The notes beneath the pieces are model-generated. The model did no database searches, was not told the origin of the DNA, and saw nothing but the letters and a program-made list of their open reading frames with translations. A stretch of DNA of 64,000 bases from Pseudoalteromonas sp. G4. Its GTDB lineage: Bacteria; Pseudomonadota; Gammaproteobacteria; Enterobacterales; Alteromonadaceae. The stretch is taken from NCBI RefSeq assembly GCF_028875915.1, contig NZ_JAPEHW010000001.1, positions 124,001 to 188,000 of the forward strand. Reading direction: 5' to 3'. Shown piece after piece: positions 1-64,000 of the stretch. The stretch's first letter is position 1. Each line of letters starts with the position of its first letter. The position numbers were made by a program, and so were the translations under genes.

Positions 1-495
1 TTAACAATCGATGATAAAGACGCACTCGTTAATTACTTAAACGATGCGTCTGTCACACAGTATTTATCAAGTAATATTCCATCTCCTTATACACAAGAAG
101 ATGCAATTTGGTTTATCACCAAAGGCAGTTTAGAAAATGCGATGGTTAGAGCAATAGAACGAAACGGTAAATTGTGTGGTGTCATTGGCGTATATTTAAA
201 ACAAGCTGAATATGCGCATAGCGCTGAAATTGGTTATTGGATAGGGAAAAAGTTTTGGCAACAAGGGATTGCAACAACTGCGGTTAAACTATTTGTTGAT
301 GATATTTTTAGTAAAACCCAGATTTCACGAATTTATAATCCTGTAACGAGTGCAAATATCGGGTCCATCCGGGTTATGGAAAAAGCAGGGTTTGTAAGGG
401 AAGGTGTGTTAAAACAGTCTGTTAAACATCAGGGCAAATTGTATGATGAATACTTTTACGCCATAACCAAAACGTTTAAAAGCGAAGGTGATTAG
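1..495 (+). CDS. GNAT N-acetyltransferase, RimJ/RimL-like (5' end outside window)
   Basis: The reading frame is open from the first base of the window, so the N-terminus is missing; about 164 residues are visible. The visible part matches the RimJ/RimL branch of GNAT acetyltransferases that transfer acetyl from acetyl-CoA to amino groups: a segment reading EIGYWIG followed by QQGIATTA (the pyrophosphate-binding loop of the fold), then a VTSANIGSIRVMEKAGF stretch near the C-terminus, which is the usual RimJ-type signature (N..S..v.EK.GF). The substrate cannot be told from sequence. An internal ATG at 142 is not a plausible start because homologous sequence extends upstream of it. The gene ends about 80 bp before a convergent second GNAT gene. 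Confidence 0.85.
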   Translation, partial: LTIDDKDALVNYLNDASVTQYLSSNIPSPYTQEDAIWFITKGSLENAMVRAIERNGKLCGVIGVYLKQAEYAHSAEIGYWIGKKFWQQGIATTAVKLFVDDIFSKTQISRIYNPVTSANIGSIRVMEKAGFVREGVLKQSVKHQGKLYDEYFYAITKTFKSEGD

Positions 496-574
496 TAAAT
501 CACCTTCGCTGTTTATTGTTAGTCTAAACTCGGGCTAAGAAGTTAACTCGCAATTTTTTCCGAGCTCAGGTGAG

Positions 575-1063
575 TTATGCTTTAACCTTTTCAGCGAATC
601 GTAAAAGAGTATCACCACTCATACGGTAGCCAATCCATTCATGTTGAGGCTCTGCACCCAGCGATTCATAAAATTCACGTGATGGTGTGTTCCAATCTAA
701 ACAGCTCCATTCAAATCGACCGCAGCCTTTTTCAACAGCGATTTCTGCTAAGTGTTTTAATAGTGCAATGCCAGCACCCTTACCACGATGCTCTGGTGAA
801 ACATAGAGATCTTCGAGGTATAAACCAGGTTTAGCAAGCCATGTTGAATAGTTGTAGAAGAACACAGAAAAACCAATTGCTTTACCCTCTAATTCACAAA
901 TTAAACCGTGAACACCTGAGTGCTCAGCAAACATAGTCTGTTTAATGGTGTCAGGTGTGGCTAATACTTCATGTTCAGCTTTTTCATAAATCGCTAGCTC
1001 TTTAATGAAATACAAAATTGTGTCGACATCGTTTATCGTTGCTGGACGAATAGTTAAGCTCAT
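575..1063 (-). CDS. GNAT family N-acetyltransferase
   Basis: Protein of 162 residues covering a single GNAT domain. It begins MSLTIRPATINDVDTI, typical of GNAT beta-1, contains LEDLYVSPEHRGKGAGIALL (the acetyl-CoA pyrophosphate loop, R/Q-x-x-G-x-G/A type) and ends with the WNTPSREFYESLGA helix often seen in diamine or amino-acid acetyltransferases. The start at 1063 is chosen because the family homology begins there and a GAGG Shine-Dalgarno stretch lies just upstream; a longer frame up to 1195 would run into the divergent LysR gene. It is transcribed divergently from that LysR gene, which may control it. Substrate unknown; similarity to spermidine/thialysine acetyltransferases is suggestive only. 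Confidence 0.85.
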   Translation of the reverse strand: MSLTIRPATINDVDTILYFIKELAIYEKAEHEVLATPDTIKQTMFAEHSGVHGLICELEGKAIGFSVFFYNYSTWLAKPGLYLEDLYVSPEHRGKGAGIALLKHLAEIAVEKGCGRFEWSCLDWNTPSREFYESLGAEPQHEWIGYRMSGDTLLRFAEKVKA

Positions 1064-1094
1064 GGAAACCTCATCTAGTAAATTTGCAGCTAGT

Positions 1095-1139
1095 TTATGT
1101 TTAAATGGATAATGAAACCAATGCATAATAAACATAAAT
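1095..1139. repeat. Perfect 10-bp inverted repeat in GNAT/LysR divergent promoter region
   Basis: TTTATGTTTA at 1095-1104 is repeated as its exact reverse complement TAAACATAAA at 1130-1139, with 25 bp between arms. It occupies the 97-bp gap between the divergent GNAT and LysR genes. LysR-type regulators usually bind dyads in exactly this position, so this is a candidate operator for the adjacent regulator; the arm spacing is wider than a single T-N11-A dyad, so two half-site dimers or a hairpin are also possible. Confidence 0.45.
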
Positions 1140-1160
1140 ACATGAATATTGATCATAATT

Positions 1161-2072
1161 ATGAATGTAAAACAGTTTGATTTAAATTTACTCATCTTAT
1201 TTCATAAACTTTATTTAACAGGCTCTGTAAGCCAAGCTGCAGATGAAATGTGCATAAGCCAGTCAGCATTTAGCCATGCTTTAGCCCGCTTAAGAAAAAG
1301 TTTGAACGACCCGCTTTTTGTCCGTGAAGACAATCAAATGAAACCGACAGAGCGTGCGCATTTACTTGCTAACTATACTGAAAAAGCACTGCCTTTGATT
1401 GAGCAAGGCCTTAGTCGTGTAGCACCATTTGAACCGCTAACAAGCGAAAAAACCTTTCGTATTGCAGCAACAGATTTCTCAGAGTTTTGCTTATTACCTA
1501 AATTAACCAAACATTTTGCATCTGTTGCGCCTAAAGTAAAACTGCAAGTTTTACCAGCAAGCCCGTTACCAGTTAAGCAGCAGCTTTCGCAAGGCAATTT
1601 AGATTTTGTTCTTGGTTTTCAACATCAAAATAGCGAGATGGAAGGGGTTAAACACTTAACTTGGTTAAGTGATGAATATGCAACTTTAGTGTGCCAACAT
1701 CATAAAGACATCAAACAGCAAATTACCTTAGAGCAATTTTTAGCTCAAAAACATATTTTAATTGCACCCTGGGGCGAGAATGCAGGGGTTGTTGATCACG
1801 CCCTTGCAAGTTTAGATTTAACTCGCGAGATAGGCGCTCAGCAAGCGAGTGTTCTAGTTGCTCCATATTTACTACCTAATAGTGATTACGTGTTAACCAT
1901 GCCTAAACGCATCGCAACCTTAGTGGCGGACGACTTGAAATTACAAGTACTCAAACCACCTATTCATATTCCTAACTACTTTTTACAGTTGTATTGGCAT
2001 GCAACGAAGTCAAATAATGCAGCAATTACGTGGTTTGTAGAGCAGGTTGAAAGGTTATTTGTTGAATCGTGA
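1161..2072 (+). CDS. LysR-family transcriptional regulator
   Basis: About 303 residues, the usual LysR length. The N-terminus reads NVKQFDLNLLILFHKLYLTGSVSQAADEM..SQSAFSHALARLR, the standard LysR winged helix-turn-helix, followed by a DPLFVRE signature and a periplasmic-binding-like effector domain from about residue 90. ATG at 1161 is chosen; a TTG twelve bases upstream is in frame but adds only three isoleucines. Neither has a good ribosome binding site. The gene is divergent from a GNAT gene with an inverted repeat between them, which suggests it regulates itself and that neighbour. Effector unknown. Confidence 0.9.
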   Translation: MNVKQFDLNLLILFHKLYLTGSVSQAADEMCISQSAFSHALARLRKSLNDPLFVREDNQMKPTERAHLLANYTEKALPLIEQGLSRVAPFEPLTSEKTFRIAATDFSEFCLLPKLTKHFASVAPKVKLQVLPASPLPVKQQLSQGNLDFVLGFQHQNSEMEGVKHLTWLSDEYATLVCQHHKDIKQQITLEQFLAQKHILIAPWGENAGVVDHALASLDLTREIGAQQASVLVAPYLLPNSDYVLTMPKRIATLVADDLKLQVLKPPIHIPNYFLQLYWHATKSNNAAITWFVEQVERLFVES

Positions 2073-2100
2073 AATCAAGTAATTCACAAAACATTGTTAA

Positions 2101-2130
2101 AAAGCCAGTCAGATTGATTGACTGGCTTTT
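2101..2130. terminator. Bidirectional intrinsic terminator
   Basis: An 11-bp perfect stem (AAAGCCAGTCA pairing with TGACTGGCTTT) around a 7-base loop sits between the LysR gene and the convergent RND gene. A-rich and T-rich flanks on both sides allow it to serve both directions. Confidence 0.85.
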
Positions 2131-2133
2131 GCT

Positions 2134-5100
2134 TTAAAGGCTCGTTTTAAATTGAGTGTGTGCGAGTGCTTCTTCAGATTCCATTTCACCACGGTGATCT
2201 TTTGCTAACTTTTCATAAAGTAACGGCAAAACAATTAAGGTGAAAAAGGTACCAATTAACATCCCCGCGACTAAGATAATACCAATACTGTTACGGGCTT
2301 CTGCACCAGCACCTGTCACTAATACCAGTGGGAAATGACCTAAAACGGTGGCTCCCGTTGTCATTAGTATTGGGCGTAGTCGCGTTGCTGCAGCGCCTTT
2401 TACTGCGTCTAGCTTAGATTTACCTTCAAGCTGTAAATGATTAGCAAATTCAACAATAAGAATACCGTTTTTAGCAATCAATCCAATTAGGGTAATAAGG
2501 CCAATTTGGCTATAAATATTAACGGTTGTTAGCGATAAAAATGGCAGCATTAATGCGCCTGCAAGAGCAAGGGGCGCACAGCCTAAAAGCACCACAAGTG
2601 GATCGCGGAAACTATTAAATTGAATCGTTAATAAGAAATACACCACTATCATTGAAACAAGTAACACACCAACCATGGTATTACCTTCTTTGCGCAGCTG
2701 ACGTGATTCACCGGCATAATCAATAGAATAATGTTTTGGTAAAACGTCCGCAGCAATTTGCTCAATCGTACTTAAACCTTGCTCTTTTGTGATGTGTGGT
2801 AATACACCAGCTAAAATTCTAAATGAACTTTGTTGGTTAAATGAACCAAGTACACGCGGGCTTGTGAAAGTACGCAGTGTCGCAAAGGAAGATACAGGAA
2901 TAAGTTCACCACTGCCTGTACGTATTTTCATGTCGAGAATGTTTTCAGGATTATAACGTTCGTTTGCGCCAACAATTGGGATAACGCGGTATGCTTTACC
3001 GTCTTTGTTGAAGTAATTTACAAAGTTATTGGACATTAAAATACTGAGCTGATCGTTTACTGACTTTAGGTTAAGCCCTAAATCGGCAATTAACTCACGG
3101 TCAATTTCAAGCTCTGCCTGTGGTAAATCGATTTTTAAATCGGTGTTTACAAACATAAAGCTGCCACTTTCATTGGCTTTAGCAATGATTTGATCAGCGT
3201 ACTCTTTCATTACCTCAGGTTTGTCGTTTGCACGTAATACTACTTCAACATCAAATTGCCCTGCGGTAGGCAGTGACGCAGGTAAAATAGGGAACAAACT
3301 TAAACCGGTGACACTACCAAGCCTTGCGTATAAATCAAACAGCAAATCATGTACGGAGTTTTCGCGTTCTTCGTATGGTGCAAGTTCAACCCCACCGAAA
3401 CCTGCAGCCGCAGTAATAATTTGCCAGGTAAATTTACCGCCTTCCGTTGCATTCATAACCACAGCTGTGTCGTTCATTTTAGTTGCAGTATATTCTTGAG
3501 ATGATTCAGGCGGTGCTTCAACCACGACTTGAATACTGCTTTGGTCTTCAATCGGCGCGAGCTCTTTTTGTGACAATAAATAAAATGGCGCTGATAAAAT
3601 TGAAAACACAATTGCCACAAAGAATACCTGAGGGCGAAGTGCAAATAGCTTATCAAGTGCATTAAAATAGAACGCTTGTAAACGGTCAAAGTAGCCATTC
3701 ACTTTTTGTGTTAATTTACCTTCTTTACCACCTTCTGCATTGACCCATGCACTCATAATTGGCGACAAGGTCACGGCAACAACGCCTGATATTAATACTG
3801 CAATGGCGAGCGTGAAAGCGAATTCGCGAAACAAGAAACCCGTTAGACCAGTAAGAAAACCAATCGGTGCATAAACTGCTGCCAACGTAAGCGTCATCGC
3901 AATTACTGGTACTAATAATTGGCGCGAACTGATAAGTGCTGCTTGCCAACGAGGGCGACCTTCGCGCATATGACGGGCGACGTTTTCTACTACAACAATG
4001 GCGTCATCTACTACTAAACCGACGGAAAGTACTATCGCGAGTATTGTAAGCAGATTAAGTGAAAAGCCCATCATGTAAATTACGGCAATGGCGCCTAATA
4101 TAGAAATTGGAATCGTGATAAGTGGCACCATAGCGGTTCTAAACGAGCCCATCATGGCAAGTACTACAATCCCTACAAGTAAAACGGTTTCGCCGAGCGT
4201 GGTAAAAATCTCTTTAATTGAATCACGCATGTACAAGGTACCATCGTAACCAATTTCAATGTGTAAACCATTCGGTAAAACATCATTTATTTGATCAAGT
4301 TTTTCGTAAAGTGCATCACCAATAACAATTTCATTTGCACCTGGTAATGCCCATACAGCTAAAAACACCGTGTCGTGATCATCTAAACGGGCAGTAACCA
4401 TACCTTCAGCTTCGCCAATTTCAATTTTGGCAACGGTGCCTAAACGAAGTTGGACTCCATCACTTTCCTTGATCACTAAATTTTCAAAATCAGCAATGCT
4501 TTTAAGCGATGTATTGGCCATTAAATCAATGCGCTGACGACTATTTTCACTATAGCCAAGTGTGGCAATAGTGTTATTTGCTTGCAGTGCTTGAAATACA
4601 TCCACGGCACTTATGTTATAAACTGCAAGTTTGTCAGTATCTAACCAAATACGCATTGCTGGGTCGCGGCCACCTTCTAGCGTTACTTTCTGAACGCCTG
4701 GAATATCGCTCATTTGCGGCACAATGTTACGAGTTAAATAATCACTTACTTCACTGCGGGGTAAGTCTTGCGATTGTACGTCCAGGTAAAAAACGGCATA
4801 CGGACTATCAGCACGGACAATTTGAATTGATGGATCTTCCGCGCCAGTGGGTAACTCAAATTTAATTTGATTTAGCTTAGTTGTGAGCTCCGCTAATGCG
4901 TCAGTGGTGTTGTGATTTAATTCTAACCAAGCAGTTACCTTGCTAAGACCAGCTGTGGTGATTGAATCAACGTAATCTACCCCAGGTACTGTTGAAGTTA
5001 CGCGTTCGATAGGCTCTGTAACGTAGCCTTTAACAACATCGGCAGCAGCACCGGTATAAACGGTATTTATCACAAGCGACGCACTTTCTATTTTAGGGTA

Positions 5101-5232
5101 TTGCTGGACAGAAATTTTTTGTGCCGCATTAATGCCCGCTAATACAATTAGTACAGAGAGTACAATGGCCAATACCGGGCGGTTAACAAAGATATCCATA
5201 AAGGATGGCTTATTTTCATGTAATGCACTCAT
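2134..5232 (-). CDS. RND multidrug efflux transporter, HAE1 (AcrB/MexF-like) family
   Basis: 1032 residues, full length for an inner-membrane RND pump that uses proton influx to export drugs or other amphiphiles through an adaptor and an outer-membrane channel. It shows the first transmembrane segment after FMDIFVNRPVLA, large periplasmic loops after TM1 and TM7, and the paired proton-relay aspartates in TM4 (VGLVVDDAIVVVENVARH, Asp409-Asp410). Its start codon overlaps the stop codon of the adaptor gene by one base (TAATG), a translational-coupling arrangement. It is the last gene of a tetR-adaptor-pump operon that carries no outer-membrane channel gene, so it presumably recruits a TolC-type protein encoded elsewhere. 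Substrates cannot be predicted. Confidence 0.95.
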   Translation of the reverse strand: MSALHENKPSFMDIFVNRPVLAIVLSVLIVLAGINAAQKISVQQYPKIESASLVINTVYTGAAADVVKGYVTEPIERVTSTVPGVDYVDSITTAGLSKVTAWLELNHNTTDALAELTTKLNQIKFELPTGAEDPSIQIVRADSPYAVFYLDVQSQDLPRSEVSDYLTRNIVPQMSDIPGVQKVTLEGGRDPAMRIWLDTDKLAVYNISAVDVFQALQANNTIATLGYSENSRQRIDLMANTSLKSIADFENLVIKESDGVQLRLGTVAKIEIGEAEGMVTARLDDHDTVFLAVWALPGANEIVIGDALYEKLDQINDVLPNGLHIEIGYDGTLYMRDSIKEIFTTLGETVLLVGIVVLAMMGSFRTAMVPLITIPISILGAIAVIYMMGFSLNLLTILAIVLSVGLVVDDAIVVVENVARHMREGRPRWQAALISSRQLLVPVIAMTLTLAAVYAPIGFLTGLTGFLFREFAFTLAIAVLISGVVAVTLSPIMSAWVNAEGGKEGKLTQKVNGYFDRLQAFYFNALDKLFALRPQVFFVAIVFSILSAPFYLLSQKELAPIEDQSSIQVVVEAPPESSQEYTATKMNDTAVVMNATEGGKFTWQIITAAAGFGGVELAPYEERENSVHDLLFDLYARLGSVTGLSLFPILPASLPTAGQFDVEVVLRANDKPEVMKEYADQIIAKANESGSFMFVNTDLKIDLPQAELEIDRELIADLGLNLKSVNDQLSILMSNNFVNYFNKDGKAYRVIPIVGANERYNPENILDMKIRTGSGELIPVSSFATLRTFTSPRVLGSFNQQSSFRILAGVLPHITKEQGLSTIEQIAADVLPKHYSIDYAGESRQLRKEGNTMVGVLLVSMIVVYFLLTIQFNSFRDPLVVLLGCAPLALAGALMLPFLSLTTVNIYSQIGLITLIGLIAKNGILIVEFANHLQLEGKSKLDAVKGAAATRLRPILMTTGATVLGHFPLVLVTGAGAEARNSIGIILVAGMLIGTFFTLIVLPLLYEKLAKDHRGEMESEEALAHTQFKTSL

Positions 5233-6341
5233 TACAAGCCCCCAGTATTTGAGCTATCTTGCGCAGTTTCTGTTGTATAAACCAATAAGTTTTCTTTTAA
5301 TTTAAAGGCGCCTTCGCTGGCAATAAATTCACCTGCGTTTAAGCCACTTAAAATTAACTGTTGATCCGCATTTTTATCGCCAAGTACAACTTTAATTGGC
5401 TTAGCACGCCAATTTTGTTGTTCATCTTTTTCGAGTCTATAAACAAAATCACCAAAGTGATTGCGTGTTACCGCATTGGTTGGCACAGATACTGCGCTTA
5501 TGGCTTCAATCGGCACAAAAACACTAACAATTTGATTATGATATAAACTGCTATTCTTGTTACTCAATTCAGCACGATAACTTTGTTGGCGAGAATTGAT
5601 GTCGATATTGGGTGCCGTTGCAATAATTTTTGCGCTGAGTTTATTACCTTGAGCGGTTTGTTTTATTAAAGCAATTTCTACCGTATCACCGATGTTTAAA
5701 CGGGGTAGGGTTTGCGGTACTGAAAAATCCACCCAAATGTTAGCATCTAAACCAACAAGCGTTGAAATTTGACTATTCACATCTAGCAGCTGACCAACTT
5801 GATATTGATTTAAGCCAATGCGTCCAGAAAAAGGTGCCTTAATTGTCTTTTTATTAATGATCGATGTTAAGTTTGCAACTTCCGCTTTTGCAACGCTTAC
5901 ATTTGCATCAGCTTTATCAACTTCGTCTTGGCTGATACGTTTTTGCGCTAAAAGTTTTTCAACGCGTATAAGTGTCGACTCTGCAAGTTTAAGGCGAGCT
6001 CGAGCTGCACTTAAATTAGCTTCTTCAATGCTAGTATCTAATTTAATTAGCAACTGGTCTTTTTCTACAATGTCACCTGGTTTAAAACCAATGTTAGTGA
6101 TAGTACCAGCATATTCGTTGCTTAACGTTAAAATACTTGGGGCTTGAACTTGACCAACTACTTTAACCGTTTTGACATGCTCAACAGATTGCGCATAAGT
6201 ACTTTTAACACTTGCCGATGGTTCAGGAAAAGATTCGGCAAAGGCAATCATCGCTTGTATTTGGCTAAATTTAACGAAGCCTAATCCTAGAATGACGACG
6301 AAGATTAAAATAATGGCACTTAGCCAGCGTTTGAGTTTCAT
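5232..6341 (-). CDS. RND periplasmic adaptor (membrane fusion protein)
   Basis: 369 residues. An N-terminal hydrophobic segment (residues about 5-25, no lipobox cysteine) would anchor it in the inner membrane. Then come a lipoyl/barrel-sandwich half (EYAGTITNIGFKPGDIVEKDQLLIKLD), an alpha-helical hairpin rich in A, E, K and L, the second lipoyl half (TIKAPFSGRIGLNQYQVGQ) and a beta-barrel domain. This order defines HlyD/AcrA-type adaptors. AAAGGA precedes the ATG. It lies 19 bp downstream of the TetR gene and is coupled to the RND pump gene, so the three form one operon. Confidence 0.93.
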   Translation of the reverse strand: MKLKRWLSAIILIFVVILGLGFVKFSQIQAMIAFAESFPEPSASVKSTYAQSVEHVKTVKVVGQVQAPSILTLSNEYAGTITNIGFKPGDIVEKDQLLIKLDTSIEEANLSAARARLKLAESTLIRVEKLLAQKRISQDEVDKADANVSVAKAEVANLTSIINKKTIKAPFSGRIGLNQYQVGQLLDVNSQISTLVGLDANIWVDFSVPQTLPRLNIGDTVEIALIKQTAQGNKLSAKIIATAPNIDINSRQQSYRAELSNKNSSLYHNQIVSVFVPIEAISAVSVPTNAVTRNHFGDFVYRLEKDEQQNWRAKPIKVVLGDKNADQQLILSGLNAGEFIASEGAFKLKENLLVYTTETAQDSSNTGGL

Positions 6342-6360
6342 AACTTTCCTTTAGTAATGT

Positions 6361-7086
6361 TTAACGCAAATTTAGCTCTTTCAACGTAGTATCAATACGT
6401 TGCAAAGAAGTTTGAGATAGTGGTTCTTGCCATGGGTAACTATTGAGTAAGCGCATTGAGCTGCGAATAATCGGGTGATCTAGCGCCAAAGGCTCTAGAA
6501 AAGATTCGGTACTTTCGGTGATTTGTTTTGTTTGTTGAATACGCTGAACATGCTCATAACCAACAGTAATTGCCCAGCCACTAATAATAATTTCTTCAAT
6601 GACCTCACCGAGGTTAGGCACTTGCTTGAGTGCACCAGCATTAATGCCATCAGTCAATGCAAGCTTAAACGCTTGCTCACAGCGCGTACTTGCTTCAATC
6701 ATTTTCTCTGTCCACATAGTTGATGCGCGTTTAATTACTGCTTCATTTGTTGCATATGATTGCAAGTCATAACAAAAGCTAAAACGCTGTAACTTGCGAG
6801 GCGCGATCAAGCTGATTGCCAGTATCTTTTCATGGGTTGCAAGAGATGAATGTAAAACTTGATTAAACACCACGGACGCGTGATTGAATGATTCATAGGC
6901 AAGTGCTAATACAATATCTTCTTTGCTCTGTACAAATTTATACACAGAACCCATAGATAGCCCTGCCAAACGGGCGATTTTGGCCATGGTAAAGTCAGTA
7001 ACAGAGCTTTCCTGAATACACTCTTCTGCTGCTTTTAGGATTAAATCTTGTTGTTTCTCTGCACTAAACTTAGGAGCAGGTGCCAT
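6361..7086 (-). CDS. TetR/AcrR-family repressor of the adjacent efflux operon
   Basis: 241 residues. The N-terminal 60 residues are a TetR helix-turn-helix (ILKAAEECI...FTMAKIARLAGLSMGSVYKFVQSKEDIVLAL); the rest is an all-helical ligand-binding domain. It is the first gene of the operon with the adaptor and RND pump, and a palindromic operator overlaps the -10 box of its promoter, so autorepression released by a pump substrate is the likely mode of action. Length is slightly above the family mean of about 200. Confidence 0.92.
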   Translation of the reverse strand: MAPAPKFSAEKQQDLILKAAEECIQESSVTDFTMAKIARLAGLSMGSVYKFVQSKEDIVLALAYESFNHASVVFNQVLHSSLATHEKILAISLIAPRKLQRFSFCYDLQSYATNEAVIKRASTMWTEKMIEASTRCEQAFKLALTDGINAGALKQVPNLGEVIEEIIISGWAITVGYEHVQRIQQTKQITESTESFLEPLALDHPIIRSSMRLLNSYPWQEPLSQTSLQRIDTTLKELNLR

Positions 7087-7122
7087 ACAAATGCCTCACA
7101 ATTTTCTTTGGTAATCTTGTTC

Positions 7123-7168
7123 GAATGATATTCGAATGATATTCTACGTTCGGTTTCAGTTAAGTCAA
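7123..7168 (-). promoter_or_regulatory. Promoter with overlapping TetR-type operator
   Basis: On the minus strand, TTGACT (7168-7163), a 16-bp spacer and TAGAAT (7146-7141) form a good sigma-70 promoter for the tetR operon. Overlapping and following the -10 box, 7123-7144 holds two GAAT-N3-ATTC dyads fused at a shared ATTCGAAT core; the spacer is GAT in both, so the same 11-base unit is also directly repeated. This is the expected shape and position of a TetR repressor site. Confidence 0.7.
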
Positions 7169-7256
7169 GCTGCAGTAATGCTGTTTTAATAAACAAGTTT
7201 CAGGTTGCTTGCTCATAACCTCGATAACACTTGTATATTCCTAAGATTTAAGAGTA

Positions 7257-8036
7257 ATGAAGATGGACTATATAAAAATAAATAAAGAAACGTGGGATCA
7301 GCGTACTAAAGTGCATGTTGAGTCAGAGTTCTACGATGTAGCAAACTTTAAACAAAATCAAAATTCGTTAAACCCAATTGAACTCAAGCAAGTTGGAGAT
7401 GTATTCGGTAAAAAGTTACTACATTTACAATGTCACTTTGGTCAAGACTCGCTTTCTTGGGCGCGACTTGGCGCAAAAGTAACAGGTGTTGATTTATCTA
7501 ACGAAGCGATCACAAAAGCACGCGAACTTAATGACGAGTTGGGTTTCGATGCACAGTTTATTGCGCAAGATGTATATGAATTTGGTAATGAAAACCAGCA
7601 AACGTATGATCTTGTTTATACTTCTTATGGGGTATTGTGCTGGTTACCTGATTTAAATCATTGGGCAAAAGTCGTTGCTAATGCCTTAAAGCCTGGTGGC
7701 GAATTTCACCTAGTGGAGTTTCATAGCTTTAATGATTTACTTGACGGTTATGCTTATTTCCCAAAAGAAACTCCTGATATTGAAGAAGAAGGCACGTACA
7801 CAGAAAACTGCGATGGTACTAAGGGCAAGGTTGTTACATGGGCACATTCTGTCAGTGAAGTTATCTCAGCGTTAATTTCAGTGGGCTTAGTGATTGATAT
7901 ATTTGAAGAGCATGCTTACTCTCCTTATGACTGTTTTGCAGATCTGGAGTTGGTAACGAATAAAGGCTATCAAAAGTTACATAAGGGTCAGCAAGTACCT
8001 ATGCTTTATTCGATCAAAGCGCATAAGTCTGTTTAG
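7257..8036 (+). CDS. Class I SAM-dependent methyltransferase
   Basis: 259 residues. Motif I is LLHLQCHFGQDSLSWARLGAKVTGVDLSNEAI, with the acidic motif II aspartate (VTGVD), followed by a FIAQDVYEF segment (post-motif III) and a LKPGGEFHLVEFH strand (motif VI/VII). These define the UbiE/COQ5-like small-molecule methyltransferase fold; the glycine-rich loop is unusual in reading HLQCHFGQDSL. Such proteins are common next to efflux genes but the acceptor is unknown. It stands alone, divergent from the tetR operon, with TAAGAG upstream as a weak ribosome binding site. No clear terminator follows. Confidence 0.85.
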   Translation: MKMDYIKINKETWDQRTKVHVESEFYDVANFKQNQNSLNPIELKQVGDVFGKKLLHLQCHFGQDSLSWARLGAKVTGVDLSNEAITKARELNDELGFDAQFIAQDVYEFGNENQQTYDLVYTSYGVLCWLPDLNHWAKVVANALKPGGEFHLVEFHSFNDLLDGYAYFPKETPDIEEEGTYTENCDGTKGKVVTWAHSVSEVISALISVGLVIDIFEEHAYSPYDCFADLELVTNKGYQKLHKGQQVPMLYSIKAHKSV

Positions 8037-8208
8037 CTATTTATACCAATCGAGTATTTAATAAAACTAATGAGATAAAGGCAGAGAAAATTGATAAACT
8101 TACCGGCGCTATTTTGACTTTTTTCTGTAGTAAATGATTATATTTATAACCGAATTTGTGAACTCTTAATCTAGTTACTTAGTGATTAATGCAATGCAAG
8201 GATGCAAA

Positions 8209-9603
8209 ATGAAAAAAGCAATAAGAGTTGGTAGCTTAATCTTTATTTTTGTATTGAATTTCGCAACTGATGCCAAGATTTTATTATCAGAAGTTTTGAT
8301 ACAGCAACATGCTTATTTTGAACTCGACAACAAGTTAAAAGTACTGGCTATCTCAGATTCGACAACGAAAGAGTCAGCGGCATCGGTAAGTTTAGTCTTT
8401 GGTCAAGCTGATGGGCCTTTTGAGTACCCTGGTTTGGCCCATGCCCATGAACATGCAATGTTTTTGGGCAGCAGAAACTTTCCAAATAGTGATGATTGGC
8501 GACGCTTCTTTAAACCTAATACCGCAAATGCATCAACACTCACTGATCTCACTCGTTATCACTTTAAAATTGAATCCGAACATTTTGATGCAGCTTTGAC
8601 TCGATTTCATGATTTATTGTTTAACCCATTATTTACACCACAGGGGGTCAAACAATCTTTGCAAGAAGTTGATGATGAGTTCCATCGTAAAAATAGCGAT
8701 TGGCGCAAGTTGCTGTCTGTGATGCAAGCTAACATCAACCCGGCACATCATTTATCGGTTTTTGGTACCGGCAATTATGAATCTTTTGGTGAGTATTCAG
8801 AGGCGAAAAGACAACTATATATCGATTTACATAAACAATACTATGTTCCTGAAAATATGGTATTGGTGGTATACCATTCAGCGTCATTAGAAGTTTTGAA
8901 AGGGCAAATTAAGCGTCTGTTTGGCGAGCAAATGGCGGGGACATTTTCGTTACCGCGTAAACATGTCCCGTTATTACTAAGTTCACAACAAAGAAATTAC
9001 ATAAAAGTAGCAAAAGGCAAGGGTAAGCCTTCACTAGATATACGCTTCGAAATCCCACCAAGGACAAACCCAGTTAATTCGCTATTGCCAGAACTGCTCC
9101 ATCACTATTTAGATATTTCCGTTGCAGAGACATTGAAACAAGCTGGACTGATTAGCAATCTTTCAATAGCTTATCAAGGTGATATGTATACTGGGATCAT
9201 GGATATATATATTCAATTAACAACGTTAGGAGATAACAATAGCCAACAAGTTATAAAGCGCGTGCTAAAAGCAATTAGATCTTTTCAAAACGATTTCAGA
9301 GCAACTCAGGTTAAAGCGTGTGACTCACTAAATCAGCGTTTTCGAGGTCAACGACAAGAGATCTGGGATTGGCTGGGTGATATCTCGAACCAACTTCGAA
9401 GTTGGCAGCACGAACATTATATTGTGATTGATTATTGTAAAACAGAGGTATCTGAATCGGACTTAGAAAATTTTGCAAGCTATATTAAAAGTAATCAGTA
9501 TCAAATTTTTCATGTGACCGGCTCTGAATTTAAAGCCGATAGTAAATCTAAATATTATCACGCAGCTTACCAAAAATTTGGACTATTTTTAGAAGTTCCA
9601 TAA
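8209..9603 (+). CDS. M16-family (insulinase-like) zinc peptidase, half-length
   Basis: 464 residues with a cleavable-looking signal sequence (MKKAIRVGSLIFIFVLNFATDA). The inverted zinc motif HxxEH is present as HAHEH (His78, Glu81, His82), within the pattern of pitrilysin/insulinase proteins (...HAMFLGSRNFPNSDDWRRFF), with a downstream QEVDDEFHRKN that can supply the third zinc ligand. Start at 8209 has AAGGA at good spacing; a GTG frame 27 bases upstream is rejected. M16A enzymes are about 950 residues in four domains; this protein ends after the second, so it resembles an M16A N-terminal half or needs a partner as M16B enzymes do. No second half is seen downstream. Periplasmic peptidase of unknown substrate. 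Confidence 0.85.
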   Translation: MKKAIRVGSLIFIFVLNFATDAKILLSEVLIQQHAYFELDNKLKVLAISDSTTKESAASVSLVFGQADGPFEYPGLAHAHEHAMFLGSRNFPNSDDWRRFFKPNTANASTLTDLTRYHFKIESEHFDAALTRFHDLLFNPLFTPQGVKQSLQEVDDEFHRKNSDWRKLLSVMQANINPAHHLSVFGTGNYESFGEYSEAKRQLYIDLHKQYYVPENMVLVVYHSASLEVLKGQIKRLFGEQMAGTFSLPRKHVPLLLSSQQRNYIKVAKGKGKPSLDIRFEIPPRTNPVNSLLPELLHHYLDISVAETLKQAGLISNLSIAYQGDMYTGIMDIYIQLTTLGDNNSQQVIKRVLKAIRSFQNDFRATQVKACDSLNQRFRGQRQEIWDWLGDISNQLRSWQHEHYIVIDYCKTEVSESDLENFASYIKSNQYQIFHVTGSEFKADSKSKYYHAAYQKFGLFLEVP

Positions 9604-10150
9604 TCGTTTTTAACATGACGTAATGATCTAAATGAATACTAGTGTGAGCGCAGTGATGTTAGATATAGAGCTTAAAACTCAAGTTTTCCGATTATCGGTA
9701 ATTGGTGTTTAAATTCAATTTTACGTTTTTTCGAAGCAAGATGATTAATTATTAGCCTTGTTTATGAAAATTTGCAACATTATAAATGGTGTTTATAATG
9801 GGTATTGTTATGGTAAATCTTGCTATTGTGCTTAGCATGTTACAATCGTTGAAAATAGATATATGGTGAAGTTAGCCAATTTAAAATAGGCAACTGTATA
9901 TAATCAATTGCCCATATATAAAGCATTTAACGCAGGATTTTTAAAATTTAGCTTGTTGGTAATAGTAATTATTATTAATAACTTAACGGGTGTTTGATGC
10001 TTTGCTTCATCATAGTGACTACTAAGGTTATCAATTAGTATTAATTTACTGAGTTTTTCATGTTTTTTAGACTCGACAGTTTAGTGAGTGAGTAAAAATC
10101 ATGTAAAATACTTAGTTCATATCTTTTCAAAAACACGTCGAGAGTTTTTT
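9604..10150. other. Long AT-rich intergenic region before acnB
   Basis: 547 bp without a recognisable gene. A 26-codon ORF (9632-9712) has no ribosome binding site. Several short AT-rich imperfect repeats occur (for example around 9777-9800), and a weak candidate -10 (TAAAAT, 10104-10109) lies about 40 bp before the acnB start. The size suggests regulated transcription or a long 5' untranslated region for acnB, but I see no specific known operator. Confidence 0.5.
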
Positions 10151-12961
10151 ATGAGTTTGTACACAGAATACATGGAAGAAATTGAGGTTCGTAAAAAAGA
10201 CCTTGGTTTAAACCCAAAGCCAATTGATAGTGCTGAGCTACTATCTGAAATCATTGCTCAAATCAAAGATACAACAAATGAGCACCGTGAAGATTCATTA
10301 AAGTTTTTCATTTACAACACGCTACCAGGTACTACCCCTGCAGCGGGTGTAAAGGCAGCATTCTTAAAAGAAATCATTCTTGGTGAAGAGAGCGTTGCTG
10401 AAATATCAGCTGAATTTGCATTTGAACTGCTTTCACACATGAAAGGCGGTCCTTCAATTGCAGTACTACTTGACCTAGCATTAGGTAACGATGAAGCAGT
10501 AGCAAAACAAGCTGCAGATGTACTTAAAACTCAAGTATTCCTATACGATGCGGATACAACTCGCTTACAAGACGCATTCAAAGCAGGTAATGCGATTGCG
10601 AAAGAAATTCTTGAAAGTTACGCAAACGCTGAGTTCTTCACAAAACTTCCTAACATTCCAGAGAAGATTGAAGTTGTAACTTACATTGCAGGTGAAGGTG
10701 ATATCTCAACTGACTTACTTTCTCCAGGTAACCAAGCGCACTCACGTGCTGACCGTGAACTTCACGGCCAATGTATGATTACACCTGAAGCACAACAAGA
10801 AATCGTTGCACTTAAAGAAAAGCACCCTAACGCGAAAGTTATGCTTATCGCAGAAAAAGGTACTATGGGTGTTGGTTCTTCACGTATGTCTGGTGTGAAC
10901 AACGTAGCACTTTGGGCGGGTGAGCAAGCAAGCCCTTACGTTCCATTTATTAACATCGCACCTGTAGTTGCTGGTACTAACGGTATCGCACCTATCTTCC
11001 TTACTACGGTAGATGTAACAGGTGGTATTGGTCTTGACCTTAAAAACTGGGTTAAGAAAGTAGACGCCGATGGTAACACAGTGACTGATGAAAATGGTGA
11101 CCCAGTACTAGAAGAAGCTTACTCAGTTGCAACGGGTACTGTGTTAACAATTGATACCCAAGCGAAGAAACTATACAACGGTGACAAAGAGTTAGTTGAT
11201 GTATCTTCTGCTTTCACACCACAAAAAGTTGAATTTATGCGTGCGGGCGGCTCTTACGCGGTTGTATTCGGTAAGAAACTTCAAACGCTAGCAGCAGAAA
11301 CACTAGGCGTTGATGCACCAGCAGTTTACGCTCCTTCAAAAGAGATTTCACACGAAGGCCAAGGTCTTACTGCTGTTGAGAAAATCTTTAACCGTAATGC
11401 AGTAGGTGTTCAATCTGAAACGCCACTTCACGCTGGTTCAAACGTACGTGTTAAAGTTAACATCGTAGGTTCGCAAGATACTACTGGTCCTATGACATGT
11501 CAGGAACTTGAAGCAATGGCTGCTTCAACGATTTCACCACTTGTAGATGGTGCTTATCAGTCTGGTTGTCACACAGCATCAGTTTGGGATGCAAAAGCGC
11601 AAGCAAACATTCCTAAACTAATGGCGTTTATGAACAAGTTTGGCCTTATCACTGCACGTGATCCAAAAGGCATCTATCACTCAATGACTGACGTAATCCA
11701 CAAAGTATTAAATGATATTACTGTGGACGACCGTGCAATCATCATCGGTGGTGACTCACACACGCGTATGTCTAAAGGTGTAGCATTCGGTGCTGACTCA
11801 GGTACAGTAGCACTTGCTTTAGCAACAGGTGAATCGGCAATGCCAATTCCTGATTCAGTTAAAGTAACGTTTAAAGGTAAAATGGCTAAGCACATGGACT
11901 TCCGTGACGTGGTACACGCAACGCAAGCACAAATGCTTAAGCAATTTGGTGGCGAGAACGTGTTCCAAGGTCGCATCATCGAAGTTCACATTGGTACGCT
12001 AATGGCTGACCAAGCGTTCACTTTCACTGACTGGACTGCAGAAATGAAAGCGAAAGCGTCAATCTGTATTTCAAACGACGAAACGCTTATCAAGTCAATT
12101 GAACTTGCTAAGAGCCGTATCCAGATCATGATCAACAAGGGTATGGAAAACGAAGCGAAGACACTTCAAGGTCTTATCGACTTAGCTGACGAGCGTATCG
12201 CCGGTATTAAGTCTGGTGAGCAACCAGCACTTGCACCAGATGATAATGCTAAGTACTACGCAGAAGTAGTAGTTAATCTTGACGAAATCGTTGAGCCAAT
12301 GATTGCTGACCCAGACGTAAACAACGATGACGTTTCTAAGCGTTACACGCACGATGTTATTCGTCCAGTTTCTTTCTACGATGGCAAGCCAGTTGATCTT
12401 GGTTTCGTTGGTTCTTGTATGGTTCACAAAGGTGACATGCAGATCATCGCACAAATGCTTCGTAACCTAGAAAAACAAAACGGTTCAATCGAGTTTAAAG
12501 CGCCACTTGTTGTTGCGCCACCAACATACAACATTGTTGATGAGCTTAAAGCTGAAGGTGATTGGGAAGTACTTGCTAAGTACGCAGGTTTTGAGTTTGA
12601 CGATGCAAATCCGAAAACAGCTGCACGTACTAAGTACGAAAACATCTTATATCTAGAACGCCCAGGCTGTAACTTATGTATGGGTAACCAAGAAAAAGCT
12701 GAACCAGGTGATACTGTTATTGCTACATCAACGCGTCTTTTCCAAGGCCGTGTTGTAGCAGATACTGCTGAGAAGAAAGGTGAATCGCTACTTGGTTCAA
12801 CACCATTAGTAGTTCTTTCAACTATTCTTGGTCGCTTCCCAACAATGGCTGAGTACACAGCAGCTGTTGAGGGCATTGACCTAACTGCGTTCACACCACT
12901 TGAAGAAGAACTAACGACTAAGTACGGTTCTGAGCAAGCAGTGCCAGTTAAAATGGTTTAA
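10151..12961 (+). CDS. acnB: Aconitate hydratase B / 2-methylisocitrate dehydratase, divergent long form
   Basis: 936 residues versus 865 for E. coli AcnB. It catalyses citrate-isocitrate isomerisation in the TCA cycle with a 4Fe-4S cluster. The N-terminal region is helical (HEAT-like), followed by the swivel domain (GTMGVGSSRMSG) and catalytic domains with GSQDTTGPMT, GGDSHTR and cluster cysteines Cys756 (VGSCMVHKG), Cys840 and Cys843 (PGCNLCMGNQ). The gap between the first and second cysteine is 84 residues compared with 59 in E. coli, and there is an extra segment around residues 300-345. The start at 10151 matches the family N-terminus (MSLYTEYMEEI). Codons are strongly C-ending and regular, as in highly expressed genes. 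Followed by a strong terminator; monocistronic. Confidence 0.95.
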   Translation: MSLYTEYMEEIEVRKKDLGLNPKPIDSAELLSEIIAQIKDTTNEHREDSLKFFIYNTLPGTTPAAGVKAAFLKEIILGEESVAEISAEFAFELLSHMKGGPSIAVLLDLALGNDEAVAKQAADVLKTQVFLYDADTTRLQDAFKAGNAIAKEILESYANAEFFTKLPNIPEKIEVVTYIAGEGDISTDLLSPGNQAHSRADRELHGQCMITPEAQQEIVALKEKHPNAKVMLIAEKGTMGVGSSRMSGVNNVALWAGEQASPYVPFINIAPVVAGTNGIAPIFLTTVDVTGGIGLDLKNWVKKVDADGNTVTDENGDPVLEEAYSVATGTVLTIDTQAKKLYNGDKELVDVSSAFTPQKVEFMRAGGSYAVVFGKKLQTLAAETLGVDAPAVYAPSKEISHEGQGLTAVEKIFNRNAVGVQSETPLHAGSNVRVKVNIVGSQDTTGPMTCQELEAMAASTISPLVDGAYQSGCHTASVWDAKAQANIPKLMAFMNKFGLITARDPKGIYHSMTDVIHKVLNDITVDDRAIIIGGDSHTRMSKGVAFGADSGTVALALATGESAMPIPDSVKVTFKGKMAKHMDFRDVVHATQAQMLKQFGGENVFQGRIIEVHIGTLMADQAFTFTDWTAEMKAKASICISNDETLIKSIELAKSRIQIMINKGMENEAKTLQGLIDLADERIAGIKSGEQPALAPDDNAKYYAEVVVNLDEIVEPMIADPDVNNDDVSKRYTHDVIRPVSFYDGKPVDLGFVGSCMVHKGDMQIIAQMLRNLEKQNGSIEFKAPLVVAPPTYNIVDELKAEGDWEVLAKYAGFEFDDANPKTAARTKYENILYLERPGCNLCMGNQEKAEPGDTVIATSTRLFQGRVVADTAEKKGESLLGSTPLVVLSTILGRFPTMAEYTAAVEGIDLTAFTPLEEELTTKYGSEQAVPVKMV

Positions 12962-12976
12962 TAAACCGATTTAACG

Positions 12977-13012
12977 AAAAAGCGCGGTAAGTTATGCTTA
13001 CCGCGCTTTTTT
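12977..13012 (+). terminator. Strong intrinsic terminator of acnB
   Basis: A 13-bp stem (AAAGCGCGGTAAG with CTTACCGCGCTTT) around a 5-base loop, followed by a T-run, 17 bases after the acnB stop codon. The A-run on the other side may let it also serve the convergent gene. Confidence 0.92.
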
Positions 13013-13063
13013 ATTTAAATGAACAACAATTCTGATAAATACAGATTTGAATAGGTTAAAAAT

Positions 13064-13531
13064 CTATTCGTGATACTTACGAATAACCGCTACTTTTCCA
13101 TTTTCAATTTCGAGCACTTCCATCATTACATTTGAATACTCAAGCGCTTGATTGTTTTGTGGGTGAATACCCTTAGCATTCGAGGTGTAGCGGATTGCGA
13201 CAGCTGAATCATTAAAAGCAAATACATTGAGTAGTTTTGAATTGTATTCAGTATGTGCACCTAAATAAAATGTCATGCCTTTTCGCATCGCTTCTTTACC
13301 ATCAGGCAAACGTGCATCATCGGTAACATAAGGTAGGTGTGAGTGACCCACATCGTCAGTAAGAAAAGCCAAATAAGCTTCAAGTTCTTTTGTTGTTGCG
13401 TTTGGTGCTTGAGAAGCAACCATCGCTTTATAGTAGTCTGTAGCAAATGTTTTAAGATCAAGTTGCTCTGCGTTTGCGAGCACATTTGGTATTGTGAACA
13501 ATGAGAGTAAACAAATAAAGAGTAAGCGCAT
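13064..13531 (-). CDS. Secreted SnoaL/NTF2-like protein
   Basis: 155 residues with a clear signal peptide (MRLLFICLLSLFTIPNVLANA). The mature part has the NTF2/SnoaL pattern: an N-terminal helix (TFATDYYKAMVA...ELEAYLAFLTDDVGHSH), then YLGAHTEYNSKLLNVFAFNDSAVAIRYTSNAKG and a final strand ending EIENGKVAVIRKYHE. The fold is used by ketosteroid isomerase-like enzymes and by ligand-binding proteins; no activity can be assigned. Start at 13531 is preferred over a frame ten codons longer because AGGA precedes it and the signal peptide begins there. Confidence 0.75.
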   Translation of the reverse strand: MRLLFICLLSLFTIPNVLANAEQLDLKTFATDYYKAMVASQAPNATTKELEAYLAFLTDDVGHSHLPYVTDDARLPDGKEAMRKGMTFYLGAHTEYNSKLLNVFAFNDSAVAIRYTSNAKGIHPQNNQALEYSNVMMEVLEIENGKVAVIRKYHE

Positions 13532-13619
13532 TTTAATTCCTGTTGATTTTATAAACATCAACTAATCTAGCGATTTAATTTTTTAAAGCCAAGGAAAATA
13601 AAGGCTTAGAATTATTTTG

Positions 13620-14066
13620 TTACATTAATCGCAAAGCAAAATAACTTACCCAATAGCAAATAATCACAGTAGATGTATGTATAATTGCTCGAATGAAAAA
13701 TGGATACTTGCTTACATCTACCTTCAATTTACTCGATACTATGACGGCTAAACTCATCACAAAAAACCAAGGTGTACAAACAAAAAAGGTGTCTTTTTTA
13801 ATTAAACTTACCGCTAAGTCATGAAGTAGCCCACTGATACTAAACGTTAAAATTAGTGCGAGAGTGTGAGGCAAAAAGTGCGTTAATGGTTTTTGAATTT
13901 TCGTAGCTAAGTAATAGCCCCAAATTGGGTTCCAATATAGCCAAAATTGTGAAAAGTTTTTCGCACCAAGGGCATTTTTGAGCATATTTGTGAGAGAACT
14001 TGATGCACCGAGTGGTACACCATTACGGCGTTTTACATATTGTCTAAGGGATAATTTTCTAGCCAT
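13620..14066 (-). CDS. Small integral membrane protein, weakly MBOAT-like
   Basis: About 148 residues with three to four hydrophobic segments. The segment NFSQFWLYWNPIWGYYLATKI followed by LTFSISGLLHDLAVSL resembles the conserved Trp-rich and histidine-containing core of membrane-bound O-acyltransferases (family proteins are about 400 residues and carry a catalytic His in a similar SGLWHG setting). Here only this piece is present, so it may be a short relative rather than a working enzyme. The start at 14066 leaves an 11-bp gap to the upstream NYN gene; a start at 14093 would overlap it. The two genes probably form an operon. Confidence 0.5.
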   Translation of the reverse strand: MARKLSLRQYVKRRNGVPLGASSSLTNMLKNALGAKNFSQFWLYWNPIWGYYLATKIQKPLTHFLPHTLALILTFSISGLLHDLAVSLIKKDTFFVCTPWFFVMSLAVIVSSKLKVDVSKYPFFIRAIIHTSTVIICYWVSYFALRLM

Positions 14067-14076
14067 TACAAGACAT

Positions 14077-14550
14077 TTAAAGTAACAATCCATTAGTAAT
14101 GGGCTGAAAACGACTCGCGCTGTAAATGAGAGACTGTGCAGTCAATTTTTCAACCCCATATACCCAGGTTTCTATACCATGTTTAGCTGCAACTTTTTGC
14201 AGTAGTAAATCGAAATCCCCATCGCCAGAGAGTAAACACACTACATCCACATTTGGGGCATGCTCTAAAACATCAATGGTAATGCCCACATCCCAATCAC
14301 CTTTTGCTGAGCCATCAGCGCGTTGGATAAAAGGTTTGAGTTTTACGTCAAAGCCAATGTGCTTAAGCGCTTTTTGAAATTTATGTTGTTGGTCATCTTG
14401 GCGTGCAATTGCGTAAGCATTGGCGAGCACAATCTCTCCTTGATTTGATAATTGTTGCCATAATTCACGGTAGTTAAATTGGCGTTGATATGCTTGGCGT
14501 GTTGTGTAGTAAATATTTTGAATATCTACAAAAAGGGCGATTTTTTTCAA
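14077..14550 (-). CDS. NYN-domain protein (LabA/DUF88-like, PIN-fold)
   Basis: 157 residues forming a single NYN domain, a PIN-like fold of RNA nucleases. Acidic residues expected at the metal site are visible: ALFVDIQNIYY (Asp at the end of strand 1), KGDWDVGITIDVLEH and CLLSGDGDFDLLLQKV. These match the LabA/DUF88 family where the second and third motifs carry the catalytic aspartates. An RNase role is a family-level inference. It is divergent from the broken dbpA gene and lies just upstream of a small membrane protein gene. Confidence 0.85.
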   Translation of the reverse strand: MKKIALFVDIQNIYYTTRQAYQRQFNYRELWQQLSNQGEIVLANAYAIARQDDQQHKFQKALKHIGFDVKLKPFIQRADGSAKGDWDVGITIDVLEHAPNVDVVCLLSGDGDFDLLLQKVAAKHGIETWVYGVEKLTAQSLIYSASRFQPITNGLLL

Positions 14551-14620
14551 AATAAGTCATCGTTTTAAGTTTTGTTTACTATAGCAAGCATCGATTGAGA
14601 GTAACAGGGTAGCGATGCTG

Positions 14621-14629
14621 TGGTATAAT
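14621..14629 (+). promoter_or_regulatory. Extended -10 promoter for dbpA
   Basis: TGGTATAAT is a perfect TATAAT with the TGn extension. No good -35 box is seen 17 bp upstream, as allowed for extended -10 promoters. It lies 29 bp before the TTG start codon. Confidence 0.65.
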
Positions 14630-14657
14630 TAGCTTTTTGAAATTTTGAGTAATCACT

Positions 14658-16008
14658 TTGTCTACAGCTTCTTGTTTCTCCCAAACGGCGTTATCGCCAG
14701 CACTTTTGGAAAACTTAACCAGTTTAGGTTATAGATCCATGACCGATATTCAGGCGCAAACCTTGCCGCTTATACTTGCAGGTAAAGATGTGATTGGGCA
14801 GGGTAAAACCGGTTCGGGTAAAACAACGCTTTCGCGTTCAAGCAGTGGTTGTGTGTCCTACTCGCGAACTAGCCGACCAAGTAGCAGTAGAGATACGAAA
14901 GCTTGCGCGCGCTATTCATAATATTAAAGTGCTTGCGTTATGTGGTGGAGCACCAATGGGGCCACAAATAGGCTCGCTTGAACATGGTGCGCACATAGTG
15001 GTGGGCACACCAGGGCGTATTGAAGAGCATTTACGAAAAGGCCGTTTAAATTTAGACGAAGTGAATACCTTTGTGCTTGATGAAGCCGACCGAATGCTTG
15101 AAATGGGCTTTGAAGAGTCTCTTAACTGTATTATTGAGCATTTACCGGCTGCTCGCCAAAACTTGCTTTTCAGTGCAACTTACCCAACTAAAATCGAGCA
15201 GTTAGCACAGCATGTGATGGTTAATCCTGAAAAAATCGTGGTTGAAGCAACACATGACCACAGCTCAATTAGCCAATATTTTTATGAAGTTGAAAATAAC
15301 GAAGCGCGCTTAGATGCGGTTAATCGTCTGTTACTTAAGTTTCAGCCAAAATCAGCCGTGGTGTTCTGTAATACAAAAAATGAATGCCAAAGTGTGTGTG
15401 ATGAATTAAGTCAGTTTGGCTTTGATAGCGCAGCGCTACACGGTGATTTAGAACAAAAAGATCGTGACCGTACCTTAGTGCGCTTTGCTAACAAGAGTTT
15501 AACTATTTTGGTTGCAACAGACGTTGCTGCGCGTGGTATCGATGTCGACCATGTTGATATGGTTATTAACTATCATATTGCCCATGACCCTGAAGTGCAT
15601 CTTCACCGTATTGGTCGTACGGGCCGTGCCGGTAATAAAGGCATTGCTTGTTCACTTATGAGCTATAAAGAATCACATAAGGTGAATGCCCTTGAAGACT
15701 ATTTAAAGATTGAAGCAATGCCCACTGATTTGCCGAGCGATGATGTGTTTGCTAACCCAATTGAACGCGCACCTAATATCACACTACAAATTGATGGTGG
15801 TAAAAAAGCAAAACTTCGCCCGGGCGATATTTTGGGAGCTCTAACTGCAAATAACGCAATTAGTGGCGATCAGATTGGCAAAATCAAAGTAACTGCAATG
15901 GCATCCTATGTTGCCGTTACCCGCAAAATAGCAAATTTAGCGGTAAAGACAATTAGCGAAGGTAAGATGAAAGGGCGCAGCTTTAGGGTACGTAAAGTTT
16001 CTAAATAA
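14658..16008 (+). pseudogene. dbpA: DbpA-type DEAD-box RNA helicase, frameshifted by an internal deletion
   Basis: The first frame (from TTG 14658; stops in frame upstream exclude an earlier start) gives the Q motif and Walker A, ending GQGKTGSGKT at about residues 48-57. The second frame, one base shifted, resumes at about 14832 with RFRVQAVVVCPTRELADQVA and then has every later motif: VLDEADRML, LLFSAT, ARGID, HRIGRTGRAG and a C-terminal DbpA RNA-binding domain (23S rRNA hairpin 92 binding in E. coli). Compared with E. coli DbpA, roughly 15-16 residues between Walker A and the Ia region are absent, so the lesion looks like a deletion of a non-multiple of three rather than a one-base slip. 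The product cannot be a working helicase unless the sequence is wrong. Confidence 0.85.
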
Positions 16009-16018
16009 TTTTTAGTAT

Positions 16019-16042
16019 GGCGATCTACTTTGTAGTATCGCC
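16019..16042. terminator. Possible bidirectional terminator hairpin
   Basis: GGCGAT with ATCGCC and an inner CTAC/GTAG form a compact hairpin in the gap between the dbpA remnant and the convergent solute-binding gene. No clear T-run follows on the plus strand; the minus strand continues into an AT-rich stretch. Moderate support. Confidence 0.45.
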
Positions 16043-16043
16043 A

Positions 16044-16775
16044 CTATAACCCATGCTTTACGTTATAGTCTTTGAGAGCTTTTCTTATTTTATCGACAAG
16101 GGCTTTGTCTGTTTTTAGTCCAAATGCCATACACCCCTCGGCATCGCTTGGTTTTTTAACTTCAAATATTTTTTCAACATCAGATGCTGGGCGCTTGAAA
16201 TGGCGCAGGTTTTCTTTCATTTCCCATTCTGTTTGCAACACTAAATCAACGCGCTCGGCAAAAAATTTACGTGTTCCAGCATAGGGGTCGCCTGTCACAT
16301 CTAAATTAACACCATTGATAAAGCCTTTGGACAACAGATATTCGTGATCACTTTCACTTTTTTCAATGGAAGTAACGTAATTACGAGCATCCTCAATGGT
16401 ATTGATATTGATATCTTTTCGTTTGGATAATTTGTAAAGGTGAACTTTAACAGGGCCAATCAGCGGGCAAATCCATTGAAACTTGTCTTCGCGGTCTTTG
16501 GTCCGGAGTATTGTATAAATAAGCGTGTTTTCATCATTAGATGTGAGGATCATCGAACGCGCCCAAGGGTAAGATGAAATGGTGTATTCGATGTTAATGC
16601 TGTCTAAAACTGCTTTTAATCGTTCAGTTGCAATGCCGGTAATTTCACCATTGTCGTTGGTGTAATTAAATGGGCGCCATTCTTCAGTCACTACATTAAG
16701 CTTGGCGACTGCGAAAGACATCTTTGCAAAGGTCAAAAATAGAAAAACTACACAGTTTAAAACAACCCGAAACAC
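16044..16775 (-). CDS. Periplasmic solute-binding protein (bacterial extracellular family 3-like)
   Basis: 243 residues with an N-terminal signal peptide (FRVVLNCVVFLFLTFAKMSFAVA). The mature protein begins LNVVTEEWRPFNYTNDNGEITGIATERLKAVLDSINIEY, the standard opening of family 3 amino-acid-type binding proteins, and contains GDPYAGTRKFFAERVDLVLQTEWEM in the second lobe. No ABC permease or ATPase gene is adjacent, so it may be an orphan receptor; many marine gammaproteobacteria carry such orphans. Start is a GTG preceded by GGAG at rather long spacing (11 bases). Ligand unknown. Confidence 0.82.
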   Translation of the reverse strand: MFRVVLNCVVFLFLTFAKMSFAVAKLNVVTEEWRPFNYTNDNGEITGIATERLKAVLDSINIEYTISSYPWARSMILTSNDENTLIYTILRTKDREDKFQWICPLIGPVKVHLYKLSKRKDININTIEDARNYVTSIEKSESDHEYLLSKGFINGVNLDVTGDPYAGTRKFFAERVDLVLQTEWEMKENLRHFKRPASDVEKIFEVKKPSDAEGCMAFGLKTDKALVDKIRKALKDYNVKHGL

Positions 16776-17014
16776 ACTAATCGCAACTCCTTAAGCAAAT
16801 GCGATTATGTAATTTTAGTACGTGATCGCATAAATAATTTCAAATTTAAGAACAATTTAATCCATTTTTAAGTTTCACTATATAACGTTGTATTAAGTTT
16901 TTAAACTAGGAAATAAATTCTTAAAAAAGAAAGTTTCAAAACTACATTAGTTGTACGTTGTAAATGATGCTATGGATTGGTTATGAGCCGATTTAAGTAA
17001 ACAGAAACAGGCAC

Positions 17015-17040
17015 TAAAAAAAGGGCTTACAGCCCTTTTA
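17015..17040 (-). terminator. Intrinsic terminator of the DUF2986 gene
   Basis: AAAGGGCT-TAC-AGCCCTTT hairpin; on the minus strand it is followed by a run of seven T, immediately after the small gene's stop codon. It may act on both strands. Confidence 0.85.
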
Positions 17041-17048
17041 TAATATAC

Positions 17049-17198
17049 TTAACTTTCAGAAGTAGCATTTTGCTCTAACGCTAACTTTTCTCGCTCAGCC
17101 TTAGATATATATTTTGGTTTATTACTCTTATGTACTTTCTCGTTGGCTTTTTTGTCTTTCTTCTTGAGCTTTTCGTAGATTTTTTTACGACGGTTCAT
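17049..17198 (-). CDS. DUF2986-like very basic small protein
   Basis: A 49-residue ORF beginning MNRRKKIYEKLKKKDKKAN and containing a KPKYISKAEREKLA segment, with about 30 percent lysine plus arginine. I recognise this as the DUF2986 family, short cytoplasmic proteins of unknown function in gammaproteobacteria. The gene is bounded by its own terminator downstream and a 60-bp gap to the EEP gene upstream, so it is probably expressed independently or as the tail of that transcript. The charge suggests a nucleic-acid or ribosome contact, which is only an inference. Confidence 0.75.
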   Translation of the reverse strand: MNRRKKIYEKLKKKDKKANEKVHKSNKPKYISKAEREKLALEQNATSES

Positions 17199-17258
17199 GA
17201 TTATCTCAATAAATTTATCTTTGATTATTTTAACACAGCAAGTTAAAAAGCAATCATA

Positions 17259-18218
17259 TTATTCACTTGCTAAACTTAAATTGTATAAAAGCGCGGCATG
17301 ATCACTCCCGTTAACAGGAAGTGTAGAAAAGCTGTTAAGTTTAACTGTATTGCTTACTAAGCAGTGGTCAATGGTAATTCCAATCAATGAAAACAATGAA
17401 TTGGGTAAACTGAAAGGAGCCCATGAAGCATAATGGCCTGAATTATCATAGCAGCTGCTGTATTTCGTCATTTTAGGAAAATGTGTTGAATGTGGGTTTG
17501 TATTAAAATCGCCAAGTACAATGGTGTGTTTTACTTCAGCTTCACTTTCTAATAAATTTTTAAGTTGTGTCAGCATCATATTGCGTTTATGCCACAGCGT
17601 TTGTGTTCTTGGTGATGGGGGATGAAGTGCAAATACTCTTACTTTTGTATCACCGACAGCGAGCATAAGTTCAATAATTACGCCGCGTACACTGCTTTGA
17701 AATATTTGGTGTTTTTGGCGAGATAGTATTGGGTACTTCGAAATAATACCTATGCCATCCGGAAACCCCTCTATTTCAGCTGAGCCATAATCAAAGTAAT
17801 TGCCTCTTAACCTAATAAACTCGGCTCTGTGGCTATCATTTACTTCAAACAGCACGGTAAGCTCCGCTCTATTCGTTGCAAGTGTTTGATAGACTTTATT
17901 AATATTTGGATTGTAGTAATTTAAATTAAGCTGAAAAACACTAATAGCAGGCTGAACTTCGCTTACTGAAGATGAAAAAAGAGGCACCTTTGTAAATAGC
18001 AAACCAATAGATATAAACGTAAGCAATAAGCCAAATTTAATATTAAAACAAAGTAATAGAAATGAAATTACGCTGGCAAATATAATCAACTGGGGTGTGA
18101 TACTACTGCTCAAATCGAGCCAGTAGAGCTCCGATGCAAACGATGAGTTTGACACTAAAACAAGCAGCACAATAACACACCACATTAAAATCAGAAGATT
18201 TTTAGCCATATTTCTCAT
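17259..18218 (-). CDS. Membrane-anchored endonuclease/exonuclease/phosphatase family protein
   Basis: 319 residues. The first 90 residues contain three hydrophobic segments; the rest is an EEP domain facing the periplasm, with the catalytic signatures visible: TVLFEVND (metal-binding Glu), VFALHPPSPRT, VLGDFNTNPHS (GDFN) and NGSDHAAL (SDH) near the C-terminus. This layout resembles YafD-type proteins. Whether it cuts nucleic acid or hydrolyses phosphate or lipid esters is not decided by sequence. Two ATGs (18218 and 18209) are possible; neither has a strong ribosome binding site. Confidence 0.85.
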   Translation of the reverse strand: MRNMAKNLLILMWCVIVLLVLVSNSSFASELYWLDLSSSITPQLIIFASVISFLLLCFNIKFGLLLTFISIGLLFTKVPLFSSSVSEVQPAISVFQLNLNYYNPNINKVYQTLATNRAELTVLFEVNDSHRAEFIRLRGNYFDYGSAEIEGFPDGIGIISKYPILSRQKHQIFQSSVRGVIIELMLAVGDTKVRVFALHPPSPRTQTLWHKRNMMLTQLKNLLESEAEVKHTIVLGDFNTNPHSTHFPKMTKYSSCYDNSGHYASWAPFSLPNSLFSLIGITIDHCLVSNTVKLNSFSTLPVNGSDHAALLYNLSLASE

Positions 18219-18597
18219 TTGTCTTTTAGTTAGTGTAATAAGTATAGGAGGTGATTAGCTATGATGATATTTTGACTTGGTATGGCGGTAGTGAAGCGGC
18301 ATTAGGGTGTTTTCACATGCGTATAATCAATGACGTCTGAAAGCTACTGGCAAAATAAAGAATCAGTATCGTTATGCGCTTAGTCAAATTGGCTACTTCC
18401 CAAGAATGAACATTCCTTTTTTAGGAAATAACTCCTCACCAGTTTTACCTTGATAGATTTGATGCAATCAAAGTGCTTAGTTATTAAACAAAGTCGAACA
18501 AGCTTTGCTTGCGAAGCTGCTTTTATTTTTAAAAGAAATAGAAGTTCCTAAACCACTGTGCTAATCTGCGCGACCTTTTTTTGCTTAGGAGTTTTCT
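18219..18597. other. Intergenic region between EEP gene and yegD
   Basis: 379 bp of divergent promoter space. The only structure I can support is a near-perfect dyad, TTTGAT-GCA-ATCAAA, at 18458-18472, about 125 bp before yegD; it has FNR/CRP-like half sites but a 3-bp instead of 4-bp spacer. No ORF with a ribosome binding site is seen. Confidence 0.4.
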
Positions 18598-19962
18598 ATG
18601 ATTGTTGGTTTTGATTATGGTAGTTCAAACTGCGCCATGGGCGTAATGGATGAGTCATCACCTAAGCTAATTCCTTTAGAGCAAGGCAAACCTTATTTAC
18701 CTTCTACACTGTACGCGCAGCACAATAGTTTGATTGTTGATTATGTCGCTAAAAATCTGTCGAAAAATGCCGAACATGAGCATTATCTAGCATCACGAAA
18801 AGGCTTATTAAGCGGCATTCCAGCGATTCGTGCTGATTTAGACTTAGCTTCACATGAAAGCGGCATTTACATTGGTAAAGAAGCAATAGAAGAATATATA
18901 GAATTCCCTGAAGAAGGTTTTTACGTCAAATCACCAAAATCATTTTTTGGTGCGACAGGATTAAAAACAGAGCAAATTGCCTTTTTTGAAGATATTGCAA
19001 CAGCCATGATTATGGCAATAAAAAAGCGTGCTGAAAGCCATTTAGGGCGTGAATTATTGCAAACGGTAATAGGTCGACCGGTTAATTTCCAAGCGGTTGG
19101 TGGTGAAGAAAGTAACCAACAAGCGGTTGAAATTTTAACAAAAGCGGCCAAGCGTGCAGGTTTTAAAGATGTTGAATTTTTATATGAGCCACTAGCTGCT
19201 GGTATCGATTTTGAATCGTCATTGAAGCAAGACAAAAAAGTACTTGTTGTTGATATTGGCGGTGGTACATCCGATTGTTCATTTGTACAAATGGGGCCAT
19301 CATTTCGTGATAAGCATGACCGTTCGCACGATTTTCTTTCTCATAGTGGTAAGCGAATTGGCGGGAATGATCTTGATATTGCCCTTACTTTTCATAAGTT
19401 AATGCCACAGTTTGGCTTAGGCACACAAATGAAATCTGGGCTGCCAATGCCTCATCCACTGTATTGGCAAGCCTGTAAAATAAACGATATTCATTTACAA
19501 AGTGAGTTCTACAGTGATGCAAATCACCGAGAATTAACTCGCTTGCTACGTGAAGTAGAGCAACCAGATTTGTTAGCGAGACTGATAAAAGTATTAGAGA
19601 ATAAACAATCTCATCAGCTAGTTAGGCAAGGCGAGCTGGCGAAAATTGCGCTTTCTGAAGATACTGAGCACACGGCAGATCTTTCGTTTATTGAATCATG
19701 TTTAAAGCAATCAATCGCTAGTAATGATTTAAGCGATGCGATAAATGATAGCCTTAAACAAATGGTAAATTTGGCCAATGATGCTATCACAAGTGCAGGT
19801 ACACGCCCTGATATCATCTACTTAACCGGTGGCAGTGCACAATCACCATTTTTGAAAAAAGCATTACAACATGCCCTTGGTGATATCCCAATGTTAAATG
19901 GTGATAATTTTGGCAGTGTGACTGCAGGTCTTACAAAATGGGCACATAAACTCTATAAATAA
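18598..19962 (+). CDS. yegD: YegD-type Hsp70-like chaperone
   Basis: 454 residues, the same length class as E. coli YegD (450) and clearly colinear with it: MIVGFDYGSSNCAMGVM (phosphate 1), VKSPKSFFGATGLK, VIGRPVNF, FLYEPLAAGIDFE, KVLVVDIGGGTSDCSF (phosphate 2), GKRIGGNDLDIAL, and DIIYLTGGSAQSPFLKKAL (adenosine motif). It has the actin-like ATPase but no DnaK substrate-binding domain, so it is a truncated Hsp70 whose client is not established. TAGGAG precedes the ATG. A long-stem terminator follows, so it is likely monocistronic. Confidence 0.93.
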   Translation: MIVGFDYGSSNCAMGVMDESSPKLIPLEQGKPYLPSTLYAQHNSLIVDYVAKNLSKNAEHEHYLASRKGLLSGIPAIRADLDLASHESGIYIGKEAIEEYIEFPEEGFYVKSPKSFFGATGLKTEQIAFFEDIATAMIMAIKKRAESHLGRELLQTVIGRPVNFQAVGGEESNQQAVEILTKAAKRAGFKDVEFLYEPLAAGIDFESSLKQDKKVLVVDIGGGTSDCSFVQMGPSFRDKHDRSHDFLSHSGKRIGGNDLDIALTFHKLMPQFGLGTQMKSGLPMPHPLYWQACKINDIHLQSEFYSDANHRELTRLLREVEQPDLLARLIKVLENKQSHQLVRQGELAKIALSEDTEHTADLSFIESCLKQSIASNDLSDAINDSLKQMVNLANDAITSAGTRPDIIYLTGGSAQSPFLKKALQHALGDIPMLNGDNFGSVTAGLTKWAHKLYK

Positions 19963-19964
19963 TT

Positions 19965-20032
19965 AAAAAGCGCTTTGTTAAGGTTACAAGTGATTGGCCT
20001 TAACACTGACAATGGTTGCTATTAGCGCTTTT
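19965..20032 (+). terminator. Long two-tier hairpin after yegD
   Basis: AAAAGCGCT (ending 19974) pairs with AGCGCTTTT (20024-20032) and, inside it, GTTAAGG (19977-19983) pairs with CCTTAAC (19998-20004). The outer right arm ends in a T-rich stretch. It starts three bases after the yegD stop codon and probably terminates its transcript. Confidence 0.65.
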
Positions 20033-20113
20033 CTTTGTTTATAGTAAAACCTACTGCTAAAGGAGTTATGCAGTAGGTCGATAAATAAACAACAATTTTT
20101 TCAAGGATGACAT

Positions 20114-20449
20114 ATGGAATCTTCAATCCATAAAGAGGCAGAACAGGCTGTGATGTCTGTTCATACAAGCCGCAAAATAGATTTACTTTTACTGTTATTG
20201 CTCAGTATTTTAGTTGTTGTAAATGCTTACTTAGCCCACTATGCATCGATAAATCATGCAGCTTTTAATGTGAAAAGTAAGCAAGTTGCATTTGTGTTAG
20301 CTGCGACATTTGGTTTGCCATTTATTTGTTTTGTCACAAGTCTTTGTTTTCCGGCAATGCGGAAATTATCAAACCAGCTAAGAATGTTTACCCTTACTTC
20401 TGCAATTGTCTTTGTCTCTAACATGCCATTGCTGGCTTTGGTTTTTTAA
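20114..20449 (+). CDS. Small membrane protein of unknown function
   Basis: 111 residues with three hydrophobic segments (about residues 24-44, 57-82 and 91-111) and a short charged N-terminus. No family is recognised. AAGGATGA lies upstream at good spacing, and a terminator hairpin follows the stop, so it looks like a genuine single-gene unit. Nothing in the neighbourhood points to its role. Confidence 0.7.
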   Translation: MESSIHKEAEQAVMSVHTSRKIDLLLLLLLSILVVVNAYLAHYASINHAAFNVKSKQVAFVLAATFGLPFICFVTSLCFPAMRKLSNQLRMFTLTSAIVFVSNMPLLALVF

Positions 20450-20454
20450 ATAGC

Positions 20455-20483
20455 AATAAGCCGCTTTTAAAGGCGGCTTTATT
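20455..20483. terminator. Bidirectional intrinsic terminator
   Basis: AATAAGCCGC pairs with GCGGCTTTATT around a short AT loop, between the small membrane protein gene and the convergent pirin gene. Confidence 0.88.
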
Positions 20484-20505
20484 GTTTGTTTCGTTTTTAC
20501 TTGAA

Positions 20506-21192
20506 TTAGCTTTGAGTAATAACAACACATTCACTGTACGTTATTGCAGTAATACTGATTTTTTCAGCCCTGACGAGAGTGCCATCTAAAGCCAAAATTT
20601 GCTCATCCCCTTCGCTTAATTTCATTTCACCTTGGTATACATACACCATTGTTTTACTGTCAGTATGGTAAGTTTGCCCCGCTTTAAGCTTTACAATATG
20701 CATATGTGTTGTGCTATCGAAGGTGTCATTTTGCGTTATATCACCACCATAAATATGGGTTACACCGATTTCCTTGGGGTTGTAATGTTTATATTCTGCA
20801 GGGCGACCAAACTCTTCTGGAAGCGCCCAAATCTGTAATAACCGGTTTTGAGAATTATTGGGGTTAATCTCATTATGTGAAAAGCCTTCACCACCTGCAC
20901 GTTGAACTTGGGTTTCACCTGCTTTTAAGCTTTTACCATGCTCAAGAGAGCCTTCATGGGTTACTTCACCTTCTAACATAACAGTAATCACATCAATTTC
21001 TTTGTGTGGATGCATTGTGGTATCGCCAAAAGGATTAAACTTTGCATCTGCTAAGTAAACAAATTGTCCTAAACCTTCAAAAGTGTTTGGTGATTTATGA
21101 TTGCCAAATAATCGACTATCTGTAACTAAACGGTGCTCTGTTAAACCTGCAAACCCGCCAAGTGGCAGTGAGTTTCTTGTAAGTACTTTCAT
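20506..21192 (-). CDS. Pirin-family bicupin (YhhW-like)
   Basis: 228 residues, the size of short bacterial pirins such as YhhW, which have quercetin 2,3-dioxygenase activity in vitro. The N-terminal cupin carries the metal ligands His61 and His63 (MHPHKEIDVITVMLEGEVTHEGS) and, after RAGGEGFSHNEIN, His106 and Glu108. The C-terminal cupin is present but lacks an obvious metal site, as is usual. It is divergent from a LysR gene, the common pirin/LysR pairing, and likely controlled by it. Physiological role in this organism unknown; redox or electrophile response is the usual suggestion. Confidence 0.9.
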   Translation of the reverse strand: MKVLTRNSLPLGGFAGLTEHRLVTDSRLFGNHKSPNTFEGLGQFVYLADAKFNPFGDTTMHPHKEIDVITVMLEGEVTHEGSLEHGKSLKAGETQVQRAGGEGFSHNEINPNNSQNRLLQIWALPEEFGRPAEYKHYNPKEIGVTHIYGGDITQNDTFDSTTHMHIVKLKAGQTYHTDSKTMVYVYQGEMKLSEGDEQILALDGTLVRAEKISITAITYSECVVITQS

Positions 21193-21248
21193 TGTGTTTC
21201 CCTGTAATTAGTTGTGTTTTACCAATGAAAGTAATATTAGGGTGTTTT

Positions 21249-21260
21249 TATTGTTCAATA
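21249..21260. promoter_or_regulatory. Candidate operator between pirin and LysR genes
   Basis: TATTG-TT-CAATA is a perfect 5-bp dyad located midway (57 bp and 51 bp) between the divergent start codons. Position fits a LysR site; the length is shorter than a typical T-N11-A site, so support is moderate. Confidence 0.4.
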
Positions 21261-21311
21261 AATATAGTTTTTTGATTAACATAAATCCATAACTAACAAC
21301 AATGATGTGTT

Positions 21312-22208
21312 ATGCAAGACCTAAACGATATGATGGTATTTTTGGCTGTTGTTGAAACAGGCAGTTTCACACTGGCTGCTGAGCGTTTAGCAATGCCTAA
21401 AGCTAATGTGAGCCGCAAAGTAACAAAGCTTGAAAATGCGTTAGGCGTTACACTTTTAGAAAGAACAACACGTACTCAAAGATTAACCGAAGCAGGTAGA
21501 GCCTATATTGCCCATTGTAAGCGGATTTATGATGAAGCAGAGTTAGCAAAAGGCGTTGCAGACAAAGCCCGAAATTCTATTTCAGGTCCCATTAAACTTG
21601 GGTGTTCTGTGTCAATTGGGCAAGAAATTCTAAAACCCAATATTGCAGGGTTTTTGGCAAAATTTCCTGACGTTGAATTACAACTTAATTTGACAAATCA
21701 GCGTGTGGACATGGTCGAAGGCGGTTTTGATATGCTGATCCGTATAGGCAAACTGAGCGATTCTAGTTTGATTGCTAAAAAGCTGGGGTGTGCAACACGT
21801 AGCCTTTATACAAGCCCAAAATATTTAGCGTCATTAAATGTCGAACCTAATCTCGAAAACTTACATCAGTTAAATTGGTTGGTGATGAGTAGCAGTGTGA
21901 GTGCCCAAGGCATTACACTTTTGAATGCTAACAAAGAGAAACATGTATCATTTAAAGCAAAACTGATAGTTGATGATTTTAGTGTGATCAAACAAGCAAC
22001 AATTGATGGTTTGGGTATTACTGCAATGCCAAACTATATGTGCCAAAAAGAACTTGAATCTGGAAAACTGGTTAAGGTGCTGCCTAACTGGCAACTGGAA
22101 CCCTCAATGATGTATGCGCTTTATGCAAAAAATCGCGTTAATCTACCCAAAATTAATGCGCTTTTAACGTTTTTACAAACGGTATTTGAAAACAAGTTAG
22201 CATGCTAA
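21312..22208 (+). CDS. LysR-family regulator of the pirin gene
   Basis: 298 residues, full-length LysR. Winged helix-turn-helix in residues 1-60 (LNDMMVFLAVVETGSFTLAAERLAMPKANVSRKVTKLENALGVTLLERTTR), then a substrate-binding-like effector domain starting near residue 92 (GPIKLGCSVSIGQEIL). It belongs to the branch that commonly stands next to pirin or quinone-reductase genes in proteobacteria. Divergent arrangement with the pirin gene and a dyad between them support mutual control. No additional target is visible. Confidence 0.92.
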   Translation: MQDLNDMMVFLAVVETGSFTLAAERLAMPKANVSRKVTKLENALGVTLLERTTRTQRLTEAGRAYIAHCKRIYDEAELAKGVADKARNSISGPIKLGCSVSIGQEILKPNIAGFLAKFPDVELQLNLTNQRVDMVEGGFDMLIRIGKLSDSSLIAKKLGCATRSLYTSPKYLASLNVEPNLENLHQLNWLVMSSSVSAQGITLLNANKEKHVSFKAKLIVDDFSVIKQATIDGLGITAMPNYMCQKELESGKLVKVLPNWQLEPSMMYALYAKNRVNLPKINALLTFLQTVFENKLAC

Positions 22209-22215
22209 TAAAACT

Positions 22216-22242
22216 AAAAAGGGAAGCAATTGCTTCCCTTTT
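22216..22242. terminator. Bidirectional intrinsic terminator
   Basis: AAAAGGGAAGCAA pairs with TTGCTTCCCTTTT with no extra loop bases beyond the centre, flanked by A- and T-runs, between the LysR gene and the convergent nhaD. Confidence 0.9.
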
Positions 22243-22263
22243 AAATATTAGATGTAAATCAAA

Positions 22264-23721
22264 TTAGGTATAAATACTGAAAAGATCCGCATTTAACCAA
22301 AGGTGAACTAATATACTTGCCGCATAACCAAGGGCAATTACTGGCGCCCATTTTAAGTGGCCAAAGAAAGTATAGTAACCACGTGCTTGACCCATTAAAG
22401 CAACGCCTGCCGCAGAGCCAATAGACAGTAAACTACCACCAACACCGGCTGTAAGTGTGATTAACAGCCATTGACCATGTGATAGCTCAGGTGACATTGC
22501 CAGAACTGCAAACATCACAGGAATGTTATCAATTACAGCAGAGATTAAGCCCAGTAACACGTTTGCGGTAGTTGCAGACATACCACCATAGAGTGCTTCT
22601 GACATTAAGGTTAAGTAACCTAAGAACCCTAAACCACCAACACATACCACGATCCCGTAGAAAAACAGTAATGTATCCCATTCTGCTCGCGATACTTTTG
22701 CAAATACATCAAATGGTACAACGCTTCCCAGTGATTGAAGACGTTTCTGATCACCTTTACTTTCTGCCATCGCTTTTTTGCGAGCCAATGAGCCAGGTAG
22801 GGTCATTCTCAGGAAGTAACCAAAGAACTGAAGGTAACCAAGACCCATCATCATGCCAAGTACAGGTGGTAAGTGGAGTAGGCTGTGACACAGTACCGCA
22901 GTTGTTACAGTCAGAAGGAATAGACATAAAATACGAATGGCTCCACGCTTTAATTCAACGTCTTCTTGGGCTGCAGCAGGCTGCTTACGTTCAACGAAGA
23001 AACTCATAATCGCTGCTGGCACAATGTAGTTAGCAACAGCAGGTAAGAATAAGGCAAAGAATTCAATAAATTCGACTTTACCCGCTTGCCAAACCATTAA
23101 GGTTGTAATATCTCCGAACGGACTGAATGCGCCACCAGCATTGGCTGCAACAACAATATTAATACAACATAAGTTAATAAACTTTTTATCGCCAGAGGCA
23201 ACTTTCATCACAACGGCACACATTAGAAGGGCTGTAGTTAAATTATCGGCGATAGGTGAAATGAAAAATGATAACCAACCAGTGATCCAAAACAGCGCAG
23301 GATAGCTAAAGCCTTTTCGAACCATCCAAGCACGTAATGCATCAAATACACGGCGCTCTTCTAAGGCGTTGATATAGGTCATCGCAACCAGGAGGAATAA
23401 CATAAGCTCGGCAAATTCGAGCAAATTATGCCTAAAAGCAGCTTCGGTAATGGCTGGCAAGTCGTTACTGACATAATAACTACCAATTAAAATCCAAATT
23501 AAGCCCGCTGCAACTAACACCGGTTTAGATTTGCGCATATGTAACTTTTCTTCAAGCATTACTAAAGTGTACGCAAGTACAAAAATGGCAATACAAATAA
23601 AGCCGATAGTACTTGAAGTTAAGTTAAGCGGTTGGCCGAGATCTGTCGATGCAGCCAATAATGAAGAAGGAAACAGCAAGCAGCTGAATAGGAGTAGACA
23701 TAAATACAACTTGTTATTCAT
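22264..23721 (-). CDS. nhaD: NhaD-type Na+/H+ antiporter
   Basis: 485 residues with an N-terminal signal-like segment and about 12 transmembrane helices. Conserved NhaD/ion-transporter superfamily stretches are present: FWITGWLSFFISPIADNLTTALLMCAVV, NIVVAANAGGAFSPFGDITTLMVWQAGK and VLLGLISAVIDNIPVMFAVLAM, including the acidic and polar residues in the half-helices. It exchanges cytoplasmic sodium or lithium for protons, expected in a marine bacterium. ATG at 23721 with AAGGCA upstream is preferred to an in-frame codon 57 bases earlier. The preceding 280 bp hold no gene and end at the M13 gene's terminator. Confidence 0.9.
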   Translation of the reverse strand: MNNKLYLCLLLFSCLLFPSSLLAASTDLGQPLNLTSSTIGFICIAIFVLAYTLVMLEEKLHMRKSKPVLVAAGLIWILIGSYYVSNDLPAITEAAFRHNLLEFAELMLFLLVAMTYINALEERRVFDALRAWMVRKGFSYPALFWITGWLSFFISPIADNLTTALLMCAVVMKVASGDKKFINLCCINIVVAANAGGAFSPFGDITTLMVWQAGKVEFIEFFALFLPAVANYIVPAAIMSFFVERKQPAAAQEDVELKRGAIRILCLFLLTVTTAVLCHSLLHLPPVLGMMMGLGYLQFFGYFLRMTLPGSLARKKAMAESKGDQKRLQSLGSVVPFDVFAKVSRAEWDTLLFFYGIVVCVGGLGFLGYLTLMSEALYGGMSATTANVLLGLISAVIDNIPVMFAVLAMSPELSHGQWLLITLTAGVGGSLLSIGSAAGVALMGQARGYYTFFGHLKWAPVIALGYAASILVHLWLNADLFSIYT

Positions 23722-23966
23722 CGGTGTGCCTTGTATTAAAATTGCAGCGTTTGTTAAAAAGCGCGCGAACAGTAACACAAAAAATTAACAAATTGCATAA
23801 GACAGAGGTCTAAATGGCTAAAATAATGGTTAATATCGGAAATAGATCAAAAGAATGGCTAATATGGTCACTATTAACTAGTAATTTTATTCAGGCGAAG
23901 TGAGCAAGTTGAGTATTTGGAAATAAGTCCTTAAAAATCAGGATTATTTTTTAGATGATATAAAAA

Positions 23967-23987
23967 AGCCCAGCAATGCTGGGCTTA
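23967..23987 (-). terminator. Intrinsic terminator of the M13 peptidase gene
   Basis: AAGCCCAGC-AAT-GCTGGGCTT, followed on the minus strand by a run of T, 16 bp past the peptidase stop codon. Confidence 0.9.
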
Positions 23988-24003
23988 ATTTTTGGTAATT
24001 AAA

Positions 24004-26097
24004 TTACCAAATACGTACGCGCTCTTCAGGTTTTAAGTAAAGTGCATCGCCTTCTTTAACGTCAAATGCTTTATACCATGCATCATGGTTACGCGGCGCA
24101 AGTGCACGGAAACGACCAGGTGCGTGTGTACCCGCACGTAATTGGTTAAGCATGCTTTGCTCAGTACGCTTTTCTTTCCATACTTGTGCCCACGCTAAGA
24201 AAAAGCGCTGGTCGCCAGTTAAGCCGTCAATTACTTCAGCTTCTTTACCATTTAAGCTTAACTTGTAAGCATGGTATGCCATAGCAAGGCCACCTACATC
24301 ACCAATGTTTTCGCCAAGGCTGTTACGGCCGTTAACAAAGTTATCAGGAATTGGCTCGTACTTGCTGTATTGCTCTGCAAGTTTATCGGCTTTTGCTTCA
24401 AATGCTGCGCGATCTGCATCAGTCCACCAATTACGTTGGATACCGTTGGCATCTGATTTAGAACCCTGATCATCAAAACCGTGGCCCATCTCATGACCAA
24501 TTACCGCGCCGATTGCGCCATAGTTAACCGCTGCATCTGCATTTGGATCAAAGAATGGTGGTTGTAAAATCGCTGCCGGGAAAACAATCTCGTTAAATGA
24601 ACTGTTGTAGTAAGCATTTACACGTTGTGGTGTCATGCCCCAGCGGTTACGGTCTGTTTTTTCAAGCTCTTTTGCTGCGCTTTCAGCACGGAAGAACTGA
24701 CGCGTGTTTTTAATGTTGCCCATTAAATCGTCTTTGGCGATTTTTAGGCCATCAAACTCTTGCCATACATCTGGGTAACCAATTTTTGGGTTAAATGCAG
24801 CAAGTTTTGCTTTTGCATTTACTTTGGTCTCTTCACCCATCCAATCTAAGCCATCAATACGCTCGCCAAGAGCTGTGCGAAGGTTTTCAACTAGTTCAGC
24901 CATTTGTGTTTTTGATGACTCTGGGAAGTAACGATTTACGTATACTTGACCAATTGCAAAGCCAAGAGACTCAGTGCCTGACATTTCGCTGATTGCACGT
25001 TTCCAACGAGGGCGAGGCTCTTGTTGACCGCTTAATTCTTTACCGAAAAATTCAAAGTTATTTGCATAAATTTCTTCAGAAAGAAGGCTGGCATTACCGC
25101 GAATTGCGTGGAAAGTTAAATAGTCTTTCCATACATTAATGTCTTCACCGTTAATTAGCGCGATCATTGCTTTAATTGGCTCAGGTTGAGACACATTTAA
25201 CTGTGGTACTTTATAGCCTGTTTGCGCGAAATACAGATCCCAGTTAAAACCAGGGTATTCTTTTGCTAAATCAGCACGTTTAATTTGGTTAAGCGTCAAG
25301 TCACGGTTACGACGTTTTTCACGTGGCCAGTGACCTTCTGCAATTTTAGTTTCTAACGCTAAAATTGCTTTTGCGCGTTCTTCAGTGTTTTCAACACCCG
25401 CAAATTTTAGTGCGCTGGCAATATGTGCAACATAAGCATCACGTGTTTTTGCAAAACGCTCACTGTCTTCTAAATAGTATGAACGATCAGGTAAACCTAA
25501 ACCGCCAGCGCCCATCGACATCTCATATTGGTTTGGGTCTAAACGGTTAAACCACATGCCACCCCAAATTGGAGAAGACACACCCGTTAACCAAGCATTA
25601 CCAAATAGTTTTGTTAAATCATCTGTACCTTTAACAGCACTGATCTCATCTAATAAACCTTGGATTGGTGTAATGCCCTTTTTGTTGATTGTTTCAACGT
25701 CCATATAGGCATTGTAAAAGTCAGCAATAAGCTGCTCTTCAGCATTAAGATCTGTACGGCTGATAATATCATCGATAATTTCTTTTACTTGTTTTTCACT
25801 ACGTTCAGCAAGTGCAGTAAATGCACCAAAGCGTGTTTTGTCAGCAGGCATAACGTAATTGTCGTACCAAGTACCACTTGCATACATAAAGAAGTCATCG
25901 CCTGGTTTAATTTCTAGATTACGTGCTGTTAAATCAACACCAAAGCTACCTAATTCCGCTTTGTTTGGAGTTTGACTTTCGGCAACTACTGGTGCAGCAG
26001 CTTGTTGTTTTTCTACTTTAGCTGTTTCAGCTTGTTGGTCACCACAACCACCAAGAAACGCAGTTGCAAGTGCAACTGCTAGCATTGATTTTTTCAT
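24004..26097 (-). CDS. M13-family (neprilysin/PepO-like) metallopeptidase lipoprotein
   Basis: 697 residues. The N-terminus MKKSMLAVALATAFLGGC is a lipoprotein signal with lipobox LGGC, so the enzyme is probably tethered in the periplasm or outer membrane. The zinc site is complete: HEMGH (His535, Glu536, His539) and ENIGD (Glu596, Asp600). The C-terminal YLKPEERVRIW ends with the tryptophan typical of the family (neprilysin ends CRVW). These enzymes cut short peptides on the amino side of hydrophobic residues. Good single-gene unit with terminator. Confidence 0.93.
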   Translation of the reverse strand: MKKSMLAVALATAFLGGCGDQQAETAKVEKQQAAAPVVAESQTPNKAELGSFGVDLTARNLEIKPGDDFFMYASGTWYDNYVMPADKTRFGAFTALAERSEKQVKEIIDDIISRTDLNAEEQLIADFYNAYMDVETINKKGITPIQGLLDEISAVKGTDDLTKLFGNAWLTGVSSPIWGGMWFNRLDPNQYEMSMGAGGLGLPDRSYYLEDSERFAKTRDAYVAHIASALKFAGVENTEERAKAILALETKIAEGHWPREKRRNRDLTLNQIKRADLAKEYPGFNWDLYFAQTGYKVPQLNVSQPEPIKAMIALINGEDINVWKDYLTFHAIRGNASLLSEEIYANNFEFFGKELSGQQEPRPRWKRAISEMSGTESLGFAIGQVYVNRYFPESSKTQMAELVENLRTALGERIDGLDWMGEETKVNAKAKLAAFNPKIGYPDVWQEFDGLKIAKDDLMGNIKNTRQFFRAESAAKELEKTDRNRWGMTPQRVNAYYNSSFNEIVFPAAILQPPFFDPNADAAVNYGAIGAVIGHEMGHGFDDQGSKSDANGIQRNWWTDADRAAFEAKADKLAEQYSKYEPIPDNFVNGRNSLGENIGDVGGLAMAYHAYKLSLNGKEAEVIDGLTGDQRFFLAWAQVWKEKRTEQSMLNQLRAGTHAPGRFRALAPRNHDAWYKAFDVKEGDALYLKPEERVRIW

Positions 26098-26242
26098 TAA
26101 GATTTCCCTTAGCGTTTATTTTTTCTATTTTGCGTTAAAAACAGCAAAACTTAGCTTGTTTTTAACCAAATTAAGACAAGATAGCAAATAGAACACGTTT
26201 AATAGCGTGCTGTTTTGTAAATAAATATGTATATAATAATAG

Positions 26243-27946
26243 TTAGTCTGCTTGAAGGGTTAGCAGTTTATCGCTACTCAGGTTAAAGCAAACAACTTGA
26301 TTTCTTCCATTTGCTTTTGCGCGATAAAGGGCTTTATCTGCATTAATGATTGCTGGTTTTAAATCATTTTGTACTTCTGCAATACCAAAGCTTGCGGTGA
26401 TTGATAATGCCTCATGATTGTGAGAGCTAATCCGAGTTTTTTCGATTTGTATTCTCAATTTTTCGATAAATTTAAATGCAGACCGTTCATTACAACGTGG
26501 TAGAGCAATAATAAATTCTTCCCCACCTAACCGAGCGACAATTGCATTTTCTGGAGTGAATTTCTTAAGAATATCTGCAAATGCAGTCAACACTTCATCA
26601 CCAACTAAATGACCATATTGGTCATTGAATTTTTTAAATAGATCAATATCTGCAATGGCTATACTTAAAGGAGTTTGGTCAGAATCTTTAGTTAGTAATT
26701 GATTAGTAACTTCATCAAAATAACGGCGATTATATAACTGTGTAAGTGGATCTGTATTTGCTTGTATTTGTAAACAGGCTTGCTCTTTTTCGATACGTTC
26801 AAGTTCTCGTATGCGGTAAGAAATGATAAAAGCAAGCATAAATGCCTCGAGCATGATGCCGATACCAACAGCATGGCTTGTCACATAAGTGTTTGGCAGA
26901 ATACCTTTGTAATAACCAATGGCAAGTATGCTGAAAAGAACAAAAAAACTGTGACCAATTAAAAAATACTTAGCTAGAGGGTTACCCTTATTCTTGATAG
27001 ATAAGCTGACAGTTAACGTAACTGCTATCATTATTGCAGCATGAGTCGATGTAGGTTCAAGCGCTGCAATGATATCGATAGTGCCATAGAATATATTCAA
27101 AACAATTAAAACGAGTACAGCTAATAGTGCTTTATGTTCTAATGGATACATTCGTTTTGTTTCGAATATACACATCATAAATAAAATTAAGAAACATGGC
27201 ATGGCTAGTAATGACAAATTTATATGGATCATTGATTGGCCATAAATCCCAAATAAAGTGGCTAAAAAACCATATGAAAGAGCAATCCATACGGATGATG
27301 CCACTAAATAAAGGGCATAGAAGATATTTTCTTTTTTCCGTGATGTAATAAATAAGATGATGTTATAAAACATTAAGGCCAATAAGATGCCGACCATGAT
27401 GCCAATATCGTAATTTTGACTGATAAGAGCATGTTTAGAATTTTCCTCATCATAAATAGCTAATGTAAACCATTGATGAGAAAAGGTTTCATTTTTTAAA
27501 TAAATATAGCTTTCAGAATAAGGAGAAAGGTTAATGGGAAATATGGCAGTGCTGCCATATAGTTTTGTGTTTGGTTTGGCATCACCTAAATAAACAACAT
27601 GACTATTTTCAATTAAGTTATTAGTCGCCTGATAAAGTGTCAGTTGTTTGGTGTGGTATGCTTCAGGGATATGTAAAAATAACTTTTTTGTTTTAGGTGA
27701 GGTATTAGATAGCAAAAATCTTACCCAAGTAGTTTTTGCATCTTTTCCAAGAGTAAGTCGATTAGATGAATTTTTAAAAGACTTGTTTTTGACTGTGTAA
27801 AAATCATCAGCACCAGATTTATCTACATAGTATTCAACGCTAAATCTTGTAAATGATGTTTCTGCTTCGTTTACTTCAATATGAGCATTTGAGCTGAAAC
27901 TAAAAAAAAATAATAAAAGAAGCAGCATCGTAGCGGTCAGTGGCAT
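26243..27946 (-). CDS. Diguanylate cyclase with 7TMR-DISM sensor
   Basis: 567 residues. After a signal peptide comes a periplasmic 7TMR-DISM extracellular domain (about residues 25-160, with KTTWVRFLLSN and YIYLKNE segments), then seven transmembrane helices (about 185-385), a short coiled linker and a GGDEF domain from about residue 405. The active-site loop is GGEEF (474-478), so synthesis of cyclic di-GMP is expected; no RxxD inhibitory site is seen just upstream. The periplasmic part likely binds a small ligand such as a carbohydrate. AAGGATT precedes the ATG. A heptamer repeat lies about 105 bp upstream. Confidence 0.92.
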   Translation of the reverse strand: MPLTATMLLLLLFFFSFSSNAHIEVNEAETSFTRFSVEYYVDKSGADDFYTVKNKSFKNSSNRLTLGKDAKTTWVRFLLSNTSPKTKKLFLHIPEAYHTKQLTLYQATNNLIENSHVVYLGDAKPNTKLYGSTAIFPINLSPYSESYIYLKNETFSHQWFTLAIYDEENSKHALISQNYDIGIMVGILLALMFYNIILFITSRKKENIFYALYLVASSVWIALSYGFLATLFGIYGQSMIHINLSLLAMPCFLILFMMCIFETKRMYPLEHKALLAVLVLIVLNIFYGTIDIIAALEPTSTHAAIMIAVTLTVSLSIKNKGNPLAKYFLIGHSFFVLFSILAIGYYKGILPNTYVTSHAVGIGIMLEAFMLAFIISYRIRELERIEKEQACLQIQANTDPLTQLYNRRYFDEVTNQLLTKDSDQTPLSIAIADIDLFKKFNDQYGHLVGDEVLTAFADILKKFTPENAIVARLGGEEFIIALPRCNERSAFKFIEKLRIQIEKTRISSHNHEALSITASFGIAEVQNDLKPAIINADKALYRAKANGRNQVVCFNLSSDKLLTLQAD

Positions 27947-28050
27947 AATCCTTTAGCCTTTATAAAACACCCCTTAGCTAAAAGATATCACACTCTATAA
28001 CAATCTCATATGAAATATGAAATAAATTCAACTTACTCAATAATCGTACA

Positions 28051-28083
28051 ATGAAATATGAAATATGAAATATGAAATATGAA
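28051..28083. repeat. Tandem heptamer repeat (ATGAAAT), 4.7 copies
   Basis: Perfect 7-bp repeats, with two more copies of the same unit at about 28010-28023. They lie in the 212-bp gap upstream of the diguanylate cyclase gene and downstream of a membrane protein gene. The unit length is not a multiple of a helical turn, so copy changes would shift promoter spacing. Confidence 0.85.
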
Positions 28084-28158
28084 CTTTAACTTTTAAAATT
28101 AGTGAACGTGTATCAAAAAATTAATATGTTATTTATCCCTATATCAATTGAAAGGTTT

Positions 28159-28698
28159 TTAAATTTGCTCTGCGTTTTGTCTGTAGCATTGCAATGTGAA
28201 TAGTCGTAACTTGTATAACGCATAGCACATAGCGGCAGTAATAACCGAGTAAACAATGCCACTTAGTGCACCAAAAACAATGCTTAGGCTCAAAGCAAAT
28301 CCTAAAATACATTCAGCACGATATGCCTTTACTAAAAAAGCAATAAATGCGATTGCAATAATTAATATTCCAACATAGTCGGCGTAGCCCAAATACACAC
28401 TACCTGAAATAGTCGCGCCATAATTAAATGACAGTAAAAAGCCAATCAAGGTAAAAGTCGTGTTTTTTGCGCGTTTACGGGCATTTTGCTTAAACCGAGT
28501 TTGTATCAAACAAAGGCAAATATATACAAAGGTCGGCATTAAGATAACTGCTAACCAGCTAGGTAATTCAAATGAGTAAGGATAGTTTGAGAAAGTATAA
28601 ATCGTTAAAATGTTGTGATTAGCCTCAAAATTTAACAGCGATAGCTGAAGCATTGCTGTAAACGCTGTGACACTCCAAATAAATTTGTTTTTTAACAT
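28159..28698 (-). CDS. Integral membrane protein of unknown function
   Basis: 179 residues with five or six hydrophobic segments, mostly in pairs (residues about 10-25, 45-65, 80-98, 103-120, 125-145 and 150-170). No family recognised. ATG at 28698 (MLKNKFIW) is preferred to an in-frame ATG at 28764 which has no ribosome binding site. The gene is in the same direction as the diguanylate cyclase gene but separated by the repeat region, so an operon is not obvious. Confidence 0.6.
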   Translation of the reverse strand: MLKNKFIWSVTAFTAMLQLSLLNFEANHNILTIYTFSNYPYSFELPSWLAVILMPTFVYICLCLIQTRFKQNARKRAKNTTFTLIGFLLSFNYGATISGSVYLGYADYVGILIIAIAFIAFLVKAYRAECILGFALSLSIVFGALSGIVYSVITAAMCYALYKLRLFTLQCYRQNAEQI

Positions 28699-28866
28699 TT
28701 CCCACACCAAGTAACATCTTTTTTTATTCTTTAATGGCAAAAGTCGCGCCAAAAATAAAATCATTTGAATTCAATGCTCTATATTTCAAGGTGGTTGTGT
28801 GCTTTGGGTATTTAGTTATATTTTAGTGAACTTGGTAAGAGAGTTAGTCTTTTTCACAACTTTCAA

Positions 28867-28875
28867 TGATATAAT
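28867..28875 (+). promoter_or_regulatory. Extended -10 promoter for the RhlE-like helicase
   Basis: TGATATAAT carries a perfect TATAAT with the TGn extension, 31 bp before the chosen start. No convincing -35 box. Confidence 0.6.
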
Positions 28876-28905
28876 TTTGTGACTTTGCGCTTAATTATAT
28901 TAACT

Positions 28906-30156
28906 ATGGCATTTTCAGATTTTCGTTTAAATAAAACGCTTTTAACTACACTGCAACAATTAAATTATTTAGAGCCCACACCAATCCAACAATTGGCGAT
29001 CCCTGAAGTATTTAAGGGGGCTGATTTAATAGCCCATGCGCAAACTGGCACAGGCAAAACGGCGGCCTTTATGTTGCCAATTATTCATCATATTTTAGAG
29101 AAAAATGAAGTCTCATCTTTGCCAAGTAAACAAGTAAGCGCACTTGTATTAGTGCCGACAAGAGAACTTGCTCAACAAGTTGCTAAGGCTTCAGAAAGCT
29201 ATAGTCAAAACAGTCAAATTAGCGTTGCGTGTTTATATGGTGGGGCAAATATTGGCCCGCAAGAAAAAAAGCTCGCAAAAGGTGTACAAATTGTGGTTGC
29301 TACGCCGGGTCGATTGCTCGACCATTTAATTAAGGGCACTGTCGATTTATCCCAACTAACCCATTTAGTGTTTGATGAAGCCGATCGCATGTTAGATATG
29401 GGGTTTATCGGAGAAATCAAACGCATCATGCGACGTGTTCCTGAAAAAAGGCAAACATTATTGTTCTCAGCTACGGTTGATGAACATGTGATTAACAATG
29501 TAAGCCAATGGCTAAATAACCCACAACGAATTGGCGTCGATGCGCCAAATACGGCTGCAACCAAGGTTGAACAATTATTTTATGCTGTTGATGAAGAACG
29601 TAAACGCGAATTAATTGCTTACACCATAGGTAAAAATAACTGGCATCAAGTGCTTGTATTTACGCGTACTAAAAATTATGCCGATGAATTAGCAAAAGAA
29701 CTCAATAAAGATGGGCTAAAGACGCAAGCAATTCATGGCGATAAGTCACAAGGAGCGAGAAATAAAGCATTAGAGCAATTTCGTGATGGTGAACTGCGTG
29801 TGTTGGTAGCAACCGACGTTGCTGCGCGAGGCATTGATATTCCATCGTTAGATTTCGTTATAAATGCTGAATTACCTTATGTGGCAGAAGATTATGTGCA
29901 TCGAATTGGTCGAACAGGGCGAGCGGGTAAAGTAGGCACTGCAATTTCATTGGTTGGGTTAGATGAAAACTGGTTGCTAGAAGAAATAGAAGTACTTCTT
30001 GATGAACGCCTTACCCCGCAATGGTTAGCTGGATTTGAACCAGATCTTACTCGTGAACCTAAAAATAATCGTAAAAATACGGCAAAATCACGAAAGCAGC
30101 GTGATAAAAAACGCATTTTGGGGCAGCGTAGCACGCGTCGTCGCAAAAAGAATTAA
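28906..30156 (+). CDS. RhlE-like DEAD-box RNA helicase
   Basis: 416 residues. All helicase motifs are in order: Q motif (EPTPIQQLAIP), Walker A (AQTGTGKTAAF), PTRELAQQ, TPGRLLDHL, DEAD (VFDEADRMLDMGF), SAT (LLFSATV), RGID, HRIGRTGRAG. The core is closest to the RhlE group; the C-terminus is short and very basic (KNRRKNTAKSRKQRDKKRI...), a typical RNA-tethering tail. Role: ATP-driven RNA remodelling, for example in ribosome assembly or mRNA decay. ATG at 28906 begins the family N-terminus (MAFSDFRLN); no ribosome binding site precedes it. Confidence 0.92.
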   Translation: MAFSDFRLNKTLLTTLQQLNYLEPTPIQQLAIPEVFKGADLIAHAQTGTGKTAAFMLPIIHHILEKNEVSSLPSKQVSALVLVPTRELAQQVAKASESYSQNSQISVACLYGGANIGPQEKKLAKGVQIVVATPGRLLDHLIKGTVDLSQLTHLVFDEADRMLDMGFIGEIKRIMRRVPEKRQTLLFSATVDEHVINNVSQWLNNPQRIGVDAPNTAATKVEQLFYAVDEERKRELIAYTIGKNNWHQVLVFTRTKNYADELAKELNKDGLKTQAIHGDKSQGARNKALEQFRDGELRVLVATDVAARGIDIPSLDFVINAELPYVAEDYVHRIGRTGRAGKVGTAISLVGLDENWLLEEIEVLLDERLTPQWLAGFEPDLTREPKNNRKNTAKSRKQRDKKRILGQRSTRRRKKN

Positions 30157-30401
30157 GTAAAACTAGGTACTGACTTTTTGAGGCGAGTTTCAATAAACAG
30201 AGCTTTCTTGAAATGCGTCTCTTATTTTAAGCCTCTAATTAATTCCACTTATAATCCTTTCTAAACGCTCAATCTTCAAAAAATTAGTCAATTAGTTTAG
30301 CTATTTTAGTTAACAAATTTTCTTTTTATAAAAATAAACTATTTTGAAAGAGGTATCGTATTAACTAATTGCTTTGCTAGCCAATCAATGGGGCGTTCAT
30401 A

Positions 30402-33400
30402 ATGCTAAAAAACCTTCCTATTTTGCTCAAGCTACTGCTAATTCTACTTATTCCAAGTGCATTATGTGGCATGCTCATTTACCAATTAAATAAAACCAGC
30501 GAAGTGCAAATCACAGCTCAATTGGACATCAATAAGGTGATTGCGCTTACACAAGGGCTTAATAACGTTGCGCACAACTTTGCTGTTGAACGTGGAATAA
30601 GTGCCGGATTTTTGGGTTCGCGAGGAGCAGAGGGCAAACAAGCCCTTGCGGAGCAACGCTTAAAAGCAGATAAAGCAGCGGAAGCATTATTACTTGAGCT
30701 GGATGAAATTAAGACGCTATCACTAAATAAGCATTCGATTGAGGTGATAAGTACTTTAAAAAAACAATTTGCAGAACGAGAAACCGTTCGATCAAAAGTG
30801 GATACACTCACAAGTGATTCAGATTTCTTTGCTTTCTATTCCTCACTAAATGCCAATGCCATCACGCTTACTGAAAAGTTATCGGTGTATATTACCGACC
30901 CAACTTTAGCCGCTAAATTCAAAGCATCAATTCAACTAATCTGGTTAAAAGAGCATTTAGGGCAAGTGCGAGGAGCGCTTAATGGTATTTTTGCTAAAGG
31001 AGATTATGCGAATAACCGCGCAACCCAGGTTAATCAATTTTTGGCACAACTAGTTATAAGAGAAAGACAATTTAAGCACTATGCAAATGATGAATATTTG
31101 AGCCTTTATGAGACACTTAAAAGCAAAAAAGAAGTCGAAAATGTAAAATCAATGACGTCAATATTTACTAATAATGTAGAGCTTCGAAACCAAAACAAAG
31201 CGCTAAAAGTTTTACTAAGCCAGAACGTTGTTAATCAGAATGAACTGTTAGAGCTTAAACAAATATTAAATGAGTTGAAGCCACTTGTATCAAATGAATT
31301 CTACAGTTCATTATCTGGTGAAATTAATTTAATACAGCCTAATTCTGAGATTGCGACCAAGAATTTAAAACGGATTAATTCACTTTTATCTACAGCTGTA
31401 GTGCTACTAAAAGTAGATGCTAAAACGTGGTTTTTAAATGCCACAGAGGAAATAAAGTTTGTAAATGGTTTAATTCAAACACTTTCAAGTGAAATATCAA
31501 CTAAGGCGCAGCAAACCTTAACTAATACCCAAAAAACAATTGAAAAAGCGCTCTACACAGTCTTAGCTTTTCTGTTGATAAGCCTTGTAATGGGTTACCT
31601 AATTGCCCGTTCAATAAAACTTGCACTCAATCAGATACAGCAAACAATCGAACAGGTTCAACAGGATAATAATTACAGCTTAAGAGTTCCTTTAAAACAA
31701 AAAGATGAAATTGGCAAAACCGCGGATAATATAAATTCATTGCTTGGCAATTTAAGAATGGCATTTGATGAAATAACTACAATGAGTGATGCATTAGCAA
31801 ATGGACGTTATAGTGATATTAACTGTAAAGGCAGTTACACCGGCGATTTGTCAAGCTTAGTTAAACAAATCGAAACGGCAGGTAGGCAAGTAGGTACAGG
31901 TGTTGGCGAAATAAGTTCGGTGATGTCAGCTGTCAAACAAGGTGACTTTTCCAATACCATTCAAGCTGACTTAAAAGGGCAATTGGGTCAACTAAAAGAG
32001 GATGTTAATAATACAGTAATCATCTGTGACCAATCATTTAGTGCTATTACATCCGTTGTTACAGATTTGGCTCATGGTAATTTGAACAATCAATACGCTA
32101 ATGATTTAACTGGTGAGTTTGGTAATGTACTCAACTCTGCAATTCAATGCCGAGACATTTTACACAAAACAATTGAACAAGAAATACAACAGCTGGTGGA
32201 TGCTGCTTCCAAAGGCAAATTAGACGTTCAAATAAAAGAAACAGGTAAAGAAGGGTGTTTCTTGGCGTTAACTGTTGGCATAAACAAACTCCAAACTCTA
32301 AATCGCCAAGTAATTGGTGAGGTAGACAAAGTATTTGCAAACTTAGCAAAAGGTAGTTTAGCTACTAATATAGAGGGCAACTTCGACGGTGCTTATGCCC
32401 GATTGCAGGAAAATGCAAATAAAACGATTTTAACCCTTGAGCAAATTATCGAAAAAGAAATTGCGAATATTGTTGACGATTGTTTGATTGGCGAACTCTC
32501 ATCAAGAATAAATACCCAAGATAAAGAAGGTTTCTTTCTCTCATTAAGTCAATCACTTAATAATTTAGTATCTCTTAATCAAAATGTCATAAGTGAGTTG
32601 AATTCTGTAGCAAATTCTCTTGCTAACGGCAATCTCCATGTAAGTGTTGTTGGTGACTATAAAGGCGAATTTAACTCTTTGAAAGTTAACATTAATAAAT
32701 CACTTTCAGAACTTAGCCAAGTGATAGAGGTTGAAGTGCAAGAGGTTATAAATGAGTTAAAAGTAGGCAATTTAGATAAACGCATTGACAGTGAGAATAA
32801 ACAAGGCTGTTTTTTACAGTTAAGTGACGGCGTTAACCAGATTATTTCTGTTGTGAGTCAGGTTTTGAATGATTTAGATAGTCTATTTGAAAGCTTGGTT
32901 TCAGGTGATTTAACCGCTCGCGTAACAACACATTATGATGGGCAGTTTAAGCGTCTTAAAGATAATGCGAATAATACGGTCAGCAAGTTAGACTCATTAC
33001 TTTCTAATTTACTGACCCTTGCACAATCAGTATCGAATAGTGTGCATGAAATTGCCCATGCTAATGAAGATTTAAGAAGACGGACAGAATCGCAAGCAAG
33101 TGCAGTGGAGCAAACCAGTGTCAGTGTTCAGCGCGTTAATGAATCTGCAAAAGTAGCTCAATCGAATCTTATGGATACAGAGCAGTTGATGCTTACAATG
33201 TAAACAAATGCAAAAAGTGGTCAAAATATTGCCTTTGATGCTAAGGCAACCATGCAACAAGTGAGCGCCTCTAGCGAGCGAATTAAAAATATCATAGGTG
33301 TGATTGATGAAATTGCTTTCCAGACTAATTTACTTGCTCTTAATGCAGCTGTTGAGGCCGCAAGAGCAGGTGAACATGGTCGTGGATTTAGTGTTGTTGC

Positions 33401-33758
33401 AAGTGAAGTTCGAAATCTTGCTCAGCGAAGTGCGCAATCAGCAAACGAAATCAAATCACTTATTACATCTAGCGTTGAACAAGTAACTCACGGCAATCTT
33501 CATGTTGATAAATCAAGTGAAGCGTTGGTGGGTATTGCAAGTTCAATAACCAATGCAAATGAAAAAATGGAAGAAATTGCAGAAGCGAATAAACAGCAAA
33601 CGGCAAGCTTTAACGAAATTAATATTGCGGTAAATAATATTGAGCAAAGTACACAACAAAATGCCGCAATGGTTGAGCAAATTGCAAGCTCGGCAGCTGC
33701 ACTTAACGAAGAAACAAAACGTATGGTAGAAGAAGTTAATTACTTTAAGGTAAGTTAG
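30402..33758 (+). pseudogene. Giant NIT/poly-HAMP methyl-accepting chemotaxis protein split by an in-frame stop
   Basis: The frame is continuous from ATG 30402 to TAG 33756-33758 (1118 codons) except for a TAA at 33201-33203 (codon 934). N-terminus: a transmembrane helix, then a periplasmic NIT-like helical domain (AVERGISAGFLGSRG), a second transmembrane helix near residue 385-405, then a HAMP followed by about seven more HAMP-like repeats with recurring G-N-L/G-D-F turns (residues about 410-860). The signalling tip ([29 protein letters not shown]) lies after the stop codon. As read, the product lacks the CheA/CheW-binding tip and cannot signal. The downstream part alone has no start with a ribosome binding site. 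TAA is one base from CAA (Gln), so a simple nonsense mutation is likely; sequencing error is the alternative. Confidence 0.85.
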
Positions 33759-33789
33759 CATGAAAAGGAAATTACCTTTCCATGCTAAC
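33754..33789. terminator. Bidirectional terminator hairpin
   Basis: GTTAGCATGAAAAGG pairs with CCTTTCCATGCTAAC around a 6-base AT loop (one mismatch). It begins inside the stop codon region of the chemoreceptor and serves the convergent peroxidase gene. Confidence 0.8.
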
Positions 33790-33805
33790 GTCTTGGTGTT
33801 GCTGT

Positions 33806-35284
33806 TTAATTGAATTCAGCAACTAATTGGGTATTATCAACATCTTGCTCAGTTGTTGGGATCCACTTCATTAAGCATTGTTCATCTTTAACACAGGGGT
33901 CAGTTTGTGCTTTTAAGAAAGCAACAACGGCATCCACTTGTTGGTCTGTGTATTCAACAGTTTTTAGTTTAGCTGTACCCGCATTTTGTAACTGTGTTAA
34001 TTGGTTTAGCGCTTTTTCTGTATTTGCTAACCAATTTTCAGTTTGTAGCCCAGGTTGTAAAGTACTTGGATCGTAATTAGCAATCGAAACTGCTGGATTA
34101 AGATGATGTTTTACAACCTCTTCTAATGTTGCAAAAGCACCGCTGTGGCCGTATGGGAATGTTACTTCGATATTGGTTAAATGCGGCGTTCTAAACGCAA
34201 AACGATCGCTATCAGTTTTAGTTTCACGAAAGCGGCCAAAATCTTCATCACCATTAACACCATCGCCTTTGCCGCGGCCAATTTGTGGCATGGCAATCAC
34301 GTGGAATGATTCATCTGTCATAAAGTCGCCTGAATGACAAGATGCACAATTAAATCCACCATTTTCATACGACGTATAAAAAAGTTTTGCACCAACTAAT
34401 TGTTGCTCGGTTAATGCATTATCATCACCTTCCACAAATTTGTGCCAAGGTGAGTTAATTAATACTTGCGAGCGCTGGAATTCACCAAGTGCAAACGCAA
34501 TGTTGTCATAAGTAATTAATTCTTCTAAAGACGTTGTGTCGGCGCTGGTTTCAAAGCCAGTTAAAAACGCGTCAAACCAGCCATTGCTTGAGAGTTCATT
34601 CGTTTTTCCTTGCAATCGACTAGCAAGTTGATCTCGCAATTGTTGGTTTGTTAAGCCAACGGCAAACGAAAAGCCACGCATTTCTTCTTTAGAGGTTACA
34701 GGGAAGCGAGCCTGTGCAGCCGATAAGTTATTACCTGCGAAAGTGTCGACTGTATTAAATAGGCTATCAGGCGTGCGGATATCTTGACCAACACCGTTGA
34801 GTGTTGTGTCATCTGACAAACTTTCTACACGACCATCATGGAACATTTCTTTGTTATAAAATGCAATGTTAAAAGTTGATGGCGCATTACGCGGTACTGT
34901 TGGACCACCATCAGCATGTTCTGCAGAGGGCAAATGTTCGCGGCCAGGACCCAGAAGTTCAGGGTCAATAGCATCAACACCGATAGGGAGGGCTAAGTCA
35001 TCACCGCCGCCAAGAAATGGATGATGGCAACTTGCACATGCTGTATCCATATTGCCACTTAATGATTTGGCGTAAAACAATTGCATACCAAGTTGTGCGA
35101 TAGGCTGTTCAATATGCGGCAATTCAGCAACGTGTTGTGATAAGCCTTTTAATTGATAAGGTTCAATTAAAGTACGCACTTCACTGGCTAAATTGGTTTC
35201 AACATCAGGTTCTTTTACTTTGTTATCATCGTTACAGCCAAGTAACGATGATAACACCACTAATCCTATAAATGTCCTTATCAT
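33806..35284 (-). CDS. Di-haem cytochrome c peroxidase / MauG-like lipoprotein
   Basis: 492 residues with a lipoprotein signal (MIRTFIGLVVLSSLLGC, lipobox LLGC). Two c-type haem motifs are present: CASCH at 83-87 and CASCH at 313-317. Between them lie the family features (VPRNAPSTFNIAFYNKEMFHDGR). This is longer than classical bacterial cytochrome c peroxidases (about 320-350), as in the MauG-like and parallel families, so peroxide reduction or protein oxidation are both possible. Periplasmic, membrane-tethered. Monocistronic, with a terminator downstream. Confidence 0.9.
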   Translation of the reverse strand: MIRTFIGLVVLSSLLGCNDDNKVKEPDVETNLASEVRTLIEPYQLKGLSQHVAELPHIEQPIAQLGMQLFYAKSLSGNMDTACASCHHPFLGGGDDLALPIGVDAIDPELLGPGREHLPSAEHADGGPTVPRNAPSTFNIAFYNKEMFHDGRVESLSDDTTLNGVGQDIRTPDSLFNTVDTFAGNNLSAAQARFPVTSKEEMRGFSFAVGLTNQQLRDQLASRLQGKTNELSSNGWFDAFLTGFETSADTTSLEELITYDNIAFALGEFQRSQVLINSPWHKFVEGDDNALTEQQLVGAKLFYTSYENGGFNCASCHSGDFMTDESFHVIAMPQIGRGKGDGVNGDEDFGRFRETKTDSDRFAFRTPHLTNIEVTFPYGHSGAFATLEEVVKHHLNPAVSIANYDPSTLQPGLQTENWLANTEKALNQLTQLQNAGTAKLKTVEYTDQQVDAVVAFLKAQTDPCVKDEQCLMKWIPTTEQDVDNTQLVAEFN

Positions 35285-35431
35285 CTGCGCCCCTGTTTTT
35301 ATTTTAAATTTAAGTTAAGAAGCGCAATACTAGTAGATAGTAACAAGATAGCAATGAAATCTGTTGTATATTTTCACATAAAATAACTGATATTTTATAA
35401 ATACATTGGTGCAGAAAATTAAAGAATTGTT

Positions 35432-35821
35432 TTACTTTATAAAGTAGCCAATTGTTTGCCACTTGCCGTCAGAGAACATCATAGATAATGTTTCAATACT
35501 TTGGGCTTTATTTTCAAATTGTGTATCAAACTGGATAACTTGATAGCGTCCCTCTGGCATACCTGGTAGTTTTGCATGTTCAGTCGATTCAATGACATTA
35601 CGATGTATCAACTTACCAAGAGGAAATCGAACCTGTTCTAAAGCTGTTTGCCATTGTTTTTCATTTACAAGTCTTTGAAACCGTTCACTGGTGCCTTGCC
35701 ATGATGTCGCATACTCGCCTTTATCTACAAGGGCTAGCCATTCATTTGCAGCTGGTTCTATTTCATGTTCGTTTGCTAACAGATTAGCCGAAAATAACAG
35801 TAAAAAAGTTAAATACTTCAT
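35432..35821 (-). CDS. Secreted DUF4019-family protein
   Basis: 129 residues with a cleavable signal (MKYLTFLLLFSANLLANE). The mature part matches what I know of DUF4019: AANEWLALVDKGEYATSW...ASERFQ-like segment (here TSERFQRLVNEKQWQTALEQVRFPLGKLIHR) and a final DGKWQTIGYFIK strand. Such proteins have an NTF2-like fold but no known activity. It lies 47 bp downstream of the SDR gene in the same direction, so it may be cotranscribed with it. Confidence 0.8.
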   Translation of the reverse strand: MKYLTFLLLFSANLLANEHEIEPAANEWLALVDKGEYATSWQGTSERFQRLVNEKQWQTALEQVRFPLGKLIHRNVIESTEHAKLPGMPEGRYQVIQFDTQFENKAQSIETLSMMFSDGKWQTIGYFIK

Positions 35822-35868
35822 AGTTTGGTATGCCCTTAAAAGTTGTTTGTGTTCTTAATTGGTAATTG

Positions 35869-36699
35869 TTAGTTAAAATGTTTTTTATATTTTAATTTAG
35901 CTTTTGCGCCCATTTTGTATAACAGGGGACGTAGTGCGCGTCGTAATTTTGGGAAAAGATAAGCCAAAGTGGTGAGTTTGCCACTAAACCAAGGCATTGC
36001 TATTTCTTCTTTGTCATTAATTGATAGTGCAACAATGGCATTGGCAACATCAAGTGCACTACTCATAGGTTGTGAATAAACGATGTCTTCCACGTCGTCT
36101 ATTTCGTCCATAATAAAACCGGTATTAATCGGACCTGGTGATACAACTGCCACTTTGACATTATATTGTGTTAATTCATCGAACAATGAATAGGTAAATG
36201 CTCTTAATCCAGCTTTGGTTGCAGCATAAACTGCGGCGCCTTGCAGTGGTGCGCGACCCGCAAGTGAGCCCACCATGACAATTGCACCATTATTTGATTT
36301 TTTAAGATAAGGTAAACACAAGCTGGTTAAGGTAAGTGGTGCTGTTAAATTGACCTGAACCATATTAGTCACTTGTAAGGGTGACAGACCTTGAAATTCC
36401 CCACGATGATGCAGACCTGCATTATTCACAAGGACATCTATTGAACCAAAGGTGTTAATTACGTCATCAACGAGCGTAGCAAGGTTATTAATATCACCAA
36501 TATCACAAAGGAATATTTCGGCATGAGTATATTGGTTAATTTGTTCAGCAAGTTCTTTTAGTGGGCCTTCATTCCTTGCGACTAGCGCAACATTCGCTCC
36601 TAGTTTCGCAAATTGTTTCGCTGTCTCAGCGCCGACACCTTTAGAAGCACCTGTTATTAAAACCGTTTTATTTTTATAGTTATTCATTTCAATAGCCAT
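35869..36699 (-). CDS. Short-chain dehydrogenase/reductase
   Basis: 276 residues. The classical SDR signature is complete: TGASKGVGAETA (nucleotide binding), NNAG, catalytic Ser in VGSLAGRAP and YAATK (YxxxK), then SPGPINTGF. The basic C-terminal tail with a hydrophobic segment (LAYLFPKLRRALRPLLYKMGAKAKLKYKK) is as seen in membrane-associated retinol/sphinganine-like dehydrogenases. Uses NAD(P); substrate unknown. Start at 36699 or 36687, neither with a strong ribosome binding site. It is divergent from the DUF2339 gene. Confidence 0.87.
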   Translation of the reverse strand: MAIEMNNYKNKTVLITGASKGVGAETAKQFAKLGANVALVARNEGPLKELAEQINQYTHAEIFLCDIGDINNLATLVDDVINTFGSIDVLVNNAGLHHRGEFQGLSPLQVTNMVQVNLTAPLTLTSLCLPYLKKSNNGAIVMVGSLAGRAPLQGAAVYAATKAGLRAFTYSLFDELTQYNVKVAVVSPGPINTGFIMDEIDDVEDIVYSQPMSSALDVANAIVALSINDKEEIAMPWFSGKLTTLAYLFPKLRRALRPLLYKMGAKAKLKYKKHFN

Positions 36700-36746
36700 T
36701 CAAGGTACATTAAAGCAAGATTGTTGTTTAATTTATCTGAAAATGT

Positions 36747-39410
36747 ATGGAAACACTATTAGCACTTATTGGTTTGTTAATCACATTATTTATCTTAGGC
36801 GGTGTGATCGTAGCATGGATAAGCTTTGCCAAAATACGAAGTGCAGATGAAAGAATAAAGGAACTGACACTTGCAGTGCTTCATCTAAAGTCACTGGTAA
36901 AAAAATTAAGTGATAATGTTGCTGAAAACCAATTGAGTCAATTTCCGCCAACTGAATTTGAAAATGAATCTCAACCGGCACAACAATCTTCGAAACCCAC
37001 ATTGCATGAAGGGTCACCAGAATATCAAGCAACAGAAACAGAGAATCTAAAAGCCACCGCTACAAATAAACCGCCTATTAAGCAAGTTAATAAAACTAAA
37101 GTAAGCTTGGCAGAGCGCTTAGAAATGTTTCTAGCTAACAATGGCTTACTTTGGATTGGTGGGGCAATTCTCGCCCTTGGAGGTGTGTTTCTTGCGAAGT
37201 ATTCAATAGAATCTGGGCTTATTTCAATTACTGTAAGGTTAATCATTGGTGGCGTATTTGCCACTTCACTAGTTGTACTGGCAGAATATCTCTATCGAAA
37301 GCATCTAGGAAGTGCAGAGTATATTACTTCCTTTGCGGCGCTAGCGAGTGGCGGAGTGATCACTGGCTTTGCTTTAGTGCTCGTTACCTTTAGCTACTAT
37401 CAGTTTATTTCACCTTTTATTGCGTTTGCAGGACTTGGTGTAATATCGCTTTTAGCCACAGCGTTAGCACTTCGGTTTGGTCCATTACTCGCGGTAATAG
37501 GTATTATTGGCGCTTATGCGGTACCTGCATTAGTGAGCACAGGCAGTAATAATGTGTTTGCTCTTCTATTGTATGTAAATTTTGTTTCACTGGCGGCTAT
37601 TTGGGTGGTTCACAAGGTAGCTAAACAATGGCTATGGTGGCAAAGTTTTGTCGGCCATTTTTTATGGTTGAGTATAAGTGTTTTTATCGCGGATAAAGCC
37701 GATATTTGGATAATTTTAGCGACAATTTTCGTTGGCTTGTACTTGTATGTAGTTTCAAGTGTTTTGGGCTGGCGATTGACTCGTATTAATGTAGAAGCAC
37801 TGCCAATAAAAATCTTATTAATGCCAAGAAAAGAACAGTTAGCAATTGTGATAAGTGTTTTCCTACTTTCTTTATTTTATATATTGCACGGCTTTAATAG
37901 CAGTTTAATTATGGTCACCATACTATTAACCTGTTTGTGTTTATACTTACCACTTAGGCACAGTGCATTTGATTCATGGCCATTTGTGTCATTACTGTTT
38001 AATTGTTTTGTCATTCTAAACTACCCGCCGCCAATTGAATTAACTGACTCAATGCTTATTTTTTCAGGCATGTTTTTATTTGCTCAGGTGACGGCGATAA
38101 GTTATTTCGTGTATGCAGTTGTTTTTCAAAAGGTATATAATGAGCGGCCAAGTTTTAGCTTGCTCTTAGCAACAGCACCCGTATTACTGTTTGCTCTTTC
38201 GTATATTGTTTCTCCGAAAGAAGTTGAAACAGCGTTGTATTCACTTTGGACGTTTTATTTGATGTTGATAGCCGGCTACGCATTATGGCAAACAACTAGG
38301 TCCAATCATGTAATAGCGAAAATTACTTTCTGGATTCTGGCAAATACTAATTTGGCTTTAGTCGCATCCATGTGGCTAAATGCGAGCACATTAACGTTAG
38401 CAATCTGTAGTCAGCTTGTACTTATCGCCTATGGTCAAAAACGCTTTAAAATAGAGCTGCCATTGTGGTTAAGCAAAATTGCACTAACACTTGTGATGAT
38501 TCGAATTACGCTTTCGCCATGGACTGCAAAGTACAGTAATGAAACAATTGTTGGTGTGCATTGGAGTTTAATTGTTTTACCAATAATAACAGCCTTAGTG
38601 TACTTTGCTTATAGACTGCATACCAACCTAGCACTAAAAAAATGGTATGAAGGTGCTTTAGTTCATTTAGTTGCGTTGTTTGTAACAACTGAAACAAGTT
38701 ACTTGTTAGTTGGACGATATCCAGATTTTAATAATCTTAATTTTGCTGAACTTGCTGTTTTATCGATGAACTGGCTAGTGCTTGCTGCTGTGTATAGTTG
38801 GCGATATAAATTAAATGAGCGAAAGCTTTACTTATATGCTGCGTCAGGACTTACAATAGCAAGTGCTTTGGCGCATGTGGTGATTAATACAGAATATAAT
38901 CCGTTTTTAACGTCTATTTCAGTAGGGGAATACTTCTTTTTAAATTGGTTACTAGTAATTTGGGCGGCACCTGCAATAGTACTTGGCATTGTTTATCACT
39001 TTAATCTTCTGCCAGGCATCTTTGAAATTAGTAAACAAAAACTACTCTTACCTTTAATTGCAGTCTTTGGTTTTTTATTTATAAACGGTGTGATCCGTGA
39101 CTATTTTCAAGTAAATCAAATTTGGCTGAAGCTTTCGACCAGCCAGGCTGAAATTTACGCCTATTCAGTGGTTTGGTTAATGATTGCTGCTGGCTTTATA
39201 CTTTTAGGGCAACAGAGGAACAAAGCAGTACTTTATCAATCCGGATTTGCTATATTGCTGGTTGTAATATTAAAAGCATTTTTGTTTGATATGGCGCATT
39301 TTGATGGGCTTTATCGAGCGATTTCGTTTATTGGTTTAGGTTTATCGTTAGTTGCTTTAGGCTGGTTATTTTCACGTTTTAAGCTGTCTGGCAAAGAGGA
39401 TGTTAAATGA
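36747..39410 (+). CDS. DUF2339-family polytopic membrane protein
   Basis: 887 residues with over 20 predicted transmembrane helices, preceded by one N-terminal helix, a coiled-coil and a low-complexity linker (residues about 30-125), then WIGGAILALGGVFLAKYSIESGLISITVRLIIGGVF, the characteristic first block of DUF2339 proteins. The function of the family is unknown; the size and repeated helices suggest a transport or envelope role, which is an inference. Its stop overlaps the start of the next gene by four bases (ATGA), so the two are translationally coupled. Confidence 0.85.
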   Translation: METLLALIGLLITLFILGGVIVAWISFAKIRSADERIKELTLAVLHLKSLVKKLSDNVAENQLSQFPPTEFENESQPAQQSSKPTLHEGSPEYQATETENLKATATNKPPIKQVNKTKVSLAERLEMFLANNGLLWIGGAILALGGVFLAKYSIESGLISITVRLIIGGVFATSLVVLAEYLYRKHLGSAEYITSFAALASGGVITGFALVLVTFSYYQFISPFIAFAGLGVISLLATALALRFGPLLAVIGIIGAYAVPALVSTGSNNVFALLLYVNFVSLAAIWVVHKVAKQWLWWQSFVGHFLWLSISVFIADKADIWIILATIFVGLYLYVVSSVLGWRLTRINVEALPIKILLMPRKEQLAIVISVFLLSLFYILHGFNSSLIMVTILLTCLCLYLPLRHSAFDSWPFVSLLFNCFVILNYPPPIELTDSMLIFSGMFLFAQVTAISYFVYAVVFQKVYNERPSFSLLLATAPVLLFALSYIVSPKEVETALYSLWTFYLMLIAGYALWQTTRSNHVIAKITFWILANTNLALVASMWLNASTLTLAICSQLVLIAYGQKRFKIELPLWLSKIALTLVMIRITLSPWTAKYSNETIVGVHWSLIVLPIITALVYFAYRLHTNLALKKWYEGALVHLVALFVTTETSYLLVGRYPDFNNLNFAELAVLSMNWLVLAAVYSWRYKLNERKLYLYAASGLTIASALAHVVINTEYNPFLTSISVGEYFFLNWLLVIWAAPAIVLGIVYHFNLLPGIFEISKQKLLLPLIAVFGFLFINGVIRDYFQVNQIWLKLSTSQAEIYAYSVVWLMIAAGFILLGQQRNKAVLYQSGFAILLVVILKAFLFDMAHFDGLYRAISFIGLGLSLVALGWLFSRFKLSGKEDVK

Positions 39411-39748
39411 TCGTTCTGATCATCATTTGTTTTATTATGTGGCTTTTTATGATGTGGCTGACATATTCAAAAAAGTTAAACAGTGTTAACCACTTAATCA
39501 CGAAATCTGAAGGTGTTTTGTATGTTCGAGATACGCCTATTGCCCGATTAATAAAAGGGTTGTCGGTTTCGCTAGCAATAGATGAAATAAGGCAAATCGA
39601 AGCAACGAATACGCATGTTATACTGCGTACTGCAAAAAGCTCGGTTGATCTTTTTATCAACCATCGTTTTATTAATAATGTACTTGATTATCTCAAAGAA
39701 GAATTGGACGAAATCGAGATAAAAGATTTGCGCCCAATTGGTAAGTAA
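39407..39748 (+). CDS. Small membrane-anchored protein coupled to DUF2339 gene
   Basis: 113 residues: one N-terminal transmembrane helix (residues 2-20) and a soluble domain of alternating strands (EGVLYVRDTPIARLIKGLSVSLAIDEIRQIEATNTHVILRT...) that resembles the short PH-like or photosystem-type beta domains seen in bacterial membrane anchors, but I do not recognise a family. The ATGA overlap with the upstream gene implies the products act together. A hairpin terminator overlaps its stop codon. Confidence 0.7.
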   Translation: MIVLIIICFIMWLFMMWLTYSKKLNSVNHLITKSEGVLYVRDTPIARLIKGLSVSLAIDEIRQIEATNTHVILRTAKSSVDLFINHRFINNVLDYLKEELDEIEIKDLRPIGK

Positions 39749-39769
39749 AGCGCTATTTACTTAGCGCTT
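39748..39769. terminator. Bidirectional terminator hairpin
   Basis: AAGCGCTA pairs with TAGCGCTT around a 6-base loop, followed by GTTTTAATTT on the plus strand. It spans the end of the 113-residue gene and of the HU gene. Confidence 0.75.
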
Positions 39770-40028
39770 GTTTTAATTTACTACCAGCTTTAAAGCTCAC
39801 TTTATTTTGCCCTGCAATCGTTATTTGTTCACCAGTTTGCGGGTTTCGCCCTTGTTTTTCTGGGTGATAGCTCAGTGAAAAGCTGCCAAAACCAGGTAAT
39901 TGCACTAAGTCACCTTCAGATAAGGAACGAATAATACTACTCATTAGGCTTTCTACAATAAGTTTGGATTTGGCTTTTGTCATGCCACTTTGTTTTGCAA
40001 TTTCATCTATTAGTTGGGATTTATTCAT
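39753..40028 (-). CDS. HU-family histone-like DNA-binding protein
   Basis: 91 residues, the standard HU/IHF length. The N-terminus MNKSQLIDEIAKQSGMTKAKSK and the DNA-binding arm (GRNPQTGEQITIAGQNKVSFKAG) are as in HU; the arm has GRNPQTG with the intercalating proline. Bends and compacts DNA as a dimer. Whether it is HU-alpha or HU-beta cannot be said; the gene is away from lon (where hupB usually sits) and from hemE/purD (hupA), so it may be an additional paralogue. Confidence 0.93.
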   Translation of the reverse strand: MNKSQLIDEIAKQSGMTKAKSKLIVESLMSSIIRSLSEGDLVQLPGFGSFSLSYHPEKQGRNPQTGEQITIAGQNKVSFKAGSKLKQALSK

Positions 40029-40052
40029 AATAGCGCCCTTAAAAAGCGGGAA

Positions 40053-40081
40053 AGGCTAATCGTCTGTTGCCTAGGAGTCAA
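40053..40081 (-). promoter_or_regulatory. Candidate sigma-70 promoter for the HU gene
   Basis: On the minus strand, TTGACT (40081-40076), a 17-bp spacer and a weak -10, TAGCCT (40058-40053), lie about 25 bp before the start codon. The GC-rich stretch after the -10 could act as a discriminator. Confidence 0.45.
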
Positions 40082-40200
40082 GTATTCTGGTGCTTGTTGC
40101 GCACTTTCTTAGCAAAAAAGTGTAATAGGAAATGTGATCGTGTTTTTGTTCAATTGCGTAATTACAAATGACAGAGATGATTGCGTTGTTGGAGGAATAT

Positions 40201-40374
40201 ATGGAATTACTAGTTTCTGTATTAGCTTATCAAAAAGCCCGTGATGAAGGTAGAAAAGATCCTGCTGAGCGAGATTTTGAATGGGCAGAGTTAAACTTAA
40301 GTTACTTTGAAAGTCATAAATTTGAATTCGGTTTATGCGATAACATTGAAAGCGCAGCTTCTCCGTTTGATTAA
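40201..40374 (+). CDS. Small protein of unknown function (57 residues)
   Basis: The start at 40201 is preferred because GGAGGAAT sits at ideal spacing, one of the best ribosome binding sites in the window; an in-frame ATG at 40168 has none. The product is helical and acidic (MELLVSVLAYQKARDEGRKD..., then ERDFEWAELNLSYFESHKFEFG) with no signal or membrane segment. No family recognised. It stands alone, divergent from the HU gene. Confidence 0.6.
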   Translation: MELLVSVLAYQKARDEGRKDPAERDFEWAELNLSYFESHKFEFGLCDNIESAASPFD

Positions 40375-40583
40375 CTTATTTTTGAAATGGAATTCAATTG
40401 TGTTTTTCTTTTTAATCCACTCAACATTACTGCTATAGGTGTTTATTAAATAAACCGACACCCACACATCTTCATTTTTACTTACCGTTCGAAATCAATT
40501 TTAACCGTTTATCATTTTTAGTTTTTCAAAATGTTTCAGGTTGTTATGGTTTGTGTATCAAAACAACTAAAACGGGTAACACT

Positions 40584-41300
40584 ATGAAATCAGAAAATGC
40601 TATCAGCGCAATTGGCGATACTTTTTTAGCGCCAACAAAAGCCTTTAACGGATTAAAAGAGGCAAAAGGCTGGTCTTGGCTGGCAATCATCTTAATTTTT
40701 ATTTTTGGCGTTTCTGCGCAAGTAATTTATTTCAACTCAGTTGATCAAGCTTTCTTTGTTGAGCAGCAAGTAGCACAAATGGAACAAAGTGGCGATTATA
40801 ACCCGGCGCAACTAGAACAAGCCGAGGCGATGACCGCACAGCAGTTCCCAATGATGTGGATTTTCTCTGCAATTGGTGTGTTGATTGGTGTACCAACCAT
40901 TTTTTGTATCTTTGCGCTTTATTACTACTTGATTGGCAAACAAGATATGGATTGTCATATGAGTTATGGCGATTGGTTTGGATTTACTGCATTCACCAGT
41001 TTACCAACTATTTTCGCTGCAATGGGTACTATTGCCTTGGTGTTAACAGCCTCAACCGGTGATATTCCAATGAGTGTCTTAACATTCGCCTCACTTAACC
41101 AATTAGTTTTTGGCTTTGAAGCAAACCACGCATTTGCAGGGCTATTAGAAAGTATCAATATCTTTTCAATTTGGTCACTGGTACTAACTTATGTTGGTTT
41201 GAAATCTTGGACAAACTTTAGCAATAACAAAGCATTACTATTTGCATTACTACCAAGCCTACTAATTTACGGTATTTGGGCAATCATTGCAGCACTTTAA
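40584..41300 (+). CDS. Yip1-domain membrane protein
   Basis: 238 residues with five transmembrane helices in the C-terminal two thirds, preceded by the Yip1-type motif (IGDTFLAPTKAFNGLKEAKGWSWLAIILIFIFG). Bacterial Yip1-like proteins are frequently found with ABC exporters; here the gene is 25 bp upstream of a MacA-like adaptor and probably cotranscribed with it. Function in bacteria is unknown. An in-frame start 33 bases upstream is possible but lacks a ribosome binding site. Confidence 0.75.
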   Translation: MKSENAISAIGDTFLAPTKAFNGLKEAKGWSWLAIILIFIFGVSAQVIYFNSVDQAFFVEQQVAQMEQSGDYNPAQLEQAEAMTAQQFPMMWIFSAIGVLIGVPTIFCIFALYYYLIGKQDMDCHMSYGDWFGFTAFTSLPTIFAAMGTIALVLTASTGDIPMSVLTFASLNQLVFGFEANHAFAGLLESINIFSIWSLVLTYVGLKSWTNFSNNKALLFALLPSLLIYGIWAIIAAL

Positions 41301-41325
41301 TGTGCTGCTTTTTCAGGGGTTGAAA

Positions 41326-42507
41326 ATGAAAAAACTTGTAATTGTAATTGTTGCTATTGCCGCATTTGTTGCACTGATTGTTAGTCAGCAAATCAAAGGA
41401 GACAGTAAAGTACCTGAAGTTAAAGTGACTATTGCAGAAAAAGGTAAAATCAAAGATTCCATCTTGGCATCCGGTACACTGGTGTTTAACACACAAGTAC
41501 AACTACGCTCAGAAGTCACAGGACGAGTGGAGCGCGTATTTGTAGAAGAAGGGCAACGTGTTGAAAAAGGCGATATGCTAATGCAACTCGACACCGAAGC
41601 CTTTGAAGCTGAAGTTGACCGTTATAAAGCGCTAGTAAGACAAAGCGAAATTGATATTGAACGCGCACAAACACAACTCAAAAATTTTGCTTCACAGTTA
41701 AAGCGTCAAAAAGAATTATACGATGTCGGTCTTTCGCAACAAGAAGTCTATGACAATGTAAAAAATGCGAAAGAACTCGCTGAAATTGATGTGGAAGCGC
41801 GAAAAGAATCACTCAATCAGGCAAAAGCATCACTGTCTATTGCAGAAGATCGTTTAAGTAAAAGTGTTTTTAGAGCAACTATGAGTGGTTTGCTTGCATC
41901 TGTAGATATTAAAGAAGGCGAAACGGTTATAGCCGGTACTACCAATATTGTTGGTTCAGATCTGATGTTACTTGCTGATCCAAGTAAAATACTTGCAGAG
42001 CTTAAAGTTGATGAAACGGATATCGCAAACATTAAGCTGCATCAAGAAGCTGAAATCTACGCAGCTGCCTACCCAAATAAACCGTTTATTGGGCAAGTAA
42101 TTCATATTGGCACTTCAGCAAAACAGTTTGCAGGGTCGCAAGGGCGTTCATTTAAAGTAAAAGTACTATTAAATACTGACGAGCGTACACTTTATGCCGG
42201 TATGAGCTGCCGTGCTGAAATTGCGACAGCAATAGGCGAAGATGCAATTAAGTTACCTATTGAAGCCGTTCAAAATGAAAAAGACATGCATTATGTTTGG
42301 TTGTTAAATGATGACAACACAGTGACAAAGAAATCAGTTGAATTAGGCGTTTCATCAGATATTGAACAAGCTATTGATGATGGCGTCAGTGCAGAGCAGA
42401 AAATTGTGATAGGCCCAGCGCGAGCAATTAGCAAATTAAAAGAAGGTGAAAAAGTTAAGATAAAAGCGAATGAAAAGGACACTAAAGATGTCAGTGATCG
42501 CGCTTAA
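41326..42507 (+). CDS. MacA-like periplasmic adaptor of an ABC exporter
   Basis: 393 residues. An N-terminal anchor helix (residues 2-22, no lipobox), lipoyl half (LRSEVTGRVERVFVEEGQRVEKGDMLMQLD), a long coiled-coil hairpin (residues about 80-170), second lipoyl half (FRATMSGLLASVDIKEGETVIAG) and beta-barrel plus membrane-proximal domain. Paired with a MacB-type ATPase and permease encoded immediately downstream. AGGGG precedes the ATG; the last 20 bases overlap the ATPase gene. Confidence 0.9.
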   Translation: MKKLVIVIVAIAAFVALIVSQQIKGDSKVPEVKVTIAEKGKIKDSILASGTLVFNTQVQLRSEVTGRVERVFVEEGQRVEKGDMLMQLDTEAFEAEVDRYKALVRQSEIDIERAQTQLKNFASQLKRQKELYDVGLSQQEVYDNVKNAKELAEIDVEARKESLNQAKASLSIAEDRLSKSVFRATMSGLLASVDIKEGETVIAGTTNIVGSDLMLLADPSKILAELKVDETDIANIKLHQEAEIYAAAYPNKPFIGQVIHIGTSAKQFAGSQGRSFKVKVLLNTDERTLYAGMSCRAEIATAIGEDAIKLPIEAVQNEKDMHYVWLLNDDNTVTKKSVELGVSSDIEQAIDDGVSAEQKIVIGPARAISKLKEGEKVKIKANEKDTKDVSDRA

Positions 42508-43189
42508 TAACATTCGTAAAGAATATAATATGGGCGAGCAAACATTCCGAGCACTCGATGATGTGAGTTTAACCATAGATGAAAATGAATATTTGGCGAT
42601 TATCGGCCCTTCTGGCTCAGGTAAATCAACGCTAATGAATATTATCGGCTGCTTAGATGTTGCCTCCAGTGGTGAGTATGTATTACAGGGTAAACCTGTA
42701 AAAAAAATGACAGAAACAGAACTTGCTGGTCAACGTAATAAAAGTGTGGGGTTTATCTTTCAAAGCTTTAATCTTATTCCCCGTGCAAGTGCATTAAGTA
42801 ATGTAATGCAGCCGCTTATTTATCGCTTTATTTCAGCAAAAGAGAGACAAAAATTAGCGACAGAAGCCCTAGAAAAAGTGGGGCTTGGCGACAAGCTCAA
42901 TCATTTACCATCACAATTATCAGGCGGCCAAAGGCAACGTGTAGCAATTGCTAGGGCGTTGGTAACTAAACCTGATATTTTATTAGGGGACGAACCAACC
43001 GGTAACTTGGATAGTAAAACAACTAATGAAATCATGGCGTTATTTGATGAATTGCACCGTGAAGGGCATACAATAATTCTGGTTACACATGAACAAGAAA
43101 TTGCTGAACATTGTCACCGCGTAATCCGATTAGTCGATGGTAACGTGGTATCTGACACCCGAAATAGCGAGGAAAAAACATATGTTTAA
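42488..43189 (+). CDS. MacB/LolD-type ABC transporter ATPase
   Basis: 233 residues. Walker A GPSGSGKST, Q-loop (FIFQSFNLIP), signature LSGGQRQRVAIARAL, Walker B ILLGDEPTGNLD and the H-loop (ILVTHEQEIAEH) are intact. The sequence is of the MacB/LolD/FtsE group that drives mechanotransmission exporters. Start at 42488 with AAGGAC upstream lies within the end of the adaptor gene; its stop overlaps the permease start by 8 bases, implying translational coupling. Confidence 0.94.
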   Translation: MSVIALNNIRKEYNMGEQTFRALDDVSLTIDENEYLAIIGPSGSGKSTLMNIIGCLDVASSGEYVLQGKPVKKMTETELAGQRNKSVGFIFQSFNLIPRASALSNVMQPLIYRFISAKERQKLATEALEKVGLGDKLNHLPSQLSGGQRQRVAIARALVTKPDILLGDEPTGNLDSKTTNEIMALFDELHREGHTIILVTHEQEIAEHCHRVIRLVDGNVVSDTRNSEEKTYV

Positions 43190-44420
43190 ATCATTTCTTG
43201 CGATTATTGAAGGTACAAAGGCTGCACTTCAAGCAATACGTGCAAATGCCATGCGAAGTGCGCTTACTTGTTTAGGTATCATTATAGGCGTTGCTGCAGT
43301 TATTACTGTGGTTGCAGTAATGCAAGGTTTTACTAAGCAAATTAACGACCAACTTGCTGATATGGCACCCGATGTGACAACCATTAAGCCTTATACAACG
43401 CCACAACAAGAAATGCTTGGTAAGCGCTCTTACCTAACAGTGAATGATTTTGAAACACTCAAAGGTAAAGTTGATGGGTTTGATACGATAACAGCCCAAA
43501 TGATGGCATTTCGTTTTCAAGGTGCGGTGGAGTACAAAGGTGAAAGCCATAACACGCGAGTAGTAGGTACAGAGTCGAATTACCAAAAAGCCTATCGCAT
43601 TTATCCTGAATCGGGACGCTACATTCGACCTCAAGACGATGAAAAACGCCGTCGCGTTGCGTTTATAGGGGAAAGTTTAATTGAAAAATTAAAGTTACCT
43701 AAAAACCCTGTTGGCGAATATATTAAACTTGGTGGAGAGTGGTTCCGAATTATTGGTGTTGCTGAAAAGCAAGGTAGCTTTTTAGGCTTTGACCAAGATG
43801 ATTACATTAATATTCCGATTAGTACCATGCAATTGCTTGAAGGAAATCAGCGCAAACCTTACTTCCAAATTATGTTTCGCTTAAAAGCTGATGTTGATGA
43901 AGCTAAAACACTAGCGCAAATGAAACGAATCTTGCGACAAAATCATAAGCTAACAAAAGATGAACATGATGATTTTGAATTTGAAACGGCTGAAAAGGCG
44001 CGAGAAAACATTGATAAATTTACAGGAAGTGCAACGGCCATAACTGCAGGTATAGTAGGTATTAGCTTGATTGTCGGTGGTATTGGTGTAATGAATATTA
44101 TGCTGGTTTCGGTAACTGAGCGCACGCGTATTATAGGTACATTAAAGGCATTAGGCGCAACACCTGGCTTCATAATGCTGCAGTTTTTGGTTGAAGCGGT
44201 GGTTTTAAGTCTTTTTGGTGGCATTATTGGGCTTGTGACAGGATATGGCGCTGCTGCTGCAATTTCCGCAATTGTACCCGGTATGCCAGATGCGTACATT
44301 CCGATGTGGGCAATTTTGTTGTCATTTGGATTCACTTCTGCAATCGGTGTTATCTTTGGATTGGTACCTGCAATTAAAGCTGCAAGACTCAACCCCATTG
44401 ATGCATTAAGATACGAATAA
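43182..44420 (+). CDS. MacB-type ABC transporter permease (FtsX domain)
   Basis: 412 residues with the MacB layout: a first transmembrane helix (MRSALTCLGIIIGVAAVITVVAVMQGF), a large MacB periplasmic core, and three C-terminal helices of the FtsX domain (ITAGIVGISLIVGGIGVMNIMLVSVTERTRIIGTLKALGAT ... LNPIDALRYE). Together with the adaptor and ATPase it should move substrates from periplasm to an outer-membrane channel, which is not encoded here. GAGGA gives a good start at 43182. Confidence 0.94.
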   Translation: MFKSFLAIIEGTKAALQAIRANAMRSALTCLGIIIGVAAVITVVAVMQGFTKQINDQLADMAPDVTTIKPYTTPQQEMLGKRSYLTVNDFETLKGKVDGFDTITAQMMAFRFQGAVEYKGESHNTRVVGTESNYQKAYRIYPESGRYIRPQDDEKRRRVAFIGESLIEKLKLPKNPVGEYIKLGGEWFRIIGVAEKQGSFLGFDQDDYINIPISTMQLLEGNQRKPYFQIMFRLKADVDEAKTLAQMKRILRQNHKLTKDEHDDFEFETAEKARENIDKFTGSATAITAGIVGISLIVGGIGVMNIMLVSVTERTRIIGTLKALGATPGFIMLQFLVEAVVLSLFGGIIGLVTGYGAAAAISAIVPGMPDAYIPMWAILLSFGFTSAIGVIFGLVPAIKAARLNPIDALRYE

Positions 44421-44444
44421 CAAGTGGGCATTAAGGAGTTTAAA

Positions 44445-44912
44445 ATGAAAAAATGGTTTTTCGCCTTACTGGTAAGTACATTTTTAGTTGGTTGTGACTC
44501 AAATGAAGTGGGTGATGTATCACTTGGTATGTTTACGACTAAAGATATAAAGCTTAATCACTTTAAAGACCCAATTATTACCGGGGTGACATGTCATGTT
44601 GCATCAATTGAAGCAAATTTGAGCCTATCCGACCCAAGTGATAGCTCAATTGCTTGCAGACAAACAGGCCCAATTACCAAAGAGATGATTGCAAAAATAG
44701 ATATGTCTGATTCAGGTGAAGTGATTTTTAAAAAGTCTAAAAGTGTATTATTCAAATCGATGAAAATAAGACGCGTTTTAGATAAAGAAAACCAAACATT
44801 GATGTATCTTGCTTATTCTACAAAAGAAACTTCTGGTAGTTTTAAACACAGTTTATCGACAGTACCACTGTGGAGAACTAAAGCGTATAATTTCCAAAGC
44901 ATAGAAAATTAA
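44445..44912 (+). CDS. CreA-family lipoprotein
   Basis: 155 residues. Signal peptide with lipobox LVGC (MKKWFFALLVSTFLVGC). The mature region is colinear with E. coli CreA: VGDVSLGMFTTKDIKLNHFKDPIITGVTCHV, SIACRQTGPI, VIFKKSKSVLFKSMKIRRVLD and LMYLAYSTK. CreA is a small periplasmic protein of unknown activity in E. coli, encoded with the creBCD system; here it stands 24 bp after a MacAB-like pair, with AAGGAGTTTAAA upstream. This is an unusual neighbourhood and may indicate an accessory role for the exporter. Confidence 0.88.
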   Translation: MKKWFFALLVSTFLVGCDSNEVGDVSLGMFTTKDIKLNHFKDPIITGVTCHVASIEANLSLSDPSDSSIACRQTGPITKEMIAKIDMSDSGEVIFKKSKSVLFKSMKIRRVLDKENQTLMYLAYSTKETSGSFKHSLSTVPLWRTKAYNFQSIEN

Positions 44913-44977
44913 CATTAAATTCGGCTTTGCTATGTTAATTTGTGAATTGTAAACAAAAAACCAAATAGGAGATTTTG

Positions 44978-45013
44978 ATGATTGTTTTAAACCCAACCGG
45001 GTGTAATGCATAA
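44978..45013 (+). CDS. Putative leader peptide ORF (11 residues)
   Basis: AGGAGA at 44967-44972 is followed, at normal spacing, by ATG and 11 codons reading MIVLNPTGCNA, then TAA. It is far too short for the general ORF list but has a better ribosome binding site than many genes in the window. It overlaps the first arm of a set of alternative hairpins ending in a T-run upstream of rsgA. No homologue is known to me; translation has to be shown. Confidence 0.5.
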   Translation: MIVLNPTGCNA

Positions 45014-45058
45014 ATAATTTCACCCGGTAACAATTACCGGGGTTAAAGCCCCTTTTTT
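44997..45058 (+). promoter_or_regulatory. Attenuator-like set of mutually exclusive hairpins upstream of rsgA
   Basis: Four segments can pair in overlapping ways. Segment 1 CCGGGTG (44997-45003, inside the leader ORF) pairs with segment 2 CACCCGG (45021-45027). Segment 2 (CCGGTAA, 45024-45030) can instead pair with segment 3 TTACCGG (45034-45040). Segment 3 (GGGG, 45039-45042) can pair with segment 4 CCCC (45049-45052), followed by six T (45053-45058). This is the 1:2, 2:3, 3:4 logic of translation-coupled transcription attenuators. The 3:4 stem is only 4 G-C pairs; it could simply be the terminator of the upstream creA-like gene. Confidence 0.5.
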
Positions 45059-45077
45059 AAATATTAAAGGGCATAAA

Positions 45078-46129
45078 ATGATAAATATTAGCAAGTTAAA
45101 CCTTATTGGCTGGCAGCCATTCTTTCAACAACAATTAACTATGGAAGAGTGGTCAGACACAACACTAGTACGTGTAATAGAGCAGCATCGCAATCAAATA
45201 GTTGTTGATAATACAGAGCAGCTACTAACGTTGCCAATAACAGTGACAACATCAGAGTATGTTGTGGGTGATTGGCTGTTACTTGATGAAGCGCATAATT
45301 AATTAGGTTACTTGAGCGTAAAAGCTTATTTTCACGAAAATCAGTAGGCTCACAACGTGAAGTACAACACATTGCTGCGAATATAGACGTTGCATTTATT
45401 ATGTGTTCACTTAACGATGATTTTAATTTGAATCGGATTGAGCGCTATTTAGCATTAGTGAATGAGGCTGAGTGTGAAGCGGTTATTATTTTAACGAAAG
45501 CGGATCTAGTTGATGATTGCGTGCAAAAGCAAGCATTAGTACAAGCGTTAGATCCACAACTAAACGTTGAAGTAATCAATTGTTGTGACGATAAAGCGAA
45601 TGAACAACTTGCACCTTGGCTAAAACCGCAAACAAGTATTGTATTGCTTGGTTCATCAGGTGTTGGTAAATCAACTTTAAGCAACACGCTTTTAGGTGGA
45701 AGTGTGCAAACTACAGGTGCAATCCGTGAGCAAGAAAGTAAAGGGCGGCACACAACTACCAGTCGTCATTTACTTATGCTTGAAAGTGGAGCGGTCATTA
45801 TTGATACTCCGGGCATGTGTGAATTGCAGTTAGCCGATGTAACTTACGGCATTGAGGCGACGTTTAAAGATATTGAAACGTTATCAAATAACTGTAAATT
45901 TGCTGATTGTTGTCATACAACTGAACCTGCTTGTGCAGTGAGGATGGCAATTGAATTGGGTGAATTATCTGAGCGTCGGTTTTTGAACTTTCAAAAGTTA
46001 CGTAAAGAAAACCAGTTTAACACGGCCTCTTTACAAGAGCGGCGGGCACTTGATAAATCGATGAGTAAATATTACAAACGTACTCAGAGCCAAGCGGTTA
46101 AATTAAAACGATTAGATAAGATGAATTAG
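45078..46129 (+). pseudogene. rsgA: RsgA-type ribosome-assembly GTPase, frameshifted
   Basis: The first frame gives an OB-fold-like N-terminus from ATG 45078, ending VGDWLLLDEAHN at TAA 45300. The second frame, shifted as by loss of one base near 45297, runs on from LIRLLERKSLFSRKSVGSQREV to a stop at 46127-46129. The C-terminal part has the circularly permuted GTPase order of RsgA/YjeQ: TKADLVDD (G4) first, then LLGSSGVGKSTL (G1), IIDTPGM (G3), then a zinc knuckle (CKFADCCHTTEPAC). RsgA acts in late 30S subunit maturation. One-base loss in an AATTAATTAG tract may be a true mutation or a sequencing slip. AAAGGG precedes the start. Confidence 0.85.
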
Positions 46130-46136
46130 ACTATCA

Positions 46137-46158
46137 GGGAGCAAATGCTCCCTTTTTT
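46137..46158. terminator. Intrinsic terminator
   Basis: GGGAGC-AAAT-GCTCCC followed by six T, 8 bp after the rsgA stop codon and at the 3' end of the convergent chemoreceptor gene. Confidence 0.9.
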
Positions 46159-48109
46159 ATACTTTAAACCGATTCACTAATTGCTCTAAATTTGCCGCGA
46201 TATTTACAAGGCCTCTAGCTGTTTCAGCTGCTTTTTCTGCGCCAGCAACAGTTTGCACTGCCATTTCATTAACTTGGCCAACACTGTCAGTAATTTGCTG
46301 CGTTACCACATTTTGCTCTTCCGAAGCCCCCGCTATTTGCATATTCATATCCCTAATGGTGCCCACAGAACTCGAAATAGAATCAAGAGCCAGATTGGTT
46401 TCATCGGCTTTTTCTGTTGTGATACGAGCACTTTCTAAATTGGCATTCATTTGGTCCACTGAGGTTTTAGCTTCGTTTTGTAACTTATGTATCATGGTTT
46501 GAATTTCTTCAGTACTCTGCTGCGTGCGACTGGCCAAACTTCTCACTTCATCAGCAACTACGGCAAATCCACGTCCTTGTTCACCTGCGCGTGCTGCTTC
46601 AATAGCGGCATTAAGTGCAAGTAAATTTGTTTGATCCGCAATTGCTCTGATCACATCAAGAATTGACCCTACAGATTCAGTTTCGCTTTCTAAATTTTTA
46701 ATAGAACTACTAACTAATTCAATATTACTGACCAGGTTATCAATAGCACTTCTCGTATTATCAACTACTTGCTTACCTGTATGGGTTTGCTCGTCAGCAT
46801 TTGTCGCTGCATCTGCAGCAAGTTGCGCGCTTTGAGTGATCTCCGCAACGGTAGACGCCATCTCATTCATTGACAGCACAGTTTGATTTAGCTGTTCCAT
46901 TTGGTGCTCAGCACCTTGCATTGAACTAGCTGTATTTTCATCCAAAATAGTGGTTGCACGGGAAAGTTCCTTAGTGGCTGATTTAAGGTTATCAATGATA
47001 TGTCTTAATGTTTCGACCATCTCGCCCATGGCTTTATAAATACCTGTCTCATCACCATTTTTAGAGAAGGAAATAGTGAGATCGCCATCAGCTATACGAT
47101 TGGCAATATGTTCAATTTCAATTGGCTCACCACCAATTGGTTTACGTATTGTTACAGTAATAAACCAACTAAAGAATACGCCAACAAGTATTACTATAAT
47201 TGATACAATAATAATCGTAGTTATGGTGTTTTGGCTTTGAGATTGTACAAGTGGACCTAATGTGTCTTGATCTTGTTTAACGGATAATTTGACTTGTTCA
47301 AGATCAGAAGCAATTTCAGGGCCTACTTTGTTAAGTACACCTTGAATAATCAAATTACGTTCGGTTATTACTGCATTAACATTATCAATTCCAGCAACAT
47401 ATAATTTGAGTAATGTAGTTGCTTCTTCTAATAGAGCACGTCGGTTGTTAGATTGTGTATTGTCATCGAGCTCTGCAAGGTGCTCGTTTAAAGTACTAAA
47501 TTCTTGTTTTGCTCTTTGATAATCTTGTTGAGTATTGGTGACTAAAAATTTGGTGGTATAGAGCCTGCCTAGCAATAGTTGCTCTTGAACAAGTGCTGCA
47601 AAATAGGTGACATCAGTGTCGCCATCTTCATATGCTGTTCTAATGATTTCACTGATGTTTCTTCGAATTTTAGTGCCATTTGCATCTAATTGCTTTGATA
47701 CAATGTCATTGCGTTTTTTAAAAAGTTCGACAACTTTATAAAAACCTTCTTCATATGCAATAACTTTATCGTAGGAGCTATGAATTAAACGTGAACGTTC
47801 TGGTTCAACAATCTCCTCTTTGGCTTGATGCAGTAGTTCGTTTAGTTGTTTTTCGCGCTCTTTAAATTGCGTAACGCTTTCAGGGTTTTGCTCTTTTAAA
47901 AATTTAAGTGCATTAAGCCTAATATGAAGTAAGTTAGACTGCACCATGGCTGCTAAGTTACTGTCTCTAGCAAGTTCACGATATTCTACAAAATTTGTAT
48001 ATCCTCTACTTAAACCAAAGTAAGCGATTGAAGCGAGGAGAACCATTAATCCAATCATGGCACCAAATGATATCGATAGTTGCTGAACAAGCTTTAACTT
48101 AGTAAACAT
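46157..48109 (-). CDS. Methyl-accepting chemotaxis protein with HBM-like sensor
   Basis: 650 residues. Transmembrane helix 1 (about residues 12-32), a long all-helical periplasmic region (33-300) of the size of a helical bimodular sensor, transmembrane helix 2 (about 301-323), a HAMP domain ([28 protein letters not shown]), and a full cytoplasmic signalling domain with the tip [43 protein letters not shown]. No C-terminal CheR-docking pentapeptide is seen. Ligand unknown (HBM domains in pseudomonads bind organic acids or amines). The gene is complete, unlike the other chemoreceptor in the window. Confidence 0.92.
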
Positions 48110-48336
48110 GGAGCCTATCCTTCTGTGAAGAAGTGTTTTAGGAAAAATTTAAGTTAAGTATAGATAGAAAAATCAGAGTAATGCTAAAAATTCAGTAATG
48201 AAAACAGAATTGTTTTAATGAGAGATTTTGCAAGTGTTAAAAACTGGTATGCTTTGCGGGAAATTATGTTTCTTTGAAATAGTAAGAAAAAGAAATAGCC
48301 AGAAAATTGATCAAAGAAAAATTATTATTAATAAAA

Positions 48337-48361
48337 AAAACGCAGGACACGCCTGCGTTTT
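48337..48361 (-). terminator. Intrinsic terminator of the lolB-ispE-prs operon
   Basis: AAAACGCAGG pairs with CCTGCGTTTT around a 5-base loop; on the minus strand a run of T follows. It lies 26 bp past the prs stop codon. Confidence 0.92.
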
Positions 48362-48386
48362 AAAAAGTGTACTATTGAGCTAGAGA

Positions 48387-49334
48387 TTAATGCTCAAAAA
48401 GTGCTGAAATAGATTCTTCGTTGCTTACGCGACGAATTGTTTCAGCAAGCATATCAGCAAGTGTAAGCACTTTAATCTTATCGATTGCTTTAAGCTCATC
48501 AGTCAGAGGTACTGAGTCAGTTACAATTACTTCATCAATTACTGAGTTTTTGATGTTTTCTGCAGCAGCTCCTGATAATACTGGGTGTGTAGCGTATGCA
48601 AATACACGGCGTGCGCCATGCTCTTTTAACGCTTCAGCGGCTTTACATAATGTGCCACCAGTATCAATCATATCGTCAACGATAATACAGTCACGACCTT
48701 CAACATCACCAATAATGTGCATTACTTGCGAAACGTTAGCGCGTGGGCGTCGCTTATCGATAATCGCAAGATCCGTGTCGTCTAGTAATTTTGCAATTGC
48801 ACGAGCACGAACTACACCGCCGATGTCTGGTGATACAACTACAACATCTTCAAATTTCTTAGCTTTCATATCTTCAAGAAGAATTGGGCTACCGAAAACA
48901 TTATCCACAGGTACGTCGAAGAAACCTTGAATTTGCTCAGCGTGTAAATCAACCGTAAGAACACGGTCTACACCAACGCTTGAAAGGAAATCTGCAACTA
49001 CTTTCGCGGTGATTGGTACACGAGCACTACGCACGCGACGATCTTGGCGAGAATAACCGAAATATGGGATAACCGCAGTGATACGGCCAGCTGATGCACG
49101 ACGAAGTGCGTCAACCATCACGATTAATTCCATTAAGTTGTCATTAGTAGGCGCACAAGTAGATTGTACGATGAAAACGTCAGAACCACGCACGTTTTCG
49201 TTAATTTGAACGCTAATTTCACCGTCACTAAAACGACCAACTTCAGCGTCACCAAGATCAATGTATAAGCGTTTTGCAACTTTTTGAGCTAACTCAGGCG
49301 TTGCGTTACCAGCGAAGAGCTTCATGTCTGGCAC
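48387..49334 (-). CDS. prs: Ribose-phosphate pyrophosphokinase (PRPP synthetase)
   Basis: 315 residues, same length as E. coli Prs and nearly colinear with it. Makes PRPP from ribose 5-phosphate and ATP for nucleotides, His and Trp. The GTG start ([10 protein letters not shown]...) is the same as in E. coli, and GAGGAAA precedes it. Seen: catalytic flexible loop [14 protein letters not shown]-binding [12 protein letters not shown], and the ATP/regulatory loop with [20 protein letters not shown]. Last gene of lolB-ispE-prs, 47 bp after ispE, with a short hairpin in the gap. Cytoplasmic. Confidence 0.98.
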
Positions 49335-49360
49335 GGTAGGTTTCCTCAGGCACTTTTTTG

Positions 49361-49376
49361 GGTAACGTTAGTTACC
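49361..49376 (-). other. Small hairpin in the ispE-prs gap
   Basis: GGTAAC-GTTA-GTTACC forms a 6-bp stem with a 4-base loop. On the transcribed strand it is followed by CAAAAAAG, not T, so it is not a terminator; it may mark processing or protect the prs message. Confidence 0.4.
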
Positions 49377-49381
49377 AATAA

Positions 49382-50236
49382 TTAATTTAGTTTAGTACGT
49401 AGCTCCGAATGTGCTGGAGATATGTTCGTACTTCTTGCTACAAAGCCTTGCCAAGAGTCAGGGAGCATATTTAACGCTGCTTGGGCTGCGTGTTGTGTTT
49501 CAAAACTGACAAAACAACATGCGCCGGTACCTGTCATTCTCGACGGAGCGTATTTTAACAACCAGTTAAGGGTCTTTTCAACCTCAGGATAGCGCTTTTT
49601 CACTAACTCTTCGCAGTCATTGCGATGATTAACGCTTTGCCAATGGCTTGATAATTTAGGTGTATTACGTGGTAAGTCAGGATCGTTGAAGATTAATCCT
49701 GTACTAATATGCACATTTGGGTGAACTACTAAGTACCATTTTGTGGGTAATTCAACAGCTTCAAGTTGCTCACCGATACCATGTGCAATCGCCGCGCGAC
49801 CATTTATAAATACAGGAACGTCAGCACCAAGTTTTACACCAATTTTAGCAAGCTCTTGCAATGATAAATTTAATTGCCAAAGAGCGTTTAGTGCAAGCAG
49901 GGTAGTTGCTGCATCGGAAGAGCCTCCGCCAACACCGCCACCACTTGGTAAACGTTTATCAAAAGAAATCTCAGCGCCTAATTTGCAACCAGTCGCTTCT
50001 TGTAATGCAACTGCTGCTTTGTAAATTAAATTATCGTTATTATTTAGCCCTGTAATTTGTGTAGTTAATACAATATTGTCGCTTGTGGTCGTTTTAAAAT
50101 GAAGGGTGTCACCATAGTCTAAAAAAACAAACAGTGTCTCTAGTTCATGATAACCATTATCTAAACGGCCGTTTATATGAAGAAATAAATTGAGTTTTGC
50201 TGGTGCAATTAAAGAAAGTTCGTTTAAATCTGCCAT
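49382..50236 (-). CDS. ispE: 4-diphosphocytidyl-2-C-methyl-D-erythritol kinase
   Basis: 284 residues. GHMP kinase of the MEP isoprenoid pathway, phosphorylating CDP-ME with ATP. The signatures are APAKLNLFLHINGRLDNGYHELETLF at the N-terminus, the ATP-binding loop LPSGGGVGGGSSDAATTL and the C-terminal MTGTGACCFV. Its start lies 13 bases inside the end of lolB, the arrangement usual in gammaproteobacteria, and prs follows. Cytoplasmic and essential in related bacteria. Confidence 0.97.
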   Translation of the reverse strand: MADLNELSLIAPAKLNLFLHINGRLDNGYHELETLFVFLDYGDTLHFKTTTSDNIVLTTQITGLNNNDNLIYKAAVALQEATGCKLGAEISFDKRLPSGGGVGGGSSDAATTLLALNALWQLNLSLQELAKIGVKLGADVPVFINGRAAIAHGIGEQLEAVELPTKWYLVVHPNVHISTGLIFNDPDLPRNTPKLSSHWQSVNHRNDCEELVKKRYPEVEKTLNWLLKYAPSRMTGTGACCFVSFETQHAAQAALNMLPDSWQGFVARSTNISPAHSELRTKLN

Positions 50237-50805
50237 GAATATACTTTTAATTTAAGTTTTACACTGTTGTGGGTAAGCGAAATTGAATAAGGCAGCCAAT
50301 AACCACCGTGTTTTTTATAATCGTTGTACGAAATTTGCCACTGTTCACCTTTCGAATCAGTTAACGTAGCTTGGTTAACACGGTTTAGTTCATCTGCTAG
50401 ATACTTTGTGGTGTTTGGTAAGCCTTTCAACCAATTTGGATCATCTAAAAACGGCAAATTCATGCCTGTTAACCAATAAACTAATTGTTGCGCATCCTTT
50501 CCAGAATGCGTTTCGCCATCAAATTCAAGAGTTGCTTGGTTTGCTGTTTTTTCGAGTGTTAAAACAGATGTACCCACAAAACTGGTGAGATTTAAATTAT
50601 CTTTTAGCGGGGTAGTAGACCAAAATAAATTTGCGCTTTGTCTTTTGTTTGGTTGAATAATCGCCAGTTTTCCTTGGGCTTGCCAGGTATCCTGTTGAAG
50701 TAATTGTCTTTGCCAATTTTCTTTTACTGTCGCATTATCGAAGTATTGACTTGCACAGCCACTCAAAAAGACCAAAAATATGACAAATATCATGCGTAAT
50801 TGCAT
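50224..50805 (-). CDS. lolB: Outer-membrane lipoprotein receptor LolB
   Basis: 193 residues. Lipoprotein signal MQLRMIFVIFLVFLSGC (lipobox LSGC). LolB accepts lipoproteins from periplasmic LolA and inserts them in the outer membrane. Recognised from WQAQGKLAIIQPNKRQSANLFWSTT, followed by the VLTLEKTANQATLEFDG strand pair and LVYWLTGMNLPF, plus the conserved genomic context lolB-ispE-prs. ATG at 50805 is chosen over a TTG three bases upstream. AAGGAT lies about ten bases before it. First gene of the operon, divergent from hemA. Confidence 0.95.
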   Translation of the reverse strand: MQLRMIFVIFLVFLSGCASQYFDNATVKENWQRQLLQQDTWQAQGKLAIIQPNKRQSANLFWSTTPLKDNLNLTSFVGTSVLTLEKTANQATLEFDGETHSGKDAQQLVYWLTGMNLPFLDDPNWLKGLPNTTKYLADELNRVNQATLTDSKGEQWQISYNDYKKHGGYWLPYSISLTHNSVKLKLKVYSWQI

Positions 50806-50831
50806 CAAATCTTAAATCCTTACTTTTTTTA

Positions 50832-50859
50832 TTGACTTGATTTACGTAAAATTAATCGC
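50832..50859 (+). promoter_or_regulatory. Candidate promoter for hemA
   Basis: TTGACT (50832-50837), 16-bp spacer and TAATCG (50854-50859, weak -10) in the 84-bp gap between lolB and hemA, about 33 bp before the hemA start. Confidence 0.4.
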
Positions 50860-50892
50860 TTTAAAACGTGCTAAAAACAAATTGTAGACATA

Positions 50893-52146
50893 ATGACCAT
50901 AGTTGCTTTAGGCATTAATCATAAAACAGCATCAGTAGAACTCAGAGAACGCGTGGCGTTTTCACCCGAGCAAATTGATGTTGCCCTTTCTCAGCTTTGC
51001 CAACAATCTGGTGTAAATGAAGCCGTTGTTGTGTCTACCTGTAATCGTACAGAACTCTATTGTATCCTTGAAAATCAACATCCCCAAGTGCTTATTGAGT
51101 GGTTAGCGCAATTTCACAAAATTGGTGAGAATGAACTAGCTGAGCATATTTATCAGCATCAAGACTTTGCGGCTATCCAACATTTAATGCGCGTATCGGT
51201 CGGGTTAGATTCATTGGTATTAGGTGAACCACAAATACTTGGTCAGATAAAACAGTCCTATGCTAAAGCGAAACAAGCTGGGGTTGTTAATGCATTACTT
51301 GAACGCTTATTTCAGAAATGTTTTTCAGTAGCGAAACAGGTACGTACCGAAACAGATATCGGAGCGAGTGCCGTTTCTGTAGCTTATGCTGCGGTAAATC
51401 TAGCAAAACACATCTACGGTAATTTAGAACCAACCAAAGTGCTTTTGATAGGTGCAGGCGAAACAATCGAGCTAGTAGCACGTCATTTATATCAAAATGG
51501 CTGTCAGCATATGACGGTTGCCAACCGTACGTTATCTAGAGCGGAAAATTTAGCAGCAGAATTTAACGCGAAAGTTGTACCTTTAGCACGTGTGCCGGAA
51601 AGTTTAATTGAAGCTGATATCGTAATCAGCTCCACAGCAAGTACTTTACCGATTATTGGTAAGGGAATGGTTGAACAAGCTCTTAAAGCGCGTCGATATA
51701 AGCCGATGCTTTTAGTAGATATTGCCGTGCCGCGTGATATTGAAGCGCAAGTAGCAGAACTTGATGACGCATATCTCTATTCAGTTGATGATTTGCAAGA
51801 GATTGTTAATCAGAATATGGAATCCCGTGAACGTGCTGCGTCTGAAGCTGAAGAAATCATCGTAAATAAAGCCAATGAATTTGTCACTTGGCGAAATGCG
51901 CTAGATTCTGTCGATATAATTCGCAGTTACCGCGAAAATATTGAACAAATAAAATTAGAGTTAGTACAAAAGGCGCAAGGTCAGTTAAAATCAGGAAAAG
52001 ATCCAGAGAAAGTATTAAATGAGCTTGCTAACAAATTAGCAAATCGCATTATACATTCACCTACAAAAGCGATTAAGCAAGCGGCAGAAGAAGATGATAT
52101 TGCCAAGCTTGCACAAATCAAAAAAGTTTTAGATTTAGATAATTAA
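50893..52146 (+). CDS. hemA: Glutamyl-tRNA reductase
   Basis: 417 residues, matching E. coli HemA (418). First step of C5 tetrapyrrole synthesis: NADPH-dependent reduction of glutamyl-tRNA to glutamate 1-semialdehyde. The catalytic Cys is in [13 protein letters not shown], then [17 protein letters not shown], the NADPH-binding [17 protein letters not shown] and a C-terminal dimerisation helix. Together with prfA and prmC downstream this is the usual enterobacterial order; hemA ends 16 bp before prfA. Confidence 0.98.
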
Positions 52147-52162
52147 TAGGCGTCAAGCTTAA

Positions 52163-53248
52163 ATGAAAGAATCCGTTTATAGAAAGTTAGAAACGCTGGT
52201 TGAGCGTTACGAAGAAGTACAAGCACTGTTAAGTGACCCTGAAGTTATTTCAGACCAAGACCGTTTCCGTTCGTTATCAAAAGAGTACTCAGAACTTGAA
52301 GAAGTAACAAAAGCATTTAACGCATATCGTCAAGCTGAAGAAGACGTTGCAACAGCTGAAGAAATGCTAAAAGACAACGACCCTGATATGCGTGAAATGG
52401 CGCAAGAAGAATTTAAAGAAGCAAAAGCCAATATCGAAGCGTTAGAAGATGAACTTCAAGTGCTTATGCTACCAAAAGATCCACGCGATAATAACAACGT
52501 ATTCTTAGAGGTACGTGCAGGTACGGGTGGTGATGAAGCTGCTATTTTCGCAGGTGATTTATTCCGTATGTATAGCCGTTACGCTGAAACACAGAAATGG
52601 AAAGTTGAAATTGTGAGCACGAATGAAGGTGAGCACGGTGGATTTAAAGAAATCATTGCTAATATTTCAGGTGATGGTGTTTACGGAAAACTTAAATTTG
52701 AATCAGGTGCGCACCGAGTACAACGTGTTCCCGAAACTGAATCGCAGGGTCGAGTTCATACGTCAGCCTGTACTGTTGCAGTTATGGCTGAAATTCCAGA
52801 AGCTGAAGCAATTGAAATTAATCCGTCAGATTTAAAAATCGATACTTTCCGTGCATCTGGTGCCGGTGGTCAGCACGTAAACAAAACTGACTCAGCAATT
52901 CGTATTACGCACTTACCAACAGGCGTGGTTGTTGAATGTCAGGATGAGCGTTCTCAGCATAAGAATAAAGCGAAAGCACTAAGTGTACTTGCATCACGCT
53001 TACAACAAGCGGAAGATGAAAAGAGAATGGCTGCCGAGGCAAGTGAACGACGTAACTTAGTGGGTAGTGGTGACCGTTCAGAACGTATTCGTACTTATAA
53101 CTATCCGCAAGGTCGTGTAACTGATCACCGTATTAATTTAACGCTTTATAAGCTAAATGAAATAGTTGAAGGTGATTTAGGCTCAATTGTTGATCCGCTT
53201 GTGCTTGAACACCAAGCTGATCTACTTGCAGCGATGGGCGATGAGTAA
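52163..53248 (+). CDS. prfA: Peptide chain release factor 1
   Basis: 361 residues, E. coli RF1 is 360. Terminates translation at UAA and UAG. The decoding tripeptide region reads [15 protein letters not shown] and the catalytic GGQ loop is [18 protein letters not shown], the Gln of which is methylated by PrmC encoded next. The stop codon overlaps the prmC start by 8 bases, so the release factor and its modifying enzyme are coupled. Confidence 0.98.
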
Positions 53249-54089
53249 TTATTCACTTGAACAAGCACTTGCGTTTGGCGCAAGTGCTTTAAATACGACC
53301 TCTGAATCCCCTAAATTAGACGCTGAAGTATTGCTTCTTGCGACCATAAACCAATCACGTACCTATCTTTTTACATGGCCTGAAAAAGAACTTACAGATG
53401 ATCAGCAATCACACTTTATTGCTGCAATTGAAAAACGTAAGTTGGGAAAACCTGTGGCGCATATTACACAGTGCCGTGAATTTTGGAGCCTAAATTTTAA
53501 AGTAAGTCCCGCGACATTAATTCCGCGTCCAGATACCGAAACGCTAGTTGAACTTGCATTAACTAAAGCCACAGAAAAGACAGGCAAATTACTTGATTTA
53601 GGCACAGGCACAGGTGCGATTGCTTTATCGCTTGCTAGTGAACTTGTGAATTGGCAAGTAACTGCGGTTGATTTTAAACCGGAAGCAGTTGAACTTGCTA
53701 CCGAAAACAAACACGCGCTCCAAATTGAAAATGCTGAAATTTTACAAAGTGATTGGTTTAATGCGTTGAGTGATTCACAGTTTGATATTATTGTTTCAAA
53801 CCCTCCTTATATCGACCCTCAAGATCCACACTTACAACAAGGCGATGTTCGTTTTGAACCTCTTTCTGCATTGGTTGCTAAAAAGCAGGGCATGGCGGAT
53901 ATTGAGCATATAATAAAAGCAAGTCGTAAATATTTGAAAGCAAAAGGCTGGTTATTGATAGAACATGGTTACGATCAAGGTCAGTTAGTGCGTGATTTTT
54001 TTGCAAAAATGGCATATAAAGTTATAACAACAGAGAAAGATTTAGGCGGCAATGACCGTGTTACCTTAGCCAAATGGGACCCAGATTAG
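53241..54089 (+). CDS. prmC: Release factor glutamine methyltransferase
   Basis: 282 residues. SAM-dependent methylase of the GGQ glutamine in RF1/RF2. Seen: helical N-terminal domain ([16 protein letters not shown]), motif [19 protein letters not shown] and the glutamine-binding NPPYI. ATG at 53241 overlaps the end of prfA; a much longer frame beginning 53187 is a shadow of prfA. No separate promoter is apparent. Confidence 0.97.
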
Positions 54090-54138
54090 TTATTAAAATC
54101 GGTGCGTTAGCTAAGCAGTCATAAGGGGTATGGATAAG

Positions 54139-55683
54139 ATGGCAAGTGATTTTTTATTTTCAGAAGAATCAGAGCAAACACCTGAGCAAGAAAATAACCA
54201 CGGCAGCTGGAAAGTATTAATTGTTGATGATGAACCCGAAGTTCATGCCGTAACAAAGCTTGCACTGAGTGATTTTTCTTTCCAAGGGAAACGTTTAGAG
54301 TTTTTCAGCGCATTTTCAGGTAAAGAAGCTGAGCAATTGATCCTTGCACATCCCGATGCCGCAATTGTGCTGCTTGATGTGGTGATGGAAACGGACGATG
54401 CGGGTCTTAAAGTTGCGCAATATATTCGTGAAGACGCCAAGAATAATCACGTACGTATTATTCTACGTACAGGTCAACCAGGACAAGCACCTGAGCGCCA
54501 TGTAATTGTTAATTACGATATTAATGATTACAAATCCAAAACAGAACTAACCGCGCAAAAACTGTTTACAGTTGTGATGTCTAGCTTGCGCTCTTACCGC
54601 GATATTCTTTCAATTGAACACTCGCGACAAGGGCTTGAAAAAATTATCACAGCATCACGCGACATATTTTCTGCACATTCAATGGATACGTTTATCCACG
54701 GTGTAATGCAGCAGCTGACTTCTATTCTTGGCTCTGTGGATGAAGCTATGTACGCCACATCGCTTGTTGCTAGCAATCCCAATGAAAAAGAACAAGAACT
54801 AATTGTATTTGCTGGACAGGGCGAATTCGAAAAAAGTGAAGGCAAGCCTGTTAGTAATGTCCTCACGGAGAACCAGTTACTAGCGTGTAAAGAAGCGCTG
54901 CAAAATAAGAGTATTGTTTATAAAGAAGATTATTTGTTTGCGTATTGCTCTAGCCGTTTTAATCATAACTCAATGTTATATGTGTCGGGTATTCCAAAAA
55001 GTTTGACTCAAACACATAAAGATCTGATTGAAATATTTTCTCAAAATGTACAAATTGCTTACGAAAATGTGCAATTACAGTCTGAAATTGAAGATACACA
55101 GCGTGAAATCGTATATCGCTTGAGTGAAGCGGTTGAGCAACGCTCTTCCGAAACAGGCAATCATGTAAAACGTGTTTCTTTAATCAGTTATGAATTGGCC
55201 AAAGGCTATGGTTTAACTGAAAAAGAGGCTGAGATTCTTCGTTACGCAGCACCATTACACGATGTGGGTAAAGTGGGTATTCCTGATACTATTTTACATA
55301 AACCTGGTGCGTTGGATGATACAGAATGGAAAGTGATGCAAACTCATGCCATAAAAGGCCATGATATTTTAGCAGGATCTCGTCGTGACATAATTCAAGC
55401 TGGTGCAATATTATCACGTGACCATCATGAAAAGTGGGATGGAACGGGTTATCCTCGCGGTCTTAAAGAAGAAGAAATCCATATTTATGGTCGAATTGTC
55501 GCATTAGCTGACGTTTATGATGCGCTAAGACACAAGCGTTGTTATAAAGAAGCATGGACATTAGAGCAAGTTGTTGAAGAATTAACAAATCAACGAGGTA
55601 AACATTTCGAACCAAAATTGGTTGATGTATTACTTAACAATATTAATACCTTTGAACAAATTTTAAATAATTATCCAGAGTAG
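54139..55683 (+). CDS. Response regulator with DUF3369 and HD-GYP domain
   Basis: 514 residues. A receiver domain (residues about 25-150; VDDEPE acidic pair and phospho-acceptor Asp80 in VLLDVVMETD, with K in DYKSKTE), a middle sensor-like region recognised as DUF3369 (about 170-310), and a C-terminal HD-GYP domain with His374-Asp375 in APLHDVGKVGIPD, HHEKWDGTGYP (GYP 437-439). The catalytic set is complete, so cyclic di-GMP hydrolysis is expected. The ATG at 54139 has AAGGGG at good spacing; one nine bases earlier does not. It is inserted between prmC and sirB2, and no cognate histidine kinase is adjacent. Confidence 0.92.
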   Translation: MASDFLFSEESEQTPEQENNHGSWKVLIVDDEPEVHAVTKLALSDFSFQGKRLEFFSAFSGKEAEQLILAHPDAAIVLLDVVMETDDAGLKVAQYIREDAKNNHVRIILRTGQPGQAPERHVIVNYDINDYKSKTELTAQKLFTVVMSSLRSYRDILSIEHSRQGLEKIITASRDIFSAHSMDTFIHGVMQQLTSILGSVDEAMYATSLVASNPNEKEQELIVFAGQGEFEKSEGKPVSNVLTENQLLACKEALQNKSIVYKEDYLFAYCSSRFNHNSMLYVSGIPKSLTQTHKDLIEIFSQNVQIAYENVQLQSEIEDTQREIVYRLSEAVEQRSSETGNHVKRVSLISYELAKGYGLTEKEAEILRYAAPLHDVGKVGIPDTILHKPGALDDTEWKVMQTHAIKGHDILAGSRRDIIQAGAILSRDHHEKWDGTGYPRGLKEEEIHIYGRIVALADVYDALRHKRCYKEAWTLEQVVEELTNQRGKHFEPKLVDVLLNNINTFEQILNNYPE

Positions 55684-55688
55684 TAAAA

Positions 55689-56063
55689 ATGGAATATACA
55701 GCGTTAAAACATACCCATATGTTGTTTGCACTAATCAGTGTTGTGCTCTTTTATATACGAGCATTTGCAAGAATTAAACAGCTTAATTTAGCTAAAAATA
55801 AATTGCTCTTTATAGGTAGTCATAGTGTAGATACACTGTTGCTGATTTCTGCTGTAGCACTTGCAATGACATTAGGAATGAGTCCTCATAATCAACCATG
55901 GTTACTAGAAAAGATTATTTTAGTGGTTGCTTATATTGCAGTTGGCATTTTCATGGCAAGGCAAAAACACATAAAAGGCCAGCTTTCCTTATTGTTGCTA
56001 GCAACTACAGTTATTTTTGCAATTTTCTATCTTGCAAGGTTCAAAACACCATTTCTTTTTTAA
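55689..56063 (+). CDS. sirB2: SirB2/YchQ-family membrane protein
   Basis: 124 residues with four transmembrane helices; the opening MEYTALKHTHMLFALISVVLFYIRAF and SHSVDTLLLISAVALAM are typical of SirB2. The family's function is not known; the gene neighbours hemA-prfA-prmC and sirB1 in many gammaproteobacteria, as here. It starts 5 bp after the HD-GYP gene and is followed by a terminator hairpin. Confidence 0.88.
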   Translation: MEYTALKHTHMLFALISVVLFYIRAFARIKQLNLAKNKLLFIGSHSVDTLLLISAVALAMTLGMSPHNQPWLLEKIILVVAYIAVGIFMARQKHIKGQLSLLLLATTVIFAIFYLARFKTPFLF

Positions 56064-56090
56064 AGGCTGATTTTTCAGCCTTTTCTTTTG
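56063..56090 (+). terminator. Intrinsic terminator after sirB2
   Basis: AAGGCTGA-TTTT-TCAGCCTT followed by TTCTTTT, starting at the stop codon. It divides the hemA-to-sirB2 block from the sirB1 block, so sirB1 probably has its own promoter in the following 170 bp. Confidence 0.85.
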
Positions 56091-56260
56091 TATTTTGAGT
56101 AATTCACTTTTAACAAAGTTTAACAGATTCAAATTCTTTTTGAGCTAAAGCATAAAGTTAGCCTCTATTCTTTATCTATTCTGCTGTGAACGTTGGTATT
56201 CATAGTAAAACACGATAAACTGGCAGTAATTTTTAGTAACTATGAGACCGAAGGGTATTG

Positions 56261-57055
56261 ATGTTTGATATCTCTGAGGAAGAATACACAGCAGCAGTCG
56301 AAGCGCCAGTATTTACGTGTTTAAATCATGAATCATCATGGCTCAATAAATTCGACCACCTTGCATGTAAAGATAAACTTTCTGAACTTGTCTTAATGGC
56401 TGTTAAAACACAAAAATCCGAAAACACAATCGAGCAAAATCTAAATTCATTGTTAGATAGTTTTTACAGTGATTGGGCTTTTAGTGGCACCAGCCAGAAA
56501 GTACCGATGAGTTTATTAAACAGCGTTGCTTACACCTTGCATTATCGTACTGGGAGTACAATTTCTCTTGGTATGATTTTAACGTATGTGATGGAGCAAC
56601 TCGGGTTTGATGTTGAAATGCTGGTCTTTGAAAATGATATTCAGGTTTTACTGGAAGTAAGCCAAGGCGAAGGCTATTTAATCGACCCATGTTCTGGCTC
56701 CCAGCGTTGGTATATCAAGCCTGAAAATGATGAAGACAATAGCCTTGAAAATGCATTTCAGCAATTGTTTGAAGAAGACGTTGAGAAATTATTTTTAGCA
56801 CATCAAAAATGGGCATTTATAAGCGAAAAACGCTACGGCGAAGCATTTAAATGTGTTGAAAAGTTAATGGTCTTAACGGGGGGGGATCCTTATGAGCTTC
56901 GTGACCGTGGCTATTTATTACAAAATCTAAACTGCGACGAATTAGCTAAAAAAGACTTTGAAAAGTTTATTGAAGAATGCCCTGATGACCCATCAATTGA
57001 GCTATTACAAAGCCAAATTGAGGAAATGGATAAGCATCTTCGCACCATTCATTAA
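56261..57055 (+). CDS. sirB1: SirB1/YchA-family transglutaminase-like TPR protein
   Basis: 264 residues. Recognised by the transglutaminase-like core (SVAYTLHYRTGSTISLGMILTYVMEQLGFDVEML...LIDPCSGSQRWY) and C-terminal tetratricopeptide-like helices (RYGEAFKCVEKLMVLTGGDPYELRDRGYLLQNL). The usual transglutaminase nucleophile Cys is not evident: the position before the His-type segment reads RTGSTISLG, so enzymic activity is doubtful, as for other SirB1 proteins. AAGGG precedes ATG at 56261. Confidence 0.85.
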   Translation: MFDISEEEYTAAVEAPVFTCLNHESSWLNKFDHLACKDKLSELVLMAVKTQKSENTIEQNLNSLLDSFYSDWAFSGTSQKVPMSLLNSVAYTLHYRTGSTISLGMILTYVMEQLGFDVEMLVFENDIQVLLEVSQGEGYLIDPCSGSQRWYIKPENDEDNSLENAFQQLFEEDVEKLFLAHQKWAFISEKRYGEAFKCVEKLMVLTGGDPYELRDRGYLLQNLNCDELAKKDFEKFIEECPDDPSIELLQSQIEEMDKHLRTIH

Positions 57056-57084
57056 TTAAAAACAAAAATACAGGAAGCAAACTA

Positions 57085-58335
57085 ATGGACTCTCACTCGG
57101 TTATGTTCACAAACGACGCAGTCGTTATGGGCATGTTGGCCATTATTTTAGGATTTGTTTTTTATACATCTAATCTTAAAAGAGGTTTTTGGGCAAAATT
57201 TTATAAATATGTACCAGCGCTTTTAATGTGCTATTTCTTACCGTCATTATTAAATACATTCGGCATAGTGGATGGCGAAGGGAACAAAGTATATACCGTT
57301 GCTAAATATTATCTGTTACCTGCTTGTTTAGTGTTATTAACATTAAGTATTGATTTAAAAGCAGTTGCAGCCCTCGGTCCTAAAGCAATTATTATGTTTT
57401 TAACTGGTACGGTAGGGGTTGTGATCGGTGGACCAATTGCGCTTTTAGTAGCCGCGACTTTGATGCCAGAATTGTTAGGCGTAGATGGTGCAGGCGAATT
57501 ATGGCGTGGTATGGCGGCACTTGCTGGTAGTTGGATTGGTGGTGGCGCCAACATGGTTGCGATGAAAGAAATTTACCAAGCCAATGGTGATATCTTCACA
57601 ATTATGGTGACAGTAGACATTGTTGTAGCCAATATTTGGATGGCAGGCCTGTTATATCTTGCGGCACGCCACAAAGAAATTGATAAGCATACCGGTGCTG
57701 ATACCAGCTCTATTGATAAACTAATTGATACAGTAACCCATTTTGAGAAGCAGAATTCACGTAAACCAGAATTACGAGATTTAATGCTATTAGTCGCTTT
57801 TGGTTTTGGTGCAACAGGTTTTGCGCACCTAATTGCAGACACTGCAGTGCCTTTTTTCCAAGCGAATTATCCCGAACTCGAAAAGTTTTCACTGCATTCA
57901 AAATTATTCTGGATCATCTTTGTTGTCACAACAATAGGTCTTAGCTTGTCATTTACCAAAGCACGTCAATTTGAAGCAGTAGGTGCATCTAAAGTGGGCG
58001 GTGCATTTTTATATATTCTTGTTGCCACTATTGGTCTTCATATGGATATTGGTAAAGTTTTTGAAGCACCGAAATACGTTATTATTGGTTTAATCTGGAT
58101 GGCTGTGCATGTCATTTTATTATTTGTTGTTGCTAAGCTAATTAAAGCGCCTGTTTTTTATGTTGCAGTAGGCAGTAAAGCAAATATTGGTGGCGCAGCG
58201 TCAGCACCTGTTGTTGCTTCCGCGTTTCATCCTGCATTAGCACCTGTTGGGGTACTGTTAGCTGTGTTAGGTTATGCTTTAGGTACTTATGCGGCTTGGT
58301 TCTGCGGACAGGTCTTACAACTCGTTGGAAGTTAA
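57085..58335 (+). CDS. DUF819-family membrane protein (YjcL-like)
   Basis: 416 residues with about 11 transmembrane helices. Family marks: SHSVMFTNDAVVMGMLAIILGFVFYTS at the N-terminus, GGANMVAMKEIY after WIGG, and GSKANIGGAASAPVVASAFHPALAPVGVLLAVLGYALGTYAAWFCG at the C-terminus. The family resembles sodium-coupled carboxylate/bile-acid type carriers in outline, but its substrate is unknown. It is 29 bp after sirB1 and 20 bp before kdsA, so all three are likely cotranscribed. Confidence 0.88.
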   Translation: MDSHSVMFTNDAVVMGMLAIILGFVFYTSNLKRGFWAKFYKYVPALLMCYFLPSLLNTFGIVDGEGNKVYTVAKYYLLPACLVLLTLSIDLKAVAALGPKAIIMFLTGTVGVVIGGPIALLVAATLMPELLGVDGAGELWRGMAALAGSWIGGGANMVAMKEIYQANGDIFTIMVTVDIVVANIWMAGLLYLAARHKEIDKHTGADTSSIDKLIDTVTHFEKQNSRKPELRDLMLLVAFGFGATGFAHLIADTAVPFFQANYPELEKFSLHSKLFWIIFVVTTIGLSLSFTKARQFEAVGASKVGGAFLYILVATIGLHMDIGKVFEAPKYVIIGLIWMAVHVILLFVVAKLIKAPVFYVAVGSKANIGGAASAPVVASAFHPALAPVGVLLAVLGYALGTYAAWFCGQVLQLVGS

Positions 58336-58355
58336 TAATTCAGTTAGGAATTTGA

Positions 58356-59204
<849 letters not shown>

Positions 59205-59212
59205 TAACTTAA

Positions 59213-59240
59213 AAAAACACCGGCAAACGCCGGTGTTTTT
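59213..59240 (+). terminator. Intrinsic terminator of kdsA
   Basis: AAAACACCGGC-AAAC-GCCGGTGTTTT with an extended T-run on the plus strand, a few bases past the kdsA stop. Confidence 0.95.
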
Positions 59241-59442
59241 TTGTATTTAAAAATTCATACTAGCTGTTTACTAACTTCAAATTATTAAAAAAAAGAAATC
59301 TCAAACAACGCAGGTTCAGCTTTTATAGTGTTTAAATTCCTTTGATTAGAATTTTAACTCGAACTCTTTAATAGAAATGCTTGAACCAGAATTTCCAATA
59401 ACGTAGAGTATTTAAGTCTTATTTTTATATGGAAATTGAAAA

Positions 59443-59847
59443 ATGTTAAGATCAATCACACTTTCACTCGTTGTACTTTCTTCACTTACTCTTGCAGGTT
59501 GTGGCTCTACACCACCAATTCAAGCACAAGAAAAAACCATAGCATATAATGGAAAAACGTATGTTTTTGGTGGTCAGTACGACACAAAACGTAATGAAGT
59601 ACAGCTAACTGTGAATGGTGATCCTGTAATGAAGGGCCGTTTCCCGCCGTATACACCAACACTTAACTTAGATACAAATTACCAAGATGTGAATGTTTCA
59701 AGCTATTGTTACTTTAGCTCGGTATTGAATAATCAAGGTGGTGTTTTTGGTGCGGTAGCTGGCGCAATTCAGTCATCTAACTCTAAATCTGGTGATAAAT
59801 GTGAAGTTAAAATTGCTGGTGAAATTGTAGAAAGCCTTTATTTCTAA
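59443..59847 (+). CDS. Small lipoprotein of unknown function
   Basis: 134 residues with a clear lipoprotein signal (MLRSITLSLVVLSSLTLAGC). The mature part is beta-rich with two cysteines (YCYFSS and DKCEVKIAGE) that could form a disulfide. No family recognised. It has its own terminator and no ribosome binding site stronger than AAAA. The 238 bp upstream hold no gene. Confidence 0.75.
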   Translation: MLRSITLSLVVLSSLTLAGCGSTPPIQAQEKTIAYNGKTYVFGGQYDTKRNEVQLTVNGDPVMKGRFPPYTPTLNLDTNYQDVNVSSYCYFSSVLNNQGGVFGAVAGAIQSSNSKSGDKCEVKIAGEIVESLYF

Positions 59848-59854
59848 TTGAATG

Positions 59855-59885
59855 AAAGTGTAGCCAAAGGCTACACTTTTTTATA
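59855..59885. terminator. Bidirectional intrinsic terminator
   Basis: AAAGTGTAGCC-AAA-GGCTACACTTT followed by T's, between the lipoprotein gene and convergent cydB. Confidence 0.92.
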
Positions 59886-59888
59886 ATG

Positions 59889-60887
59889 TTAATAGTAACG
59901 TAACTCGTCAACTTTGCCCCAAAACACCCTGTAAGAAAACGCCGTATACGCTAAAATTGTTGGCACAACAATTAATGCTCCCCACAGTAAAAAGTTAAGT
60001 GATTCAGGCGCTGCAACAGCTTGCCAAATAGTTAACTTTCCTGGAACGATTTCAGGGAAGAAGCTAAATGCTAAGCCAAAGAATGACAGTGAAAATATCA
60101 ACAAGGCAAAAATAAAAGGCAGGCTCGCTCCGATATTAGGCTTGCACTCTAAACGCTTTAATACAAACCAACATAAAACAAAAAAACTGGCGCAAATAAG
60201 CGGAATTGGAATTAAAATCAACGCATAAGGGAAGGTAAACCACTTTAAATATATTTCAGGTGAAATAAAGAGATTCACTAATGACACTGAAAAAATACCC
60301 AGAAAAGTGATTATAACAGTGGATTTACATACAGATATGGCCTTTTTCTGCAGTGCATCTTCAGTTTTCATTACAAGCCATGCACTACCAATAAATGAAT
60401 ACGCCGCGGTTACGCCAATTGCACTTAAGACTGCAAAACCATGAGATTCAAAACTATTATTAAACCCCATTACATATAAACCAAGCATATAACCTTGAGC
60501 AAGTGACGCAAGCAGTGAACCTAATTTGAACACGGTATCCCAACTTCGTTTATGGGCTACAATTGCTTTAGCTCTAAAATCAAATGCAACACCTCGCATT
60601 ATTAAAGCAATCAACATGAAAGTGCAGGGAATATAAAGTGCCTGCAATACAATGCTGTGCGCTGTGGGAAAAGCAATTAATAGCAAACCAATTGCAAGCA
60701 CCAGCCAAGTTTCATTGGCATCCCAAAAAGGGCCTATAGAAGCAATCATGGTATCAGCATCTGTTTCATTATCTAGAGGCAATAAAATACCGACTCCCAA
60801 ATCATAACCATCTAAAACAGCATACATTAAGGTAGCTAAGCCCATTAGGGATACAAAAATCACAGCAAGCGTATTTTGATCAAACAT
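59889..60887 (-). CDS. cydB: Cytochrome bd-type quinol oxidase subunit II (CIO type)
   Basis: 332 residues and eight transmembrane helices. Recognised from LYAVLDGYDLGVGILLPL-like opening (here MYAVLDGYDLGVGILLPL) and SIGPFWDANETWLVLAIGLLLIAFP. Start at 60887 has GGAGAG at 7-base spacing and overlaps the end of cydA by 8 bases. It is the second gene of the oxidase operon; no cydX-type small gene follows. Confidence 0.95.
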   Translation of the reverse strand: MFDQNTLAVIFVSLMGLATLMYAVLDGYDLGVGILLPLDNETDADTMIASIGPFWDANETWLVLAIGLLLIAFPTAHSIVLQALYIPCTFMLIALIMRGVAFDFRAKAIVAHKRSWDTVFKLGSLLASLAQGYMLGLYVMGFNNSFESHGFAVLSAIGVTAAYSFIGSAWLVMKTEDALQKKAISVCKSTVIITFLGIFSVSLVNLFISPEIYLKWFTFPYALILIPIPLICASFFVLCWFVLKRLECKPNIGASLPFIFALLIFSLSFFGLAFSFFPEIVPGKLTIWQAVAAPESLNFLLWGALIVVPTILAYTAFSYRVFWGKVDELRYY

Positions 60888-62247
60888 AAGCATTCTCTCC
60901 ATTTGGTGAAATTGTTTTGATAGGTTGTTCAGCCATATCAAACTCTTCAATTTCTACTGCACGGCGTGCCATTAAAAAGACAGTGTGAAGGTAAGCGACT
61001 AGTAAGACGGCATAAACACTTAGATACATTGCTAAGCTAAAGCCAACATTTGCTGGGGCAATTTGAGTTGCAGCGTCCGATACTTTTAATACACCACTGA
61101 CAAGATAAGGTTGTCTGCCAATTTCTGTTACATACCAACCAGCAAGAGTTGCAAGCCAGCCTGAAAAGGTAAGTAATACAAAGCTACGCATTAACCAAAT
61201 TGGCAATTTTTTTCGTTTTTTAAGCTGATAAACACCAAACCAAGACGCAGCAATCATCAATAATCCAAGGCCAACCATAATTCTAAAACCAAAAAAGACA
61301 GGTTTTACAGGAGGGTGCTCGCCAATAAATTCATTAAGCCCTTTTATTTCACCTTCCCAGTCATGGGTAAGAATAAAACTGGCCATGTTTGGAATACCTA
61401 TCTCGAAGTGGTTAGTGCGGCTTTCTTCATCAGGTATGGCAAATAGCAATAAAGGCGCGCCTTTTTCGCTATGCCAAACGCCTTCCATTGCAGCAATTTT
61501 TTGCGGCTGATGCTTGAGTGTATTTAAACCATGCAAATCACCTACAAATGCTTGAAGTGGAGCAAGCACTGCGGCAACAATTAATGCGACTTTTAGTGTT
61601 AGTTTGGGGGCTTGTTTGTCATCACCTTTTAATAATCGATAACAACTAATACCAATAATTAAAAAACTTGCAGTTAAGCCTGATGCAAGCAGCATATGAG
61701 TTAAACGGTACGGAAAACTTGGATTAAAAATTATTGCAAACCAATCTGTTGGATACGCAACCCCGTCTCGCATCTCAAAGCCTGTCGGTGTTTGCATCCA
61801 TGAATTTAGGCTCAAAATCCAAAAAGCTGATAGCGTAGTACCAAGAGCAACAATAAAGCATGCAAGGGTATGGACTTTCGGTGGCACACGTTTAATACCA
61901 AAGAGCATAATGCCTAAAAATGTGGCTTCTAAGAAAAATGCCGTAAGCACTTCATAACCGAGAAGAGGGCCTGCAATATTACCGACCTTTTCCATAAAAC
62001 CTGGCCAATTTGTGCCAAATTGAAAAGACATCGTAATGCCACTAACCACTCCTAAAGCAAAGGATAAAGCGAAAATTTTCACCCAAAAACGATATGCACG
62101 CATCCAAACAGGATTACCTGTCATATCAAATCTGACTTTAAAGAATACTAAAAACCAACACAAAGCGATGGTAATAGTGGGAAATAAAATATGAAAACTA
62201 ATGTTGGCCGCAAACTGTATGCGTGAAAGCATTAATGTATCCAACAT
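60880..62247 (-). CDS. cydA: Cytochrome bd-type quinol oxidase subunit I, short Q-loop (CIO type)
   Basis: 455 residues compared with 522 in E. coli CydA, with the short quinol loop typical of cyanide-insensitive oxidases. Haem ligands are visible: His in ANISFHILFPT near the N-terminus and Met in the TM with GITMSFQFGTNWPGFMEKVG; the quinol site GRQPY (GWYVTEIGRQPYLVSGV) is present with Tyr in place of the usual Trp. ATG at 62247 is preferred over a TTG 12 bases upstream. Regulated most likely by the GbsR-type gene upstream. Confidence 0.95.
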   Translation of the reverse strand: MLDTLMLSRIQFAANISFHILFPTITIALCWFLVFFKVRFDMTGNPVWMRAYRFWVKIFALSFALGVVSGITMSFQFGTNWPGFMEKVGNIAGPLLGYEVLTAFFLEATFLGIMLFGIKRVPPKVHTLACFIVALGTTLSAFWILSLNSWMQTPTGFEMRDGVAYPTDWFAIIFNPSFPYRLTHMLLASGLTASFLIIGISCYRLLKGDDKQAPKLTLKVALIVAAVLAPLQAFVGDLHGLNTLKHQPQKIAAMEGVWHSEKGAPLLLFAIPDEESRTNHFEIGIPNMASFILTHDWEGEIKGLNEFIGEHPPVKPVFFGFRIMVGLGLLMIAASWFGVYQLKKRKKLPIWLMRSFVLLTFSGWLATLAGWYVTEIGRQPYLVSGVLKVSDAATQIAPANVGFSLAMYLSVYAVLLVAYLHTVFLMARRAVEIEEFDMAEQPIKTISPNGENAYV

Positions 62248-62337
62248 AAACAACCCCAAAATGAGGCTATCAATACTTATTCCTTTAAAAATGTATTGAA
62301 TAGCACGACGACAAAAAACACCTTATTTGGTGCACAA

Positions 62338-62373
62338 AAAAAGCGGAATGGTTATTTACCATTACCGCTTTTT
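62338..62373 (-). terminator. Hairpin at the end of the gbsR-like gene
   Basis: AAAAAGCGG-AATGG pairs with CCATTACCGCTTTTT (one bulge) and spans the stop codon of the regulator; on the minus strand it is followed by a T-run. It may partly insulate cydAB from the regulator's transcript. Confidence 0.7.
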
Positions 62374-62906
62374 AAAACCTTATCTTTAAATTCGAGTACT
62401 TTGACTACACCAGAGCCAAGCTTCATTAATGTGGTTAACTTCTCTGGGCTCATACTTTGTAATTCACTTGCCCAGACTGTGATTGTTTCAAGTAAATCAT
62501 GGATTTCAGCCATTTTATCTTGTGCATATGCTTCTTCGGCATTCGCGGGCTCGTCGATAATAGAAGCGCGCAAGAGAGATAGGGTTGGGTCCATCTCTCT
62601 TTTTCTGCGCTCTTCGAAAACTCGGTTTGCTAACTCCCAAATATCACCAGCAGGTGCGTAATAGTCTTTTCTATCACCTGGTTTATGAATAACAGATACT
62701 AAACGCCATGACTGCAGCTCTTTAATTGCCATACTGACATTACCGCGAGAGATATTAAGAGTCTCTGACAAATCAACGGCACTAAGGGGCTGTTCACTCA
62801 TGAGTAATAATCCCATGATTTGGCCAATTGTACGGTTAAATCCCCAACGACTGCCCATTTCACCGCAGTGCATGACAAAACTTTCGATTTTTGGTGTTAA
62901 TAACAT
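62352..62906 (-). CDS. GbsR/MarR-family transcriptional regulator
   Basis: 184 residues: a MarR-like winged helix (MGSRWGFNRTIGQIMGLLLMSEQPLSAVDLSETLNISRGNVSMAIKELQSWRLVSVIHKPGDRKDYY) followed by a helical dimerisation region, the layout of GbsR. It stands directly upstream of cydAB in the same direction, with a perfect FNR-type box before it. A role in controlling the oxidase in response to oxygen, nitric oxide or cyanide-like inhibitors is likely but not shown. Confidence 0.87.
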   Translation of the reverse strand: MLLTPKIESFVMHCGEMGSRWGFNRTIGQIMGLLLMSEQPLSAVDLSETLNISRGNVSMAIKELQSWRLVSVIHKPGDRKDYYAPAGDIWELANRVFEERRKREMDPTLSLLRASIIDEPANAEEAYAQDKMAEIHDLLETITVWASELQSMSPEKLTTLMKLGSGVVKVLEFKDKVLKSGNGK

Positions 62907-63374
62907 TTTAAACTTTCAATAATTTCTGAAACTTTAAAATAATGGTAATTGTATACTTGATGTAGATCAATATTTTTATTGAGATAACAGGAAATAAATT
63001 GAAGGGCTTTTAGATTTAGTAACGATATAGGTGATTTTTATATGAATTTATGATGTATCAATTTGGCTAGAACTGAAGCCAAAATAGGGTGATTAATAAA
63101 AGCTTCATTAATATGAGTTATGTTTTAATTTGGGAGTTAAAATGTCTTTATTGTGCTTTTATAGATTAAAACTGTTGTTATGCTTGTGTTGTTCATCGCA
63201 ATTTTAAGTGTGCATGGATGGTTTTAACATTATAAGTGATACTGAAAACTTCTTTTTTTATGCGGCGAATTAGGCAGTTATAAATATTAATTAAAAAAAA
63301 TCGTAAATTTATTGTTTAATAATTGGTAATAATACTTCTATACTCTTATTGAAATTTATTGATGTGCAGTATCC
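62907..63374. other. Intergenic region with FNR-type box
   Basis: 468 bp, very AT-rich. Apart from the FNR-type box near its left end, nothing was recognised. The far side is a long leader for the binding-protein gene at 63375. Confidence 0.5.
62957..62970 (-). promoter_or_regulatory. Perfect FNR-type box
   Basis: TTGAT-GTAG-ATCAA is an exact match to the FNR/CRP-family consensus TTGAT-N4-ATCAA. It lies 51 bp upstream of the gbsR-like start codon. FNR normally activates or represses in response to low oxygen, and bd-type oxidases are common targets. Confidence 0.75.
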
Positions 63375-64000
63375 ATGTGGAATAAAACAAGCTATTTAAC
63401 CTTTATCACTTCTTTCTTATTTAATTCATTATTACTTTTCTTAAGCTTTACAACTTCTGCTAATTACACAATTGGTGTGATTGGCAAAACTAAAAATGAT
63501 AGTTTTTATATTCAGTCGTTTAAAGGGTGTGAAGCAGTAGCCAAAAGCGTTCCCGATTTAAGATGCATTTATGATGGTGCTGACGATTTTCAAGATATTC
63601 GTGGTCAAGTATTAAAAGTAAATCGTCTGATTGATAATGGCGTTAATGCATTACTTATATCAACCACAGATTCTGAGTTTTTGGTGAATGGTGCATTAAA
63701 AAGAGCGTATGAGAGAAATATTCCTGTAATTACGTTTGATTCAGACTTACTACCGCAACATCATGATTATCGTATGGCTTATGTAGGTACCAATAACTTT
63801 GATTTTGGCGTTGCGCTAGGTCAATACATCAAAGATCATGTTAAAAATAAAAATACGGTTTGTTTGCAATCGGGTCACCCATCAACACCTAATTTAAACG
63901 AGCGTATAAAAGGTGTTCGTCATGCGCTAAGTGGGCAGAGTATTCAACGCTTGAAAGGGCAGCAAGGCTGGTATGAACATGAATTATGTCCACTTTATAG
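63375..64000 (+). CDS. Periplasmic sugar-binding-like protein or sensor, 3' end outside window
   Basis: The frame runs open to the last base (208 codons visible). The N-terminus is hydrophobic with a probable signal (MWNKTSYLTFITSFLFNSLLLFLSFTTSANY), followed by a type 1 periplasmic-binding fold: IGVIGKTKNDSFYIQSFKGCEAVAK, NRLIDNGVNALLIST, NIPVITFDSDL, YVGTNNFDFGVALGQYI. This is like RbsB/LuxP proteins and like the sensor domains fused to histidine kinases or GGDEF proteins. Which one cannot be decided without the rest. Not shown as a complete ORF. Confidence 0.8.
   Translation, partial: MWNKTSYLTFITSFLFNSLLLFLSFTTSANYTIGVIGKTKNDSFYIQSFKGCEAVAKSVPDLRCIYDGADDFQDIRGQVLKVNRLIDNGVNALLISTTDSEFLVNGALKRAYERNIPVITFDSDLLPQHHDYRMAYVGTNNFDFGVALGQYIKDHVKNKNTVCLQSGHPSTPNLNERIKGVRHALSGQSIQRLKGQQGWYEHELCPLY

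Follow-up and report, generated by a model that had tools for sequence, protein, structure and literature searches.

A leader open reading frame (ORF) combined with a five-segment RNA switch on the Shine-Dalgarno (SD) sequence of the downstream gene is very probably a conserved feature in front of a second gene of the RsgA GTPase family, called RsgA2 below. We put at about 0.5 the probability that this is a leader-peptide-controlled translational switch, which turns the gene on when ribosomes are unable to move off the start codon of the leader. The element was found in a stretch of 64,000 nucleotides, referred to as the window, and coordinates given without a locus name are those of its forward strand. 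A first, sequence-only reading of the window had drawn attention to the element. That this observation is real and that the leader is widely conserved has been confirmed by sequence comparison, and the interpretation attached to it is, taken as a whole, partly supported.

The leader and the gene that follows it

The leader ORF of the window (44978-45013), which runs from an ATG at 44978 to a TAA ending at 45013 and encodes MIVLNPTGCNA, is preceded by an SD sequence of its own, AGGAGA (44967-44972). Segment 1, ACCGGGTG (44996-45003), corresponds to nucleotides 19-26 of this ORF and pairs with segment 2, CACCCGGTAA (45021-45030), which can pair instead with segment 3, TTACCGGGG (45034-45042). 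Segment 3 can likewise pair with segment 2 or with segment 4, GCCCC (45048-45052), and segment 4 has the SD region of the GTPase gene as its other possible partner. Six T (45053-45058) directly abut stem 3:4 as a terminator-like U-run. The ORF, its SD sequence, segments 1-4 and the six T were all found by sequence inspection where the sequence-only reading had placed them. The four segments and their pairings stood, but a fifth segment had been missed, AAAGGGC (45066-45072), which is the SD region of the GTPase gene and can pair with segment 4 and the T that follow it. The stem 3:4, described earlier as having 4 bp, is present with five pairs, one of which is T.G. The 103-nt leader stretch folds with a z of -2.83, a value as good being obtained in one of 200 dinucleotide shuffles. 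Among the families of Rfam 15 the best match to the window was Termite-leu, with 21.2 bits against a gathering score of 51, so that no family was found at its gathering score, and the leaders of the 20 loci tried gave no match. An inverted repeat of eight bases, ATTAACAT/ATGTTAAT (44908-44939), overlaps an extended -10-like site just 5' of the leader; none was seen by eye in the same-genus locus L003.

The downstream gene (45078-46129, forward strand) was recognised by its family profile and its homologues, and "RsgA2" is a name coined in this analysis for the second RsgA paralog. It is split between a first frame, 45078-45302, and a second, open one that ends at 46129, and the change of frame near 45,300 (interruption within 45290-45410) may be either a true lesion, making this a pseudogene, or a sequencing error. 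A same-genus genome carries an intact homologue of 347 aa, and in G002 (L003), of this genus, the homologue has an uninterrupted frame. A search with TIGR00157 detected two RsgA-family genes in the genome, RsgA2 with 153.6 bits and another with 286.1 bits, the latter on a different contig in an open frame of 364 aa. This higher-scoring gene is taken to be the housekeeping copy, and the window GTPase is therefore regarded as a paralog. RsgA2 passes the curated TIGR00157 cut-off of 100 bits both in the genome search (153.6) and with its 3' piece (140), while the 242-aa window piece scores 139.9 bits with the RsgA equivalog PRK12288, whose cut-off of 360 a mere piece of the protein is hardly able to reach. 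RsgA2 thus belongs to the same family as RsgA/YjeQ, and its intact relatives contain GSSGVGKS and KGRHTTT, but it differs from that protein in being a second copy beside the higher-scoring RsgA of the same genome. The earlier assignment of an rsgA-type target was therefore right as to the family, whereas the gene is an extra paralog, with the higher-scoring RsgA elsewhere in the genome.

Conservation and covariation

A DNA search with the region among 60 relatives matched five genomes, the source genome included. In three of the others (L003, L004 and L006) an MIV ORF and alternating hairpins lie 5' of an intact RsgA2, the leader peptides being MIVVNPTGCNA, MIVLNPLAGQVSA and MIVVKTHPVKAEK, respectively; the fourth, L005, gave a match of 37 nt only. 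The RsgA2 proteins of L003, L004 and L006 were then used in a protein scan of genome contigs, and the best 80 of 265 relatives became the named loci, so that distant RsgA2 genes are under-sampled. One of them (L086) has no upstream sequence, which left 79. The pattern ATGAT[TCA]GT was present within 450 nt upstream of RsgA2 in 51 of these 79 loci, compared with 6, 1 and 2 of 78 in three 510-nt control stretches of the same loci, and the start pattern itself is therefore enriched. With other starts included, a leader was found in 58 of the 79 named loci; together with the window, L003, L004 and L006 this amounts to 62 of 83 RsgA2 loci, the named ones being the best 80 of 265, and 21 loci are without a leader. 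The claim of an attenuator-type leader belonging to the downstream RsgA-type gene, and the conservation of its ORF in relatives, which had been proposed as a check, are both borne out by these counts.

The leader ORFs are 11-21 codons long and form a family that starts with MIV[L/V..] and continues as THPAK, NWAR, NPTG or other types. Since a leader was accepted when M[IFS][VA] occurred with an SD-like motif, the frequencies of Ile2, Val3 and the SD are partly built in; with this proviso, the 62 starts are MIV (55), MIA (4), MFV (2) and MSV (1), one of six SD motifs is present in 60 of them, and the spacing is 5-7 nt in 58. Leaders before RsgA2 occur in 11 bacterial families, namely Vibrionaceae, Shewanellaceae, Ferrimonadaceae, Echinimonadaceae, Alteromonadaceae, Colwelliaceae, Pseudoalteromonadaceae, Psychromonadaceae, Chromatiaceae, Oceanospirillaceae and Sedimenticolaceae. 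On a quick tree, in which the row of the second RsgA (L007) is incomplete, presence of the leader requires 5 changes over 82 rows, against a mean of 18.7 after shuffling. A short ORF with its own SD is conserved before one gene family. Among the leaderless loci, a Vibrio clade (L026, L032, L034, L037, L041, L050 and L057) shows an operon-like arrangement in which the RsgA2 start lies directly at the stop codon of the upstream gene. The leaderless L045, L054 and L079 have in common a long-spaced promoter-like motif, TTGACC(T/C)GTCTA..CTT.ATAGTTTA..GTG, about 100-160 nt upstream of position 3001; it is reminiscent of MerR-type promoters and perhaps represents another induction route. In L077 a purine riboswitch lies on the opposite strand (2484-2583), about 220 nt from the leader.

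Searches that were not tied to the gene led to the same place. Run over 394 genomes of the order, a covariance model R1 of 48 leaders, the window and G054 among them, matched at 47 places in 43 genomes; 35 of these matches lie on the same strand before RsgA2 within about 480 nt, one before a TipAS gene and 11 before neither. Among the 30 strongest, 29 precede RsgA2 (including the window and G054, both part of the model) and one, L107, precedes another gene, while the 17 weaker matches comprise 6 before RsgA2 and 11 elsewhere; several of the latter 11 are only 26-38 nt long, and one is close to a contig end. Within the genus, 22 of 108 genomes matched at 25 places, and of the 19 inspected among the 24 places other than the window, 17 are before RsgA2 and two weak ones are not. 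Because R1 contains the window, a second model, R2, was built from 45 relatives, leaving out the window and the same-genus L003 and L004. In the 64-kb window it found a single place at E ≤ 1, 44964-45057, with E = 2.8e-9. The other RsgA of the genome (L007) and the 21 leaderless loci gave no model match at E ≤ 1; of the 31 sources in this search L018 alone matched, and weakly. A strict DNA pattern, AGGAGATNTTGATGATTGTN{1,2}TNAA, gave only two matches over the 394 genomes and was too strict; a THPAK-type pattern gave none in viral contigs.

The pairing tests were carried out on 60 loci, L018 and L028 having been dropped as they contain MIV ORFs in which segments 2/3 are not recognisable; segment 2 was placed by a hand-typed motif in nine loci, and some gene starts were set by hand. 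In these loci five segments pair as 1:2, 2:3, 3:4 and 4:5, segment 1 lying inside the leader ORF and segment 5 being the SD region of RsgA2. Cognate 1:2 duplexes have a mean energy of -19.6 kcal/mol, compared with -15.1 kcal/mol for non-cognate ones, a value reached by none of 20000 permutations, and in 53 of the 60 loci the duplex is within the best 5% of its own shuffles. The cognate energies of 3:4 and 4:5 were each reached by none of 10000 permutations, whereas that of a control pairing (spacer:SD) was reached by 7100 of 10000; the shared ancestry of the loci stays in the statistics of all these permutation tests. The stretches of segment 4 that pair with segments 3 and 5 overlap in 40 of 60 loci only. 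Covariation was scored in 46 non-redundant loci for 78 leader-window pairs, among which 1:2 (z -8.3), 3:4 (z -7.2) and 4:5 (z -5.7) ranked highest, the next reaching -3.3. The 2:3 pairing is nearly invariant (z -2.0) and is therefore poorly tested by covariation. In alignment A2, standard pairs make up 87.4% of the 1:2 helix, as against 28-50% when the strands are slid, and double changes fill 15 cells, as against 5.7 in shuffles, with none of 500 as high; two of the five measures are ordinary, the double-change pair count and the pair-type count being reached by 38 and 70 of 500 shuffles. Pairings that exclude one another are thus kept by compensatory change for 1:2, 3:4 and 4:5, and the computed pairing of segment 4 with the SD would hide the downstream SD in one of the alternatives. 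The covariation proposed earlier as a check was seen for 1:2 and 3:4, and for 4:5 in addition, while 2:3 varies too little.

Three further pairings were rejected, as no covariation was detected for segment 1 with segment 3 (z +1.5, 46 loci), segment 2 with the gene SD (z +1.5, 46 loci) or the leader SD with the pyrimidine-rich tract before segment 2 (z +1.1). This tract is found 5' of segment 2 in many THPAK-type loci, is absent from the window, L003 and L004, and might be a site for Rho or S1.

Conservation and covariation, along with the E of 2.8e-9 obtained with the independent model R2, speak against a chance resemblance, or a mere terminator of the creA-like gene, either of which is hardly credible even though promoter-like sites, taken singly, are no commoner in the window than in shuffles (8 observed, 7.5 expected). 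The creA-like gene terminator had been the alternative offered by the sequence-only reading; across many genera, however, it is RsgA2 that the leader precedes, and segment 4 follows the SD of the GTPase gene.

The codons within segment 1 are fixed. His7 is CAC and Pro8 is CCG in 41 of 41 cases each, and entire segment 1 codon types (THPAK, NWAR, NPTG) are exchanged with the pairing to segment 2 kept, from which it follows that RNA pairing is what keeps segment 1 constant. At codons 2, 3 and 4 the usual residues are Ile, Val and Leu/Val/Ile. The MIV start, which the rule for selecting leaders itself favours, appears from these sequences more likely to be held as peptide or as codons. The fixed His7 and Pro8 codons, which RNA pairing alone accounts for, would also fit a structured 5' UTR under some other control (the GTPase itself, temperature or an RNA-binding protein) in which the ORF is incidental. 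This is improbable, given that ATGAT[TCA]GT stands far above the control stretches and that the start persists where the codons of segment 1 switch type, with Val3 encoded by four synonymous codons. Two loci depart from the common layout. In the same-genus L163 an insertion of about 160-170 bp, relative to L161, separates segment 4 from the SD and provides a natural test of the switch. L081 has three segments, with the SD as segment 3 (judged by eye), and masking of segment 1 raises the SD-opening cost from 4.0 to 8.3-9.7; by folding it seems to reach the same odd parity as the five-segment leaders.

Translation or termination

The mechanism shared by these leaders looks translational, because a U-run abutting stem 3:4 is rare. 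The window, L003 and L004, all of the window's genus, are the 3 of 60 loci with at least five U in the first six nucleotides after the stem, a frequency close to that at random places (2.8%), and no conserved intrinsic terminator, in the sense of a stem with an abutting U-run, emerged from the 60 loci. Under a looser rule, five U in eight nucleotides starting 0-2 nt past the stem, 27 of 60 loci qualified, as against 17% of random places, and 33 failed; about nine of the 27 form a closely related Rheinheimera/Alishewanella/Nitrincola group in which the five U lie a few bases further on. U-rich tails within 10 nt of the stem mostly do not abut it. In same-genus relatives the T stretch reads TTGTTTT (L160), TTATTTT (L156) or TTTCTC (L161), and the U-run is broken in this way, whereas the match between segment 4 and the SD is preserved (CCCCTT/AAGGGG, by eye). 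We therefore read the conserved mechanism, on sequence grounds, as hiding of the SD, with a termination step possibly added as a partial role in some lineages. The terminator that had been placed at stem 3:4 does not hold as the general mechanism, in view of the 3 of 60 loci and of the complementarity of segment 4 to the gene SD.

Transcription attenuation in the lineage of the window, and perhaps in part elsewhere, would have stem 3:4 and a U-rich tail terminate and 2:3 act as antiterminator. The five-pair stem of the window followed by TTTTTT, the abutting U-run in L003 and L004 and the excess under the looser rule are all consistent with it. It is nonetheless unlikely, as the abutting U-run occurs at about the frequency noted for random places, is lost in same-genus relatives that keep the complementarity of segment 4 to the SD, and is accompanied by covariation between segment 4 and that SD.

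Polarity, flip point and possible signal

With the SD hidden by segment 4 as the preferred mechanism, folding predicts two states. Segment 1, when free, would form 1:2 together with 3:4 and leave the SD more open, with RsgA2 ON; segment 1, when covered, would allow 2:3 and 4:5 to form, leaving the SD more hidden and RsgA2 OFF. Over the 60 loci, the cost of opening the SD is 6.14 kcal/mol with 1:2 forced and 7.35 kcal/mol with segment 1 masked and 2:3 formed. Masking of segment 1 makes this cost higher in 44 of 60 loci and lower in 4, and leaves it within 0.5 kcal/mol in 12. An initial equilibrium calculation gave a weak result of the same sign: for a P site at codons 4, 6 and 9, the cost rose in 25, 31 and 36 of 62 loci and fell in 7, 5 and 6. 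The mean predicted exposure of the SD changes little over the loci, from 0.30 in the ON state to 0.24-0.25 in the OFF state. According to these models, a covered segment 1 probably corresponds to an OFF gene. The sequence-only reading had expected the reverse, early stalling that frees 2:3 and permits read-through; with five segments in place, covering of segment 1 is predicted to close the gene.

With the SD as the fifth segment, the predicted polarity is the reverse of that of the erm and cat leaders. Those leaders resemble the present one in having a short leader ORF, alternating stems and a target SD hidden in one state. Their SD is in an even segment (2 in cat, 4 in ermC), so that stalling opens the gene, whereas the SD here is segment 5 (3 in L081, by eye), which is the opposite parity. 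A ribosome stalled over segment 1, which frees the SD in the erm/cat type, is predicted to do the opposite here (cost up in 44, down in 4 of 60 loci). We know of no arrest motif MIV.

Folding with a ribosome footprint placed the predicted flip at codons 2-4. The mean probability of 1:2 falls from 0.84 with the P site at codon 1 to 0.70, 0.56, 0.34 and 0.17 at codons 2 to 5, and 2:3 is dominant in 2, 9, 29, 46 and 52 of 60 loci, respectively. For the window, the predicted probability of an unpaired SD drops from 0.36 (ribosome on codon 1) through 0.23 (codon 2) to 0.06 (codon 3 and later). When no ribosome is present, 46 of 60 loci prefer 1:2, and 7 already prefer 2:3. The first paired nucleotide of segment 1 lies between +18 and +26 of the leader (mode +19; +18 or later in 60/60), and in E. 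coli the footprint of ribosomes that tetracycline traps on start codons extends to +16 to +18 (PMC12121999). A ribosome halted on the first codons would therefore leave segment 1 mostly free. Leader ribosomes that move past codon 3-4 would keep segment 1 covered or unfolded and the gene low, and ribosomes that do not load, or are held on the first codons, would leave it free and allow the GTPase to be made. The MIV codons would be the place where the predicted switch flips. Candidate causes of such a hold are an initiation-blocking drug, a shortage of working 30S subunits, or hungry Ile/Val codons. RsgA2 might then act, as a guess, on stuck or drug-bound 30S subunits.

The same five-segment SD switch could also work with the default state ON, a ribosome stalled at codon 4 or later covering segment 1 and turning the gene OFF, for example in response to a drug that targets the nascent MIV[L] peptide or to lack of Leu. 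The preference for 1:2 in 46 of 60 loci when the ribosome is absent, the shift to 2:3 in 46 of 60 with the P site at codon 4, and the Ile, Val, Leu/Val/Ile bias of codons 2-4 all accord with such an arrest, which we consider possible at rather low odds; past codon 4 the codons track pairing and not peptide, and a switch that a drug turns OFF makes little sense for a TipAS gene bearing the leader. For toiL, the uORF of E. coli topAI, the authors of PMC12121999 suppose that the passage of elongating ribosomes disrupts the hairpin for a short time only. If the same brief disturbance holds for the RsgA2 leader, its unstalled state would already be ON.

The TipAS gene just mentioned is in L107 (1015-1700, reverse strand), where an RsgA2-type leader, its SD pairing judged by eye, precedes a standalone protein of 127 aa with a TipAS antibiotic-recognition domain (E 5.1e-14). 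None of four other standalone TipAS genes has the leader, and the case is therefore taken as one recruitment. A second hint is the nucleotide before the start codon, G(-1), present in 43 of 62 leaders and 3 of 62 GTPase starts; as a rough background, it precedes 36 of the 159 ORFs with an SD in the named loci and 1 of 14 in the window. G(-1) is given in PMC8794815 as the start context most inhibited by kasugamycin. RsgA itself helps the 30S decoding centre to fold (PMC4436671). From the TipAS, G(-1) and RsgA 30S hints, a block of initiation appears the likeliest inducer of the switch; that it should be kasugamycin-like in particular is doubtful. In its fullest form, which we hold only tentatively, the proposal is that the leader senses the step from initiation to elongation and governs an accessory, inducible RsgA whose task would be to clear or protect 30S subunits caught by start-codon-trapping drugs, kasugamycin-like or other, with the TipAS gene recruited once.

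Two described systems come close to this proposal. According to PMC12121999, toiL senses start-codon stalling by tetracycline and retapamulin, and the uORF controls exposure of the SD there as here. The difference is that toiL pairs directly with the topAI SD, so that a stall anywhere inside it would likely open the gene, whereas ribosomes at the start codon and at codon 4 of the RsgA2 leader are predicted to have opposite effects. The hflXr/rli80 system of Listeria (PMC6310831) resembles ours in that a leader ORF of 14 aa, together with alternative RNA structures, lies before an additional GTPase gene, a second one of the HflX type; it uses a transcription terminator and an RLR motif, in contrast to the SD hiding, MIV start and RsgA-type GTPase of the RsgA2 leader. 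No rsgA leader was found in the open full-text literature searched or in Rfam 15. The main text of the uORF4u paper contains no rsgA, GTPase or Vibrio, and in a review with both RsgA and "leader peptide" (PMC6912228) the latter appears in the reference list only. The RsgA2 leader thus seems, as judged from sequence, to be a conserved leader-peptide switch without a description found in that literature or in Rfam 15.

If the predicted logic is true, the leader would report whether ribosomes can leave the start codon, which sets it apart from the erm and cat leaders with their arrest peptides. The accessory RsgA of many marine bacteria would then take its place in a response to drugs or to translation stress, just as HflX does through hflXr. 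The function of the RsgA paralog would become directly testable, and the leader would be usable as a reporter of initiation inhibitors. E. coli RsgA is reported in PMC10475562 to inhibit T4 via ribosome inactivation, and a phage link is possible for the RsgA2 leader system. RsgA2-like genes were matched on 153 plasmid records, 69 of them from Rhizobium. Plasmid-borne RsgA2 adjoins a GNAT acetyltransferase and an HTH gene in Vibrio alginolyticus (L143, 4143-7593) and Shewanella aestuarii (L144, 4161-7047).
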